A stretch of DNA of 64,000 nt from Clostridia bacterium (lineage in GTDB: Bacteria; Bacillota; Clostridia; Oscillospirales; CAG-272), in NCBI GenBank assembly GCA_017481495.1, contig JAFUPC010000059.1:1-64000 (forward strand), written 5' to 3'. A model generated the notes under the pieces. That model was not told the DNA's origin and ran no database searches. It worked only from the letters and a program-made list of their open reading frames with translations. The translations under genes were made by a program, and so were the position numbers. Shown one piece after another: positions 1 to 64,000 of this stretch; the first letter of the stretch is position 1, and each line of letters begins with the position of its first letter.

Positions 1-812
1 ATGCTTCTTTGCGGAATCGGTTCTTTCAGGTTCAGAACGGTGACCGCTTCCCCTGCGTTCGACTGTTCCAGAAACGCTTTGGGAACAAAGCCGATTCCCA
101 GATTGTTCCTGACCAGCGGCAGAATCTGATCTGCTGTTGCCGCTTCCACACTTGGGAAAAATTGCAGTCCGTGTTTCAGAAATAGATCCGAATAAAACGC
201 ATATGTTTTTGTCTGCTCACCAAGACAGATCACGGGCAGTTCCGCGATTTCCGACAAGCGCATCTCTTTTCCGGCATACTGTGAAAATGCCGTTCCGCAC
301 ACGGCGACCTCACTGAAATTTTTTATGACGGTACATTTTAAGGACTGTGGAATATCCACAGGTGTTGTCACCACAGCAATGTCAACAAGCCCGTTTTTCA
401 AAGCAGATACCGCCTGCGGGGTCGAGTGATTGGAAACACGGATGCGGATCCCCGGATAAAGCTGGCGGTATTCTTTTAAGATCGGGAGCAAAAGACAGTG
501 GAGAGCGACTTCGCTTGCACCGATGGAAACCGTTCCGCTCTGCAAGGTTCTGTTCAATGCCAGTTCTTCCTCACCGGCTTCAATATGTTCAAACGCGATG
601 CGGATGTGTTCAAACAGCTTTTCTCCCTCCGGTGTCAGCTGAACACCTTGGCGGGAGCGGGTAAACAGGATACATCCGAGTTCGTTTTCAAGATTTTTTA
701 TCGTGCGTGTGACGTTCGGCTGGTTGTTCATCAGGACTGCCGCCGCCTGTGTGATGCTGCGATATTTTGCAGTGTAATAAAAAATCCGGTAATAATCATA
801 ACTGATATTCAT
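1..812 (-). CDS. LysR-family transcriptional regulator, C-terminus cut by window edge
   Basis: About 270 residues are visible, beginning MNISYDYYRIFYYTAKYRSI. A winged helix-turn-helix lies at roughly residues 5-60, with the LysR-typical SITQAAAVLMNNQPNVTRTI recognition region, followed by an effector-binding domain from about residue 90. Family members are usually near 295-300 residues, so about 25-30 C-terminal residues are missing beyond base 1. The ATG at 812-810 is preceded by AGGAGGAG at good spacing. It is transcribed away from the small membrane protein and MATE gene, the usual arrangement for a LysR protein that controls its divergent neighbour. That target, and the effector, are inferences. 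Confidence 0.9.
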   Translation of the reverse strand, partial: MNISYDYYRIFYYTAKYRSITQAAAVLMNNQPNVTRTIKNLENELGCILFTRSRQGVQLTPEGEKLFEHIRIAFEHIEAGEEELALNRTLQSGTVSIGASEVALHCLLLPILKEYRQLYPGIRIRVSNHSTPQAVSALKNGLVDIAVVTTPVDIPQSLKCTVIKNFSEVAVCGTAFSQYAGKEMRLSEIAELPVICLGEQTKTYAFYSDLFLKHGLQFFPSVEAATADQILPLVRNNLGIGFVPKAFLEQSNAGEAVTVLNLKEPIPQRS

Positions 813-864
813 GGTTCTCCTCCTGTCATGTCAGAATGATATGAAGTCAATATCAAACATACAT

Positions 865-893
865 TTTACATATGGACGTAAAAGTATTATAAT
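865..893 (+). promoter_or_regulatory. sigma-A-type promoter for the small membrane protein/MATE genes
   Basis: TTTACA (865-870), a 17-base spacer and TATAAT (888-893) lie in the divergent gap next to the LysR gene. This is where a LysR protein would be expected to act. Confidence 0.7.
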
Positions 894-945
894 ATATATG
901 CCGTTGGAAATCAAGATATATTTTGTGAATTACAGGAGGAACGGT

Positions 946-1218
946 ATGTCAATTTTATTGGAATGTCTTACAGTATCAGCATTTTGCCTTGCAATGGCAT
1001 CAAGGGTCATCCATTATGCACAGTACGATGCAGATACAAGCAAAGGTGCAAAGGCCGACAAAACGGAAATTTTTGTCCTGCTTGCGATGGGGGTGGGTTT
1101 CCTTGTCGGAGCGGTCAGAGCGGCGTTCACCGCATCGGATTGGCTCATCATCTTTTACGGACTGGGCGCCATGCTTTCTTATGCCGCCGTGCTGCTTGCT
1201 GTTCCGATGAAGAAATAA
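946..1218 (+). CDS. small hydrophobic membrane protein, 90 aa
   Basis: This short protein was not recognised as a named family. It has three predicted membrane segments: about residues 2-20, 45-62 and 66-86. A charged loop (DADTSKGAKADKTE) sits between the first two, and the protein ends in PMKK. The start at 946 is chosen because TACAGGAGGA lies 5-12 bases upstream; an earlier in-frame ATG at 811 would overlap the LysR start. The MATE gene follows after 22 bases, so the two are probably co-transcribed. Confidence 0.75.
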   Translation: MSILLECLTVSAFCLAMASRVIHYAQYDADTSKGAKADKTEIFVLLAMGVGFLVGAVRAAFTASDWLIIFYGLGAMLSYAAVLLAVPMKK

Positions 1219-1240
1219 CGAAAACGAAAGGAAAAACGAC

Positions 1241-2578
1241 ATGAATCAGGATTTAACGGTTGGAAAACCCGGAACGGTATTGTGGAAATTCTGCTTGCCG
1301 CTGTTCGGAAGCATTCTGTTCCAACAGCTTTACAACATTGCAGACAGCCTTGTCGCAGGAAAATTCATCGGAGAAAATGCGCTTGCCGCTGTCGGGAACA
1401 GTTATGAGATCACCTTGATCTTTCTTGCATTTTCTTTTGGATGCAATATCGGCTGTTCGGTGATCGTATCGCAGTTTTTCGGTGCAAAGGAATACGGAAA
1501 AATGAAAACCGCCGTTTCTACGGCAATGCATTCCAGCGCGGTCGTCTGCGCCGTTCTGATGGGAATCGGACTGCTCTTCTGCGACCCGCTGCTCAGACTC
1601 ATCCATACACCGCAGGAATTGCTGGCGGATTCCAAGCTGTACCTTGATATTTATATCTGGGGACTTCCGTTTGTATTCTTTTATAATATTGCGACCGGTG
1701 TTTTTTCGGCACTCGGGGATTCCGGAACGCCGTTTATTTTTTTGGCGATCTCGTCGCTTGCGAATATCGGCATGGATATTCTGTTTGTCACGGCATTGGA
1801 TATGGGGGTAGCGGGTGTCGCCTGGGCAACGTTCTTATGTCAGGGTGTCAGCTGTCTGCTTGCGGTTTTCGTTGTGTTCCGGCGGCTTGGAAAAATGAAA
1901 ACGGAGAAGCATATTCCGGTTTTTTCAGGTCAGATACTGAAAAAGTTTGCCGCGGTTGCAGTACCGAGCATTCTCCAACAGAGCTTCATTTCGGTCGGAA
2001 ATATCGTCATTCAGGGTGTGATCAATCCCTTCGGTTCTGGCGTGATCGCGGGATATGCCGCATCCGTAAAGCTGAACAATCTGGTCATTACATCCTTTAC
2101 GACGCTTGGAAACGGCATTTCCAATTATACCGCGCAGAATATCGGTGCGCAGAAACCGGAGAGGGTCAGAAGCGGTTTCCGTGCGGGACTGCGGCTTGTA
2201 TGGATGCTTTCCGTACCGCTTGTACTGCTGTATTTCTTTGCTGGAAAATGGCTATTGTATTTCTTTATTGATGAGCCGACCGCGCTGGCACTGCAAACAG
2301 GCATCCGGTATCTGCGGATCCTGTCCCCGTTCTATTTTGTGATCTCCGCGAAACTGGTCGCGGACGGTATCCTGCGCGGCGCGGGAATGATGAAACAATT
2401 TATGATCGCAACATTCACCGATCTGATCCTCCGTGTGGTTCTTGCCGTTGTTTTATCTGCAACGGTCTTGGGCGCGACGGGAATCTGGTGTGCGTGGCCG
2501 ATCGGTTGGTCTGTCGCGGCGGTTCTGTCGATTCTGTTTTACCGTTCCGGAAAGTGGAAAGCGGTTCCGGCGGAATAA
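1241..2578 (+). CDS. MATE-family multidrug/cation antiporter
   Basis: This 445-residue integral membrane protein has about 12 hydrophobic segments and the duplicated six-helix layout of MATE exporters. Recognisable stretches include KFCLPLFGSILFQQLYNIAD at the N-terminus and GALGDSGTP-like GVFSALGDSGTP in the first half. MATE proteins expel drugs or organic cations in exchange for Na+ or H+. Length matches the family (440-460). It begins 22 bases after the small membrane protein with an AAAGGAAAAACG ribosome binding site. Its substrate cannot be told from sequence; control by the divergent LysR protein is an inference. Confidence 0.92.
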   Translation: MNQDLTVGKPGTVLWKFCLPLFGSILFQQLYNIADSLVAGKFIGENALAAVGNSYEITLIFLAFSFGCNIGCSVIVSQFFGAKEYGKMKTAVSTAMHSSAVVCAVLMGIGLLFCDPLLRLIHTPQELLADSKLYLDIYIWGLPFVFFYNIATGVFSALGDSGTPFIFLAISSLANIGMDILFVTALDMGVAGVAWATFLCQGVSCLLAVFVVFRRLGKMKTEKHIPVFSGQILKKFAAVAVPSILQQSFISVGNIVIQGVINPFGSGVIAGYAASVKLNNLVITSFTTLGNGISNYTAQNIGAQKPERVRSGFRAGLRLVWMLSVPLVLLYFFAGKWLLYFFIDEPTALALQTGIRYLRILSPFYFVISAKLVADGILRGAGMMKQFMIATFTDLILRVVLAVVLSATVLGATGIWCAWPIGWSVAAVLSILFYRSGKWKAVPAE

Positions 2579-2729
2579 AAATACATTCATTCTCCCGGTG
2601 TTGTGCCCGGGATACAAAAAGGGAACGCATCTGTCACCTGAAAACACACGGCGGCGGATACGCTCCCATTCATATTTTATATGAGGATGCGATTTTTATA
2701 TGTTTTTGGGATATCGGAAATGTCCGTGA

Positions 2730-5189
2730 TTATTCTTCAATGGGGTACTCCGTCAAAAGCACATTGACCCAATCGCCGCCCTCATCTGCGAGGTAATACG
2801 TATCAACAGAATACGGCGTGATGTCGGTTTCCAGAGTCTTGGGCAGAACGGGGCCGTCCACCTTGACGTGTGCACCTTTGCCGTCGGTTTCGTAGATGCG
2901 GACGACAAGACCGTGTCCATCCTCGGCGCGCTTGAGTGCGGAAACGACAACATTGTCACAGTCGGCGGCAAGACCTGTATAAACTTTGTCGGAAAGCTTG
3001 CCGGGGTGCCAGTTTTCGATGATGTTCGTGCAGGGCTTGTTGAGCAGCTTTGCGGTCTTGATGACGTCGGCATTGGAGGTGTACGGCATCAGCGTGTAGA
3101 AAAATTCGCGTTCACCCTGGTCGGTGAATTCGCTTTCCTCTGTTCTGGGGCCGCCATGGTCGCCGTAGATGGGGCTTCTAACCACGGTGTGGTACAGCGT
3201 GCCATCCTTGACGGATGCGGAATAGGTATCGCTGTTGCAGATGGCATATCCGCCGTTGTCGCCCTTGACGGCAAACCAGGTCAGACCCGGTTCTTCCTCA
3301 CCGTCTGCCGGGCGTTCGATGACGCCGAACGGGATCTCGTAATACGCCTTGGGGTTTTCCACAGCCATCGGCCATGCAAGCTTCAGCATCTTGAACTTTT
3401 CGTGCCAGTCGAGCTTTGCACGGACCTCCAGCTTGTCACTGCCGGCGGAAAGGGAGAAGTACTGCGTCAGCGTGGAGTCATTGTAGCGGGAAACGACCTT
3501 GACAGTTGCGCGGACGGGGCCGTTTTCGAGCATCGTCACCTCGGCATCAGAGAAGCGTGCCATTTCATCGGTGAAGAAGTTCTTTGCATGGCTCCAGGTG
3601 TCGTGATAATATTCGTCGATGACGGTCGGGACAGCGGCGCGGCCGGAGATGATCTCTTTTCCGGTCTGCTTGTTGACAAAAGAAGTGATGTAGCCTGAGT
3701 ACAGCTCAAACTGAATGCGCCAGAATTCGTTTTCGAGAACCGTGCCCTCATGGCAGTTTGCGGTTCTGTGACCCGTGAATTCCGTCACCTTTGCGGTGCT
3801 CTCCGGCTTGACGTAATCCTCTGCGGGATTCATGTCAACGCCCTGCAGATAGTAAACGGCGTAGCCCATTGCCGGAATCGTTGCACGGAACGCGATGTCA
3901 TCGCGCCAGTAGCATTCGAGCGTAGAAGAATGGACGAGTTGCCAGACAACGGGATTGCCGTCCGCATCGGTCACACCGGTCGCCTTTTTGTTGACCTGAA
4001 CGAAGGTCTCCACGGGGAATGCGTGCGGGTTGAAGACAAAGACCGGAATGCCCTTTTCTCTGTCGCCGGAGGTATCGACTGCCCAGGAAACGGTCTGGAG
4101 TGCATTGTTCTCGGCGACAGCGGCAGTCTCCTGCGCCATGCCATACAGATATGCCGCATCGTCGTAGACCTCGCGGATGGAACAGCCGTCCATCGAGTCG
4201 TGGAAATGCATAAAGGAGACATTTCTCCACGCATCGGCGAACTTTTCGGTCGGATATTTTTTATTGCACAGCTTGCCCGCGAGAACGGTATAGGCTTCTG
4301 CTGCGGTCAGATTGCATTCGGAGCGGCGGATGCCGTTCTTGATCTTCGATACGGTCGCATAACAGCCTGCCGCGTGGTGCTGTAAATCGTCATGGTATTC
4401 GGGAATCTCGTAACCGTCCTCGCGGATGCGGTCGTAGAAATCCACAAGGTTGGAGAAATGCACCTCGCATTCGGGATGCGCTTCTTTGTATGCGTTGAGC
4501 AGTTCAATGTGACGGATGGTCGGGCCGCCGCCGTGGTTGCCGACACCGTAGAACAGCGGGATGCAGTCAAGGTCGGTCTTCGATGTTTCGTTCAGATGCG
4601 CGATGCGGTTGTCAAGCTCCTCGGGGGTGTTGAAGCGCGCGCAGTACGGGTCGAGAATGCGGTACGTCAGCACCGATGAGCCGTCCGGGGAGACCCAGTG
4701 GAACACATCGGAATCCATCGGCTTCTCCGTGGGCGATGGACGCATGAACAGATACTGGTTCATGCCGCTCTTGCGGAGAATCTGCGGCAGCATCAGGTTG
4801 TGGCCGAACGAGTCGACGTTGTAGCCGACCTTTGCTGTGACACCGAGCTTTTCCTTGAAATACCGCTGTGCGTAGAGGGACTGTCTTGCAAAGCCCTCAC
4901 CGGAGGGCAGATTGCAGTCCGGCTGAACGTGCCAGCCGCCGACGACAACGAAACGGCCTTCCCTGATACGTTCCTTTATCTCCTCGAACATCTCCTCGTC
5001 AAATTCCTCAATCCAGCGGTACACGGATGCGGAGGAGCAGACGAACTTGAAGTCCGGGAATTCCTTCATGCGGTCAAGCGCGGAGCGGACAGTCGCCTTT
5101 GCTTCAGCGGAACCCTCCTGCCATCTCCACTGCCAGACAGGGTCGAGGTGGGCGTTGCCCACGCAGTAAAATTGTTTTTTCGGTTTCAT
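2730..5189 (-). CDS. alpha-mannosidase, glycoside hydrolase family 38
   Basis: This 819-residue protein hydrolyses alpha-mannosides with retention. The GH38 zinc-binding motif NAHLDPVWQW is at residues 12-21 (His14, Asp16), and the nucleophile region GYNVDSFGHN lies near residue 125. The C-terminal half carries the beta-sandwich domains typical of the family, and the length agrees. There is no signal peptide, so it should act in the cytoplasm on imported oligosaccharides. It starts 12 bases after the alpha-fucosidase gene and shares its promoter. The pair suggests breakdown of fucosylated mannose-containing glycans. Confidence 0.95.
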   Translation of the reverse strand: MKPKKQFYCVGNAHLDPVWQWRWQEGSAEAKATVRSALDRMKEFPDFKFVCSSASVYRWIEEFDEEMFEEIKERIREGRFVVVGGWHVQPDCNLPSGEGFARQSLYAQRYFKEKLGVTAKVGYNVDSFGHNLMLPQILRKSGMNQYLFMRPSPTEKPMDSDVFHWVSPDGSSVLTYRILDPYCARFNTPEELDNRIAHLNETSKTDLDCIPLFYGVGNHGGGPTIRHIELLNAYKEAHPECEVHFSNLVDFYDRIREDGYEIPEYHDDLQHHAAGCYATVSKIKNGIRRSECNLTAAEAYTVLAGKLCNKKYPTEKFADAWRNVSFMHFHDSMDGCSIREVYDDAAYLYGMAQETAAVAENNALQTVSWAVDTSGDREKGIPVFVFNPHAFPVETFVQVNKKATGVTDADGNPVVWQLVHSSTLECYWRDDIAFRATIPAMGYAVYYLQGVDMNPAEDYVKPESTAKVTEFTGHRTANCHEGTVLENEFWRIQFELYSGYITSFVNKQTGKEIISGRAAVPTVIDEYYHDTWSHAKNFFTDEMARFSDAEVTMLENGPVRATVKVVSRYNDSTLTQYFSLSAGSDKLEVRAKLDWHEKFKMLKLAWPMAVENPKAYYEIPFGVIERPADGEEEPGLTWFAVKGDNGGYAICNSDTYSASVKDGTLYHTVVRSPIYGDHGGPRTEESEFTDQGEREFFYTLMPYTSNADVIKTAKLLNKPCTNIIENWHPGKLSDKVYTGLAADCDNVVVSALKRAEDGHGLVVRIYETDGKGAHVKVDGPVLPKTLETDITPYSVDTYYLADEGGDWVNVLLTEYPIEE

Positions 5190-5201
5190 TGGGGTATCTC
5201 C

Positions 5202-6572
5202 TTATTTTTTGTAGACAATGATCGGTTTCAGTTCCACCGTGTCGCGTGCGGAGAGAATCTGAATTTCCACCGCATCGGTCGTGACGTTCCCCACAGGGCA
5301 GATCTTGCGGTTGCCGACGGTGTAGCCGTTGTAAATGATGTCCGTACAATAACGGTTCCAGGCGGTATCTGCGCGGCCGTTTTTCAAGATGCGGAATAGC
5401 TCCACCCGCTGACCTGCGGCGATGTTTTCTGCAAGCTCGATGTACGCAAGCGAAACGGGTTCGGAGAACGACAGCCGGATGCGGCGCTGGGTCGTGCCGG
5501 CGACGGGAAGCTCCTCCATTGTGTACGGAATCTGCTTGTGCGCGCCGAATGCGTCGTTCAGCGCTTCACCGAACTCGCGGAGGCGTGCGATGTCCGCGGA
5601 GTCAAAGCGGCCGGAGGGCATCGGGGGGATGTTCAGATTGAACGACGTGTTGTTGCCGCAGGAATTGAGATAGGTCTTCATGAGCCGTTCAACGGAATGC
5701 GGCTGTTCGTTTTTGTGATAGAACCAGCCGGGACGGATGGACATATCAATTTCCGCGCCGCAGAATGCAAAACCGTGTGCATACTGGATGATGCTTGTAT
5801 CTCCACAGCACTCATCGGAATTGTACATAAACGAAAGGTCTCCCGCCATCGGGCCGTCGGAGCCCTGTTTTTCCGCGCGGTAGCACATCTCGTGCGGGAT
5901 GACTGCCCATTCCGCACGGCGGGAGGTACCCGCTTCGTTGCCGCACCAGCGCACGTCCGGACCGTAGTCGCTGAACATGAACGCACCCGGCTGCAGTCTG
6001 CGCACGGTTTCGATGTAGCGCGGGAAATCGTAGACCTGCTTTTTGCCGTTCGGTCCCTCCCCGCACGCGCCGTCAAACCAGACCATGAAAATATCGCCGT
6101 AATTGGTCAGAAGCTCTGTCAGCTGGGCGCAGTAGAAGTCGTTATAGGCATCCGTGCCGTAAACCGATGCGTTTCTGTCCCATGGGGAGAGGTAAACGCC
6201 GAACTTGATCCCACCGCGGCGGCAGGCTTCGGCGCATTCGCGTACCACGTCGCCCCTGCCGTTTTTCCACGGACTCTTTTTGACGGAATGCGCGGTCGTC
6301 TCCGTCTGCCACAGGCAGAAGCCGTCATGATGCTTTGCCGTCAGGATGATGCCTTTCATACCGGCACTCTTGACCGCCGCGACCCATTCGTCGCAGTCGA
6401 GGTCATACGGGTTGAAGATCGTTTCATCCTCATTGCCCAGACCCCATTCGAGATCGGTATAAGTGTTGACCGTGAAATGGACGAATGCGTAGAATTGCAT
6501 CTCATACCATGCAAGCTGTCTCGCGTTCGGAATGACGTGCGCGGCAGACTGTAAGAAGGATTGGTATTCCAT
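5202..6572 (-). CDS. alpha-L-fucosidase, glycoside hydrolase family 29
   Basis: This 456-residue enzyme removes alpha-linked L-fucose. GH29 hallmarks are the N-terminal HFTVNTYTDLEWG segment, AKHHDGFCLW, and the catalytic nucleophile in FMVWFDGACG. The C-terminal part is a small beta-sandwich (about residues 350-456). No signal peptide is present, so it acts inside the cell like the adjoining alpha-mannosidase. It is the first gene of the two-gene unit. The acid/base residue varies in GH29 and was not assigned here. Confidence 0.93.
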   Translation of the reverse strand: MEYQSFLQSAAHVIPNARQLAWYEMQFYAFVHFTVNTYTDLEWGLGNEDETIFNPYDLDCDEWVAAVKSAGMKGIILTAKHHDGFCLWQTETTAHSVKKSPWKNGRGDVVRECAEACRRGGIKFGVYLSPWDRNASVYGTDAYNDFYCAQLTELLTNYGDIFMVWFDGACGEGPNGKKQVYDFPRYIETVRRLQPGAFMFSDYGPDVRWCGNEAGTSRRAEWAVIPHEMCYRAEKQGSDGPMAGDLSFMYNSDECCGDTSIIQYAHGFAFCGAEIDMSIRPGWFYHKNEQPHSVERLMKTYLNSCGNNTSFNLNIPPMPSGRFDSADIARLREFGEALNDAFGAHKQIPYTMEELPVAGTTQRRIRLSFSEPVSLAYIELAENIAAGQRVELFRILKNGRADTAWNRYCTDIIYNGYTVGNRKICPVGNVTTDAVEIQILSARDTVELKPIIVYKK

Positions 6573-6609
6573 CGGTATATCACTCCTTTTTCCGGAATTC
6601 CATGATAAC

Positions 6610-6638
6610 AGTATACCATATTCCAGGCGTTCTGTAAA
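6610..6638 (-). promoter_or_regulatory. promoter of the fucosidase/mannosidase operon
   Basis: On the minus strand TTTACA (6638-6633), a 17-base spacer and TATACT (6615-6610) lie about 40 bases upstream of the fucosidase ATG. This separates the glycosidase pair from the upstream YitT-like gene. Confidence 0.75.
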
Positions 6639-6656
6639 TAGGATTTTTTACGGAAT

Positions 6657-7340
6657 TTATTGTTTTTTCAACGGCAGTTTTTTGATCAGTCCGATGATCT
6701 GCACGGACGGATTTTTCAGTGACAGTTTCTCAATCAGTCCGATAATCTGTCCTGACAGGATGACACTTAACAGGGAAAACACCAGCTTCCGGGGCGGCAG
6801 GTAAGTGATCGACAGTCCGAGAACGACAAAGTCACTCGCCAGATATACCCACCGGATGCCGACGGAAAAGACCTTTGACAGGCTCATTGCCAATGCATCA
6901 TCTCCGCCCGGCGCGCCGCCGACCCGGACACAGATGCCCGCGCCCACACCGATAAACAGCGCTCCGGCAAGCGCGGCGATGAGCGGGTGGTCAGATAACG
7001 ACGGAAAAAGCGGTTCCATCTGTTCAATGAGCGCGTAAAAAACGGAAAATCCGATACCGGATACAACGGAATATCCGATGAATGTCCCGCCGAGCACCCG
7101 CCAGCCGAGCAGATAGCACAGCGCATTCATAACGAACGATGTCACGGACGGGGAGATGCCGAAGTGATGGTCAAGAAGTAAGGTCAGACCGAGTACCCCG
7201 CCTTCGGTCACGCCGGAAAAGGAATGGATGTGGTAAAGACCGAATGCCTGGATGGCACAACCGACAAGGAGCAGAAGACAGGGGCGGAGGTGTTTTGCTA
7301 TCTTGGGAAGTTTTGTTATTTGTGGGTGTTTGGTTATCAT
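6657..7340 (-). CDS. YitT/DUF161-type membrane protein with duplicated C-terminal tail
   Basis: About 227 residues with five to six membrane segments. The family signature is visible in SGVTEGGVLGLTLLLDHHFG and VGGAPGGDDALAMSL. The start at 7340 is preferred because its ATG overlaps the TGA of the upstream oxidoreductase gene (ATGA), implying translational coupling; an in-frame start at 7376 would overlap further. The last 35 residues are odd: GQIIGLIEKLSLKNPS is followed by VQIIGLIKKLPLKKQ, a short tandem duplication also visible in the DNA. Function of the family is poorly known; membrane transport is assumed. Confidence 0.8.
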   Translation of the reverse strand: MITKHPQITKLPKIAKHLRPCLLLLVGCAIQAFGLYHIHSFSGVTEGGVLGLTLLLDHHFGISPSVTSFVMNALCYLLGWRVLGGTFIGYSVVSGIGFSVFYALIEQMEPLFPSLSDHPLIAALAGALFIGVGAGICVRVGGAPGGDDALAMSLSKVFSVGIRWVYLASDFVVLGLSITYLPPRKLVFSLLSVILSGQIIGLIEKLSLKNPSVQIIGLIKKLPLKKQ

Positions 7341-8620
7341 AAATCGGCGAAAATTGGGGTCAGGAGATCGTCGCAAATCTCGTCAAGACAATATTTCCCC
7401 CGTGTCACCGGCTCCCGGTGCAGCCACCTTCCGCGTGTGAAATCCGGAACGTCGACCGGTGCGCCGCCGTGGGCGATGGAAGTTTCCGACAGCGGGCCGA
7501 TCGCCATCCAGGAAACGGTGTCGTAGGCATCAATGGGGGTGTTCTCGCCCCGTTTGACAGCTTCGACGAACGCGCGGCAGACCAGCCAGTCGATGCCGCC
7601 GTGACCGCCGCGGGATTCGGACTGCGCGTATTCCCTGTGAAGCGGATGATCGTACTTCTCAAAGAATTCCGGCTCGTTTGCGGACATCGTTTCCGCCATG
7701 CCGTCAAGGAATACGGTGCGCGTATCCTCGGTACACATTCCCTTTGTGCCGCGGACGGTAAATCCCCGGCTGTAAAAGGGGCGCGGAAGCGTGGTGTCCA
7801 GGCGCAGATGTACAGTTTCCCCGTTTGCACAGGTGATGATGGTGTCGATGATGTCGCCACACTTGATGTCCATGCCGTGATACGGAGAGGATGTGTCTTT
7901 CCCTGCAATGGCGGCGGCCATGCCGCGGCTTTTCGATGCAAAGGAAGAAAGTGTCAGCATCCGGTTGCCGCGGTTGATGGTAAGCACCTTGGCAATCGGT
8001 CCGAAGTCGTGGGTCGGGTAAAAGTGGAAATTGCGCTTCTCCATGGATTCCAGACGGAAGTTCGGAACGCCGGGTTCCACTTCCAGCGGTTTTCCTTCAG
8101 GAGCGGTGTCCGGCAGGAACACGTGGCGGCAGTTGTGCATATAACCGCCGTCGCAGTGAACCACCTCACCGAACAGTCCCTCCTTTACCATGCGCAGTGC
8201 CATCATTTCCCGCCGCCCGTAGCAGCAGTTTTCCAGCATCATCAGCGGGACGCCCGTTTCTTCATACGCGCGGATGAGATCCCAGCATTCTGCGATGTCA
8301 TAGGAGCATCCGACTTCAATGGCGCAGTATTTGCCTGCGTACAGGGTCTTTGCCGCCATCTCCGCGCGATTTTCCCATCCATTCATATAAAAGACCGCAT
8401 CAATGTCGGGGTCGGAGAGGATTTCCGTGTAATCGGTCGTCATGTGCGGTGCGGGGCGGCCGGCGGAAACGAGAATGTCCGCGGCTTTCTGCATCCGCTC
8501 CTCGGAGAGATCACAGACGGTCTTTACGTTCACGTCGCGCATCTTTGCCAGACACTCCTGTAAAATGCTCTGCCCGCGTGCGCCGGTGCCGACATATCCA
8601 ATGGTAATTGACTGTTTCAT
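7337..8620 (-). CDS. Gfo/Idh/MocA-family NAD(P)-dependent oxidoreductase
   Basis: This 427-residue protein starts with a Rossmann dinucleotide-binding fold (IGYVGTGARGQSI, residues 6-18). The family's NGWENRAEMAAKTLYAGKY/AIEVGC segment and a C-terminal substrate domain follow. Such enzymes oxidise or epimerise sugars, sugar acids or inositols. Its gene begins 18 bases after the PotD-like lipoprotein gene and overlaps the YitT-like gene by four bases, so the three form one transcription unit. The substrate is not identifiable; proximity to the glycosidases suggests sugar catabolism. Confidence 0.9.
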   Translation of the reverse strand: MKQSITIGYVGTGARGQSILQECLAKMRDVNVKTVCDLSEERMQKAADILVSAGRPAPHMTTDYTEILSDPDIDAVFYMNGWENRAEMAAKTLYAGKYCAIEVGCSYDIAECWDLIRAYEETGVPLMMLENCCYGRREMMALRMVKEGLFGEVVHCDGGYMHNCRHVFLPDTAPEGKPLEVEPGVPNFRLESMEKRNFHFYPTHDFGPIAKVLTINRGNRMLTLSSFASKSRGMAAAIAGKDTSSPYHGMDIKCGDIIDTIITCANGETVHLRLDTTLPRPFYSRGFTVRGTKGMCTEDTRTVFLDGMAETMSANEPEFFEKYDHPLHREYAQSESRGGHGGIDWLVCRAFVEAVKRGENTPIDAYDTVSWMAIGPLSETSIAHGGAPVDVPDFTRGRWLHREPVTRGKYCLDEICDDLLTPIFADL

Positions 8621-8638
8621 GTGGGAAACTCTCCTCCT

Positions 8639-9709
8639 TTATTCGCACAGACCGCGGAACGTCGTCCAGATTTCCAGATGCTGGTCTGCCGTCGTGTCGG
8701 AAACGGTCTGAATCATTTCCATGTCGGCACTTTCAATATCTGCGGGGAGCGTCAGTGCCGCGCGCATCTCCTCCGAAAGATACTCCTCCGATGCGGAAGA
8801 CGTGCAGAAGTAGCCGAGATATTCAAAGCAGTCCGCACCGCGCTGGGCATCGAGAATATAATTGATAAATTTGTGTGCCGCATCCGCATTGGGTGCGTTC
8901 TTCGGAACAAACATCGCCATGATGCCAAATCCGATACCCTCCTCTGGATAAACGACGGACAGCGTGGGGTCTGCCATGACCGCCATCGTGACCTGGGAGG
9001 TGTACATGACCGCTGCATCGATCTCACCGGAGATCAGGTCGTCCTGGATATAGTCGTCCTTGATGAGACGGATGTTGGGTGCAAGGTCATAAAGCAGCTC
9101 GCCTGCCGCCCGGATTTCCTCCGCATTTTCGGTATTGTAGGAAGAACCGAGAATCTTCAATGCCATGCCGTTGACCACGCGGTAATTGCCGATGATGCCG
9201 ACCCGTCCCGCAAGAGAAGCGTCCCAGAGATCGGCATAGCCTTTGATTTCCGTATCCACGGCATCCGGACGGTAGACAATGGTCTGCACACCCGCACCAA
9301 ACGGAACGGTATAGGTGTCGTCGGGGTCATAGAACTGTCCCTGATAGAGAGGATTGACGTTTCCGATGTTGGAGATCATCGATTTGTCAAGCGGCGCGAC
9401 CAGACCCTCTGCAATAGCGGCTTCGATGATGTAGTCGTCCGCTAAAATGAGGTCATATTCGCCGCCGTCTGCGGCTTCGAGCTTGGACAGCATGGTCTCG
9501 TTGTAGTCAAAGTTGACGTAATTGATACGGATGCCCGTTTCCTCCTCAAACCCATCGAGAATTTCGTCCGGGAACATTCCTTCCCAGGTATAAAGATTGA
9601 GGACTTCGCCGCTTTCACTTCCGCCGGAGCAGGCACAAAGAAGAACCGGGAGCGCCGCGGTCAGTGCGGCTGCTGTGAGAAACAAAGTGCGTTTGGGATT
9701 ATATTTCAT
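8639..9709 (-). CDS. PotD-like extracellular solute-binding lipoprotein
   Basis: This 356-residue protein has a signal peptide ending in a lipobox (LLCAC, Cys near residue 27). The mature part resembles polyamine-binding proteins: VLNLYTWEGMFPDEILDGFE, YDLILADDYIIEA, DDYIQDDLISGEIDAAVMY. In this family the protein delivers spermidine/putrescine or similar small solutes to a PotABC importer. The permease and ATPase genes are absent here; the partners must be elsewhere or lost. It is the first gene of the operon with the Gfo/Idh oxidoreductase. The ligand could be something other than a polyamine. Confidence 0.88.
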   Translation of the reverse strand: MKYNPKRTLFLTAAALTAALPVLLCACSGGSESGEVLNLYTWEGMFPDEILDGFEEETGIRINYVNFDYNETMLSKLEAADGGEYDLILADDYIIEAAIAEGLVAPLDKSMISNIGNVNPLYQGQFYDPDDTYTVPFGAGVQTIVYRPDAVDTEIKGYADLWDASLAGRVGIIGNYRVVNGMALKILGSSYNTENAEEIRAAGELLYDLAPNIRLIKDDYIQDDLISGEIDAAVMYTSQVTMAVMADPTLSVVYPEEGIGFGIMAMFVPKNAPNADAAHKFINYILDAQRGADCFEYLGYFCTSSASEEYLSEEMRAALTLPADIESADMEMIQTVSDTTADQHLEIWTTFRGLCE

Positions 9710-9774
9710 GGTGATGTTTTTTTCCTTTCATATAAGAGATACCGGCAGGATGAAGATGCCGTATCATTATATTT

Positions 9775-9803
9775 AGTATACCACAAAACAAGGGGTTATG
9801 CAA
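9775..9803 (-). promoter_or_regulatory. promoter of the PotD-like/oxidoreductase operon
   Basis: On the minus strand TTGCAT (9803-9798), 17-base spacer, TATACT (9780-9775), about 65 bases upstream of the lipoprotein start. Confidence 0.72.
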
Positions 9804-9895
9804 GTTTTTTTGGAGAAAATTTCCCTAAAATCCCGTATTTTTCCATGAAACGGCAGTCTGCACAAATTTGTTCAAATTTGTTTACAATTCAGACA

Positions 9896-9924
9896 TTTAC
9901 AACAACTGTTGATTATGGTAAAAT
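9896..9924 (+). promoter_or_regulatory. promoter of the SLH-like protein operon
   Basis: TTTACA (9896-9901), 17-base spacer, TAAAAT (9919-9924), 40 bases before the first SLH-like gene. It is divergent from the PotD-like operon promoter. Confidence 0.72.
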
Positions 9925-9964
9925 AGACATATGAGAAATTTTATCGAAAGAAAGGATTCTTTTT

Positions 9965-11584
9965 ATGAAAAAACTGCTTACGACATCTGTGATGCTTTGC
10001 CTTCTGTGTGCATCTCTTGCATTTTCTGCAAGTGCCGTTGATACTGCTGATGCCGCCGATACCGTAGCGGGTGAGGGCGATTACGCTGTCATGCCGATTG
10101 CAGACGGGGAAGACCTGCTGATTTCCCCGAATCCGTCGGCAGATGCTTCGATCGGCATCATCGGCGGCGCGGACGGGCCGACTGCGGTGATCGTATCGGA
10201 CGGTGTGGAGGCAGAACGCATTCCGCTGAACTTTGAGGGCATCGCGGCAGAGCTTGGCACTGTCGGCATCCTGCGCGGCGACGGAACGAGCTTCAATCTG
10301 GAACAGGTTCCCGACCGCATGCAGGCGTGTGTCATGGTCGTGCGGATGCGCGGCGAGGAAGCGGCGGCGCTGGCGGCATATGAAGCCGGAGAAATTACCT
10401 GTCCGTTTACAGACATCACTGATGATCTGGGCTGGGCAAAGCCGTATCTCGCATGGCTGTATGAAAAGAAGATCACGCTCGGAGTTGGCGACGGCAAGTT
10501 CGGCAACAGCGAATGCACGCCGCAGATGTATACGACGTTCATGCTCCGTGCGCTCGGTTATGCGGATGTTGTCGGAGAGGGCGAAGCCGCAGACTTCTCC
10601 TTTGACAGTGCGCTGGAATTTGCAAAGGAAAAGAATCTCTGGGACGATACGCTTGCCGCCGAGACGTTCAACCGCGGCACGATGTCCGCCATTACATACC
10701 AGACCCTCACCGCCGCACCGAAGACCGATGCGGAATCCGCTCCTGCGACCCTCCTGGAAGCACTCGTGAATACCGGTGCGATCGATGCCGGTGCGGCACA
10801 GCCGATTCTTGATAAGACTGCAGCGGCAGACCGCGCACAGGCACTGTACGATGCGTATCTTGCCAAGACCGGAAACGGAACTGCCATCGCGGCGGACATT
10901 GCGCTCTCGATGTCCTCGGTATACGTTGATTCTGACGGCGCGGAGGATACGACCTATCTCAATGTGGAGATGAATTACGCGGTCAGCGGCGAAAAAGAAC
11001 CGACTGCAATGGCTGTGGAGGGAACCGTTTCCACGGTTGAGAACGGCGTGGCGGTCAGCATTCCGCTCGGAATGTGGATTTCCGACGGCATTCTCTATCT
11101 TGACATGATGGGCGAAAAGGTGTATATGGATGCTTCGTCCGTGTCGGAGATGACTGGAACCTCCCTTATGGGCGGAACCGCGCTTGTGCCGTATTATATG
11201 TACACCGATGTCACCATTACGGAAGAAAACGGTATGACCTATGTCACCTACGACTTAACAGATCTGATGCTCTCGTATCTTACGGATATGTCCGGATATG
11301 AGATCGGTGAGGATGTACTCGAATGGGTCCGGGTCCCCTCCGTCGTTGCGAGCATCGCATACGATGCAAACGGCATGATCTCCGACTTGTATTTCGGGAT
11401 GTATCAGTATCTCCACGCATCCTACGATGAACTCGGAGAGATCTGCTATACCACCGAGACCGCGCTTGATGTAACGGTTTCCGGCATTCTGACGGGGGAC
11501 GATGTTGTGATCGTTTATCCGGATTTTGCGGAATTCAAACCGGCAGAAACTACCGGTATTCCGGATGAAACGGTACTTGCATAA
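9965..11584 (+). CDS. exported SLH-like protein carrying a [10 protein letters not shown] motif, 539 aa
   Basis: A signal peptide (residues 1-24, cleaving near SASA-VDT) leads an exported protein. Residues about 80-260 resemble S-layer-homology repeats: LGTVGILRGDGTSFNLEQVPDR, then KPYLAWLYEKKITLGVGDGKFG. The C-terminal half (about 310-530) is predicted beta-rich and was not recognised. Before the SLH-like part sits [14 protein letters not shown] (residues about 60-73), otherwise a hallmark of the beta subunit of Na+-translocating decarboxylases. There is no sortase motif or lipobox, so attachment through the SLH-like repeats is plausible. A 467-residue paralogue follows after 69 bases. Confidence 0.8.
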   Translation: MKKLLTTSVMLCLLCASLAFSASAVDTADAADTVAGEGDYAVMPIADGEDLLISPNPSADASIGIIGGADGPTAVIVSDGVEAERIPLNFEGIAAELGTVGILRGDGTSFNLEQVPDRMQACVMVVRMRGEEAAALAAYEAGEITCPFTDITDDLGWAKPYLAWLYEKKITLGVGDGKFGNSECTPQMYTTFMLRALGYADVVGEGEAADFSFDSALEFAKEKNLWDDTLAAETFNRGTMSAITYQTLTAAPKTDAESAPATLLEALVNTGAIDAGAAQPILDKTAAADRAQALYDAYLAKTGNGTAIAADIALSMSSVYVDSDGAEDTTYLNVEMNYAVSGEKEPTAMAVEGTVSTVENGVAVSIPLGMWISDGILYLDMMGEKVYMDASSVSEMTGTSLMGGTALVPYYMYTDVTITEENGMTYVTYDLTDLMLSYLTDMSGYEIGEDVLEWVRVPSVVASIAYDANGMISDLYFGMYQYLHASYDELGEICYTTETALDVTVSGILTGDDVVIVYPDFAEFKPAETTGIPDETVLA

Positions 11585-11653
11585 AACAGCATTGTCAGAA
11601 ATTATCATTTCCGGAAATTATCATTTATATCTATATCAAAGGAAGCATAAACA

Positions 11654-13057
11654 ATGAAACAAAAAAAACTTCTCTCTACACTTCTCTGCACCCTTGCGGC
11701 GGCAGTCTGCACGGCAGTTCCCGCTTATGCGGACGACAGCGGCAATACCGTTTCCGACCATTCCTATGACGGTGTCGCAAAGGAACTTTACAACATCGGC
11801 ATTCTGCGGGGCGACGGAACGAGCTTCAATCTGGAACAGGTTCCCGACCGCATCCAGGCGTGTGTCATGGTCGTGCGGATGCGCGGGGAAGAGGAAGCGG
11901 CGCTTGCCGCCTATGAAGCCGGGGAGATCACCTGCCCGTTTACGGACATCACGGATGCGCAGGAATGGGCAAAGCCGTATCTCGCATGGCTCTACGAAAA
12001 GAAGATCACCCTCGGCACGGGCGATGGAAAATTCGGCAACGCCGTCTGCACGCCGCAGATGTACACGACATTCATGCTCCGCGCGCTCGGCTATGTTGAC
12101 ACGGGTGACACCGGAACGGTGCTCGACTTTACCTTTGCCGATGCGCTTGCGTTTGCAGAAGAAAAGGCACTCTGGGACGATACGTTGGCCGCTGAGGATT
12201 TCACCCGCGGCATCATGGCAGCGGTGACGTATCAGACCCTTGCCGCCGATACGAAAGCGACGGATTTTTCGCTTCTGGAAACCCTTGTGCTGTCGGGTGC
12301 GGTGGATGCAAATGCCGCACAGCCGATTCTTCTGAAAGCCGATGCGCTGGATGAAGCGCGGGGCATTCTTGCGGAACTTTCTGCCGGTACGACGTCCTGT
12401 GAAAAGACCCTTGTCACCGCGCGGACGGAAATGAACATCGTCTCCACCGGAATCGTGACGGATGACGTCATCACGGAGACCATCGTGCTGAACACCGAAA
12501 CCGCCTGCGACGGTACCGGTGCGGCGATGACCGGAACGCTGACCCTGGACGGCGAGGACTGGGGAACGATGGGCATCTGGTACAAGGACGGCACGGTCTA
12601 CACGGAGCTGTTTGACGAAAAGACAAAGGCGGCAGGATCAATTTCCGATGTCCTCTTGTTTGACCTGTCCGGGGTGACGGTTCCCGCGTACTACGCGGTC
12701 GATGCGGTCAGCGGCAGTGACGGCGTGTCGGTGGTGCGCACGGCGGACGGCGGTATGGTGCTGACCTGTGCGGTCTCGGACTGGCTTCTGCCGATGATGG
12801 AGAATGTCTTCGGCGCGGATGCGGGAATGTATGGAACCGAGGTTTCCCGTTCCTGTGACAATGAAATGACCATCACCTTTGCCGCTGACGGAATGGTGAC
12901 GTCGGTACGGTTTACCGGCATCCTGCTCCATGTCTGGGATTTCGGCGAGCAGGGAAAATATACCCAGCAGTATACCCTGTACTGCGACCTGACCCTTTCC
13001 GCGACCGGTGACGATGTCATCGTGACTTATCCCGATCTGACAGGCTTTGCGGGATGA
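11654..13057 (+). CDS. exported SLH-like protein, paralogue of the upstream gene, 467 aa
   Basis: A signal peptide (AAAVCTAVPAYA, cleavage near residue 26) is followed by the same SLH-like block as the upstream protein: YNIGILRGDGTSFNLEQVPDR, then ITCPFTDITDAQEWAKPYLA. A beta-rich C-terminal region occupies about residues 235-465. The [10 protein letters not shown] insertion of the paralogue is absent. Over roughly 75 bases the DNA of the SLH core is almost identical between the two genes, although the C-terminal halves have diverged. Its TGA overlaps the ATG of the next gene. Function unknown; a cell-surface role is inferred. Confidence 0.8.
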   Translation: MKQKKLLSTLLCTLAAAVCTAVPAYADDSGNTVSDHSYDGVAKELYNIGILRGDGTSFNLEQVPDRIQACVMVVRMRGEEEAALAAYEAGEITCPFTDITDAQEWAKPYLAWLYEKKITLGTGDGKFGNAVCTPQMYTTFMLRALGYVDTGDTGTVLDFTFADALAFAEEKALWDDTLAAEDFTRGIMAAVTYQTLAADTKATDFSLLETLVLSGAVDANAAQPILLKADALDEARGILAELSAGTTSCEKTLVTARTEMNIVSTGIVTDDVITETIVLNTETACDGTGAAMTGTLTLDGEDWGTMGIWYKDGTVYTELFDEKTKAAGSISDVLLFDLSGVTVPAYYAVDAVSGSDGVSVVRTADGGMVLTCAVSDWLLPMMENVFGADAGMYGTEVSRSCDNEMTITFAADGMVTSVRFTGILLHVWDFGEQGKYTQQYTLYCDLTLSATGDDVIVTYPDLTGFAG

Positions 13058-14616
13058 CGGAAAAACAGATCCGCATCTCTGTTCCCTCCGCCCGGGACGG
13101 CGGACCTGCCAGGGGAACGAAACTGTCCGATTACCTTGCTGCCGCGGGATACCCCCTGAATGCGCCGTGCGGCGGCAGAGGGGTCTGCGGAAAGTGCCGC
13201 ATTACCCTGACAGGCGGGACACTTCTGTGTTCCGGTACCTCCAATAACATGGGACACGACTGCGTGTCGGCACCCGCATCGTTCTTGTCCTGCCGGGTTT
13301 ATCTGACGGGAGAAGAAACGGAAATTCTGCTCCCCGAAAACACGGGCGGCGGTCTGACGGGATTTTCGGCGGAAGCACCGTCCGGTGCGGAGAAAAATAC
13401 AGAAACAGCGGACGAAAACGCAGTTTCCGCACCCCGTTTTCTTGCCCTTGACGTCGGAACGACCACCCTTGCAATGGTGCTTGCGGACGGAGATGGTCAT
13501 GTCCGTTCCTCCTGTGCCCGCCTGAATCCCCAGCAGAGCTTCGGTGCGGATGTGATGACCCGTATCGGATGTGTCATGCGGGATGAAACAACGCTCGGAA
13601 TGATGCAGGCGGGGCTGCTTTCCGCTGTGAGGGATATGGCGGAAACGCTTCTGCGTGATGCCGCTGTGACCGCTGTTTCCGCAATGGCGGTTGCGGGGAA
13701 CACGACGATGCTCCATCTCTTTGCCGGGATTTCGCCTGCGGGCATGGGGGCGTATCCGTTTACGCCTGTATTTTTGGAAGAACGCATCCTTTCCGGGGCG
13801 GAACTCGGTCTGCCGGCGGAAAACGTGATCCTTCTGCCGTCCGCGGATGCGTTCATCGGCGGGGACATCACGGCGGGTGCCGCGGCATCCGGTCTGATGG
13901 CGGAAACGGGCAGTACGCTGTTTGTCGATATCGGTACCAATGGCGAGATGCTCCTCTTGCACAACGGCGTTCTGCTTGCCGCATCCACGGCGGCGGGACC
14001 GGCATTGGAGGGCGCGGGAATATCCACCGGCGTCGGCGGAATCGCGGGGGCGGTCTGTGCAGTCAGCCGGAGCGGACGCAGCGGGATTTCTATCCGTACC
14101 ATCGGGGACAGACCGCCAGTCGGCATCTGCGGAAGCGGACTGATTGACCTTATCGCCGTTCTGCTCGATATGGGCATCATCGACGAGACCGGTGCAATGG
14201 AGGAAGATGCGTATGTTTATGCGCACACGGAGGACGGCGCGCCGCTTGCGCTGAACGGGGAAGATGTCCGTGCGTTCCAGCTTGCCAAAAGCGCCATCCG
14301 TGCCGGAATGGAAGCGCTGTGTGACCGTGCCGGGATCGAAAGTGAACACCTGTCCCGCATTCTTCTCGCGGGCGGACTGGGATATTATATGAATGTCGCA
14401 TCTGCGGTCCGCGTCGGACTTCTGCCCTGTGTGCCGCTTTCCCGCATCCGGAGTGTCGGAAACACCGCGCTTGGCGGTGCGCTTCTCCGTTTGACCGATG
14501 AAAATGCCGGTGCGCAGATGAGAGGGATCGCAGAGAGGTGCGAAACGGTGGAGCTGAATTCCTCGCCGGTGTTCACGGAGCAGTTCATGGAACAGATGAT
14601 GTTTCCGGAACAGTAA
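13054..14616 (+). CDS. [2Fe-2S]/ASKHA ATPase, RACE-type reductive activator of corrinoid proteins
   Basis: This 520-residue protein combines an N-terminal ferredoxin-like domain with a large ATPase domain (DUF4445). The ferredoxin part has Cx5CxxC in NAPCGGRGVCGKC near residue 38, plus later cysteines. The ATPase motifs are LALDVGTTTLAMVL, FVDIGTNGEM, GICGSGLIDLI and ILLAGGLGYYMNV. Relatives use ATP hydrolysis to reduce Co(II) corrinoid proteins to the active Co(I) state. They are usually somewhat longer (about 550-650). Translation is coupled to the SLH-like gene by an ATGA overlap. No corrinoid protein or methyltransferase is nearby, so its partner is unknown. Confidence 0.85.
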   Translation: MTEKQIRISVPSARDGGPARGTKLSDYLAAAGYPLNAPCGGRGVCGKCRITLTGGTLLCSGTSNNMGHDCVSAPASFLSCRVYLTGEETEILLPENTGGGLTGFSAEAPSGAEKNTETADENAVSAPRFLALDVGTTTLAMVLADGDGHVRSSCARLNPQQSFGADVMTRIGCVMRDETTLGMMQAGLLSAVRDMAETLLRDAAVTAVSAMAVAGNTTMLHLFAGISPAGMGAYPFTPVFLEERILSGAELGLPAENVILLPSADAFIGGDITAGAAASGLMAETGSTLFVDIGTNGEMLLLHNGVLLAASTAAGPALEGAGISTGVGGIAGAVCAVSRSGRSGISIRTIGDRPPVGICGSGLIDLIAVLLDMGIIDETGAMEEDAYVYAHTEDGAPLALNGEDVRAFQLAKSAIRAGMEALCDRAGIESEHLSRILLAGGLGYYMNVASAVRVGLLPCVPLSRIRSVGNTALGGALLRLTDENAGAQMRGIAERCETVELNSSPVFTEQFMEQMMFPEQ

Positions 14617-14644
14617 CGGTTTCTCAAACGAATATGAAAATAAA

Positions 14645-14686
14645 ACGGGTGTGCTCCGGTATTCATAGGGCATACCCGTGTTTTTG
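14645..14686 (+). terminator. intrinsic terminator after the corrinoid-activator gene
   Basis: ACGGGTGTGC (14645-14654) pairs with GCATACCCGT (14670-14679, one wobble), then GTTTTTG. The rest of the 325-base gap up to 14941 is AT-rich and holds only the BMP promoter. Confidence 0.75.
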
Positions 14687-14866
14687 TTTCCTTTGACAGA
14701 CGGATGTCTTCTTCCTATTAAATTACGCAGTATTTTACGGAAATCCGGCGAAAATTTTAAGAAATGATACCGATAATTTTTTAGGGACGGCGCGGAATTT
14801 TCAGAAAATGGACACAATTCACAAAAAAACGTAAAGATTCTGTGAAGAATTGCTGAAATTTGTCGG

Positions 14867-14895
14867 TTGCTTTTTTCGCCGGAAATGTGTATAAT
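14867..14895 (+). promoter_or_regulatory. promoter of the BMP-type ABC importer operon
   Basis: TTGCTT (14867-14872), 17-base spacer, TATAAT (14890-14895), 46 bases upstream of the lipoprotein ATG, with a clear AAAGGAG ribosome binding site. Confidence 0.78.
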
Positions 14896-14941
14896 ATTGG
14901 TATCGCAAAATCCCAATTTTTATAAAGGAGTGTTTTTTCCT

Positions 14942-16168
14942 ATGAAAAAGCTGTTATCCCTGATTCTCGCGGCCGCGATGCTCGTGACCCTGGGACTCGC
15001 CTGTGTCTCCTGCGGTTCCTCTGACTCCGTCAGCGGTGACTTCAAGGTCGGTGCGATCCTCATCGGCGACGACAACGAAGGCTACACCTACGCGCACATC
15101 CTCGGTCTGAAGGAAGCTGCAAAGGCGTGCGGCATGAGCGACGATCAGCTCATCCTCAAGTATTCGGTTCCCGAAGACGAAAAATGTTATGATGCTGCCA
15201 TTGACCTGGTGGAGCAGGGCTGCAAGGTCGTGTTCTCCAACTCTTACGGTCATCAGACCCACATGAAGCAGGCGGCGCAGGAATATCCTGATGTCACGTT
15301 TGTTTCCATGACCGGTGACCTGGCGGCTACCTCCGGTCTTTCCAACTACAAGAACGCATTCACCGGCGTTTACCAGTCCCGTTACGTTGCAGGTGTCGTT
15401 GCCGGCATGAAGCTCGCTGAGCTCGTCGCAGACGGCAAGCTGACCGATGCAAACTACGACGGCAAAAACATCAAGCTTGGCTACGTCGGCGCATATCCGT
15501 ATGCAGAAGTCGTTTCCGGCTACACCGCATACTATCTCGGTGTCAAGTCCATCGTTGAGAATGTCACGATGAAGGTCACCTACACCAACTCCTGGTTTGA
15601 CATCACCGCAGAAGGCACCGTTGCGGAAGCACTTGCCGCTGACGGCTGTGTCATCATTTCCCAGCACGCAGACTCCACCGGTGCGCCTGCCGCTATCCAG
15701 GCACTGCAGGACAAGGGTCAGACCGTTTACTCCGTCGGCTACAACGTTGATATGCTCTCTGTTGCACCGACCGCAGCACTGACCTCCGCTTCCAACAACT
15801 GGAGCGTTTACTACACCTACGCATTCAAGGCTGCTGCTGCCGGCGAAGACATCCTCACCAACTGGTCCGAGGGTTATGAGACCGATGCTGTCGCCATCAC
15901 CGCTCTGGGCGAATCCTGTGCAGCAGGTACCCAGGAAAAGGTCGATGAGGTCGTTGCGGCTCTGAAAGATGGTTCTCTCCATGTCTTCGACACCTCCAAG
16001 TTCACCGTCGGCGGTCAGACGCTGAATGAATATCTTGCAGACGTAGACGGCGACTTTGTCGGCGAAACCAACGCCATCTGGGAAGGCTACTTCCACGAGT
16101 CCGAGCTCCGCTCCGCTCCGTATTTCGATATCCGCATCGACGGTATTGTCGAAACCAACAACAATTGA
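14942..16168 (+). CDS. BMP-family ABC transporter substrate-binding lipoprotein
   Basis: This 408-residue lipoprotein has a signal peptide and lipobox CVSC (Cys near residue 23). The mature protein shows the BMP/PnrA fold: FKVGAILIGDDNEGYTYAHI, VFSNSYGHQTHMKQAAQEYP, YVAGVVAGMKLAEL, ISQHADSTGAPAAIQAL. The family binds purine nucleosides or related compounds. The ATG at 14942 is chosen over an earlier in-frame codon because the ribosome binding site and signal peptide start here. An ATPase and two permeases follow, completing the importer. Strong operon position and codon usage suggest high expression. Confidence 0.94.
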   Translation: MKKLLSLILAAAMLVTLGLACVSCGSSDSVSGDFKVGAILIGDDNEGYTYAHILGLKEAAKACGMSDDQLILKYSVPEDEKCYDAAIDLVEQGCKVVFSNSYGHQTHMKQAAQEYPDVTFVSMTGDLAATSGLSNYKNAFTGVYQSRYVAGVVAGMKLAELVADGKLTDANYDGKNIKLGYVGAYPYAEVVSGYTAYYLGVKSIVENVTMKVTYTNSWFDITAEGTVAEALAADGCVIISQHADSTGAPAAIQALQDKGQTVYSVGYNVDMLSVAPTAALTSASNNWSVYYTYAFKAAAAGEDILTNWSEGYETDAVAITALGESCAAGTQEKVDEVVAALKDGSLHVFDTSKFTVGGQTLNEYLADVDGDFVGETNAIWEGYFHESELRSAPYFDIRIDGIVETNNN

Positions 16169-16300
16169 TTCATTGTACAAAACAGGAAGGAAAGCTGTCA
16201 CACGCAAACGGGCGGCTTTCCTGTTCCTGTTTTCATATGGGTTCCCACAGCGGCATGACGCCGGGGAACCGTTTTGGAAAACTTTCAAGGAAACGAAAGG

Positions 16301-17875
16301 ATGATGATTTTGACAAATCCGCAGACAGAGAATGCAGATGCGCGCCGCACGGCGGGCAGTGTCAGCGCCATTGAAATGCGGGGGGTCACAAAGACCTTCG
16401 GCGAGGTGATCGCCAACAACAACGTAAATCTCGATATCCGTTACGGAGAGGTACTGTCGCTGCTCGGCGAAAACGGTTCGGGCAAAACCACACTGATGAA
16501 TATGTTGTCCGGAATCTATTTTCCGGATGCGGGTGAGATTCTGGTCGGCGGGAAGCCTGTCACCATCCGGTCTCCCAAGGATGCGTTTGAACTGGGGATC
16601 GGTATGATCCATCAGCATTTCAAGCTGGTCGATGTCTTCACGGCGGCGGAGAACATCGTTCTCGGCTTGAAAGAAGAAGGCCGTTACGACAAAAAGGAAG
16701 TCGCACGGCGCGTGCGTGAGATCTGCGCAAAATACGGCTTTGACATCGACCCGGATCAGAAGGTCTACACGATGACCGTTTCGCAGAAGCAGACCCTGGA
16801 AATCGTAAAAGTCCTCTACCGCGGCGCGGAAATTCTGATCCTGGACGAGCCGACCGCCGTTCTGACACTGCAGGAGACCGAAAAGCTGTTTTCTGTCATC
16901 CGCAATATGCGCGCGGACGGAAAAGCGGTCGTCATCATCACCCATAAACTGAACGAAGTGCTGGCGGTTTCCGACCGTGTGTCGATTCTGCGCCACGGCG
17001 AATACATCGACACCGTAAATACCAAGGATGCGACCGAGGAAAGTCTGACGGAAATGATGGTCGGCAAAAAAGTGGAGCTGAACATCGCACGCGATGACAT
17101 TCCCGACAAGAAAAAGCGGCTTTCCGTGGAACACCTGTCGGTCACAAGTCCGGAGGGCGTCAAAATCCTGGACGATATTTCCTTTGAAGCATATTCCGGT
17201 GAGATTCTCGGCATTGCGGGCATTTCCGGATGCGGGCAGAAGGAACTTCTGGAATCCATTGCAGGGCTTCAGAAGACCGAGGACGGCGCATCCGTTGTTT
17301 ACAGCGACCCGGAAGATGAGCAGGACAAGCAGCTCATCGGTACCAATCCGAAGCAGATACGCAAGCTTGGCATTCACCTGTCGTTCGTGCCTGAAGACCG
17401 TCTCGGCATGGGTCTGGTCGGTTCCATGGGCATGACGGACAATATGATGCTGAAAAACTACTCCGACGGCAAGTCCCTGTTCCTTGACCGGAAACAGCCG
17501 AAAGAGCTCGCGGAACGCATCCTGAAAGAACTGGAGGTCGTCACGCCCGGCATCAACACCCCGGTACGCAGACTGTCCGGCGGCAACGTGCAGAAAGTGC
17601 TTGTCGGCCGGGAAATCGCGGCGGCACCGACGGTCCTCATGACCGCATATGCCGTGCGTGGCCTGGACATCAACACCTCCTATACCATATACAATCTTCT
17701 GAACGAGCAGAAAAAGTCCGGGGTCGCTGTCATTTATGTCGGCGAAGACCTTGATGTCCTGCTCGAGCTGTGCGACCGGATCATGGTTCTCTGCGGCGGA
17801 AAAATCACCGGTATTGTGGACGGCAGAACCGCCCGAAAAGAAGAAGTCGGCGCTCTGATGGTCAAAAAAGTGTAA
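16301..17875 (+). CDS. BMP/nucleoside ABC importer, tandem ATP-binding protein
   Basis: About 524 residues with two ABC domains. The first has Walker A LLGENGSGKTT, a family-type signature MTVSQKQTLEIVKVLYRG and Walker B ILILDEPTAVL. The second begins near GEILGIAGISGCGQKE and has signature RLSGGNVQK. Its Walker B region reads LMTAYAVRGLDIN, lacking the acidic DEPT-like core and the QPT of close relatives, so the second site is probably non-hydrolytic. The ATG at 16301 sits at the ribosome binding site; an in-frame TTG lies at 16274. The protein energises nucleoside import. Confidence 0.92.
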   Translation: MMILTNPQTENADARRTAGSVSAIEMRGVTKTFGEVIANNNVNLDIRYGEVLSLLGENGSGKTTLMNMLSGIYFPDAGEILVGGKPVTIRSPKDAFELGIGMIHQHFKLVDVFTAAENIVLGLKEEGRYDKKEVARRVREICAKYGFDIDPDQKVYTMTVSQKQTLEIVKVLYRGAEILILDEPTAVLTLQETEKLFSVIRNMRADGKAVVIITHKLNEVLAVSDRVSILRHGEYIDTVNTKDATEESLTEMMVGKKVELNIARDDIPDKKKRLSVEHLSVTSPEGVKILDDISFEAYSGEILGIAGISGCGQKELLESIAGLQKTEDGASVVYSDPEDEQDKQLIGTNPKQIRKLGIHLSFVPEDRLGMGLVGSMGMTDNMMLKNYSDGKSLFLDRKQPKELAERILKELEVVTPGINTPVRRLSGGNVQKVLVGREIAAAPTVLMTAYAVRGLDINTSYTIYNLLNEQKKSGVAVIYVGEDLDVLLELCDRIMVLCGGKITGIVDGRTARKEEVGALMVKKV

Positions 17876-17896
17876 AGAAAGGAGCGGAAATACCAT

Positions 17897-18970
17897 ATGT
17901 TATCCAACACCCAATCCCACGGTAAAGAACCGTTCGTTCGCATGGTCAAGCGGGACGGCGTTCCGGCGAAAAAGGCGTGGGGCATCCGCCTCATCGGTCT
18001 TCTGCTGGCACTCGTTGTCTGCGCGGTTCTCATTTTTGCCATCACGAAGCTGAATCCGCTCAAGGTCTATACCACCATGTTCCAGGGCGCGTTCGGCACG
18101 ACACGCAGAAGCTGGCAGACCGTCCGTGAAGCGATGATGCTGCTCTGTGTCTCGCTCGGTCTGGCACCCGCATTCATGATGCGCTTCTGGAATATCGGCG
18201 CGGAGGGACAGATTCTGGTCGGCGGCGTTGCAACAGCCGGCTGTATGATCTATCTCGGCGACAAGCTGCCGTCCGTGCTTCTCTTTGCGGTCATGCTGAT
18301 CGCAAGCATTGCGGCGGGTGCGCTGTGGGGATTCGTTCCCGCATTCTTCAAGGCAAAATTCGGAACGAACGAGACCCTGTTTACCCTCATGATGAACTAC
18401 ATCGCCATTCAGTTGACCTCCTATTTTGTCGCGGTCTGGGAAAAGCCATACGGCTCCAACTCCGTCGGCATCATCAACGATGTAACAAACGCCGGCTGGT
18501 TCAAGCCGCTGTTCGGTCAGCAGTACGGATGGAACGTTGTTATCGTTCTGGTTCTGACGTTTGCCATGTATTTCTATCTCCGCTATTCCAAGCAGGGGTA
18601 CGAGATCAAGGTCGTCGGTGAGTCCGAAAACACCGCACGGTATGCCGGCATCAATGTCAAAAACGTCATCATCCGTACCATGATCATCTCCGGTGCTGTC
18701 TGCGGTCTGTCCGGCTTCCTTGCCGTTGCCGGTTCCAGCCACACCATTTCCGTTTCCACCGCGGGCGGCAGAGGCTTTACCGCGATCATCGTTGCATGGC
18801 TGTCGAAGTTCAATTCGTTCGTCATGATCCTGTTCTCTTTCCTGCTTGCCTTTCTCGAAAAAGGTGCGGCGGAGATCGCATCGAAGTTCAACTTAAACGA
18901 CTATGTCAGCGATATGATCGAGGGCATCATCCTGTTCTTTGTCCTCGGATCGGAATTTTTCATCAATTAA
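17897..18970 (+). CDS. BMP/nucleoside ABC importer permease 1, ended by an early TAA
   Basis: This 357-residue permease has about ten membrane segments. Family stretches include RFWNIGAEGQILVGGVATAG and FGTNETLFTLMMNYIAIQL. The visible product ends EFFIN at a TAA (18968-18970), where relatives continue with a tyrosine and a basic tail. The same frame continues for 29 sense codons (KLIFRKKTAPE...), then a TGA that overlaps the ATG of the next permease. The gene thus looks like a 387-residue permease with a Tyr-to-stop change near its end. The membrane core is intact, so function may be kept. Confidence 0.9.
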   Translation: MLSNTQSHGKEPFVRMVKRDGVPAKKAWGIRLIGLLLALVVCAVLIFAITKLNPLKVYTTMFQGAFGTTRRSWQTVREAMMLLCVSLGLAPAFMMRFWNIGAEGQILVGGVATAGCMIYLGDKLPSVLLFAVMLIASIAAGALWGFVPAFFKAKFGTNETLFTLMMNYIAIQLTSYFVAVWEKPYGSNSVGIINDVTNAGWFKPLFGQQYGWNVVIVLVLTFAMYFYLRYSKQGYEIKVVGESENTARYAGINVKNVIIRTMIISGAVCGLSGFLAVAGSSHTISVSTAGGRGFTAIIVAWLSKFNSFVMILFSFLLAFLEKGAAEIASKFNLNDYVSDMIEGIILFFVLGSEFFIN

Positions 18971-19060
18971 AAACTCATCTTCCGCAAGAAGACCGCCCCG
19001 GAAGCAACTGCGGAAACCGCGCCGGAAAAGGCGAACGAAAAGGAGGCTGAAAACGCATGA
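18971..19060 (+). other. in-frame coding remainder of permease 1 downstream of the TAA
   Basis: Twenty-nine sense codons follow the TAA in frame: a basic start (KLIFRKK) and an Ala/Glu/Lys-rich tail. They end at TGA 19058-19060, forming an ATGA overlap with permease 2. Loss of this overlap would uncouple translation of the second permease. Confidence 0.7.
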
Positions 19061-20040
19061 ATTCTCTGATTTCTCTTTTGCAGGCCGCCATTTATTTCGG
19101 CACGGTCATCATGTTCGGCTCGCTCGGTGAGATTTTGACGGAGAAATCCGGCAACCTGAACCTGGGCGTTCCCGGTATCATGTATCTGGGCGCGATCTCC
19201 TCTCTGACCGGTGCGTTTTTCTATGAACGCGCGGCGGAAAATCCGAATCCCGTGGTTTGCGTGCTAATCGCATTCATCTGTGCATTCCTTGCGTCCGCGC
19301 TCGGCGGTCTCATTTACAGCTTCCTCACCATCACCCTGCGCGCAAACCAGAATGTCACGGGTCTTGCGCTGACGATCTTCGGCTCCGGTGTCGGTAACTT
19401 CTTCGGCGGTTCGCTGAACAAGCTGGCGGGCGGTGTCGGACAGATCTCCGTTTCCGCGACCAGTGCGGCGTTCCGCGCGAACATTCCGGCACTTGCGAAT
19501 CTGGGAACCGTGGGAGATGTGCTATTTTCCTACGGATTCCTCGTCTATTTCGCCATTGCGGCGGCGATCGTCATGCAGTGGTTCTTGAAACGTACCCGCG
19601 TGGGTCTGAACCTCCGTGCAGTCGGTGAAAATCCCGCAACCGCGGATGCGGCTGGCATCAACGTCACGCTGTACAAGTATCTTTCCACCTGCATCGGCAG
19701 CGGGATCGTGGGTCTGGGCGGATTGTATTATGTCATGGACTACACCAAGGGCACCTGGGCAAACGACGGTACCATTGAGGGACTCGGCTGGCTTGCGGTC
19801 GCGCTTGTCATTTTCACCACATGGAAGCCGGCCAACGCCATCTGGGGCGCGTATCTCTTCGGCGTTCTTTATTGGATGAACTATTACATCCCCGGTCTGA
19901 CCCGGTATTCCCAGGAGCTGTTCAAGATGCTCCCGTATCTCATCACGATCATCGTCCTTGTCATCACCAGTCTCCGGAAAAAGAAAGAAGATCAACCCCC
20001 GGCAAATCTGGGTCTGGCATATTTCAGAGAAGAACGGTAA
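19057..20040 (+). CDS. BMP/nucleoside ABC importer permease 2
   Basis: This 327-residue membrane protein pairs with permease 1. Family features are SLGEILTEKSGNLNLGVPGIMYLGA, ALTIFGSGVGNFFG and LRAVGENPATADAAGINV, and there are about eight to nine membrane segments. In this importer class the two permeases form the channel, with a tandem ATPase inside the cell and a BMP lipoprotein outside. The AAAGGAGG ribosome binding site lies within the extended frame of permease 1. The operon ends here, 18 bases before a bidirectional terminator. Confidence 0.93.
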   Translation: MNSLISLLQAAIYFGTVIMFGSLGEILTEKSGNLNLGVPGIMYLGAISSLTGAFFYERAAENPNPVVCVLIAFICAFLASALGGLIYSFLTITLRANQNVTGLALTIFGSGVGNFFGGSLNKLAGGVGQISVSATSAAFRANIPALANLGTVGDVLFSYGFLVYFAIAAAIVMQWFLKRTRVGLNLRAVGENPATADAAGINVTLYKYLSTCIGSGIVGLGGLYYVMDYTKGTWANDGTIEGLGWLAVALVIFTTWKPANAIWGAYLFGVLYWMNYYIPGLTRYSQELFKMLPYLITIIVLVITSLRKKKEDQPPANLGLAYFREER

Positions 20041-20058
20041 AAAATCAGACAAAAAGAT

Positions 20059-20093
20059 AAATCCTGTGCGGAATCAGAAACCGTACAGGATTT
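20059..20093. terminator. bidirectional terminator between the importer operon and the ANTAR gene
   Basis: AAATCCTGT (20059-20067) pairs with ACAGGATTT (20085-20093), extended inward by CGG/CCG. The minus-strand side runs into ATCTTTTTG; the plus side into CTTATTG. The two genes are convergent. Confidence 0.75.
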
Positions 20094-20094
20094 C

Positions 20095-20691
20095 TTATTG
20101 TTTGTAGGTCTGCAGGATCCCCTCGGCAACCTCCCGTTTGGAAACACAGCGATCCATCGCCTGCTTTTCGATGTACCGGTGTGCATCCTCCTCTGTCATC
20201 CGGCAGACGTCGATCAGTGCCCATTTTGCGCGGTTCACAAGGCGGATCTCCGCCATTTTGTCCTCAAGCGAGATCGCTTTTTTCTCCAGACGGCAGAGTC
20301 GTTCCCGCGTGGCACACATCCAGTCCAGCGCCTGAGTCATGGTCTGGATGGACAGCGGCTTGCGGAGCGTGAAAACGCCGTAATCGACGACTTTGGCAAA
20401 AATTTCCGCATATAAATCCCCTCGGACACAAAGAAGCACTACCGTTGTGCGTTCCCCCTTGTCGCCCATGAGATCGACGGCGAATTTCTGTCCGAAGTCA
20501 TCGGGAAGCGGTGTATTGATGATGACAAGGTCATACGCGCGTTCCAGCGTTTCCCGCTGTGCTTGGGCAATGCTTGAAACGGTTTTCACCGGGGTGTAAA
20601 CGGCAGGCGGAAGCAGAGGGGAGAGCGAGAGATTGAATTTTTCTGAGGCCGAAACGACAAGGACACTGTAGATATGTTCTTTATATGGCAT
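20095..20691 (-). CDS. ANTAR-domain RNA-binding antiterminator with receiver-like N-terminus
   Basis: This 198-residue protein resembles the AmiR/NasT group. A receiver-like domain occupies residues 8-125 (YSVLVVSASEKF; TLRKPL near the end), without an obvious complete phosphoacceptor pocket. A short coiled coil follows (RERLCRLEKKAISLEDKMAE), then the ANTAR three-helix domain at about 140-195 (AKWALIDVCRMTEEDAHRYI; KREVAEGIL). ANTAR domains bind RNA hairpins with A1/G4 hexaloops and prevent termination. It is the last gene of the GOGAT/GS-I operon. Candidate target hairpins lie in the leaders at 25.54-25.82 kb. Confidence 0.9.
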   Translation of the reverse strand: MPYKEHIYSVLVVSASEKFNLSLSPLLPPAVYTPVKTVSSIAQAQRETLERAYDLVIINTPLPDDFGQKFAVDLMGDKGERTTVVLLCVRGDLYAEIFAKVVDYGVFTLRKPLSIQTMTQALDWMCATRERLCRLEKKAISLEDKMAEIRLVNRAKWALIDVCRMTEEDAHRYIEKQAMDRCVSKREVAEGILQTYKQ

Positions 20692-20727
20692 ATTCGGTCA
20701 CACCACATCCTTTCGGAGCCTGCCGCA

Positions 20728-21951
20728 TTATCGGTTTGTATAGGCGGAAACGAGCACGTCTGGGAGATGATTTCGGATAAACGTGCTGTTCTGCGCGATG
20801 CGGGATGCTTCCCGCAGGGATGTCGGAAGTACGCGGAACTGCCCGCGGGTCTCGCTGTCAATGCTGTAAAGATTCAGATCAGCCGGGGGCGGGAGCGGGA
20901 GACTGTTCCGTATTCCGTCGAGGCAGGCGCTGATGAGAAGCGCAAAAGCGATGTAGGGATTGGCACTGGGGTCGGGAGAACGCAGCTCGGCACGGCGGAA
21001 TTCTCCGTCGGCGGCGGGAATGCGGATGAGCTGGGAACGGTTTTCGTGAGACCAGGAAATGTAGCGCGGCGCCTTGCAGCTGCCAAGCCTCTCGTAGGAT
21101 GCATCGACCGGATTGAAAAACGCGGTCATCTCCTCAATGTGCGCAAGCACACCGGCAATGGCGTGTTCCGTGACCTCGGGTGCGGAGGGAGAACCGTCTG
21201 CATTCTGTACCGAAAAATTGAGGTGCATTCCGTTGCCCGGCAGGTCTCGCAGGGGTTTGGGCGAGAAATCTGCCCAGATGCCGCTCCGGGCGGCTACGGT
21301 GCGGACGACCGTGCAGAATGTGACGGTATTGTCCGCCGCGGACAAGGGGTCGGAATAACGGAAATCAATTTCGTTCTGACCGGGACCCTCCTCGTGATGA
21401 GAGCTTTCGGGGGAAATGCCCATCTGCTCCAATGTCAGACAGATCTCCCGGCGGACGTTTTCGCCTTTGTCCTCCGGCGCGATGTCCATGTAGCCGGCGC
21501 GGTCGTAGGGAATTTTTGTTTCGTTTCCGTTTTCGTCCAGACGGAACAGGTAAAACTCCGATTCCGCACCGATGCGGAACCGATACCCGGCGTCTGCCGC
21601 TTCACGAAGCACCGTTGTCAGAAAATGACGGGTGTCGCCCGAAAACGGCGTTCCGTCCGGCCAGGTGATGTCGCAGAACATCCGCACCACGCGCCCGTGC
21701 TCCGGGCGCCACGGCAGAATGGCAAGCGTGTCGGGGTCGGGATGAAGCAGAAGATCGGAACGGATCCCGCTGTCAAAGCCGGCAATCGACCAGGCATCGA
21801 ACGCGATCCCGTAGGAAAACGCCCGTCCCAGCTCTCCCGGCATGATGGAGATGTTTTTCTGTTTGCCGAAAACGTCGCAGAACGCAAGGCGGATGAACTT
21901 GACGTCCTCTTCCTCGACAAACTGCATGACTTCTTCTTTTGTATAATTCAT
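20728..21951 (-). CDS. glnA: glutamine synthetase, type I-like
   Basis: This 407-residue enzyme makes glutamine from glutamate, ammonia and ATP. It shows GS-I features: EEDVKFIRLAFCDVFGKQKN, the metal-site GAESEFYLF, the ATP-binding LPGNGMHLNFS and RRAELRSPDPSANPYIAF. It is shorter than classical GS-I (about 440-470), and no adenylylation loop was seen. It lies nine bases after the GXGXG-domain gene and 36 bases before the ANTAR gene. Glutamine and glutamate synthesis are thus under one promoter. A second, unrelated synthetase (type III) is divergently encoded at 25.8 kb. Confidence 0.93.
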   Translation of the reverse strand: MNYTKEEVMQFVEEEDVKFIRLAFCDVFGKQKNISIMPGELGRAFSYGIAFDAWSIAGFDSGIRSDLLLHPDPDTLAILPWRPEHGRVVRMFCDITWPDGTPFSGDTRHFLTTVLREAADAGYRFRIGAESEFYLFRLDENGNETKIPYDRAGYMDIAPEDKGENVRREICLTLEQMGISPESSHHEEGPGQNEIDFRYSDPLSAADNTVTFCTVVRTVAARSGIWADFSPKPLRDLPGNGMHLNFSVQNADGSPSAPEVTEHAIAGVLAHIEEMTAFFNPVDASYERLGSCKAPRYISWSHENRSQLIRIPAADGEFRRAELRSPDPSANPYIAFALLISACLDGIRNSLPLPPPADLNLYSIDSETRGQFRVLPTSLREASRIAQNSTFIRNHLPDVLVSAYTNR

Positions 21952-21960
21952 ATCGTACCT

Positions 21961-22707
21961 TCAATTCATAACGTACATTTGCTTGTACGGATTTTTCGTA
22001 TCGGGTGTCACCAATGTGAACGGCTCTCCGGTGATCAGAGATTTTTCATACCCGAACACATCGCAGAACTCTGTCAGATACGGGTCGAGAATGCGCATAT
22101 CCTCATCGGTCGCTGCCCTCACGGAAACATATTCCGGGAAATGCAGTCCGCTTGTGTCGCCGCGCAGATACAACCGTCCGCCGTGCATTCCGGTAGAGGG
22201 AAAATTTCCGACAATAGGGCGGGAAAGCGTTTCGGGCGCATCGTCGGGGGAGGGAAGACCGAGCACAGCGAGAATGCCGCCTGCCTGATATTCGCCGAGA
22301 AAACTGCCGCATTTTCCGCCGATGAGGATGGCGGGGCACGTTTCTCCGTATGCTTTCATGTGGATGCCCGCACGGTAGCCGGCATTTCCGCGGACGAAGA
22401 TTTTTCCGCCGCGCATGGCGTAGCCGACGGCATCTCCGACCGAACCGTGAATGACGATTCTGCCGCTGTTCATCGTGTCGCCGACCGCATCCTGGGCGGA
22501 ACCGTGGACGTGGATCTCCGCACCGTTCAGGTAAGCACCGAGCGCGTTTCCGGGTGTGCCGTAAGTTGTGACGGCATGATCCTCTCCCATGCCCGCCGCA
22601 AGAAAACGCTGACCGAGACAGTGCGTGACTGTGCAGCCGCCAGTATTTTGGCGGATGGTTTCATTGAGTGTCTTGTAATCATATGCTGCCGCATCAATCA
22701 TATACAT
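21961..22707 (-). CDS. glutamate synthase alpha-subunit C-terminal (GXGXG) domain protein
   Basis: This 248-residue protein is the free-standing form of the right-handed beta-helix domain that ends GltB. Repeated glycine-rich turns are visible: LNGAEIHVHGSAQDAVGDTM, RIVIHGSVGDAVGYAM, GGKIFVRGNAGYRAGIHM. In bacterial GltB this domain supports the ammonia tunnel. It is split from the FMN domain gene by about 180 bases that contain the 90-nt inverted-repeat element. The start at 22707 is the first of two close ATGs and lies just after a weak TATAAT, so an internal promoter is possible. Confidence 0.88.
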   Translation of the reverse strand: MYMIDAAAYDYKTLNETIRQNTGGCTVTHCLGQRFLAAGMGEDHAVTTYGTPGNALGAYLNGAEIHVHGSAQDAVGDTMNSGRIVIHGSVGDAVGYAMRGGKIFVRGNAGYRAGIHMKAYGETCPAILIGGKCGSFLGEYQAGGILAVLGLPSPDDAPETLSRPIVGNFPSTGMHGGRLYLRGDTSGLHFPEYVSVRAATDEDMRILDPYLTEFCDVFGYEKSLITGEPFTLVTPDTKNPYKQMYVMN

Positions 22708-22798
22708 AATTATACCATATCTCCGTAAGTTTGAAAAGTAGTTTCAGCAAAAAATGAAAGAAATTTTTTTACGCAGAGTGCGGGAATTTTAATTCATC

Positions 22799-22888
22799 AG
22801 ATTTGTTCGATAACCTCGTTCTGACCGTGATAATACTTATAAAATACACACGATTTCAATGGATGGGGACAGGTTATCGAACATATCT
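22799..22888 (-). repeat. 90-nt inverted-repeat-bounded element, copy A
   Basis: The ends are 18-base inverted repeats matching at 17 positions (AGATATGTTCGATAACCT on the minus strand). A second copy at 29938-30026 is nearly 90% identical by eye and lies on the opposite strand. Read in the direction of the upstream gene, both copies begin directly after a gene's last sense codon. Here the TAG stop of the FMN-domain GOGAT gene lies at 22889-22887, overlapping the element boundary. It may be a MITE-like sequence or a structured 3'-UTR element; no transposase is present in the window. Confidence 0.85.
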
Positions 22889-24392
22889 ATTCTCCCGCGT
22901 GGGCGATGCCGAGGATCTCCAGCTCTTTTTCGGTCAGACCGATGCCGCGGAGCATCAGACGGTTGCCGCGGAGCGCTTCCACAGAGTTGATGCCCATGCC
23001 GCCCATCATTTCCTTGATCTCATGCCGCCATGCGGTCATCAGGTTGACGAGCCGCTCGCATCCCTCCTCTGAGTCAAGCCGCGCGACCAGCTCCGGGCGC
23101 TGGGTTGCAATGCCCCAACAGCATTTGCCGGTCTGACAGGTGCGGCAGAGATGACAGCCGAGTGCCAGAAGCGCCGCGGTTGCAACATAGCACGCATCCG
23201 CGCCGAGCGCAATGGCTTTCACAACGTCCGCCGAGGAACGGATACTGCCGCCGACAACAAGCGAAACATTGTTCCGGATGCCTTCCTCCCGCAGACGGGT
23301 GTCACAGGCGGCAAGCGCAAGCTCTACGGGAATGCCAACGTTGTCGCGGATGCGGGTCGGAGCAGCACCGGTACCGCCGCGCCAGCCGTCGATGGCGATG
23401 ATGTCCGCACCGGAACGCGCAATGCCGCTGGCGATCGCCGCAATGTTGTGGACAGCCGCGACCTTGACGATCACCGGCTTCTTATACTGCGTTGCTTCCT
23501 TTAACGAATAGACAAGCTGCCGCAGGTCTTCAATGGAATAAATATCGTGATGCGGTGCAGGGGAGATCGCATCAGTCCCCTCCGGGATCATGCGGGTACG
23601 GGAAACGTCGCCGATGATCTTTGCGCCGGGGAGATGTCCGCCGATGCCGGGCTTTGCACCCTGACCCATCTTGATCTCAATGGCGGCGCCCGCACCGAGG
23701 TAAGCTTCATGAACACCGAATCTGCCGGATGCGACCTGAACGACGGTGTTTTCCCCGTAAACGTAGAAATCTTCATGCAGACCGCCCTCACCGGTGTTGT
23801 AGCAGATGCCAAGCTTCTGTGCCGCCATGGCGAGACTCTTGTGTGCGTTGTAGGAAATGGAGCCGTAGCTCATCGCGGAGAACATGACCGGCATGGAAAG
23901 CGACAACTGCGGGGTAAGGTTGTCAATGATACGACCACGCTCATCGCGTTCGATCTTTGACGGCTTCTTGCCGAGGAACACGCGCGTTTCCATCGGTTCC
24001 CGCAGAGGATCGATGGGGGGATTGGTCACCTGGGAAGCATTAATGAGAATGCGATCCCAGTAAACGGGCAGATGGGAGGGATTGCCCATTGACGACAGAA
24101 GAACGCCGCCGGAGCCCGCCTGCTTATAAATTTCCCGGATGGTGTCCTCCGACCAGTTGCCGTTCTCGCGCAGGTGGTTGTCGGATTTTACGATCTTCAG
24201 CGCACGGGTCGGGCAAAACGACACACATCGCTGGCAGTTTACACATTTTGCATCATCGGCAAGCATGATCTTTGTGTTCTTGTCAAAGCTGTGGACACCG
24301 TTGGCACATTGCCGCTCACAGACACGGCAGTTTGTACACCGTGCGGGGTTTCTTACAATTTCATATTCCGGATACATAAATTCGATTCCCAT
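22887..24392 (-). CDS. glutamate synthase central (FMN) domain with N-terminal 4Fe-4S ferredoxin domain
   Basis: This 501-residue protein has two 4Fe-4S clusters near its start (CTNCRVCERQC; CVNCQRCVSFCP). A GltB-type FMN/TIM-barrel domain follows, with PVMFSAMSYGSISYNAHKSL, GEGGLHEDFY, QGAKPGIGGHLPG and IDGWRGGTGAAP. A Cys-rich LGCHLCRTCQTGKC segment provides the further Fe-S cluster. This is the archaeal-type glutamate synthase core that converts 2-oxoglutarate to glutamate. The ATG at 24392 is preferred because GGAG lies seven bases upstream. It follows the glutaminase-domain gene by 11 bases. Confidence 0.93.
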   Translation of the reverse strand: MGIEFMYPEYEIVRNPARCTNCRVCERQCANGVHSFDKNTKIMLADDAKCVNCQRCVSFCPTRALKIVKSDNHLRENGNWSEDTIREIYKQAGSGGVLLSSMGNPSHLPVYWDRILINASQVTNPPIDPLREPMETRVFLGKKPSKIERDERGRIIDNLTPQLSLSMPVMFSAMSYGSISYNAHKSLAMAAQKLGICYNTGEGGLHEDFYVYGENTVVQVASGRFGVHEAYLGAGAAIEIKMGQGAKPGIGGHLPGAKIIGDVSRTRMIPEGTDAISPAPHHDIYSIEDLRQLVYSLKEATQYKKPVIVKVAAVHNIAAIASGIARSGADIIAIDGWRGGTGAAPTRIRDNVGIPVELALAACDTRLREEGIRNNVSLVVGGSIRSSADVVKAIALGADACYVATAALLALGCHLCRTCQTGKCCWGIATQRPELVARLDSEEGCERLVNLMTAWRHEIKEMMGGMGINSVEALRGNRLMLRGIGLTEKELEILGIAHAGE

Positions 24393-24403
24393 GTTCGCAC
24401 TCC

Positions 24404-25516
24404 TCAATTCTTTCCCTTCTCCTTTTCTGTCTCCACACGGACAATGACCGGCTCCCCGCCGGCGGGAGACCAGATGTGATGCGCATCCGGTTCCATTGCG
24501 CGGATGGCGGCCTCTTCACTTGCAACGCATACACGGTCGTCCTTTTCGCCGACGACCATCGAGCGGAGCTTCAGCCGGTCGTTCAGTGCCATCAGACCGC
24601 CGTCAAAGCCGAGAACGATGGAAAACGGTCCCGTGATGAGCAGGCTGGAAAAGACACTGCGCAGATAGGTCAGATTCTGCTGCTCTTCCGCCGGCTTTTC
24701 TTTGATGGTGCTCCAGAACGGCGCGGCAATGACGTTTGCCATTTCATTGAGCGTCAAACCTTGGCGGCGGAGCAGATAATCCGCGATGTAGGTGATGACC
24801 TCCGTGTCGGTTTGGAGGGTGCATTGATACCCGAACATTTCAATGAAGCGGCGGTTTGCATCATACGAGGAAATTTCGCCATTATGAACGATGGAATAAT
24901 CCAGCAGTGCAAACGGATGCGCGCCGCCCCACCAGCCGGGGGTGTTGGTCGGATACCGGCCGTGCGCCGTCCAGGAGTACGCTTCATATTCTTCAAGCCG
25001 GTAGAATCTTCCAACGTCCTCCGGGTAACCGACCGCCTTGAATGTGCCCATGTTCTTGCCGGAGGAAAAAACATAAGCGCCTTTCATTTCTGTGTTGATC
25101 TTCATGACGGTGCGCACGACATATTCCTTTTCATCAAGCTGTAAGGAGGCGAGCATCGACTTCAGCGGGGAAACGAAATACCGCCAGATGAGCGGTTCAT
25201 CGGTGATCTGCGGTATCTTCCGTGTCGGAATGGGTTCCGCACGGACAACTTCAAAGCTTTCGCGCAGGAACCTCTCGCAGTCCGCCTTTGCAGACGTATC
25301 ATCAAAAAACAGATGCAGTGCGTACTGTTCTTTATAGTCCGGATAAATACCGTACCCGGCAAAGCCGCCGCCAAGGCCGTTGGAACGGTCGTGCATCGGC
25401 TTCATACTTTCTATGATCCGTTCGCCGGTCATGCCCTTTCCTTTTCTTGATATGACCGCCGCGATCGCGCATCCGGAGGGTATCCGGATCTCACCCTCCC
25501 GTTTTGTGTGCATCAT
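24404..25516 (-). CDS. glutamate synthase N-terminal glutamine amidotransferase (class II) domain
   Basis: This 370-residue class II amidotransferase releases ammonia from glutamine for the FMN subunit encoded just downstream. Motifs include SGCAIAAVISRKGKG, MHDRSNGLGGGFAGYGIYP, WTAHGRYPTN and YSIVHNGEISSYDANRRF. The likely nucleophile Cys16 is preceded by 15 residues that would need removal, as in other Ntn hydrolases. It is the first gene of the unit amidotransferase, FMN subunit, GXGXG subunit, GS-I, ANTAR. No beta subunit (GltD) is present, so electrons probably come from ferredoxin. Expression is governed by the leader just upstream. Confidence 0.9.
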   Translation of the reverse strand: MMHTKREGEIRIPSGCAIAAVISRKGKGMTGERIIESMKPMHDRSNGLGGGFAGYGIYPDYKEQYALHLFFDDTSAKADCERFLRESFEVVRAEPIPTRKIPQITDEPLIWRYFVSPLKSMLASLQLDEKEYVVRTVMKINTEMKGAYVFSSGKNMGTFKAVGYPEDVGRFYRLEEYEAYSWTAHGRYPTNTPGWWGGAHPFALLDYSIVHNGEISSYDANRRFIEMFGYQCTLQTDTEVITYIADYLLRRQGLTLNEMANVIAAPFWSTIKEKPAEEQQNLTYLRSVFSSLLITGPFSIVLGFDGGLMALNDRLKLRSMVVGEKDDRVCVASEEAAIRAMEPDAHHIWSPAGGEPVIVRVETEKEKGKN

Positions 25517-25537
25517 AAGATATTACCTCATTCCCGT

Positions 25538-25634
25538 AAAAAAAGAAAAAGAGCAAAGAGGTTCGATTTTCCGGCATCAGCGGAAAACAAGTTCTCCGGC
25601 ATCAGCAGGAAAATAGATGAACGTCTTTGCTCAT
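25538..25634 (-). promoter_or_regulatory. candidate ANTAR-type terminator/antiterminator leader of the GOGAT operon
   Basis: The transcript begins almost directly with a hairpin: ATGAGC (25634-25629), hexaloop AAAGAC (25628-25623), GTTCAT (25622-25617). The loop has A at position 1 and G at position 4, as ANTAR proteins require. The same 5' arm can instead pair over 14 positions: 25632-25619 with 25564-25551. That makes a long terminator stem followed by a T tract (25550-25538). Two similar inner hairpins with GCTGATGC tips lie inside the long stem. Antitermination by the ANTAR protein at 20.1 kb is inferred; a second canonical hexaloop was not found. Confidence 0.72.
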
Positions 25635-25643
25635 TGCGTTAAT

Positions 25644-25672
25644 AGTATAACACAAATTGATGGGTTTGTCAA
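25644..25672 (-). promoter_or_regulatory. promoter of the GOGAT/GS-I/ANTAR operon
   Basis: Minus strand TTGACA (25672-25667), 17-base spacer, TATACT (25649-25644). The expected transcription start is within a few bases of the leader hairpin. Confidence 0.85.
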
Positions 25673-25721
25673 GTGGGATAAGATAAATTTATGAAATTTC
25701 GGCAAAATTTTGAAAAACCCC

Positions 25722-25750
25722 TTGACAAAACTGATTTTTGGGTGTATAAT
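25722..25750 (+). promoter_or_regulatory. promoter of the type III glutamine synthetase gene
   Basis: TTGACA (25722-25727), 17-base spacer, TATAAT (25745-25750). It is back to back with the GOGAT promoter, about 50 bases apart. Confidence 0.87.
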
Positions 25751-25759
25751 AGTTCGCGT

Positions 25760-25822
25760 ACAAAGGCAAAGGTGTCTTTGAGGAACACAGCGTTCCCCGA
25801 GGTGCCTTTGTCTTTATTTTTT
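25760..25822 (+). promoter_or_regulatory. candidate ANTAR-type terminator/antiterminator leader of glnN
   Basis: CAAAGGC (25761-25767), hexaloop AAAGGT (25768-25773) and GTCTTTG (25774-25780) form a 7-bp hairpin. Its loop has A1 and G4. A second hairpin GGAAC/GTTCC (25782-25796) has the five-base loop ACAGC. The 5' arm of the first hairpin can alternatively pair as ACAAAGGCA (25760-25768) with TGCCTTTGT (25803-25811), followed by CTTTATTTTTT, a terminator. The layout and loop sequence match the divergent GOGAT leader. Confidence 0.75.
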
Positions 25823-25843
25823 CTCATAAAAGGAGTAACGATT

Positions 25844-27940
<2,097 letters not shown>

Positions 27941-28337
27941 AAAACATTCATTATAATCTATTTCATTCTTTTATCAACGCATAAGTATGGTGTTGGTGAA
28001 AGGAGCCCTCCGCTTTGTGCGGGGGTGATTCAAGGCCGGTTCTGTCGGCAGGGAACGGTTATAAAGGAAAGATTCCGGTTTTTCGGAAAACGGGCAACAG
28101 TACCCTTTATGTAGTTTTTCATCCTTCTTTCTTCATAATAATAACCATCGCATTTGCCCCAAAGCAAGTGCGAATACCACAGTTCCTGATATTTCTTTTC
28201 ATTATATAGTTTCCCCGGAATATTGTTTCTCCGGAAATGCGCTTTCCGATATGACGTCTTCCGGCAGAACCGGTCTTGAATTGCCCCCGCACCGGGCGGC
28301 AGAACGCTGATATCAAGATAAGAAAGGAGCCATGACG
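27941..28337 (+). other. 397-base leader upstream of asnB with several hairpins, class unknown
   Basis: No gene is supported here. Visible hairpins are CCTCCGC/GCGGGGG (28007-28025) and TTCCG/CGGAA near 28073-28087. There is also a region around 28035-28058 with CCG/CGG and GTTC/GAAC arms. No long T tract follows them, and none matches a T-box, purine, lysine or ZTP riboswitch consensus. A TATAAT occurs at 27952-27957 without a good -35 box. AAGGAG at 28324-28329 serves asnB. Confidence 0.4.
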
Positions 28338-29873
28338 ATGTGCTCGATTATGGGATATACCACTGCAAAAGCATTATGCAACAGTCTGACATTGAAAGAA
28401 TTCAAGGCAGGTTTTGACAGAACAAAATCCAGAGGCCCCGACGATACCCGCATTCTCGACACGGGACACGGTCTCCTCGGCTTTCACCGGCTGGCAATCA
28501 TGGGACTGCATCCCGCGGGTATGCAGCCCTTTTCGCTTGATGGTGTGGGGAGCGTTGTCTGCAACGGGGAAATCTACGACTTTGAAGCACTGCGGGAGGA
28601 ACTGAAACGGAAAGGATATTCATTTGCAAGCGACTCAGACTGCGAAATTCTGCTTCCCTTGTACCGGGAATACGGCTGTGAAATGTTCCGGATGCTCGAT
28701 GCGGAATTTGCGCTCATTCTGTATGATGCCAAAACCGAATCGTTTGTTGCCGCGCGTGACCCCATCGGGATTCGTCCGCTGTATTACGGAACCACGCCGG
28801 ACGGCGGAACCGTTTTTGCAAGCGAGCCGAAAAACCTGGTGGGACTTGTCGGACGTATCCTGCCGTTCCCGCCCGGTCACTATTACAAGGACGGACAGTT
28901 TGTACGCTACCGCGATATGACCGCTGTCACAAGTGTTTGTTATGACGACATTGACACGGTGTGCCGGAATATCCGCGAAAAGCTAATCGACGGTGTCGAA
29001 AAACGGCTTGTCGCCGATGCCAAGGTCGGATTTCTGTTGTCGGGCGGGCTTGATTCCTCTCTTGTCTGTGCGATCGCCGCGAAAAAGAGCGAAACACCGA
29101 TCCGCACCTTTGCTATCGGTATGCGTGAAGATGCTATCGACCTGAAATATGCGCGCCAGGCGGCGGACTACATCGGCTCCGACCATACGGAGGTTATCAT
29201 GACAAAGGACGACGTGCTGGGCGCGCTCGAAGATGTGATTTATCTGCTGGGGACTTATGACATCACGACCATACGCGCAAGCATGGGAATGTATCTTGTC
29301 TGCCGTGCGATCCACGAAACGACCGACATCCGCGTGCTTCTGACCGGGGAAATCTCCGATGAGCTGTTCGGATACAAATACACCGATTTCGCACCGGATG
29401 CAAAAGCGTTTCAGCGGGAAGCCGAAAAGCGCGTGCGGGAGCTGCATATGTACGACGTTCTCCGCGCGGACCGATGTATTTCCGTCAACTCCCTGGAAGC
29501 GCGGGTGCCGTTCGGTGATCTTTCCTTTGTGGAATATGTCATGTCTGTTGACCCTCAAAAGAAGATGAACGTCTACGGAAAAGGCAAATACCTGCTCCGT
29601 CGGGCGTTTGAGGGACGCGGTTATCTGCCGGATGAAATTCTCTGGCGGGAAAAAGCGGCATTTTCCGACGCGGTCGGGCATTCGATGGTCGATGATCTGA
29701 AAGAATACGCGGAAACGGTCTATACGGATGAAGAATTCCGCAAAAAGTGCGAAGCCTATCCCCATGCAAAGCCGTTCACAAAGGAGTCTCTGTTGTACCG
29801 GGAAATTTTTGAAAAATATTACCCCGGTCAGAGCGAAATGGTCGCGGACTTCTGGATGCCGAACCGCGACTAG
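28338..29873 (+). CDS. asnB: asparagine synthetase (glutamine-hydrolysing), ended by an in-frame TAG
   Basis: About 511 residues. The start at 28338 is chosen because it places the class II amidotransferase cysteine next to Met (MCSIMGY) and suits the AAGGAG upstream. The glutaminase domain has NGEIYDFEALREEL and RDPIGIRPLYYG; the synthetase domain has the ATP loop LLSGGLDSSLVCA and TGEISDELFGYKY. Translation stops at TAG 29871-29873 after FWMPNRD, where relatives usually have tryptophan. The frame continues for 21 codons containing the family's conserved DPSARVLSNYG ending. Most of the enzyme is intact. Confidence 0.93.
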   Translation: MCSIMGYTTAKALCNSLTLKEFKAGFDRTKSRGPDDTRILDTGHGLLGFHRLAIMGLHPAGMQPFSLDGVGSVVCNGEIYDFEALREELKRKGYSFASDSDCEILLPLYREYGCEMFRMLDAEFALILYDAKTESFVAARDPIGIRPLYYGTTPDGGTVFASEPKNLVGLVGRILPFPPGHYYKDGQFVRYRDMTAVTSVCYDDIDTVCRNIREKLIDGVEKRLVADAKVGFLLSGGLDSSLVCAIAAKKSETPIRTFAIGMREDAIDLKYARQAADYIGSDHTEVIMTKDDVLGALEDVIYLLGTYDITTIRASMGMYLVCRAIHETTDIRVLLTGEISDELFGYKYTDFAPDAKAFQREAEKRVRELHMYDVLRADRCISVNSLEARVPFGDLSFVEYVMSVDPQKKMNVYGKGKYLLRRAFEGRGYLPDEILWREKAAFSDAVGHSMVDDLKEYAETVYTDEEFRKKCEAYPHAKPFTKESLLYREIFEKYYPGQSEMVADFWMPNRD

Positions 29874-29939
29874 GAGGGATGCCAGGTCAACGACCCCTCC
29901 GCGCGTGTGCTGTCCAACTACGGCGCAAGCGGAAAATAG
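29874..29939 (+). other. in-frame AsnB C-terminal remainder downstream of the TAG
   Basis: Twenty-one sense codons (EGCQV then NDPSARVLSNYGASGK) match the usual end of clostridial AsnB. They finish at a second TAG (29937-29939), which coincides with the edge of the 90-nt repeat element. Confidence 0.8.
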
Positions 29940-30026
29940 ATATGTTCGATAACCTGTCACCATCCATTGAAATCGGGGTTATTTATGGGTATTTTCTCGG
30001 TCAGAATGAGGTTATCGAACAAATCT
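29938..30026 (+). repeat. 89-nt inverted-repeat-bounded element, copy B
   Basis: The outer arms AGATATGTTCGATAACCT and AGGTTATCGAACAAATCT can pair over 18 bases with one mismatch. The interior includes CCATCCATTGAAATCG, shared with copy A at 22799-22888. The TAG stop of the full asnB frame sits at the left boundary, just as copy A does for the GOGAT gene. The right end lies 33 bases before purC. Confidence 0.85.
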
Positions 30027-30059
30027 AATAAAAAATCAGGAACAAAGAAGGATACAGAA

Positions 30060-30770
30060 ATGGAAAAACGGGAACAATTATACGAAGGAAAAGCAAAAAA
30101 AGTCTACGCAACCGATGACTCCGGTCTGCTCATCGTTTCCTACAAGGACGATGCGACTGCGCTGAACGGTCTCAAACGCGGGACGATTGCCGGAAAGGGT
30201 GTCATCAACAACCGGATGTCCAATTTCTTCATGGAAAAGCTGGAGAAGAACGGCATTCCGACCCACTTTGTCAAAGAACTGTCGGAGCGCGAAACGCTTG
30301 TGAAAAAGGTCTCCATCGTACCTCTGGAAGTCATCGTGCGCAACATTGCGGCGGGGTCGTTTTCCAAGCGGTATGGTGTGGAGGAAGGCGTTGTCTTTGA
30401 CACACCGACCATTGAATTTTCCTATAAAAACGACGCGCTCGGCGACCCGCTGCTCAATGCGTATCATGCAAAGGCGCTGAAACTGGCAACGGAGGAGGAG
30501 ATCGAACAGATCACCGCGTATTCCTTTGCTGTGAATGAACATCTGAAAACCTGGTGGCGGGAAAAAGGCGTCACACTTGTCGATTTCAAGCTGGAATTCG
30601 GCCGCCTTTCTGACAGCACGGTCGTGCTTGCCGATGAAATCTCACCCGACACCTGCCGTCTGTGGGATTCCGAAACCGGCGAAAAGCTTGACAAGGATCG
30701 TTTCCGCCGCGATATGGGCGGGGTGGAAGCGGCATACACCGAAGCCGCAAAACGCATCGGACTGCTTTGA
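30060..30770 (+). CDS. purC: phosphoribosylaminoimidazole-succinocarboxamide synthase
   Basis: This 236-residue SAICAR synthetase joins aspartate to CAIR in purine synthesis. Motifs are [14 protein letters not shown] at the N-terminus, IPLEVIVRN-like [15 protein letters not shown], and [10 protein letters not shown] and [12 protein letters not shown] in the C-terminal half. Length agrees with the family (about 235). The ATG at 30060 follows AAGAAGGAT; an upstream in-frame ATG at 29967 lies inside the repeat element and is not credible. It opens the run purC-guaA-pyrG-purF-dapL. No purine riboswitch was seen upstream. Confidence 0.95.
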
Positions 30771-30802
30771 CGGAACGGAACAGGAGAAATTCGGGGGCAC
30801 AT

Positions 30803-35536
<4,734 letters not shown>

Positions 35537-35540
<4 letters not shown>

Positions 35541-36733
35541 CACCGAATACCAATTACCGAAATCTCAAGGATTCCTATCTCTTTGCGGGCATTGCAAAGA
35601 AAACGCGGGCGTATCTGGATGCAAATCCCGGTGCGCATCTTTACCGCATGGGCATCGGCGACGTCTCCCTGCCGCTGTGCGGGGCGGTGATCGAAGAACT
35701 ACACCGCGCGGTGGATGACCAGGCGCAGAAATCGACCTTCCATGGTTATATGCCGGAGGTCGGTGCGGATTTTCTGCGGGAAGCGATCGCGGCGTATTAC
35801 AAGACGCATGGGGTCACACTGTCCCCGGATGAGGTCTTTGTATCCAGCGGCGCATCCGATGAACTTGGCGACATTCTGGACATTTTCGGCAGGGACAAAA
35901 CCGTGATGATCATGGAGCCGGCATACCCCGCGTATGTGGATGCGAACATCATCGCCGGGAATACCGTCATCCGGCTTGCGGCGGGAGAGGAAAACGGCTT
36001 TCTTCCGATGCCGCACGAGATTCCCACAGAAAAATACGGTGCGGCGGACATCATCTATATCTGTTCACCGAACAATCCGACGGGCGCGGTCTTTTCCGCC
36101 GCGGCGCTCAAACAATGGATCGATTACGCAAACGAAACGGATGCGGTCATCATTTTTGATGCGGCGTATGAAGCATTTATTGAGGAAGACGGCATTCCGC
36201 ATTCGATTTATGAGCTGGACGGAGCCGATACCTGTGCCATTGAGATCTGCTCGCTTTCCAAGACCGCAGGCTTTACGGGAACGCGGTGCGGTTATACGGT
36301 CATCCCGAACGCCCTGGAGCGCGGCGGCATGAATTTCAATCGGATGTGGGTCAGAAACCGCACGACCAAGACCAATGGTGTCTCCTACATCATCCAACGG
36401 GGGGCGGCGGCAGTATTCACCGAACGCGGACAAAAAGAGATCCGCGAAGCCATTGCCGTCTACAAGCAGAATGCAAAGGTGCTGATGGAAGCACTGGATG
36501 CGGTCAACATCACCTATTTCGGTGGAAAAAATGCGCCGTATCTCTGGATGAAGTGCCCCGATAATATGGGAAGCTGGGAGTTTTTTGACAAGCTTCTCAA
36601 TCAAATCCAGGTCGTCGGCACGCCCGGCGAGGGATTCGGCGCCTGCGGAGAGGGCTATTTCCGGTTCTCCACGTTCGGTTCTCCCGAGGATACTGCAGAG
36701 GCGGCGAAGCGGCTGAAAATGTTACTTGGCTGA
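35537..36733 (+). CDS. dapL: LL-diaminopimelate aminotransferase
   Basis: This 398-residue fold-type I PLP enzyme converts tetrahydrodipicolinate directly to LL-diaminopimelate for lysine and peptidoglycan. Family sequence is clear: NLKDSYLFAGIAKK, YRMGIGDVSLPL, the PLP lysine in SLSKTAGFTGTRCGY, and YICSPNNPTGA. Length is typical (about 400). Its presence means the short aminotransferase variant of lysine biosynthesis. Translation is coupled to purF by ATGA. It is the last gene before a bidirectional terminator. Confidence 0.95.
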
Positions 36734-36750
36734 TGGCACGATCAATAGAA

Positions 36751-36779
36751 AAACCGCCCGGTTTTACGCTGGGCGGTTT
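36751..36779. terminator. bidirectional terminator between dapL and oadA
   Basis: AAACCGCCC (36751-36759) pairs with GGGCGGTTT (36771-36779). The genes on each side are convergent. Confidence 0.85.
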
Positions 36780-36809
36780 CGTTATGCTGTTTTTCTTAAC
36801 GGAAAGACA

Positions 36810-38213
36810 TCAGTTGCCGAAGTCTTCGATGAACAGCTCACGGGGAGCATTCGGGTCGATCTTGGGCTTGGGATTGTCGCGTTCTGCGATGAACTTGCCG
36901 GCAACCTGCGGGAAAAGCGCGTAGCTGAGAACATCCTCTTCGCTCTTTGCAAATGCCTTGGTTTCTTCGCGGTATTTGTCCATTTCGGGTTCGAGCAGGT
37001 CAGCGGGACGGCAGGTGATGATCTCAGCGTCGCCCAGTGCCTTCTTGCGGACTTCCTCATTGACAACGCCGGTCACCTGACCGTATTCGCCGCGGAGCAG
37101 ACCCTTGGATTCCTTGGTGACCATCTTGTAGCGCTCACCGGAGAGGACGTTCAGAACGGCCTGAGAACCGACGATCTGGGAGGTCGGGGTAACAAGCGGC
37201 GGATAACCGAAGTCTTCGCGGACACGCGGGACTTCTGCGAGAACGTCATACAGCTTATCCTCTGCCTTTGCCTGCTTCAGCTGGCTGATGAGGTTGGAAA
37301 GCATACCGCCGGGAACCTGATAAAGCAGGGTGTTCGGGTCAACATTGAGGACTTTGGGGTCAAGCGTACCCTCTGCCTTCATCTTGTCAGCAACCTTGCG
37401 GAAGTGCTTTGCAACGCCGGAAAGCTTTTCCAGATCAAGGCCGGTGTCGCGGTCGGTACCCTTGAGGGTCGCGACCATCGCCTCGGTGGAGGGCTGGGAG
37501 GTACCGTTTGCAAGCGGGGAAAGTGCGGTGTCGATGATGTCAACGCCTGCCTGTACGGCCATGAGATATGTCATGTCGCCGGTACCGGTGGTGTTGTGGG
37601 TGTGCAGATGGATCGGAACGCGGATCTTCTCTTTCATCGCCTTGACGAGAGAGTATGCGTCATAGGGCAGGAGCAGGTTTGCCATGTCCTTGATACAGAT
37701 GGTGTCCGCACCCTCTTCTTCCAGTCTGCCGGCAAGTTCCACGAAGTATTCTTCGTTGTGAACCGGGGAGACGGTGTAGGAGATCGCGGCTTCGACGTGT
37801 GCGCCGTACTTCTTTGCAGCGGTCATGGCGGCCTTCATGTTGCGGATGTCATTGAGCGCGTCGAAAATACGGATGACATGGATACCGTTCTTGACGGATG
37901 CCTTGACGAATGCGTCAACCACGTCGTCTGCGTAATGCTTGTAGCCGAGCAGGTTCTGACCGCGCAGAAGCATCTGCAGGGGGGTGTTCGGCATATTTTG
38001 CTTTAAGATGCGCAGTCTCTCCCACGGGTCTTCCGACAGGAAGCGCATACAGGAGTCAAATGTCGCACCGCCCCAGCATTCCAGCGACCAGTAGCCCATC
38101 TGGTCCAGGTCGTGCAGTGCCGGGAGCATATCCTCAAGCTTCATGCGCGTTGCCGCCTGGGACTGATGCGCATCGCGGAGGATGGTATCGGTAATAAAAA
38201 GCTTGTTTGCCAT
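36810..38213 (-). CDS. oadA: oxaloacetate decarboxylase alpha subunit (carboxyltransferase)
   Basis: This 467-residue protein has a DRE-TIM carboxyltransferase barrel: ITDTILRDAHQSQAATRM, SLECWGGATFDSCMRFL, MLLRGQNLLGYKHY, and the metal site HLHTHNTTG. The PYC_OADA conserved domain follows (about 290-440). The biotin domain is absent; the carrier is a separate protein encoded upstream. It transfers the carboxyl group of oxaloacetate to biotin for the membrane beta subunit. It is last in the operon oadG, carrier, oadB, oadA, and is set apart from oadB by a hairpin array. Confidence 0.93.
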   Translation of the reverse strand: MANKLFITDTILRDAHQSQAATRMKLEDMLPALHDLDQMGYWSLECWGGATFDSCMRFLSEDPWERLRILKQNMPNTPLQMLLRGQNLLGYKHYADDVVDAFVKASVKNGIHVIRIFDALNDIRNMKAAMTAAKKYGAHVEAAISYTVSPVHNEEYFVELAGRLEEEGADTICIKDMANLLLPYDAYSLVKAMKEKIRVPIHLHTHNTTGTGDMTYLMAVQAGVDIIDTALSPLANGTSQPSTEAMVATLKGTDRDTGLDLEKLSGVAKHFRKVADKMKAEGTLDPKVLNVDPNTLLYQVPGGMLSNLISQLKQAKAEDKLYDVLAEVPRVREDFGYPPLVTPTSQIVGSQAVLNVLSGERYKMVTKESKGLLRGEYGQVTGVVNEEVRKKALGDAEIITCRPADLLEPEMDKYREETKAFAKSEEDVLSYALFPQVAGKFIAERDNPKPKIDPNAPRELFIEDFGN

Positions 38214-38311
38214 TTATCTAATATATCCTTTCTTGGAAAGTGACGGAATTTACCAAACGGTAAAACCGTTGTTCCGTTTTGTTTTCATAAAACATCCGGA
38301 ACGTGTGAGAG

Positions 38312-38652
38312 TTTTCCGCCGACAAGCGGGAAATCTCTTTTGTTTTGGCTGATTTCATCAGCCAAATAGTGCGGAGTTTTGCCCGGAATGGGTAAAATCT
38401 CCTTTGTTTTGGTTAAAAGCTCCGCTTTTTAACCAAATAGTGCCGAGTTTTTCGCCGTAAGGCGGAAAATCTCGTTTGATTTGGCTGATTTCATCAGCCA
38501 AATAGTGCGGAGTTTTGCCCGGAATGGGTAAAATCTCCTTTGTTTTGGTTAAAGGCTCCGCTTTTTAACCAAATAGTGCCGAGTTTTTCGCCGCAAGGCG
38601 GAAAATCTCGTTTGATTTGGCTGATTTCATCAGCCAAATAGTGCGATAAGAA
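38312..38652 (-). repeat. array of alternating hairpins with 136-bp period between oadB and oadA
   Basis: Two full 136-base periods and part of a third are present. The marker CCAAATAGT recurs at 38362, 38433, 38498, 38569 and 38634 (spacings 71, 65, 71, 65). Each period holds four near-perfect hairpins. These are TTTGGCTGAT/ATCAGCCAAA, a GAG-TTTTCCGCC type, TTTGGTTAAA/TTTAACCAAA, and a GAG-TTTTACCC type. The first hairpin in transcript order begins in the last codons of oadB and contains its TGA stop. The period copies differ at only a few bases, mostly in loops. The rest of 38214-38311 has no gene. Confidence 0.92.
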
Positions 38653-39829
38653 CACCTGCCGCGATCGCGGAACCGATAACGCCTGCGACGTTCGGACCCA
38701 TTGCGTGCATGAGCAGGAAGTTGGAGGGGTCTTCTGCCTGACCGACCTTCTGGGAGACACGTGCCGCCATCGGAACGGCAGAAACGCCTGCGGAACCGAT
38801 AAGCGGGTTGATCTTGTTGTTCGGGGTGAACAGGTTCATCAGCTTTGCAAGCAGAACGCCGCCTGCAGTGCCGAGACCGAATGCGACAACGCCCATGAGC
38901 AGGATCTTGATGGTGTCGAGGGTCAGGAAGTTGGATGCGGTGGTCGTTGCACCGACGGAGATGCCGAGGAAGATGGTGACGATGTTCATCAGTTCGTTGC
39001 CTGCGGTCTTGCAGAGACGTTCACAGACACCGCATTCCTTCCACAGGTTGCCGAGCATCAGACAGCCGATGAGGGGCGCCGCGGAGGGAACGAGCAGAGA
39101 AACGAATACCGTGCAGACGATCGGGAAGACGATCTTCTCGGTCTTGGAGACGGGGCGCAGGGTGGTCATCTTGATCATACGCTCTTCCTTGGTGGTGAGG
39201 AGCTTCATGATCGGGGGCTGGATGACCGGAACGAGTGCCATATAGGAGTACGCCGCGACCGCGATCGGGCCGAGCAGCTCCGGATACAGCTTGGAAGTGG
39301 TGAAGATGGCAGTCGGGCCGTCTGCACCGCCGATGATACCGATGGAAGCGGCAGCTTCCTGCGGGAAGCCGAGCAGGACACAGCCGATGAACGTGACGAA
39401 GATACCGACCTGCGCGGCGGCACCGAGCAGAAGGGACTTCGGGTTGGCAATCAGAGGCGCAAAGTCGGTCATCGTACCGATGCCGATGAAGATCAGACAC
39501 GGATAGAGACAGGTCTTGACGCCGATATACAGGATGTCAAGCAGACCGCCCTCGGCAAGAATCTTGCCGTAGCTGTGGTAGTCCGCGGAATTGACATCCA
39601 TAAAGTTGTTCCACATTTCCGGATGGTACATTTCGGCACCCGGCAGGTTGGTGAGCAGCATACCGAATGCGATACCGAGCAGGAGCAGCGGCTCAAACTG
39701 CTTGACAATCGCAAGGTACATCAGAACAAAGGAGACGAGAATCATGACGAGGTAACCCCAGTTCTGGCCGAAGTTGGCAAAGAGCTGGTAGAAACCCATC
39801 TGTTCAACAAAATTCAATAAAGCGTCCAT
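38630..39829 (-). CDS. oadB: Na+-translocating decarboxylase beta subunit
   Basis: This 399-residue integral membrane protein has about ten membrane segments. It contains the diagnostic re-entrant motif [16 protein letters not shown] and the C-terminal [16 protein letters not shown]. It decarboxylates carboxybiotin and pumps Na+ outward. It starts 24 bases after the biotin carrier gene. Its last codons (LIALFG-stop) form the first arm of the repeated hairpin array, so the array may have arisen by copying the gene's 3' end. Codon use is strongly biased, as in highly expressed genes. Confidence 0.95.
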
Positions 39830-39853
39830 GGAAAATTTCCTCCATGAAAAATA

Positions 39854-40210
39854 TTAATTGATGGAGCAGAGAACGGCACCGGATTCGACCGTAGCGCCGG
39901 AGGTGACATTGACGGAAGCGATGACGCCGTCGCAGGGACACATGATTTCGTTTTCCATCTTCATGGCTTCGAGAATCATGAGGACATCACCCTTCTTGAC
40001 TGCCTGACCGTTTGCAACATTGACCTTGAGAATGTTGCCGGGCATCGGCGCGTTGATGGTGGTTGCGCCGGCAGTAGCGGGAGCGGCAGGAGCAGCTGCG
40101 GGTGCGGGAGCTGCAGCAGGAGCCGGAGCTGCCTTGATGTCAGCTTTGTCGATGACTTCGAGGGTGATTTCGTAAACATTACCGTTGACGGTTACCTTGT
40201 ATGCTTTCAT
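39854..40210 (-). CDS. biotin carboxyl carrier protein of the decarboxylase
   Basis: This 118-residue carrier has a short N-terminal beta region (MKAYKVTVNGNVYEITLEVI), an Ala/Pro-rich flexible linker (about residues 31-50) and a biotinyl domain. The biotin lysine is in EAMKMENEI. It shuttles the carboxyl group between OadA and OadB. The ATG at 40210 follows GAGAGGATT. A longer in-frame extension upstream would overlap oadG antisense-like sequence and lacks a ribosome binding site. Confidence 0.92.
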   Translation of the reverse strand: MKAYKVTVNGNVYEITLEVIDKADIKAAPAPAAAPAPAAAPAAPATAGATTINAPMPGNILKVNVANGQAVKKGDVLMILEAMKMENEIMCPCDGVIASVNVTSGATVESGAVLCSIN

Positions 40211-40259
40211 TGCGGATAATCCTCTCTTTTCAAATAAGATTGTTTTTGTGGTTTTTCTT

Positions 40260-40667
40260 TTAAGAGATTTTCTTGAAAGAAACGACGCGGAGTGCGGAAA
40301 CATCGGTTCCGAGTTCCTCGGCGGCTGCAGCACAGACGGCTGCAACGATTTCAGCGCGGTTTTCGATGACTGCGGAGGAGGGAGCGGGTGCAGCGGCAGG
40401 AGCGGGTGTGGGAGCCGGAGCAGCTGCGGCAGGGGCGGTCTCGTTCTTTGCAAAGCCTGCGGTGACGATTGCCATCAGCTTGATGAGCAGAATGATGCAG
40501 ATCAGACCGATGAAGACGACACCCATACCCATTGCAACGACAAAAACGTTGTTGACGGGAGCTTTCTCGACAACGGGAGCGGCTGTTGTAATCGCTTCCG
40601 TGACTGCCTCTGTGACAGCGGCGGTATCCACAGCTTCCGCTGACAGAAATGCGGACAGGAGATTCAT
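40260..40667 (-). CDS. oadG: Na+-translocating decarboxylase gamma subunit (OadG family)
   Basis: This 135-residue protein has one membrane helix (FVVAMGMGVVFIGLICIILLI, residues about 42-62), the OadG hallmark. An Ala/Pro-rich linker and a small C-terminal domain (AEIVAAVCAAAAEELGTDVSALRVV) follow, as in OadG proteins that bind the alpha subunit. An N-terminal stretch of about 35 residues, rich in Ala/Thr/Glu, is longer than usual and may be extracellular. It is the first gene of the decarboxylase operon. Confidence 0.88.
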   Translation of the reverse strand: MNLLSAFLSAEAVDTAAVTEAVTEAITTAAPVVEKAPVNNVFVVAMGMGVVFIGLICIILLIKLMAIVTAGFAKNETAPAAAAPAPTPAPAAAPAPSSAVIENRAEIVAAVCAAAAEELGTDVSALRVVSFKKIS

Positions 40668-40742
40668 ACTTTCACTTCCTTATAAATATTTTTATATAAA
40701 AATCCGTGGTATCCGGAGATCGGTACACAGGTTTTTTTATAC

Positions 40743-41537
40743 TCAGAGAATGAATTTGGAAATATAATCGACGGTATACTTGACACCGGCCTTGCCGCGC
40801 TCGGTGTGGAACATCCACGCCGCGGAGTGCGGTTCGATGGAAAGACATCCGTCATAGCCGCGTGCATAAAGAGCGGCGAAGATGGACGGCCATTTCAGGT
40901 CATCCATGCCGGCAGGCGGATCGTCGACATAGCGTCCGCCGGTGACGACGGCACCCTTGACGTGAACGTGTGCGAAGCGGTCGCCCCAGTCGGCGATTTC
41001 ACGCATATAGTCGCGTCCGGCATGATAGGAATGGGATGCGTCAAACTTGATTTTCAGATCCGGCAGTTCTCCAAGGACGATCTTCCATGCTTCCATGTTG
41101 TTGACAAAGTTGTTCCAGTCGCAGTTGTAGATGGCGACGGAGGTACCCGTACCCTTTGCCTTTTCCAGAAGACGACCGAAGATCTCGACTGCCGCGCAGT
41201 AGTTTCTGTAAAGGGAGACGGAATCGTCGTAGTTGCATCCGCAGACAAATGTGGGTGCGCCTGCGAGGATCGCATCATCGAGGGTTTTCGAGACGATGGC
41301 GAGTTCTTCCTCGTTGACCTTGCCTGCCGCGTTCATGTTGGAATTCCAGCGGCCGATGGAGCCGAAGGACAGTCCCGCTTCCTTTGCATCGGCGATATAC
41401 TGTCCGATGTGTTCATGGCAGGAGAGCGTTTCCTCATTGTTGTTGTTGCACAGTTCAATGAAGGAAAGACCGAGTCCCTTAACATAAGCAAGGGAGTCCT
41501 TGTTCGGTTGGTTGTTAATGATACCGAGTTTCATCAT
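40743..41537 (-). CDS. sugar phosphate isomerase/epimerase-like TIM-barrel protein
   Basis: This 264-residue protein belongs to the xylose isomerase-like AP endonuclease 2 superfamily. Motifs are LGLSFIELCNN, the metal-site LKIKFDASHSYHAGRDY, FAHVHVKGAV and GYDGCLSIEPHSAAW. Such enzymes isomerise or epimerise sugars, inosose or related ketoses. Its own promoter lies upstream at 41640-41668. The gap of about 75 bases to oadG has no clear terminator, so read-through into the oad operon is possible. The substrate is unknown. Confidence 0.85.
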   Translation of the reverse strand: MMKLGIINNQPNKDSLAYVKGLGLSFIELCNNNNEETLSCHEHIGQYIADAKEAGLSFGSIGRWNSNMNAAGKVNEEELAIVSKTLDDAILAGAPTFVCGCNYDDSVSLYRNYCAAVEIFGRLLEKAKGTGTSVAIYNCDWNNFVNNMEAWKIVLGELPDLKIKFDASHSYHAGRDYMREIADWGDRFAHVHVKGAVVTGGRYVDDPPAGMDDLKWPSIFAALYARGYDGCLSIEPHSAAWMFHTERGKAGVKYTVDYISKFIL

Positions 41538-41639
41538 GTTGGTTTCACCATACCTTTTCCTGTTTCGTTGTCATGGAAAATGTTTGCAATCGAAATCAAC
41601 GGAAGCCGATTTCCAAAGCACCAATTTTCCGCCATAATG

Positions 41640-41668
41640 ATTATACACCGCAAGTGCAAAAGAGTCAA
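41640..41668 (-). promoter_or_regulatory. promoter of the TIM-barrel isomerase gene
   Basis: Minus strand TTGACT (41668-41663), 17-base spacer, TATAAT (41645-41640). Confidence 0.75.
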
Positions 41669-41847
41669 GGGGATTTTTGAATTTTCTTTGAAAAATTTTG
41701 AAATTTCGGCGAAATGATGCCGGAATGCGCGGTTTTTCGCGCTATTTTACAATATGGAATTTTGCGGAACGAACAAATCTGCGAAAACACGCAGAACGCC
41801 GTTTTATAAAATTTTCAGATTTTTCATAAAAAGATGGCAGAGGGTAC

Positions 41848-41876
41848 TTGCAAAACCGTGCGGAATATGGTATACT
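41848..41876 (+). promoter_or_regulatory. promoter of glyA
   Basis: TTGCAA (41848-41853), 17-base spacer, TATACT (41871-41876), 50 bases before the start codon with its AAAAGGAG site. Confidence 0.78.
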
Positions 41877-41925
41877 GTTACTATATATTTTTTATCGCTT
41901 TACAAAGGAAAAGGAGAAGAAAGTC

Positions 41926-43170
41926 ATGATCCTGGATAAAATCAATGAACTTCGTGCATATGACCCGGAAATCGGTGCGGCTGTGGAGGCGGAATACAAC
42001 CGTCAGCGCGACGGTCTGGAACTGATCGCAAGCGAAAACGTCGTTTCCGAAGCGGTCCTGCTTGCGGCGGGAACCATCCTTACCAACAAGTACGCAGAAG
42101 GGTACCCCGGAAAGCGTTATTACGGCGGATGTGAACGGGTAGATGTTGTGGAAAATATCGCCATCGAACGCGCAAAGACCCTGTTCGGCGCGCAGTATGC
42201 CAATGTTCAGCCGCATTCCGGCTCCCAGGCAAATACGGCGGTGTATGTCGCACTGCTCCAGCCCGGTGACACCGTGCTCGGCATGAGCCTTGCCTGCGGC
42301 GGACACCTGACCCACGGCAGTCCGGTCAACCTTTCCGGCAAGTATTACAACTTCGTTCCCTACGGGCTTGATGATGCAGGATACATTGATTATGATGCCC
42401 TTGCAGTCCTTGCCGAAGAACACAAGCCGAAGCTTATCGTTGCGGGTGCATCCGCATATCCGCGTGTCATCGACTTTGCACGTCTGCGCGAGATCGCGGA
42501 TTCCGTCGGCGCGTACCTGATGGTGGACATTGCACACATCGCAGGTCTCGTTGCCGCAGGAGAGCATCCGTCGCCCATCCCGTATGCGGATGTCGTCACA
42601 ACGACCACGCACAAGACCCTCCGCGGCCCGCGCGGCGGTCTCATCCTCACCAACAACGAAGAGATCGCAAAAGCGGTCAACAAGGCGATCTTCCCCGGTA
42701 TTCAGGGCGGTCCTCTGCTCCACATCATCGCCGCAAAGGCGGTATGCTTCGGCGAAGCGCTCAAGCCGGAATTCAAAGCATACCAGCATCAGGTCATCCT
42801 CAATTCCAAGGCGTTTGCCGCGGCACTCAAAGAGGAGGGCTTCGACCTTGTATCCGGCGGTACCGACAACCATCTGGCACTCATCGACCTGCGCCCGATG
42901 AACATCACCGGCAAGGAGATGGAGACCCGTCTTGATACCGTCCACATCACCGTCAACAAGAACGCCATCCCCAATGACCCGCAGAAGCCGTCCCTCACCA
43001 GCGGCATCCGTGTCGGCACGCCCGCTGTCACGACCCGTGGTCTGAAAGAGGACGATATGCGCCATGTCGCACACCTGATGGCACTGACCGCAAAGGACAT
43101 TGATGCCAACGGCGATTACGTCCGTGCGGAGGTCGCAAAGCTCTGCGAGAAGTATCCGCTGTTCAAGTAA
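41926..43170 (+). CDS. glyA: serine hydroxymethyltransferase
   Basis: This 414-residue PLP enzyme interconverts serine and glycine while charging tetrahydrofolate. Motifs are [30 protein letters not shown], the PLP lysine in [15 protein letters not shown] and [13 protein letters not shown]. Length is standard. The ATG at 41926 is preferred over an upstream in-frame ATG at 41848 because the latter lies in the promoter. An Abi-family gene follows after only eight bases, which is unusual for this housekeeping gene. Confidence 0.96.
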
Positions 43171-43178
43171 ACACGGTC

Positions 43179-44147
43179 ATGGCTGAAAAATCGCACCGCT
43201 TTTTGACGTATGCGGAGCAGATCGCGCACCTGCGGGACAAGGGACTGAACATCTCCGATGAAGCACACGCAAAGGAAGTCCTTGCTGACATCGGTTATTA
43301 TGAGCTTGTCAACGGCTACAAGGCACTGTTCAAAAAGAACGGCGGCGGAATGTTCCGCGCGGGAACGACGTTTGACGACCTGCTTGCCTTGTACAAAGCG
43401 GACGAAAACCTGCGTCAGCTCTGCTTCAAATACATCCTGCGCATCGAGATACGGCTTCGCTCCGCGCTGTCGTATGCGTTCTGTGCGCAATACGGCACAA
43501 AGCAGGAGGCATATCTCGATGCGGACAATTATTCCGACGACCCGGATGTGCGGCAGAACGTCTTCCGTCTTGTGGCGGAACTGCGGTCGGAAGCCGAGCA
43601 TAACCGCTCGGTCTATGTCGCATATCAGCGGCAGGAGTACGGGAATGTGCCGCTGTGGGTATTGTTCAAGGCGGTGTCGCTCGGAACGCTCGTAAAGTTT
43701 TATTCTTATGCCGATGACCGTGTCCGCAAAAAGACCGCGGCGGCGTTTTCGGAGGGGTGCAGGGATGACCTGCGATGCGAAACCTTTGAGCGGATGCTCG
43801 GGGTATTGCTTGATTTCCGCAATGCCTGCGCGCACAACAACATTCTGTATACCTGCAAAAGTGACGAGCAGGTTCCGCCGATGCCGGTGCTCCGGTATGT
43901 GACGTTCGGATGGGACGAAAGCCGCCTGGACGGGAGCGTGGTGTATGCCGGAAACGATCTGTTTGCGGTGTTCGTGTGCTTTTTCTACCTTCTGAAACCG
44001 GAGGATTTCCGGCGCGCATCGGAGGGTTTTGACCGGATCACCGCACACTTTCTGTCGCTGTGCAAATCGGTCGGGGAGCAGGAGCTGCTCCGTACGATGG
44101 GATTTCCTGCGGATTGGAAGCGGCTTGCAGATATGCAAAATTTATAA
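43179..44147 (+). CDS. Abi-2/AbiD/AbiF-family HEPN protein
   Basis: This 322-residue protein matches the abortive-infection Abi_2 family. The N-terminus has LTYAEQIAHLRDKGLNI and LADIGYYELVNGYKALF. A middle segment reads LCFKYILRIEIRLRSALSYAF. The HEPN ribonuclease motif is RNACAH (R-x4-H) in VLLDFRNACAHNNILY. Relatives act as RNA-targeting toxins in phage defence. It begins eight bases after glyA with no evident Shine-Dalgarno, so it is probably translated by coupling. No antitoxin gene or ncRNA was identified; the downstream gap is a T-box leader. Confidence 0.87.
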   Translation: MAEKSHRFLTYAEQIAHLRDKGLNISDEAHAKEVLADIGYYELVNGYKALFKKNGGGMFRAGTTFDDLLALYKADENLRQLCFKYILRIEIRLRSALSYAFCAQYGTKQEAYLDADNYSDDPDVRQNVFRLVAELRSEAEHNRSVYVAYQRQEYGNVPLWVLFKAVSLGTLVKFYSYADDRVRKKTAAAFSEGCRDDLRCETFERMLGVLLDFRNACAHNNILYTCKSDEQVPPMPVLRYVTFGWDESRLDGSVVYAGNDLFAVFVCFFYLLKPEDFRRASEGFDRITAHFLSLCKSVGEQELLRTMGFPADWKRLADMQNL

Positions 44148-44162
44148 ATTGTTCAAAAATAC

Positions 44163-44191
44163 TTGACAAATCGCCCGCGGGGTGTTATAAT
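44163..44191 (+). promoter_or_regulatory. promoter of the T-box-regulated transporter operon
   Basis: TTGACA (44163-44168), 17-base spacer, TATAAT (44186-44191), just after the Abi gene stop. Confidence 0.88.
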
Positions 44192-44197
44192 ATACAT

Positions 44198-44506
44198 AAT
44201 CCATCCGCGGTGAAAGAAATGACAGTAGGCTGTGAAGCGTATCCCGCAAAGAGAACTGCCGGGTGCCTGTGGGCACGTTTGCTGCGAGGCAGAGGGATCT
44301 CACGCTGAATTACACGTTCCGGAGCGGAGGGAGGAACTGACATGGGCTATGCCCATGCCCATGAGGCGGTATGCCGTGAGGATACCGTGAAGCAGAGTGG
44401 TAACACGGAAAACCACCGGACTGAAATCCATTCCGGATCGATTTTCGTCTCTGCATTGCCTGTGATGGGGTACGCCCCTGTCCGGGTGATGCGGAGCGTT
44501 TTTGTT
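44198..44506 (+). promoter_or_regulatory. T-box riboswitch, probably tyrosine-specific
   Basis: Stem I has AGTA (44224-44227), AGAGAACTGCCGG (44250-44262) and helix AGCGTATCCC paired with GGGATCTCACGCT. The specifier loop reads CTGAATTACAC: TAC (44311-44313, Tyr) is favoured because a purine follows, with TTA (Leu) the alternative. The T-box core is AGAGTGGTAACACGG (44394-44408), with TGGT to pair with the tRNA acceptor end. The terminator is CTCTGCAT (44449-44456) with ATGCGGAG (44489-44496), then CGTTTTTG. Uncharged tRNA should allow read-through into the downstream ABC transporter genes. Confidence 0.87.
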
Positions 44507-44537
44507 TCCGGGAAGAAAATAAAAGGAGAAACATCCT

Positions 44538-45584
44538 ATGAAACACAATTGCAAAGCATTCCTTTCCCTTGCATTGGCGGCTGTGCTGATGCTCTCGGGG
44601 CTTGTCCTGACCGCGTGCGGCGGCAGCTCCACAGGCCCGTTCCCCATTGTTTGTGGGGAAACCGGTATGAATGATGTCGCGGGTGTCGCAACCTACGGCG
44701 TCAGCTACTACAACCTCGGTGTCAAGGCCGGCGACATGGCGGCAGACATCCTGCTCGACGGTGCAGATCCGTCCACGATGGCAGTCTCCCTTGACCCCAA
44801 TCCGGCGCTCGTCATCAATGAGACCGTTGCCGGGGAGATCGGCTTCACCATTCCCGAATCTGTCAAGTCCCGTGTCTCCGGTGACACCGATGCGACCACC
44901 GTTACCCGTGTGGAAAGTGCCGTTGTCGCAGACGGCGGTGACTACACCGTCGGTATCCTGCAGCTGATGCAGCACGTCGCGCTCGACCAGACCAACCAGG
45001 GCTTCGTTGACCAGCTTTCTGTCCGTATGGATGCGGCAGGCAAGACCGTCACCATCCTTGACGAAAATGCAGCAGGCGACCAGGCGAACAACATCACCAT
45101 CGCAGAGACCTTTGTCAGCAAGAATGTTGACCTGATCTACGCCATCGCTACCTCTTCCTCCCAGGCAGCTGCTTCCGCGACCACCGAGATCCCGGTCATC
45201 TTCAACGCAGTTACAGACCCTGTCGGTGCAGGTCTCGTTGCATCTCTCGAAGCTCCCGGTGCCAATGTCACGGGCGTTTCCGACATCAACCCCGTCGCAA
45301 AGCAGATCGACCTCATCGGTGAACTGCTCGGCAGTGACGACATCACCATCGGTCTTCTTTACACGTCTGCCGAGACCAACTCCATCTATCAGATCGAACA
45401 GGCAAAGGCCGAATGCGAAGCAAAGGGCTACAAGTATGTCGAAAAGGGCATCGGCGATATGAACGATATCGAAGCCGCTTTCGTCTCCCTGAAGAACGCA
45501 GGCATTGATGCCATCTACATCCCGACCGACAACGTCCTTGCAAACGGTATTGCAAACGTCCATGCGGTCAATCTCGGAAAGTAA
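44538..45584 (+). CDS. circularly permuted ABC transporter substrate-binding lipoprotein (ABC_sub_bind family)
   Basis: This 348-residue protein has a signal peptide and lipobox (LTACGG, Cys27). The segment PFPIVCGETGMNDVAGVATY through IPESVK (about residues 34-110), normally the C-terminal part of this family, comes first. A linker of about 24 residues (SRVSGDTDATTVTRVESA) follows. Then comes the normal N-terminal part, DYTVGILQLMQHVALDQTNQ, running through VTDPVGAG to DAIYIPTDNVLANGIA. The chain ends just where PIVCGE would normally start. Nothing of the domain is missing. Relatives bind aromatic amino acids in TrpXYZ-type importers. The T-box suggests tyrosine. Confidence 0.88.
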   Translation: MKHNCKAFLSLALAAVLMLSGLVLTACGGSSTGPFPIVCGETGMNDVAGVATYGVSYYNLGVKAGDMAADILLDGADPSTMAVSLDPNPALVINETVAGEIGFTIPESVKSRVSGDTDATTVTRVESAVVADGGDYTVGILQLMQHVALDQTNQGFVDQLSVRMDAAGKTVTILDENAAGDQANNITIAETFVSKNVDLIYAIATSSSQAAASATTEIPVIFNAVTDPVGAGLVASLEAPGANVTGVSDINPVAKQIDLIGELLGSDDITIGLLYTSAETNSIYQIEQAKAECEAKGYKYVEKGIGDMNDIEAAFVSLKNAGIDAIYIPTDNVLANGIANVHAVNLGK

Positions 45585-45596
45585 GTAAGAATCTCT

Positions 45597-46529
45597 ATGT
45601 TTGATATGCTGTTATCCGGCCTCTGTCAGGGATTCATCTGGGCGATACTGTCGCTTGGGGTGTACATTTCCTACAGAATGCTCGATTTCGCTGACCTGTC
45701 GTGCGAGGGCACCATCACGACCGGTGCCTCCGTTGCGGCAATGCTCATCTGGCGCGGATGCAATCCGTTTCTTGCCGCTTTGCTTGCGTTCATTGCAGGC
45801 TGTCTTGCGGGAACCATCACGGGGCTTCTGCATACAAAGCTGAAAATTCCGCCGATTTTGGCCGGGATTCTCACGATGATTTCCCTCTATTCCATCAATA
45901 TCCATATCATGAATCTGGCAACGGGAAAAGAGGGAACCTCCAACCTGTCCCTGCTCAATTACAAGGATCAGACCGTTTATGCGGCGATTGACCGTCTGCT
46001 CGGCATCGGGAAGACCAATGCGTCGCTTCTGCTCGGTCTTGTCATTGCTGCCGCGGTCATCGCACTGCTTTATTGGTTCTTCGGAACGGAGATCGGCTGT
46101 GCCATCCGTGCGACCGGTACCAATGAAAAAATGTGCCGCGCACAGGGCATCAATACCGACGTGACAAAGATCATCGGTCTTGCCGCGTCCAACGGCTTCA
46201 TCGCCCTCTCCGGCGCGTTGTTGTCCCAGTACCAGAGCTATACCGATGTCGGTATGGGTGTCGGCTCGATCGTCATCGGTCTGGCATCCATCATCATCGG
46301 CGAAACGCTGTTTGCCCGCGCAAAGCACTTTGCCGTGCGCCTGCTCGGTATCGTTGTCGGTGCGGTGCTGTACCGTATCGTCGTGGCGTTTGTCATTTTC
46401 TCCGGTATGCCGTCCACGGACCTCAAACTGATGACTGCCGTGGTCGTTGCCGTTGCGCTCTCCCTGCCGATCCTCAAAAACCGGCTTGCGCTGAACGCAA
46501 AGAAGAAAAACGCAAAGAAAGCAGGGTGA
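45597..46529 (+). CDS. amino-acid-type ABC transporter permease (TrpY-like)
   Basis: This 310-residue membrane protein has about eight to nine helices. Family stretches are FIWAILSLGVYISYRMLDFAD, LSCEGTITTGASVAA, IGCAIRATGTNEKMCRAQGI and GLASIIIGETLF. It is the channel of an importer with the permuted lipoprotein and the following ATPase. It starts 12 bases after the lipoprotein gene without a strong ribosome binding site. The next gene begins within eight bases. Confidence 0.91.
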   Translation: MFDMLLSGLCQGFIWAILSLGVYISYRMLDFADLSCEGTITTGASVAAMLIWRGCNPFLAALLAFIAGCLAGTITGLLHTKLKIPPILAGILTMISLYSINIHIMNLATGKEGTSNLSLLNYKDQTVYAAIDRLLGIGKTNASLLLGLVIAAAVIALLYWFFGTEIGCAIRATGTNEKMCRAQGINTDVTKIIGLAASNGFIALSGALLSQYQSYTDVGMGVGSIVIGLASIIIGETLFARAKHFAVRLLGIVVGAVLYRIVVAFVIFSGMPSTDLKLMTAVVVAVALSLPILKNRLALNAKKKNAKKAG

Positions 46530-46536
46530 TGTGCAA

Positions 46537-47346
46537 ATGGAAACCAATATCATGCTTTCGCTTGACAGAATCTCCAAGACCTTCAATCCCGGCACCATCA
46601 ACGAAAAGGTCGCGCTCAACGGTCTTGACTTGCGCATTGAAAAAGGCGATTTCATCACGGTCATCGGCGGCAACGGCGCCGGAAAATCCACGATGATGAA
46701 CGCCGTCACCGGTGTTTTCCCCGTGGATGAGGGCACTATTACCCTGGACGGGGAGGACATCACAGGTCTTTCCGAGTACAAACGCGCGAAATATTTCGGG
46801 CGTGTCTTCCAGGACCCGATGACGGGTACCGCGCCGAATATGGAGATCGAAGAAAACCTGGCACTGGCATACCGCCGGACAAAATCCCACGGTCTGCGCT
46901 GGGGCATTTCCGAAAAAGAACGTGTCCGCTACAAGGAGGCGCTTGCACGGCTCGATTTGGGGCTGGAAAACCGGATGCACGCAAAGGTCGGACTGCTGTC
47001 CGGCGGACAGCGGCAGGCACTGACGCTTCTGATGGCAACCCTGGAACGCCCGAAGATGCTGCTGCTCGACGAGCATACGGCGGCACTTGACCCCAAAACG
47101 GCGGATAAGGTGCTCCGTCTGACCCACGAGATCGTAAGAGAAGACAGTTTAACGACCCTGATGGTCACGCACAATATGAAGAATGCCATCGAATACGGCA
47201 ACCGGCTCATTATGATGCACGAGGGGCAGATCATTCTCGATATCCGCGGTGAGGATAAGAAAAAACTGACCGTGGAAGCCCTGCTTGCACAGTTCTCCCG
47301 CGCAAGCGGCTCGGAATTTGCAAATGACCGCGCACTGCTTTCCTGA
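46537..47346 (+). CDS. amino-acid-type ABC transporter ATP-binding protein (TrpZ-like)
   Basis: This 269-residue ATPase has Walker A VIGGNGAGKSTMMNAV, signature LLSGGQRQALTLLMATL, Walker B MLLLDEHTAALDPKTA (DEH instead of DEP, common in this group) and switch histidine VTHNMKNAI. It energises the preceding permease. The ATG at 46537 is chosen; a GTG two codons earlier is possible. It closes the T-box operon before a terminator. Confidence 0.92.
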   Translation: METNIMLSLDRISKTFNPGTINEKVALNGLDLRIEKGDFITVIGGNGAGKSTMMNAVTGVFPVDEGTITLDGEDITGLSEYKRAKYFGRVFQDPMTGTAPNMEIEENLALAYRRTKSHGLRWGISEKERVRYKEALARLDLGLENRMHAKVGLLSGGQRQALTLLMATLERPKMLLLDEHTAALDPKTADKVLRLTHEIVREDSLTTLMVTHNMKNAIEYGNRLIMMHEGQIILDIRGEDKKKLTVEALLAQFSRASGSEFANDRALLS

Positions 47347-47371
47347 CGGATTTTTCCTATGAAAAAAGAAT

Positions 47372-47411
47372 ACCTCCGGATTTCTCTTGCTGGAAACCTC
47401 CGGAGGTTTTT
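47372..47411 (+). terminator. terminator of the T-box transporter operon
   Basis: ACCTCCGGA (47372-47380) pairs with TCCGGAGGT (47399-47407) and runs into TTTTTC. Confidence 0.8.
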
Positions 47412-47448
47412 CATTTTCTGCCAAAATATAAACTTTCTGTAAACCCCA

Positions 47449-47477
47449 TTGACAAACCGGATTCCATATGATATAAT
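47449..47477 (+). promoter_or_regulatory. promoter of the ABC exporter operon
   Basis: TTGACA (47449-47454), 17-base spacer, TATAAT (47472-47477). Confidence 0.87.
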
Positions 47478-47488
47478 CTAATTGAAAA

Positions 47489-47507
47489 TGATATCAAAAC
47501 GATATCA
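47489..47507 (+). promoter_or_regulatory. inverted repeat downstream of the -10 box, possible operator
   Basis: TGATATC-AAAAC-GATATCA is a perfect 7+7 palindrome with a five-base centre, placed around +5 to +24. A dimeric repressor such as a GntR-type protein would suit it. No regulator gene is adjacent. Confidence 0.55.
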
Positions 47508-47539
47508 GGATACAGAATCGGACGAAAGGAATCCTGTTT

Positions 47540-48277
47540 ATGTTACAAATCAACGAGTTCACAAAACGCTACGGAGAAAAGACGGCGGTGGATCATCTGA
47601 CCCTGCACATTACACCGGGTGAAATTTACGGCTTCATCGGTCACAACGGCGCGGGAAAAACGACGACCCTGAAAGCCTGCACGGGACTTTTATCCTTTGA
47701 TGAGGGTGAGATTCTGGTGGACGGTGTTTCCGTCACAGCCGACCCGCTGGAATGCAAGAAAAAGATCGCGTACATCCCGGACAATCCCGATCTGTATGAA
47801 TTTCTGACAGGAATCAAGTATCTGAATTTCGTTGCCGACATTTACGGGGTCACGGCAGAAGACCGGCGGGCGCGCATCGAAAAGTACGCAGGGTTGTTTT
47901 CTCTGACTGAGGATCTCGGACAGCCGGTGTCCTCCTATTCCCACGGCATGAAGCAGAAGCTGGCGGTCATCGGCGCGCTCATCCATGCGCCGAAGCTGAT
48001 TCTGATGGATGAACCGTTTGTGGGACTGGACCCCATTGCCGCACACAATCTGAAACAGGTCATGCGGGAGCACTGTGATGCGGGCGGCGCGATCTTCTTC
48101 TCCACGCACGTATTGGAGGTAGCGGAAAAACTCTGCGACAAAGTGGCGATCATCCGCCGCGGACAGCTCGTCGCGCACGGAACGATGGAAGATGTGCTCG
48201 GGACGGCAAGTCTGGAACAGGTCTTTCTGGAACTGTCGCAGAACGGTGCGGAAGCCGTCGCTGATGCGGAGATGTGA
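47540..48277 (+). CDS. ABC exporter ATP-binding protein
   Basis: This 245-residue ATPase has Walker A FIGHNGAGKTTTLKACTG, a signature of the form SYSHGMKQKLAVIGAL and Walker B LILMDEPFVGLDP. Its switch region is FSTHVLEVAEKLCDKVAI. It belongs to the drug/lantibiotic-type exporters that pair with a large separate permease, which follows after 26 bases. Substrate unknown. Control by the palindrome at its promoter is inferred. Confidence 0.92.
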   Translation: MLQINEFTKRYGEKTAVDHLTLHITPGEIYGFIGHNGAGKTTTLKACTGLLSFDEGEILVDGVSVTADPLECKKKIAYIPDNPDLYEFLTGIKYLNFVADIYGVTAEDRRARIEKYAGLFSLTEDLGQPVSSYSHGMKQKLAVIGALIHAPKLILMDEPFVGLDPIAAHNLKQVMREHCDAGGAIFFSTHVLEVAEKLCDKVAIIRRGQLVAHGTMEDVLGTASLEQVFLELSQNGAEAVADAEM

Positions 48278-48303
48278 AAGTGAAAGGGAGGAGAAGGGAA
48301 GAA

Positions 48304-50025
48304 ATGAACCAATTTCGGGTTCTGCTCCGAGTGCAGATGCTGTCGATGGGACGGCGGTTCACGGGCGGAAATATCAATGAAAAACAAAAGAAAAAGAAGT
48401 CCCTCCTTGGTACTGCCGGCATGGCGGTTTTATGGGCGATCGCAGGACTGGCATTCATGTACCTGTTCGGGATGGTGTTCTTTGTCATTGCAGAGCCGTT
48501 TGCTGCGATGGGATTTGATTGGCTTTACATGACACTTGCGTTTCTGTTCTGCGCGATGTTCATGCTTGTCGGTACGGTGTTCCTTGCCAAGTCCCAGCTT
48601 TTTGAAGCAAAGGACAACGCGATTTTATTGCCGATGCCCATTCCGCCGGCGACGATTCTGCTTGTGCGCATGACGGGACTGTATCTGATGAATCTGCTCT
48701 GGGGTGCGATGGTATATCTGCCGGCAATCGTCATCTGGATATGGTTTGCGGGATTCGACGTTCTGACACTGGTGTTTTCGCTCGTTCTGTTTTTCGCGGT
48801 CGGACTGTTTGCGCTTGCACTGTCCTGTCTGCTCGGATGGGTGATCTCCCGGATTTCCGCGCATATCCGGAACAAAACGCTGGTGACGGTCATCGGGTCG
48901 GTCGCATTTCTCGCCGTTTATTACTGGCTTTGCGGCGCAGGCTCGACAAAGCTCCTCGGACTTCTGACGAAGCAGAGTGAACTGGTTGCACAGACGCTCG
49001 GTGCAGTCGCGCCGCTGTACTGGATCGGAAATGCCGCTGCCGGAGAAAATGCTCTGCACTTCCTTTTGTCGCTTGTGATACTGTTCGTGCCGTTTGCCAT
49101 TGTGACGGCGGCGCTTGCCAAAACCTTCCTCTCCACCGTGACAAATTCCGGGCAGAATGCGGCAAAGAAAACCGTATACCGTGCGGAGGATGCCGATTTC
49201 CGTGTCAAAAGCAGAGCCGAAGCGCTGTGGAAACGCGAAAACGCACATCTGCTGTCTTCCGCCGTATACCTGCTCAATGCGGGAATCGGTTTGATCTTCC
49301 TTGTCGTCGGTGCTGTCGCTGTGGTGTGGCAGTGGAATACGCTTGCCATGTACATGACGTTGTTCGGCTGGGACCTTGCGGGTGCAATTTTTGTGCTTCT
49401 GACGTGCATGATGCTGTGCATGGTGATTTTCACCGCACCCTCCGTGTCGCTGGAAGCCGGAACGCTGTGGCAGCTGCGCGCAATGCCCGTTTCTGTGACG
49501 GAAATCCTGCACGCAAAATGGAAACTGCACCTTGTCTGGTGCGCTGTTCCGTCGGCCATGATGTCCGTGGTCGGTGTTGTGTTTCTGTTCTGCGCGGACA
49601 GAAGCTGCGGCGCACTGCTCTCTGACCCGATGATGGGGGAAGCGCTTGCAGGCGCGGGAATGCTGCCCGATGTCCGGATGAATGCCTTTGATATGGCGGT
49701 GAATACGGCGGCGATTCTCATTCTTCCGCAGCTGTTCTCCGCGGTCACGGGCGGCATCGGTCTTCTGCTCGGCCTCAAATATCCGAATCTCGGATGGACG
49801 AACGAAGCGCAGGTCGTCAAGCAGGGAACGGCAGTCATGTTCTCGATGTTCGGTAATATGGCGATGCTCGCACTTCCCGCACTGCTGACGTACTTCGGAC
49901 GGAAGATCATGCCGGTGTCGGTATGGATGCTTGTCTGGATGGCGGTGTTTGCGGGTGCGTTGTTCCTTGTAAAACGCGGAATTGAGACATGGGGTGTTAA
50001 AAAGTTTGAAGAACTGCCGGTATAA
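48304..50025 (+). CDS. ABC exporter permease, ABC-2-like
   Basis: This 573-residue membrane protein has about twelve to fourteen helices in two halves. Family stretches include LPMPIPPATILLVRMTGLYL and LRAMPVSVTEILHAKWKLHL, where the PMP/MPV boundaries repeat in each half. It works with the preceding ATPase. The ATG at 48304 is chosen because GGGAGGAGAAGGG lies just upstream; a GTG at 48274 would overlap the ATPase gene. Similar pairs occur in many clostridia without known substrates. Confidence 0.88.
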   Translation: MNQFRVLLRVQMLSMGRRFTGGNINEKQKKKKSLLGTAGMAVLWAIAGLAFMYLFGMVFFVIAEPFAAMGFDWLYMTLAFLFCAMFMLVGTVFLAKSQLFEAKDNAILLPMPIPPATILLVRMTGLYLMNLLWGAMVYLPAIVIWIWFAGFDVLTLVFSLVLFFAVGLFALALSCLLGWVISRISAHIRNKTLVTVIGSVAFLAVYYWLCGAGSTKLLGLLTKQSELVAQTLGAVAPLYWIGNAAAGENALHFLLSLVILFVPFAIVTAALAKTFLSTVTNSGQNAAKKTVYRAEDADFRVKSRAEALWKRENAHLLSSAVYLLNAGIGLIFLVVGAVAVVWQWNTLAMYMTLFGWDLAGAIFVLLTCMMLCMVIFTAPSVSLEAGTLWQLRAMPVSVTEILHAKWKLHLVWCAVPSAMMSVVGVVFLFCADRSCGALLSDPMMGEALAGAGMLPDVRMNAFDMAVNTAAILILPQLFSAVTGGIGLLLGLKYPNLGWTNEAQVVKQGTAVMFSMFGNMAMLALPALLTYFGRKIMPVSVWMLVWMAVFAGALFLVKRGIETWGVKKFEELPV

Positions 50026-50049
50026 ATAAGAACCATAAAAAATGAAAAC

Positions 50050-50092
50050 GGTCAGCCGGGAAACCTGTCGGAATCCTTTGGCTGACCATTTT
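50050..50092. terminator. bidirectional terminator between the exporter and the beta-helix gene
   Basis: GGTCAGCC (50050-50057) pairs with GGCTGACC (50080-50087), followed by ATTTTAT on the plus side and preceded by AATGAAAAC, which gives GTTTTCATT on the minus side. Confidence 0.78.
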
Positions 50093-50114
50093 ATATGAAA
50101 AATAATTCGGATGC

Positions 50115-51440
50115 TTATTCCTCATCCTCATCGGCATCCCAGCCGGTGGCAAGGGAATAGGTGTACTGATCCCGGTACGAAATGCCGCCGACATGGCAGA
50201 GCAGGTCGGGATTTTCGGTGTCGTAGGTGTTGTCGAAAACGTGCATCTGCGCCTCCGCTTCCGGGGAGATGATGGAGTAGATCGCCGCACCGATGGGAGC
50301 GGATTCAAAGGCGTTGCGCGCGATGACAAGAGAACCGTTTTCCGATGCGCCGTCGATGCGCCACAGGAAAATGTGGTGTCCCATTGGCTGCGGCCAGATC
50401 TCCGAGCGGCGCGGGAGCACTTCGCCGTAAATGGGGAAGCCGCAGCCCGCGTTGATACAGACGTTGTCGGTGAATTCGGAGTTGACGGTCATGCGGTCGC
50501 GGTATTCAAATGCCGCCATGCCGTAGGTGTTGAAGACGTTTTTCCGGCAGATGAAGCGGTTCGCGGGAATCGTACTGTCATGCGGTCCCTGGTGGGTGAC
50601 ACAGGAGTCGTAAACGCCGTAAAAGTCGTTGTCTTCGATGAGCACGTTGTCCGCATGGATCCAGAATTCGATGGCGTTTCCGAAGCGCACAAAAATGGGA
50701 CGGCTCCAGACACAGCCGCCGATCATCTTGAACGAACAGCGGCGGATGATGATGTTTTTGCCCTCATCCCCGGCAATGGCGTGAACACCGCTTCCGCAGA
50801 ATGCCAGGTCTTCGATGATCGTATTGTCCCGCGTGAACGCAAGCCGGCGGTCGCCCCAGTGCGCAAGCTCCACATGGGCATACACCTCGGCGGGATTGCC
50901 GACGGAATACACAAGCAGTTCCTGCTCGGTCGGCGTGGGAACCGGGTGATTCGTTTCGCCGAAGCGGCTGTCCCAGAAGTCGCCCTGTGCGGACAGCCCC
51001 GATTTTTCCCAGCGCAGGGTCGCGCCGTCCAGCCGTGCGTTTTTCTCGTATTCCGCAAGGGAACGCCACGGACGGTCATCGTCGGATTTCTTTGTGAAAA
51101 TGATGTTGCCGACGTCCCCGCGGGTCGGAACGGTACAGCGCCAGATGTTCGGCTCCGTCTCCACCCAATCGTCAGGGGAGGAGGCATCGAGCGAGCCGCA
51201 GAAAATGGGTTTGTCGCCGTAACCGTTTTCGTCGCAGTCGCCGTATGCGCCGTAGGTGATCGGTGCGCCGTCGGCACCGGCTGTCGTCGGAAGCATTCCG
51301 CGGATGATGCGGCCGCGGCGGTAAAGCACGCTGTCGCCGGGTGCGGGGGTGATGCTTCCTCCCGTTTTCTTCGGTGTGTCGGGAGAAAGACCGTCGTTTG
51401 TGTCAAGACCCAGATCCGGATCAATGTAATAAATTGCCAT
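50115..51440 (-). CDS. right-handed beta-helix repeat protein
   Basis: This 441-residue protein begins MAIYYIDPDLGLDTNDGLSP, like many parallel beta-helix glycan-active proteins. It has successive coils such as NTIIEDLAFCGSGVHAIAG, NIIIRRCSFKMIGG and NVLIEDNDFYGVYDSCVTHQ. There is no signal peptide, so it should be intracellular. Relatives include polysaccharide lyases and hydrolases, but no catalytic signature was assigned. It is a single-gene unit with its own promoter and ends in an acidic tail (DADEDEE). Confidence 0.8.
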   Translation of the reverse strand: MAIYYIDPDLGLDTNDGLSPDTPKKTGGSITPAPGDSVLYRRGRIIRGMLPTTAGADGAPITYGAYGDCDENGYGDKPIFCGSLDASSPDDWVETEPNIWRCTVPTRGDVGNIIFTKKSDDDRPWRSLAEYEKNARLDGATLRWEKSGLSAQGDFWDSRFGETNHPVPTPTEQELLVYSVGNPAEVYAHVELAHWGDRRLAFTRDNTIIEDLAFCGSGVHAIAGDEGKNIIIRRCSFKMIGGCVWSRPIFVRFGNAIEFWIHADNVLIEDNDFYGVYDSCVTHQGPHDSTIPANRFICRKNVFNTYGMAAFEYRDRMTVNSEFTDNVCINAGCGFPIYGEVLPRRSEIWPQPMGHHIFLWRIDGASENGSLVIARNAFESAPIGAAIYSIISPEAEAQMHVFDNTYDTENPDLLCHVGGISYRDQYTYSLATGWDADEDEE

Positions 51441-51479
51441 TGGATGCGTTGTCCTTTCGGGTGAAATATTCTTGCTTAT

Positions 51480-51508
51480 ATGATACTATAAAATGCGGAA
51501 AAAAGCAA
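51480..51508 (-). promoter_or_regulatory. promoter of the beta-helix gene
   Basis: Minus strand TTGCTT (51508-51503), 17-base spacer, TATCAT (51485-51480). Confidence 0.68.
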
Positions 51509-51579
51509 GCCCTTTTTGTATTTTCCGATAAATTTTCTGTATGAGGCGCGCATATCCGCGCCGATGGCGTATCTTTGTT

Positions 51580-52185
51580 TTATTTGTTTTTTGCATTCAG
51601 CTGTTCCACGATCTCCCGTACCTCCTCCGTTGTGCGGCAGACCTCCTCATAAAGGCCTTTTGCGGACATCCGGCTGGCACCGTGTCCCATGACGATGACC
51701 TGTTCCAGCGCATCCGATGTTGCAACGCGGACACGGTGTTCCCGACCGATGTCGTAGGTGACTTTTTCGATGTAGGTGTCGGCGGTCTCGTGGGAGCGGG
51801 TGTAGATGACATACAGTCCCGCGTGGCGTTCGACCGAACCCCGTCCGTCGCGGACACGGTAGGCATCGAAGACGCAGATGACGTTGGATTTTTTGTACCC
51901 CTGATAATTGGCGAGAATGTGAATGAGCGTCCCGCGCGCAAGATCAAGCGAATCCCGCGCCAGTGCTTTCAGCTCTTCCCAGGCGAAGATGATGTTGTAG
52001 CCGTCCACAAGCAGATAATCCTCGGAGGGGTCGAGCAGGGAAAGATACGTGTCGCGGGTCGGCACGACCTCGGTCACCGGTGGCGGCGGAACGAAAATGG
52101 AGCGCGGTGAGATCGGCCCGTAAGTGCGCTCAAAGATCGCTTTCAGTTCGCGGTCTTCCTCTACGACATCCGCATAAGCAAGCGA
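51580..52185 (-). pseudogene. detached C-terminal NYN (YacP-like) domain of the TetM-like GTPase gene
   Basis: The frame continues unbroken from the GTPase gene after a single TAG (52188-52186). It reads SLAYADVVEEDRELKAIFER, TYGPI, a proline-rich linker (FVPPPPV) and then an NYN nuclease-like domain. That domain has DYLLVDGYNIIFAWEELKAL, NVICVFDAYRVRDG, SHETADTYIEKVTYDIG and VATSDALEQVIVMGHGA. Clostridial relatives carry this domain fused behind the GTPase, giving about 900 residues as here. No convincing independent start is present (only an internal GTG without a ribosome binding site). It is expressed only if the TAG is suppressed. Confidence 0.78.
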
Positions 52186-54282
52186 CTAAGGGCGGTTGTG
52201 ACGTTTTCCGGAAACCGGTTTCCGGGAGGAGAGGGTCTTTGTGCTGTCGGCGGCGGACGGTGAAACATCTACCGGGGCGGCGGCACGCTTTGCAAGCACG
52301 CTTTCCGTGTGCATATGCCCGTCGGATTCCTCCCACGGAATATGGATGCCTGCCCCTTGGTGGCAGAATACGGAATCCGCCGGGAAAAGCGTATCATGCT
52401 CCGGTTCATAACCGATAGCATCGACGACCGCATCCTGCTCCGGACACGGCGCATATCCGTGGAACGACAGCGTGATGTGTCCGCGGCCGCGGGTGTAGGA
52501 TTGCACCTCGAGCGGATACGGCTTGTCCTCCGGGGGAAATGCGTGCATCTTTGCCGCGGGTGCGCATCCGAGAAGCACCGCCATGCCCGTTGATTCCTCC
52601 ATTTCGACCGGCTTCACCGTTGCCGCCATGAGCTGAAGATCGGAGATTGCACGCCCGGTGCATTCCTGGGGGAGAGATAAGCGGTATTCGTACCACGGTT
52701 CCAGCAAGACACACAGCCGGTCCCGCCGCGCTTTCATCAGTCCCTGCCGCAGAGCGCGGGTCGCCGCTTCCAGAAAATCGCCGCCCTCGGTATGCTTGAG
52801 ATGCGCGCGCCCGCCGGTCAGTGTAATGCGCAGATCGGTCAGCGCGGCGCCGGTCAAAACGCCTGTCGGAAGTTCTTCCTCCAGCTGGGAGAGGATCAGC
52901 CGCTGCCAGTTCCGTGCAAGCGTGTTTTCGGGAACGACGGAGTCAAAGACCACGCCGCTTCCGGGTTCGCCCGGTTCCAATAAAAGATGCACCTCCGCGT
53001 AATGGCGCAAAGGTTCAAAATGCCCCGCACATTCCACGGGCGCGGAAACGGTTTCCTTATAAACGATCGACCCCTGGTCAAAGGAGACATCCAGCCCGAA
53101 GCGGGTCAGAATCGTGTGGCGCAGAACGTCCATCTGGATCTCGCCCATCAGGGAAATGTGGATCTCGCCCGATGCCGGATGCAGGGTCAGGTGGAGCTGG
53201 GGGTCTTCCTCTTCCAGTTGATACAGCTTTTCATAGGTCTCCTTTACCGGTGTTCCCGCGGGAAGTGTGACACGGTAGGTCAGCACCGGCTGAAGAACGG
53301 GCGCCGGCGCATCCTCCTCCCCGCCGAGTCCGTGTCCCGGAAATACGCGGGAAAGTCCCGTCACACAGCAGATGTCACCGGCAGAAACGGTGTCTGTCAC
53401 GCGGTACTTTGCGCCGGAATAGATGCGGATCTGGTCGATTTTTTCCGTCCATGCGGGAATGCCGTCGTCATCCGTGTCCCCTGTGAGGACGGTTTTCACT
53501 TTCAGCGTGCCGCCGGTCATTTTCAGATACGTCAGACGGTTTCCCTGCGGGTCGCGCCCGATCTTGAAGACCTTTGCCGCAAATGTGTCCGCGTGCGGCG
53601 GCTCGACAGTATACACATCCAGCGCGCGAAGCAGGGTCGCAACGCCTTCCATTTTCAGCGCCGCGCCGAAAAAGCACGGGAACATCTGCCGCACGGAAAT
53701 GGCGCAGGCAAGAGATCTTGCCGATACCGTACCCGAATCCAGATATTCCTCCATCAGAAATTCCGCGCACATAGCGGCTTGCTCGTCAAACATCCCGCGG
53801 TCTTCCTCTGACTGCGAAAAATCGGTGCAGAGCGGGGATAGGCGCGCGTGCAGCTCCTCCATCAGTTCGGAACGGGATTTTCCGGGCAGGTCGGTCTTGT
53901 TGAGAAATAGAAAGGTTGGGATATGATGCTTCTGCAAAAGCCGCCAGAGGGTCTCCGTGTGTACCTGAATGCCGTCCACCGCACTGATGACCAGCACCGC
54001 GTAATCCAGCACCGACAGCGTGCGCTCCGTTTCCGCGGAAAAATCGGTATGGCCGGGTGTGTCGAGCAGATATACGGTCATATCGGGCGTTTCCAGTACC
54101 GCTTGTTTGGAAAAAATGGTGATGCCGCGGGAGCGTTCCAGCTCTCCCGTGTCAAGAAAGGTGTCTCTGTGATCCACCCGTCCGAGCGTGCGGATACAGC
54201 CTGAAAGATATAATAAGCCTTCGGACAGCGTGGTTTTCCCCGCGTCCACATGGGCAAGAATGCCGAGGGTCAGTTTTTTCAT
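52186..54282 (-). CDS. TetM-like translation-factor GTPase, ended by an in-frame TAG
   Basis: This 698-residue protein resembles ribosomal protection proteins and EF-G. G1 is GILAHVDAGKTTL, G3 is LLDTPGHTDF, G4 is FLNKTDL, and domains II-V follow (GEIHISLMGEIQMDVLRHTI; CTGRAISDLQLM). It would act on the ribosome. True tetracycline-resistance members are about 640 residues; the extra C-terminal part here is a basic linker (KPVSGKRHNRP) that ends at TAG. The NYN domain continues beyond it, so this is best seen as a chromosomal GTPase-NYN fusion rather than an acquired resistance gene. Confidence 0.88.
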   Translation of the reverse strand: MKKLTLGILAHVDAGKTTLSEGLLYLSGCIRTLGRVDHRDTFLDTGELERSRGITIFSKQAVLETPDMTVYLLDTPGHTDFSAETERTLSVLDYAVLVISAVDGIQVHTETLWRLLQKHHIPTFLFLNKTDLPGKSRSELMEELHARLSPLCTDFSQSEEDRGMFDEQAAMCAEFLMEEYLDSGTVSARSLACAISVRQMFPCFFGAALKMEGVATLLRALDVYTVEPPHADTFAAKVFKIGRDPQGNRLTYLKMTGGTLKVKTVLTGDTDDDGIPAWTEKIDQIRIYSGAKYRVTDTVSAGDICCVTGLSRVFPGHGLGGEEDAPAPVLQPVLTYRVTLPAGTPVKETYEKLYQLEEEDPQLHLTLHPASGEIHISLMGEIQMDVLRHTILTRFGLDVSFDQGSIVYKETVSAPVECAGHFEPLRHYAEVHLLLEPGEPGSGVVFDSVVPENTLARNWQRLILSQLEEELPTGVLTGAALTDLRITLTGGRAHLKHTEGGDFLEAATRALRQGLMKARRDRLCVLLEPWYEYRLSLPQECTGRAISDLQLMAATVKPVEMEESTGMAVLLGCAPAAKMHAFPPEDKPYPLEVQSYTRGRGHITLSFHGYAPCPEQDAVVDAIGYEPEHDTLFPADSVFCHQGAGIHIPWEESDGHMHTESVLAKRAAAPVDVSPSAADSTKTLSSRKPVSGKRHNRP

Positions 54283-54364
54283 CTGTGATTACATCAGTCC
54301 TGTTTTGCTTTTGATTTCTTTCCTTTTATTATATCATATCGACATGGATTTCCGGAGGAAATCC

Positions 54365-54492
54365 GCGCTGTGTACCACAGCGCAACACAATGCAATGCAT
54401 TGTGTGTCATATGATCACAATATCAAGCGATTTCGCCGGACGGCGAAATCTTCCATTCTGCTGTACAGCAGAATTGCTTGCTTATGATATTA
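54365..54492. repeat. cluster of four near-perfect hairpins upstream of the GTPase gene
   Basis: Four successive palindromes occur: GCGCTGTG/CACAGCGC (54365-54383), ACACAATGCA/TGCATTGTGT (54385-54405), GATTTCGCCG/CGGCGAAATC (54429-54450) and ATTCTGCTG/CAGCAGAAT (54455-54474). The last two lie between longer arms, AATATCAAGC and GCTTATGATATT. The cluster fills most of the gap 54283-54581, which contains no gene. None has a clear T tract. Confidence 0.8.
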
Positions 54493-54581
54493 TACCATAA
54501 AACGCGCAGAAATGCACCTGTTTTCGCAAATTCCGCACGGAAATCACAAAAAATTTACAGAACGGGATTCCTGTGGAAACC

Positions 54582-55652
54582 TCAAAGCAGTCCCGCCGCA
54601 AGATATGCGTTCGCCGCGACCGCGCATCCTTTTGCATCCGGATGTCCGCCGTAGACCGAGCGGTGTTCGTTCGGGGCAGGCTGTCCGAGTACGCGGGCAA
54701 AGTCGAAGATCGCATCACAGCCGGTGATATTTCTCGCGCGGATGGAAGCGTTTACCGCATACCAGTGCCGCATGGCGTCTCCCGTCATGTCAAACGGCGG
54801 AACGGTAAAGAGAATGACGCGGCATCCGGCGTTTTTCAGGGAAGAAACGATTGTCTGCAAGTCCCCGCAGACCTCTTCTGCCGTGCGGTCATGCAGAAGA
54901 TCGTTGACGCCGAAGCAGACGTTGACAACATCGCACGTTTTGGCGCGCGCAAGCCAGCCCATGTCCGTCGCCGCATCGTATCCGCGTGCGTAGCCGATGC
55001 CGAGATCCCAGACACTGTCATGCGCGGGAAGCCTCTCGGCGATCTTTGCCGCCCAGTGGGAATAGCTGTCGGGAGCGGTTCCGCACCCCTGCGTGATGGA
55101 GTCGCCGATGAAGCCGACACGCAAAGACACCTCCCGGTCAGAGCCGACCATCAGAAGCACGGGGATCTTCTTGTCGGGGATCCACACACCGTTCTGCATG
55201 GCCGTGACGCCGAGCACGATTTCCTCATGGTACGGGTAACAGTCCCCCGAAAGGGTGATCTCGTAACAGAGCACATCCCCCGCGCGCGCATCCAGTGTCA
55301 GCGGATCACAGCAGAACACCGTGTCCCCCGTGACGGTCAGCGTGGGACTGCCGTCAAAGGTGCAGGTGTGAAACATTGCAGGTTCCTCCCCGGGCGCAGA
55401 ACACAGCCCCACGCGCATCGCGTGAATCTGCCAGGTGCCGCCCACATCGTTTGCGCGGCTGATACTGCCGTCCGCATACGTGGAATCAATGCGGTTGGAA
55501 AACAACAGTGAATACCGCCGCCCGCCGTGAGAGAGCCGGTAATAACAGCGCCCGGTGCGTGTTTCGGGGGACGGAAACCGGGTTAGAACCTGATTGGCAC
55601 TGCCGGCGGTACAGTCAGAAGAAAAGGTTTTGTAAAAATCGGTGACGGTCAT
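54582..55652 (-). CDS. SGNH/GDSL-family hydrolase with N-terminal beta-sandwich domain
   Basis: This 356-residue protein has a beta-rich N-terminal domain (about 1-170) followed by an SGNH fold. Block I is VGFIGDSITQG with the catalytic serine; block III is CFGVNDL; the His/Asp block is GGHPDAKG. Such enzymes deacylate esters, often acetyl groups on glycans. No signal peptide is seen, so it acts in the cytoplasm. It is the last gene of a unit with two LRR proteins upstream (15 bases from the nearer one). Confidence 0.87.
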   Translation of the reverse strand: MTVTDFYKTFSSDCTAGSANQVLTRFPSPETRTGRCYYRLSHGGRRYSLLFSNRIDSTYADGSISRANDVGGTWQIHAMRVGLCSAPGEEPAMFHTCTFDGSPTLTVTGDTVFCCDPLTLDARAGDVLCYEITLSGDCYPYHEEIVLGVTAMQNGVWIPDKKIPVLLMVGSDREVSLRVGFIGDSITQGCGTAPDSYSHWAAKIAERLPAHDSVWDLGIGYARGYDAATDMGWLARAKTCDVVNVCFGVNDLLHDRTAEEVCGDLQTIVSSLKNAGCRVILFTVPPFDMTGDAMRHWYAVNASIRARNITGCDAIFDFARVLGQPAPNEHRSVYGGHPDAKGCAVAANAYLAAGLL

Positions 55653-55667
55653 GGGAAATACTCCTTT

Positions 55668-57130
55668 TTATTGTTCGGTTTCAGGCCGCCCGGTGACGGT
55701 TTCGATGTGGGAAACGGGCGACCAGTCGGTGATGGGGTTGGCGGACAGGGTCAGGGTAATCCAGTTTTCCAGATAACGGATGGGGGAGAGGTCGGAAATT
55801 TGATTATCACTTAAATGCAGTTCCCGGATATTGGTGCAGGAAGACAGACTGCTGATGTCCGAAATACGGTTGTTTTCAAAATTGATACACCGGATTTCAG
55901 CAAAAGAAGAACATACGGAAATATCGGAAATCGTATTGTTCCCGGCGGACAGCAGATACATGGAAACACAGCCGTTCAGCGGGGAGAGGTCAGAAATCTG
56001 ATTGTTGCTTATCATCAGCGTCTGCAATTGGGTCATACCCGAAAGTGCCGAAATGTCATTTATCTGATTGGAACTGACGTTGAGCCATTCCAATGCGGTC
56101 ATGTCGGAGAGAGGGGAGATATCCGAAATACGGTTGTTCTGAAGATACAGAAATGTGATCTTTTCCAGATTCCCAAGCGGTGAGATATCCGTGATGTTGT
56201 TATCACTCAACTGTAATCGCTGTAATTCCGTCATGAGAGAGCGCGCGGACAGATCGGAAACGGTATTTTCATTCAGAAACAGTTTTTCAAGTTTTGTCAG
56301 AAGAACAAGCGGCGTGATATCGGAGATTTGGTTGGAGGAAAGGTTCAACTCCCGCAGTTCCGTGAGATGCGAAAGCGGTGCAAGGTCGGAAATGTCATTA
56401 TCGTATAGGGTGAGTATTTCCAGTCCGGCGCAGGCGGAAAAAACCGAAAGCTCAGAAATTGAACCGCCCGAGGAGGAAAACGAGTACAGATTGGTCATAT
56501 TCGGCAAATTGACAAGATCCTCATTGTCAAGACCGTGAAATTCCAGCGATACCTTCGCATTTTTGCATAAGGAGATCTGTTTTGAAAAGTCTTCGTTTCC
56601 GAGAACCGAAACAACGAATTTCGTGTTCCGCACGACACCGCCGTATTCTCCCGGCATCACAGTCACGCTGTTGGAAGTGAACGAAACCGATTCGATTTTT
56701 TGCAGGTCCTCATAGGTCAATACATCGGTTTCCACACCCGCGGAGGCACAAATGGCGGCATGGATGTCTCCGTTCAGAAACGTGATGGGCATGGTGTACA
56801 GCGCGGCGCGGACGGTCTCATCTCCACTTGTTTCATAAGCACGTTCCAGAAGCAGAACCGCATCCTCCCACGCCCCTCGTGCCCTGTAACATTCCGCCAG
56901 CGCGATCACAGCATCACAGTCCCCCGGTACCCGTTCCAGAACCGCCAGATAATCCTCTTCTGCCGCAGAATATTCCCCGCCGTATACGCATCCGCCGCGG
57001 AAGTCCGCAGGGCGGCAAGCTGCTGCTCTTTTACATTCGGAACAACAACGGTGACGGTCAGGATGACGGTTATGAGAATGACGGCAAGTATGACTGCGGA
57101 AAGGAGAAAACGGCGTTTAACGGTTGTCAT
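55668..57130 (-). pseudogene. membrane-anchored leucine-rich-repeat protein, frameshifted
   Basis: The N-terminus (MTTVKRRFLLSAVILAVILI, one membrane helix) and the continuation (AAEEDYLAVLERVPGDCDAV, TPR-like, then the LRRs) lie in different frames. The break is at a C4 run, 56975-56978 on the plus strand. One extra base there restores a frame collinear with the intact paralogue at 57151-58680. The rest holds about eleven LRR units of 22 residues, e.g. LRELNLSSNQISDITPLVLL. As written, translation yields a 74-residue fragment. Slipped-strand variation or a sequencing error in the run are both possible. Confidence 0.82.
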
Positions 57131-57150
57131 AAAGGTACCTCATTTGAAAA

Positions 57151-58680
57151 TTACCATAAGTCTTCGGCGTTGTCAAGCACGACCTTGACGTGGGAAACGG
57201 GCGACAGATCGGCAATGGGATTTTCGGGAACGGACAGATATTCCAGTTTTTGCAGTGCGGCAAGCGGTGACACATCCGTGATGCTGTTTCCGTCGAGAAT
57301 CAGATAGGTCAGCTGTCCCGCACTTCCGAGTGCTTCCACGGACGTGATCTGATTGTAATAAAGGTGCAGAGTCTGAATCGCCGGATGCTCCGCAAGCGGG
57401 GAAACGTCCACGATGCGGTTGGAACTCGCATACAGCGTTTCAAGCGATTTCAGATCTGCAATGCAGGAAATGTCTGCGATCTGATTGTCGGATATATCGA
57501 GATACGTCAGTGAGGAGAGGGAAGACAGCGGCGCGGTGTCCGTTACTGCATTTGAGCGGACGGACAGAAACGAAAGTCCGGTGCAGGACTGCAGTGGAGA
57601 AAGATCCGTGATCCGGTTGAAACTCAGATTGAGCGTGCGCAGGGTGGTAAGACCGGACAGCGGGGAAACATCCGAAATCGCATTGGCGTCAAGATACAGG
57701 GCTTCCAGTGCGCCGCATTCCGTGAGAGGCGAGAGGTCGCTGATTTCGTTATTCGTGAGATGAAGCGTCTTCAAACGTGGCAGGCAGGACAGAACCGAAA
57801 TGCGTTCGATTTCGTTTGATGTCAGGTCAAGAGATTCCAGCTCCGGTAGCAGGGCAAGAGGTGTCAGGTCGGAAATGGCATTGTCGCGCAGGGAGAGGAA
57901 TTTCAGATCTTTCAGACCGGCAAGCGGCAGAATGTCGTCGATCCCGGCGTTATCAAGGGTCAATGCGGTCAGCGATTTCAGCGATGCGATCCGGTCAAGG
58001 TCGTCAAACACGGTGCTTTTGACCGTGAACGATGTCACGTTTTCCAGAAGCGGAAGTCCCGACAACTCGATCTCCTCCACGGGAACGCCGTTGATCTCGA
58101 TCTGAATTTCCGCGTTCCGGCAATAATTCAGCCCGGAACACAAGTCGGCGGTCAGCAGTTTTTTGCCGCAGTTCTCCTCGACCGCAGCTTCCGCCGTTTC
58201 CACGGTATACGACCCGGGGGTCATCCCGTAGGAACGGATGCGATAGGAGATCCGCGTGACACTTTGCAGATCGCCAAAGGTCGGCACATCCGTGTCAAAC
58301 AGCGTGCAAAGGGCGCGGAAAAAACCGTCGTTGGAGATGGGAACCGGCATTTCCGCAAGTGCTTCCGCGATCTCCGGGCTTTCCGGATAGGATTCCAATA
58401 ACGAAATCGCATCCTCCCACGCCCCGCGCGCCCGATCGCATTCCGCCAGCGTGATGACCGCATCACAGTCGTCGGGGACGCGTTCCAGAATCGCCCGATA
58501 CCGCTCCTCCGCCGCGGAATAGTCTCCCGCCGCATATGCCTCCGCCGCAGAAACACGCAGAGCGGCAAGCTGCTGCTCTTTTACATTCGGAACAACAACG
58601 GTGACGGTCAGGATGACGGTTATGAGAATGACAGCGGAAATGACAGCGGTCAGAAAAACACGGCGTTTTGCGGTGGACAT
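57151..58680 (-). CDS. membrane-anchored leucine-rich-repeat protein, 509 aa
   Basis: A short basic N-terminus and one membrane helix (VFLTAVISAVILITVILTVT, residues about 8-27) anchor the protein. A TPR-like helical segment follows (AAEAYAAGDYSAAEERYRAI), then about 13 internalin-type LRRs of 22 residues, e.g. LKTLHLTNNEISDLSPLTEC. The orientation places the LRRs outside the cell. LRR proteins mediate protein binding; the ligand is unknown. The ATG at 58680 follows TTGGAGGTAG. The frameshifted paralogue starts 20 bases downstream. Confidence 0.87.
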   Translation of the reverse strand: MSTAKRRVFLTAVISAVILITVILTVTVVVPNVKEQQLAALRVSAAEAYAAGDYSAAEERYRAILERVPDDCDAVITLAECDRARGAWEDAISLLESYPESPEIAEALAEMPVPISNDGFFRALCTLFDTDVPTFGDLQSVTRISYRIRSYGMTPGSYTVETAEAAVEENCGKKLLTADLCSGLNYCRNAEIQIEINGVPVEEIELSGLPLLENVTSFTVKSTVFDDLDRIASLKSLTALTLDNAGIDDILPLAGLKDLKFLSLRDNAISDLTPLALLPELESLDLTSNEIERISVLSCLPRLKTLHLTNNEISDLSPLTECGALEALYLDANAISDVSPLSGLTTLRTLNLSFNRITDLSPLQSCTGLSFLSVRSNAVTDTAPLSSLSSLTYLDISDNQIADISCIADLKSLETLYASSNRIVDVSPLAEHPAIQTLHLYYNQITSVEALGSAGQLTYLILDGNSITDVSPLAALQKLEYLSVPENPIADLSPVSHVKVVLDNAEDLW

Positions 58681-58729
58681 GAAACTACCTCCAAGGGGAC
58701 AGAAAATCGAAATTATATCTATTATTATA

Positions 58730-58758
58730 ATAGTAACACAAATGATGCCGGATGTCAA
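58730..58758 (-). promoter_or_regulatory. promoter of the LRR/SGNH operon
   Basis: Minus strand TTGACA (58758-58753), 17-base spacer, TACTAT (58735-58730). Confidence 0.75.
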
Positions 58759-58853
58759 TAGGATACAGAAACATTTTCCCGTGTGGGAACTTTTTCTCTG
58801 TTTCCGCATAAACTGTAAGAGCAGACCACGATTTTAATAACCGGAGGGATCTT

Positions 58854-59420
58854 ATGGCAATCAAGATTTACATCGATCAGGGACATAACCCCGAGAATCC
58901 GAATGCGGGTGCGGAAGCCAACGGTGTCCGGGAGCAGGACATCACTTATGAAGTCGGGCAGGCGCTGTACCGGAAGCTGTCCGCGAACGCTTCCTTTGAA
59001 GCGCGGCTTTCCCGTCCCACGCCCGAAACCCAGCTCGGAACGAGCAATACCACAAGCCTTGCCGCACGGGTCGCCGATGCCAACGCATGGGGCGCGGATT
59101 ATTTTATTTCCCTGCATACGAATGCCGCCGCAGACCCCACAGCAACGGGAAGCGAAGCGTTTGTATACAGCCGCTCGTCCCCCGCGTTCCCACTGGCGGA
59201 GGACATTCTGCTCTGGATGCGTTATATGACCGGACTGCGCACCCGCGGGGTGTTCGTGCGGCCGGGGCTGTATGTATTGCGCAATACCGCAATGCCCGCG
59301 GTGCTTGTGGAAATGGGCTTTATCACGAATCCTGATGAAGCCGCGCTGATGAGCGGGGATCCGGAGCTGTTCGCGGAAGGGATTTACCGGGGGATTCTGC
59401 AATATTTCGGGATGATATAA
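58854..59420 (+). CDS. N-acetylmuramoyl-L-alanine amidase (Amidase_3)
   Basis: This 188-residue zinc amidase cuts the bond between muramic acid and the stem peptide. Motifs are IYIDQGHNPENPNAGAEANG (zinc His), the Glu in VREQDITYEVG, ADYFISLHTNAA (zinc His) and the catalytic Glu in VLVEMGFITNPDE. There is no signal peptide or wall-binding domain, unlike autolysins. It may leave the cell by another route or act on engulfed or imported wall fragments. GGAGG lies upstream. A bidirectional terminator follows. Confidence 0.93.
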   Translation: MAIKIYIDQGHNPENPNAGAEANGVREQDITYEVGQALYRKLSANASFEARLSRPTPETQLGTSNTTSLAARVADANAWGADYFISLHTNAAADPTATGSEAFVYSRSSPAFPLAEDILLWMRYMTGLRTRGVFVRPGLYVLRNTAMPAVLVEMGFITNPDEAALMSGDPELFAEGIYRGILQYFGMI

Positions 59421-59426
59421 AAATGA

Positions 59427-59454
59427 GGTGCCGTAAAACCACAGTTACGGCACC
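59427..59454. terminator. bidirectional terminator between the amidase and the solute-binding lipoprotein
   Basis: GGTGCCGTAA (59427-59436) pairs with TTACGGCACC (59445-59454). Tails are GTTTGCTTTT on the plus side and TCATTTTTAT on the minus side. Confidence 0.88.
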
Positions 59455-59470
59455 GTTTGCTTTTGAAATA

Positions 59471-60970
59471 TCAAGTCTCGCTGAACGCTGCGAGGAAATT
59501 GTCGAGTTTTTTGTTGATGGTTTTAAGCTTCTTTTCCATGGAAGAAGTATAATTATTTTTCCCGGTCGAAGCGATACTTTGATAAACACTGCGCAGATCG
59601 GATGCCCATGCGAGGTCGCCCGCAAGGTCATAAGCCTTGGATGCCCAGACATAAGAGAGCATTTCCTGCGATTCGGCATCGCGGACGAATTTTTCGTTGA
59701 GCATAATATCATACAGCGCCGGTGTGACGGTATCGGCAGATACGGCAGACATGACTTCCAGAACGGTGCCGATGCGTGATGTGTTGGGGGCTGTCATCGG
59801 GATGGAATAGCAGGTCGTCCAGCCGTTGGAAACATATGCGGTATAGGTTTTTTGGGATTCATCCGCTTTCGGAAGCGGAAGCACGCAGTAATCGTCCTGC
59901 ATTTCCCGCATACCGGACAGACCGCCGATCATTTCCGGGAAGAACAGGACATTGCCCGCACGGAAGAGGGCAGGACAGCCGTCACCGACCGGATCGGACA
60001 ACGCGGCGATGAATGCAGAAATGGTGTCAACGGCGGCGATAATGTCATCGTTGCCGTAATTGACGGTGATGGTTCCGTCCTCCTCGGTTTTCGACAGACG
60101 TTCTCCGAACGCATAGACCGTGTGCAGGACGGCATCGCTGTGGTTGATGTAGCCGACACGGTCGGTTTCCCGTTCGATTTTTCCGTCACCGTTCAGATCG
60201 GCTTCCGCTTCCAGTGCCATTTTACTGAACATATCAAATGTCCAGGTGCCGTCGCGCACAGCCTGATACGGAATTTCCATATCCAGTTCACTCATGATAC
60301 GGGTGTTGCCGAAGATCGCTTGTACCGCATAATCATCATAAAAGACAATGTCACCGCACAGCGCGTAAAGCTTGTCGCCGAACATGGTGAAATTGGAAAT
60401 GATGGTCTGATCCCACCAGTTGTTGGAAAGATTGACTGTTGGGATATCGTAAAAGTTGACAAGATACCCCTCGGCGGCGATGTTCATCGTGAAGTCAAGA
60501 CGATGGATGATGGCATCAGCAAAGTCATCACCTGCCATGACGTTCTTTTCGATCACTTTTGTGACATCTTCTGTCAGAGAACCGCTCCAGACGGGTTCAA
60601 TTTCAATATTGAGAAGTTCTTCTGTGATGACATTGCGGCGGTAAATGGCATCATAAAGCACATCTCCGGTTTCCTCCGCAAAATAGAGTTCGTTTTCCTG
60701 TTCTCCGGCAGTACCGTAGAACGCGCCGCCGGCATCGCGGGACACCACGCGGAACGTTTCCCCGCCGAAATCCTGTGTGCCGATCTGTGAGCGAACCAGG
60801 TCTTCATTGGTCGGTTCAGCCGGTTCCGTGACGGCAGGTGTGACATCGGACGGTTCTGTCACGGAGGCGGATTCCGTATCTGCGGAAGTATCGCCGCAGG
60901 ATGCAAGGAGCAGAAGCAGGAAAAAGATGTAGGGGATGGGGCGTAAGGGACTGCGCTGGCTCTGTTTCAT
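59471..60970 (-). CDS. extracellular solute-binding lipoprotein
   Basis: This 499-residue protein has a signal peptide with lipobox LASC (Cys near residue 26) and a Ser/Thr/Glu/Pro-rich spacer. It has the large two-lobe layout of family 1 type sugar-binding proteins: GETFRVVSRDAGGAFYG, RDGTWTFDMFSKMALEAEAD, ADTVTPALYDIML. No permease or ATPase is adjacent. The start at 60970 is chosen for its GGAG; an in-frame ATG 36 bases upstream lacks one. The ligand is unknown; a sugar is plausible. Confidence 0.82.
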   Translation of the reverse strand: MKQSQRSPLRPIPYIFFLLLLLASCGDTSADTESASVTEPSDVTPAVTEPAEPTNEDLVRSQIGTQDFGGETFRVVSRDAGGAFYGTAGEQENELYFAEETGDVLYDAIYRRNVITEELLNIEIEPVWSGSLTEDVTKVIEKNVMAGDDFADAIIHRLDFTMNIAAEGYLVNFYDIPTVNLSNNWWDQTIISNFTMFGDKLYALCGDIVFYDDYAVQAIFGNTRIMSELDMEIPYQAVRDGTWTFDMFSKMALEAEADLNGDGKIERETDRVGYINHSDAVLHTVYAFGERLSKTEEDGTITVNYGNDDIIAAVDTISAFIAALSDPVGDGCPALFRAGNVLFFPEMIGGLSGMREMQDDYCVLPLPKADESQKTYTAYVSNGWTTCYSIPMTAPNTSRIGTVLEVMSAVSADTVTPALYDIMLNEKFVRDAESQEMLSYVWASKAYDLAGDLAWASDLRSVYQSIASTGKNNYTSSMEKKLKTINKKLDNFLAAFSET

Positions 60971-61005
60971 GGTCGTGATCTCCTTTGAAAAAATATGGTA
61001 ATTCA

Positions 61006-61034
61006 ATTATATCATAATTCCAAACCGATGTCAA
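61006..61034 (-). promoter_or_regulatory. promoter of the solute-binding lipoprotein gene
   Basis: Minus strand TTGACA (61034-61029), 17-base spacer, TATAAT (61011-61006): a full consensus promoter. Confidence 0.87.
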
Positions 61035-61112
61035 TGATGCCGGATAAATTTGTGCAGAATCTTAATGGCAATCGGGGTTTGTATTATTTCTGTTAATGTT
61101 GAGAATTCCCCC

Positions 61113-61141
61113 TTGCCAAAACGGCCGAAATGTGGTATAAT
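61113..61141 (+). promoter_or_regulatory. promoter of ttcA
   Basis: TTGCCA (61113-61118), 17-base spacer, TATAAT (61136-61141). Confidence 0.82.
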
Positions 61142-61184
61142 TATTCTGTATCAAATCAGAAAATGAGGAACAATACCACGGTAT

Positions 61185-61946
61185 ATGGACAACGGATTAC
61201 GCAGAATGCTCAGCTATACACGCCGAGCGATTGACGATTACGATATGATTGCAGAGGGGGAATGGGTCGCGGTCGGCGTTTCCGGCGGCAAGGACAGTCT
61301 CACTTTGCTTGTGGCACTTGCCAATCTGGCAAAATTCCATCCGAAACACTTTCACGTTGCCGCCATCATGGTTGATATGGGATGGGAAAACACCGATTTT
61401 TCCGAGATACAGAAGCTGTGCGACGACCTCGGCGTTCCTCTGTACATCGAACCGTCGGAAATCACGCACATTGTCTTTGATATAAGGAAGGAAAAAAATC
61501 CGTGCTCCCTGTGCGCAAAGCTGCGGCGCGGCACGCTGAATTCCGCTGCCGTGAAGCATGGATTCAAAAAAATCGCGCTCGGACACCATTTTGACGATGT
61601 GGTCGAGACCTTTATGCTGAACCTGTTTTATGAGGGACGGCTCGGCGCGTTCCAGCCGGTGACGTATCTGTCCAGAATGGATGTCACGCTCATCCGCCCG
61701 ATGATTTATGCACCGGAAAAGGATATCCGGTATTTCGCGCGCCGTGCGGAGCTGCCGATTCTCGAAAGCCGGTGTCCCGCAAACGGCAAGACCGAGCGCG
61801 AAAACATGAAGCAGTTCCTCCATCAGCTTGATAAACAAAACAAGGGTCTGAAACACCGGATTTTCGGCGCCATGCAGAAAGCGGGCATTGACGGCTATAA
61901 AGAAACGCATTTCAATACCTACGATGACCCGGATACGAAAAATTAA
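61185..61946 (+). CDS. ttcA: TtcA-family tRNA 2-thiolation enzyme
   Basis: This 253-residue PP-loop ATPase has VGVSGGKDSLTLLVAL (ATP loop) and the cysteine pair CSLC in EKNPCSLCAKLRRGTL. Further motifs are LGHHFDDVVETFMLNLFYEG and a third cysteine in LESRCPANG. In the family these cysteines hold a 4Fe-4S cluster used to make 2-thiocytidine at tRNA position 32. Related clostridial proteins may thiolate other positions. It stands alone between a divergent lipoprotein gene and a small unknown gene. Confidence 0.88.
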   Translation: MDNGLRRMLSYTRRAIDDYDMIAEGEWVAVGVSGGKDSLTLLVALANLAKFHPKHFHVAAIMVDMGWENTDFSEIQKLCDDLGVPLYIEPSEITHIVFDIRKEKNPCSLCAKLRRGTLNSAAVKHGFKKIALGHHFDDVVETFMLNLFYEGRLGAFQPVTYLSRMDVTLIRPMIYAPEKDIRYFARRAELPILESRCPANGKTERENMKQFLHQLDKQNKGLKHRIFGAMQKAGIDGYKETHFNTYDDPDTKN

Positions 61947-62072
61947 ACGCTGTTTAATATATAACTAAATACCTAATAATAATTCACCGCAGGATTCGGC
62001 ACAAAACAGGCGCATAAAAGCGATTACGACTGCGCACACTGTGGATACCAAACGAAAAAGTGAGGTATCTGC

Positions 62073-62312
62073 ATGAAAAACGAAACACAGCTCGCATCCC
62101 ACTATTGCGAAAATCTGGGACAGAGCGTCATCCTGTGCCGGGAAGTCTCAGAGGTCGCCGACAAAAGCGAACCCACAGCCGCACAGTACCGGTGCCTGTC
62201 GTCGCATCTCTGCGGCAGAGCCGACTGTACGCACGACCTGTCTGGCACGCACGACCAGTCTTACACGCAAGGCTCGTCTTTCGATCAGAATCTGCCTGCG
62301 GCAGAGGGTTGA
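62073..62312 (+). CDS. small cysteine-containing protein, 79 aa, unknown
   Basis: Not recognised. GTGAGGT lies a few bases upstream of the ATG. Five cysteines occur (SHYCENLG, VILCREV, YRCLSSHLCGRADC), with a CxxxxC-x4-C group that could bind a metal. The last 30 residues are low-complexity with a repeated Thr-His-Asp (CTHDLSGTHDQS), reflecting a short direct repeat in the DNA near 62229-62270. It may be a real small zinc-binding protein or a degraded one. Confidence 0.5.
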   Translation: MKNETQLASHYCENLGQSVILCREVSEVADKSEPTAAQYRCLSSHLCGRADCTHDLSGTHDQSYTQGSSFDQNLPAAEG

Positions 62313-62346
62313 AATTCTGTACGGCAATCATTCCTGAAACAATAAG

Positions 62347-62377
62347 GGATGCCGCAAATATTCCGTTTACGGCATCC
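62347..62377. terminator. terminator between the small ORF and trmB
   Basis: GGATGCCG (62347-62354) pairs with CGGCATCC (62370-62377). On the minus strand it is followed by CTTATTGTTTC. Confidence 0.7.
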
Positions 62378-62383
62378 TGCAGG

Positions 62384-63166
62384 TTACATCTTATTCGTTT
62401 TTTCGACTGTAACACAGTCGGTGTCCGTCTGTACGCTGTCGGCATCCGTCCGGTCGGGTTTCGGAATCACCGGCAGGACATCCGGGTTCGTTTTCGGCGC
62501 ATAGGCAACGACACGGTTGATGGAAAAGCCTTTTTCGGAGAAATTCCGCTCGTATTCGGTCACGACGTTGTCCGCATTCCAGATGCTGTTGTGTAGGTCA
62601 TAAGTGACGTCCTCACACGTCCAGCCGTTTGCTTCAAAGGACAAAAGAGAATAGTCGAACAGTCCTCGGTTGTCTGTTTTGAACGTGACCGTGCGCCCTG
62701 CATCCATGACGGTGCGATACTGCGCAAGGAACGAGCCGTAGGTCAGACGGCGCTTTTCGTGTCCGGATTTCGGCCATGGGTCGGAGAAATTCAGATAAAT
62801 ACCGTCAATCTCACCCGGTGCAAAATACTCGGTCAGCGCATTTGCGTTTGCAATGCAGAACCGGATGTTGTCCGGCGGCAGCGATGCTTCCCCGGCGGCG
62901 GAAGGATTTTCCGCACTGCATTTTTCCATTGCGCATAAAATCACATCCGGGACACGCTCCATCGCAAGAAAATTCCATTCGGGATGCTTTTTCGCCATTC
63001 CGATGACAAAATCCCCTTTTCCGCATCCGATTTCCAGCATCAGCGGCTTTGCAGGGTCGGTAAAAAATCCCCGCGCCTGTCCGGGGGTCAGGGCTGCGGC
63101 GTCAATCAGAAGATGGGAGAGCGCTTCTCTGCGTTCGTCCCCGTGCTTCTTTCTTCTCATTCTCAT
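62384..63166 (-). CDS. trmB: tRNA (guanine-N7-)-methyltransferase
   Basis: This 260-residue SAM-dependent enzyme methylates G46 of tRNA. Motifs are MLEIGCGKGDFVIGMAK (SAM site), NFLAMERV, LNFSDPWPKSGHEKRRLTYG and FKTDNRGLFDYSL. Near the C-terminus is VTEYERNFSEKGFSINRV. The last 30 residues (from about VLPVIPKPDRTD) are a low-complexity Thr/Asp-rich extension not usual for TrmB. The next Met (third codon) is an alternative start. It has its own promoter upstream. Confidence 0.93.
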   Translation of the reverse strand: MRMRRKKHGDERREALSHLLIDAAALTPGQARGFFTDPAKPLMLEIGCGKGDFVIGMAKKHPEWNFLAMERVPDVILCAMEKCSAENPSAAGEASLPPDNIRFCIANANALTEYFAPGEIDGIYLNFSDPWPKSGHEKRRLTYGSFLAQYRTVMDAGRTVTFKTDNRGLFDYSLLSFEANGWTCEDVTYDLHNSIWNADNVVTEYERNFSEKGFSINRVVAYAPKTNPDVLPVIPKPDRTDADSVQTDTDCVTVEKTNKM

Positions 63167-63208
63167 AATATGCTGATAACTCCTGTTATATCAATAATCT
63201 CGTATAAC

Positions 63209-63237
63209 AGTATACCATAAAATCTTTCCGATTGCAA
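63209..63237 (-). promoter_or_regulatory. promoter of trmB
   Basis: Minus strand TTGCAA (63237-63232), 17-base spacer, TATACT (63214-63209). Confidence 0.77.
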
Positions 63238-63279
63238 GACATTCTGACAAAATTCAGTTCAAAAGGAGGACAAAATCCA

Positions 63280-64000
63280 ATGGACAAGGAAATGCTGTTC
63301 CGGTTCATGCGGGCAAAATTCCGCGAAGCGGGATTCACACCGGATGAAATCAATTTACATATTGCCAATTTAAGCCAGAGATACAAAGACAGAACCGATG
63401 AGGAAATCGAGGGGGACATTATGCGCCGCGGCGGTCCGTCCCAGGTCGTCAACCGCATCATCGAGCAGAGAAATTCGGTTCTGATGAAAGATGCGGAATA
63501 CCGCGCGTTCGTCGAGGGGCAGGATACCATTGATGAAAACGATGCGGAGATCGCGGCATCTGCCGCGGAGACTGGCACTACCGCCGCGGAGACTGGCGCT
63601 ACCGCCGCGGAGACCGGTGCTTCAATTATGGAAACTGGCACATCCGGCACGGAAACCGGAGCCGGAGATTCGGCGGCAGAATCCGCCGATGACGGAGATG
63701 TCCGGATGTACAAGCCTGCCGCACCGAAGCAGGGGTGGACGGACACGCAGAATGATGACGACGATCCTCTGCGCGCATGGTTCACAGATTCCGTGCAGGA
63801 CAGTCGCGAGGAGGATGCTCTGCCGTCCATGTTCCGCCGGAGCGGGGAAATCGTTTCCTCAAGGGAAACGAATGCTTCCATTGAACCGAATGTTTCCGCG
63901 AAACCAGAAAGCGAAGAACCGTCCGTGTCCGCAGTCCACACCATCCCGCTGTTTGAGGAAATGCCCGCACAGGCAAATGAGCCACGGCGGAACGTCAATA
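63280..64000 (+). CDS. protein with HAAS/DUF1700-like N-terminus and internal repeats, cut by window edge
   Basis: An open frame of 240 codons runs off the right edge. AAAAGGAGGA precedes the ATG. Residues 1-65 are helical and charged (FREAGFTPDEINLHIANLSQ; EEIEGDIMRRGGPSQVVNRI), recalling the HAAS domain that binds PadR-type or sigma-control partners; this is tentative. From about residue 95 to 130 there are repeats of the form TAAETGA. The rest is acidic and low-complexity up to the edge. A membrane segment may follow beyond the window. Confidence 0.7.
   Translation, partial: MDKEMLFRFMRAKFREAGFTPDEINLHIANLSQRYKDRTDEEIEGDIMRRGGPSQVVNRIIEQRNSVLMKDAEYRAFVEGQDTIDENDAEIAASAAETGTTAAETGATAAETGASIMETGTSGTETGAGDSAAESADDGDVRMYKPAAPKQGWTDTQNDDDDPLRAWFTDSVQDSREEDALPSMFRRSGEIVSSRETNASIEPNVSAKPESEEPSVSAVHTIPLFEEMPAQANEPRRNVN

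Follow-up and report, generated by a model that had tools for sequence, protein, structure and literature searches.

A circularly permuted ABC_sub_bind lipoprotein encoded in a T-box-led transporter operon of uncultured gut Clostridia

Results

Organization of the locus

The window analysed here is a 64,000-nucleotide stretch of a Clostridia draft genome, and all of the operon features described below lie on its forward strand. A sigma-70 type promoter (TTGACA-17-TATAAT, 44163 to 44191) is proposed from a consensus match only, at 12 of 12 positions. It is followed by a T-box leader, the gene of a circularly permuted lipoprotein of the ABC_sub_bind family (PF04392; 44538 to 45584, 348 aa), a permease gene (BPD_transp_2, PF02653; 45597 to 46529) and an ATPase gene (ABC_tran, PF00005; 46531 to 47346), the last of which is conserved beside the permuted gene. 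Upstream, the interval between the T-box operon and a serine hydroxymethyltransferase gene holds an abortive-infection-like gene (Abi_2, PF07751; 43179-44147), which was not seen in the corresponding gap of the closest relative (L033).

The lipoprotein begins with a signal peptide assigned from sequence (residues 1-26, 44538 to 44615), which leads into the lipobox LTA-C with Cys27 at 44616-44618. Behind it comes the C-terminal part of the family domain (44634 to 44873), which corresponds to positions 213-286 of the PF04392 profile and contains Glu41 and Tyr57. A new linker of about 21 residues (44874 to 44936) connects the former C and N termini, and the N-terminal part of the family domain (44937 to 45581, profile 2-204) is placed last. 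The open reading frame, the lipobox LTAC, the order of the two blocks, the linker and the gene neighbours are as a first-pass annotation of this DNA had described them. That annotation started the second block near residue 133, which suits the homologous stretch (from about 134) but not the VGILQL motif (residue 138). It also let the protein stop at IPTDNVLANGIA, which is incorrect, as the chain continues through NVHAVNLGK, the helix preceding the PIVCGE strand in canonical relatives. In the alignment to PDB 6HNI, the terminal NVHAVNLGK pairs with the helix that leads into the PVIAAES strand, which places the cut between this helix and this strand. Essentially no part of the family domain is therefore missing, in line with the earlier claim that both halves are complete. 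The linker length, previously given as about 24 residues, was found to be about 21-25. Its second half is conserved among permuted orthologues (VTRVxSAIVxxGxD) and is confidently modelled by AlphaFold2.

The T-box leader

The Rfam model RF00230 gave no match on the window leader at the gathering score, nor at E values up to 1 when the leader was searched alone. We built a Stem I covariance model from 11 other leaders (ten permuted, one canonical) with the window excluded, and the window leader (44203-44328) was its sole match in 64 kb (31.7 bits, E 2.8e-6). The window T-box is thus real despite the Rfam miss. A perfect hairpin, GTGCC-TGTG-GGCAC, interrupts the distal loop of its Stem I, and this insertion is probably the reason why Rfam misses it. 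The antiterminator (AGAGTGGTAACACGG ... CGTCTCTG) and the overlapping terminator (CTCTGCATTGCC ... GGGTGATGCGGAG, with a T run) were placed by eye at 44390 to 44507, by analogy with Rfam matches of orthologous leaders; a pattern scan did not pick them up.

The specifier column reads UUC or UAC in 11 of 11 modelled leaders, and the window has UAC (Tyr) at 44311-44313. Rfam T-boxes precede the permuted gene at L034, L035, L038, L042 and L054, and no T-box was found in front of it at L033, L041 and L044. The leaders of the canonical relatives L046, L047 and L050 read UUC by eye. Degenerate T-box leaders lie upstream of the permuted gene at L039 and L059, where most of Stem I is seemingly lost. 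The canonical paralogue in the window's own genome (L002, contig C29) seems, by eye, to be preceded by a T-box-like leader of its own (GGTGGCACCGCAGA...TCTGTCCTTA), which goes unreported by Rfam.

Profile comparisons

The intact protein matched PF04392 in two stretches with 194.3 bits (curated cut-off 25.9), and these stand against the linear order of the profile, 213-286 lying ahead of 2-204. Each part is recognized separately: residues 33-114 alone correspond to profile 213-286 (46.5 bits) and residues 134-348 alone to profile 2-204 (155.1 bits). When the halves were swapped in silico, as the first-pass annotation had proposed, a single unbroken match was obtained over 2-285 with 205.6 bits, and the two-piece alignment with CD0873 (PDB 6HNI) became a single one over 5-290. 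After the swap, homology also extends over the whole domain to the other solved PF04392 proteins, VC_1101 (3LKV) and S. pneumoniae SP1069/TrpX (3LFT). The TrpX equivalog model NF041285 matched in two stretches with 248.9 bits, below its curated cut-off of 390, and the permutation itself may lower this score. A chance origin of the two-block order was considered and rejected, because the parts reach 155.1 and 46.5 bits separately and the order is common to 18 distinct sequences.

Fold prediction

AlphaFold2, given an alignment of 12 permuted proteins, predicted a confident single domain (pLDDT 90.4, pTM 0.84), which answers the structural check that the first-pass annotation had suggested. With a sequential aligner, the in-order match of this model to 6HNI was limited to residues 109-322 (Z 17.2), and 3LFT and 3LKV were matched from about residue 108 onward (Z about 17). 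A canonical control model, although poorer (pLDDT 74.5), matched 6HNI end to end (11-300 to 44-333, Z 22.6). The best near-full-length in-order match of the permuted model was TpMglB-2 (6BGC), which it follows over 3-320 with 255 aligned residues (Z 16.1), so that a permuted class I topology of the TpMglB-2 type runs along the whole chain. TpMglB-2 was absent among the matches listed for the canonical control. The cut falls at about residues 255/256 of CD0873 in 6HNI. Judged from this position and from the order of elements in the model, the cut seems to be in the C-lobe, past its third strand. The lipid anchor has likely shifted from the N-lobe to the C-lobe.

Distribution and selection

We searched reference genomes and relatives of the window's genome for the same order, a search also proposed earlier, and recovered a clade: 18 distinct permuted sequences share the cut and the linker. 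Their sources are the gut of water deer, roe deer and sheep and other metagenomes. All 18 have a lipobox 9-16 residues ahead of the first strand, and the 17 full-length sequences end 15-17 residues past PTDN. In a tree built from the rearranged sequences together with 69 canonical sequences, the permuted proteins form one clade (SH-aLRT 100) on a long stem of 0.89 changes per column; with this stem and the neighbouring forks open, the tree fixes no nearest canonical relative. The adjoining permeases form one matching clade in their own tree (SH-aLRT 99).

The permuted form was present in 15 of 395 genomes and 10 of 71 genera of the window's own uncultured Clostridia family. At E 1e-45, the samples of the order and of the class yielded no permuted member outside the clade, and the PF04392 proteins of 249 genomes of the phylum were all in canonical order among the matches listed, a survey in which weaker cases could be missed. 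As far as these samples reach, the permuted clade does not extend beyond a single uncultured family of gut Clostridia. Compared with the closest orthologue, dN/dS was about 0.07 in the first part, about 0.02 in the last part and 0.20 in the linker; these are rough values, as synonymous sites are near saturation. The permuted protein is under purifying selection in both halves. At L044:4468-5488 and L061 the permuted gene is broken by an in-frame stop or frameshift. The contig that carries this broken gene is short and was binned under the name Candidatus Colimorpha enterica (Bacteroidota in NCBI), yet it looks clostridial, which makes the binning or naming doubtful.

Discussion

The swapped-profile match, the confident one-domain model, the conservation in a clade and the purifying selection in both halves together support the earlier claim that the lipoprotein at 44538-45584 is a true, functional-looking circular permutation. 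Our reading of the locus is that it encodes a circularly permuted substrate-binding protein of a TrpX/CD0873-type ABC importer, which arose once, likely by duplication and trimming; we put the probability of this reading at slightly under nine in ten. The chain would run from the fourth strand of the C-lobe to the old C terminus, through the new linker into a complete N-lobe, and end with the first three strands and helices of the C-lobe. So ordered, it would fold into the same two-lobe Venus flytrap as its relatives, close on the ligand and hand it to the permease.

The protein resembles CD0873, VC_1101 and TrpX in being a lipoprotein encoded with a permease and an ATPase, and differs from them in its permuted order, the cut at the position given above, the new linker between the old termini and the anchor point. 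T-box control also has a precedent in this group, as the trpXYZ genes of S. suis are under such control (PMC9382623). CD0873 selects tyrosine via Glu-263 and Tyr-279 (PMC6816091). The equivalents of these residues, Glu41 and Tyr57, are conserved in the permuted protein and invariant in 12 aligned permuted proteins. They are also present in canonical relatives with Phe-reading T-boxes, so that the pair does not separate tyrosine from phenylalanine here. The predicted ligand is an aromatic amino acid, most likely tyrosine in the window's genome, where the T-box specifier is UAC; across the clade, the leaders and the pocket residues suggest that it is probably tyrosine or phenylalanine. Accumulation of the uncharged tRNA would let the T-box permit continued transcription. 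The protein is most likely an ordinary aromatic amino acid binding protein, presumably active in transport, with its anchor on the C-lobe.

Other explanations were weighed against this reading. The permuted protein might fold but have left transport, acting as a lipid-anchored sensor, adhesin or scavenger with a ligand or partner unlike those of the canonical paralogues. Such a change of role would fit the long stem branch, the canonical paralogue kept in at least some genomes with the permuted gene and the probable position of the anchor on the other lobe, and CD0873 itself is both an adhesin and a binding protein (PMC6816091). However, the permuted gene is still followed immediately by the permease and ATPase genes, the permease tree shows a corresponding clade, and the aromatic T-box and the pocket residues are retained; we consider a non-transport role unlikely. 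It is still less probable that the protein is a recombined fusion whose first part came from another binding protein and complements the last part by chance. A second source was considered for TpMglB-2, in which the permuted part is poorly conserved (PMC4990184), but both parts of the present protein belong to the same family, share a similar identity (about 35-44%) with one and the same set of canonical proteins, and together span the profile with no overlap and hardly a gap. An assembly artefact, in which two canonical copies in tandem were merged into a chimera while the metagenome-assembled genome was built, had been named in the first-pass annotation as a finding that would overturn its claim, and has a negligible chance of being correct: although the draft is fragmented into 126 contigs (86% complete) and tandem copies of the gene occur in other genomes, the same junction is found in 18 distinct sequences, 58-87% identical to the window protein and from different animals, assemblers and bins, the linker is conserved, the gene is under purifying selection, and the flanks examined hold no second copy or remnant.

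We found no paper in the open-access literature that links circular permutation with the ABC_sub_bind family, which agrees with the earlier statement that no natural permutation had been described in it. Natural permutation of a binding protein has already been published in another family, a precedent that the first-pass annotation omits. This is TpMglB-2, an unrelated sugar-binding protein, and it is the one other natural permuted binding protein that we found in the literature. TpMglB-2 (Tp0684) of Treponema pallidum is a naturally circularly permuted class I glucose-binding lipoprotein, designated 'Type Ic' (PMC4990184; PDB 5JX2, 6BGC, 6BGD). Like the present protein, it is a lipid-anchored natural class I permutation, and its relatives occur in gut Gram-positives; unlike it, it belongs to a different sequence family and binds glucose. 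The present protein is thus an independent case, from another family and with another cut, in a clear clade whose canonical relatives have been solved structurally and bind ligands of a known kind.

Class I binding proteins have two lobes related by pseudo-symmetry, and the cut described here, apparently in the C-lobe after strand 3, would therefore occupy the pseudo-symmetric place of the cut in TpMglB-2, the two permutations being mirror images. In TpMglB-2, the cut is in the N-lobe after strand 3 and the C-lobe is unaffected (PMC4990184). We favour, with some reserve, the view that this is a second independent class I permutation at a C-lobe site mirroring that of TpMglB-2, in which the anchor has moved without loss of function and which has persisted in a clade. 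If this is true, the loop after a lobe's third strand is a recurrent permissive site, and handing the ligand to the permease does not depend on which lobe is tethered. In our judgement, it is uncommon for a natural permutation to remain legible in the sequence while its operon looks functional and its family includes canonical members. The clade offers a natural experiment on whether the function of a binding protein depends on chain order and on the tethered lobe, and provides evolution-tested termini for the design of permuted binding-protein biosensors. It also bears on profile-based annotation, in which such a protein gives two partial matches and the rearrangement is not signalled.

We take the permutation to have arisen once, in an ancestor belonging to a single gut Clostridia family. 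The usual model for circular permutation is in-frame tandem duplication followed by trimming, and this would be the most likely route here. The route, also put forward in the first-pass annotation, is plausible: a fused double copy exists in the same phylum, whereas the flanks examined beside the permuted genes hold no second copy, remnant or intermediate. Extensions of tblastn matches past the gene (window, L040, L033 and L038) were considered as relics of a second copy and rejected as chance runs into the permease start, the spacer or the signal peptide. The fused double copy (L098:1063-3012, genome G1358) comprises two complete ABC_sub_bind copies in one 649-aa frame, with a short linker and no internal signal peptide, and has permease and ATPase genes downstream. 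It is the kind of intermediate that the duplication model needs, although it is unpermuted, comes from a different genome of the phylum and may be unrelated to the permutation event. The fused frame is apparently a natural tandem binding protein and has no clear lipobox. At another locus of the phylum (L062/L100, G640:C45), two canonical genes stand in tandem with one T-box each. Together, the fusion and the tandem genes indicate that the raw material for the duplication route exists. The specifiers of the two tandem T-boxes, read by eye, are UUC (Phe) in one and UAC (Tyr) in the other.
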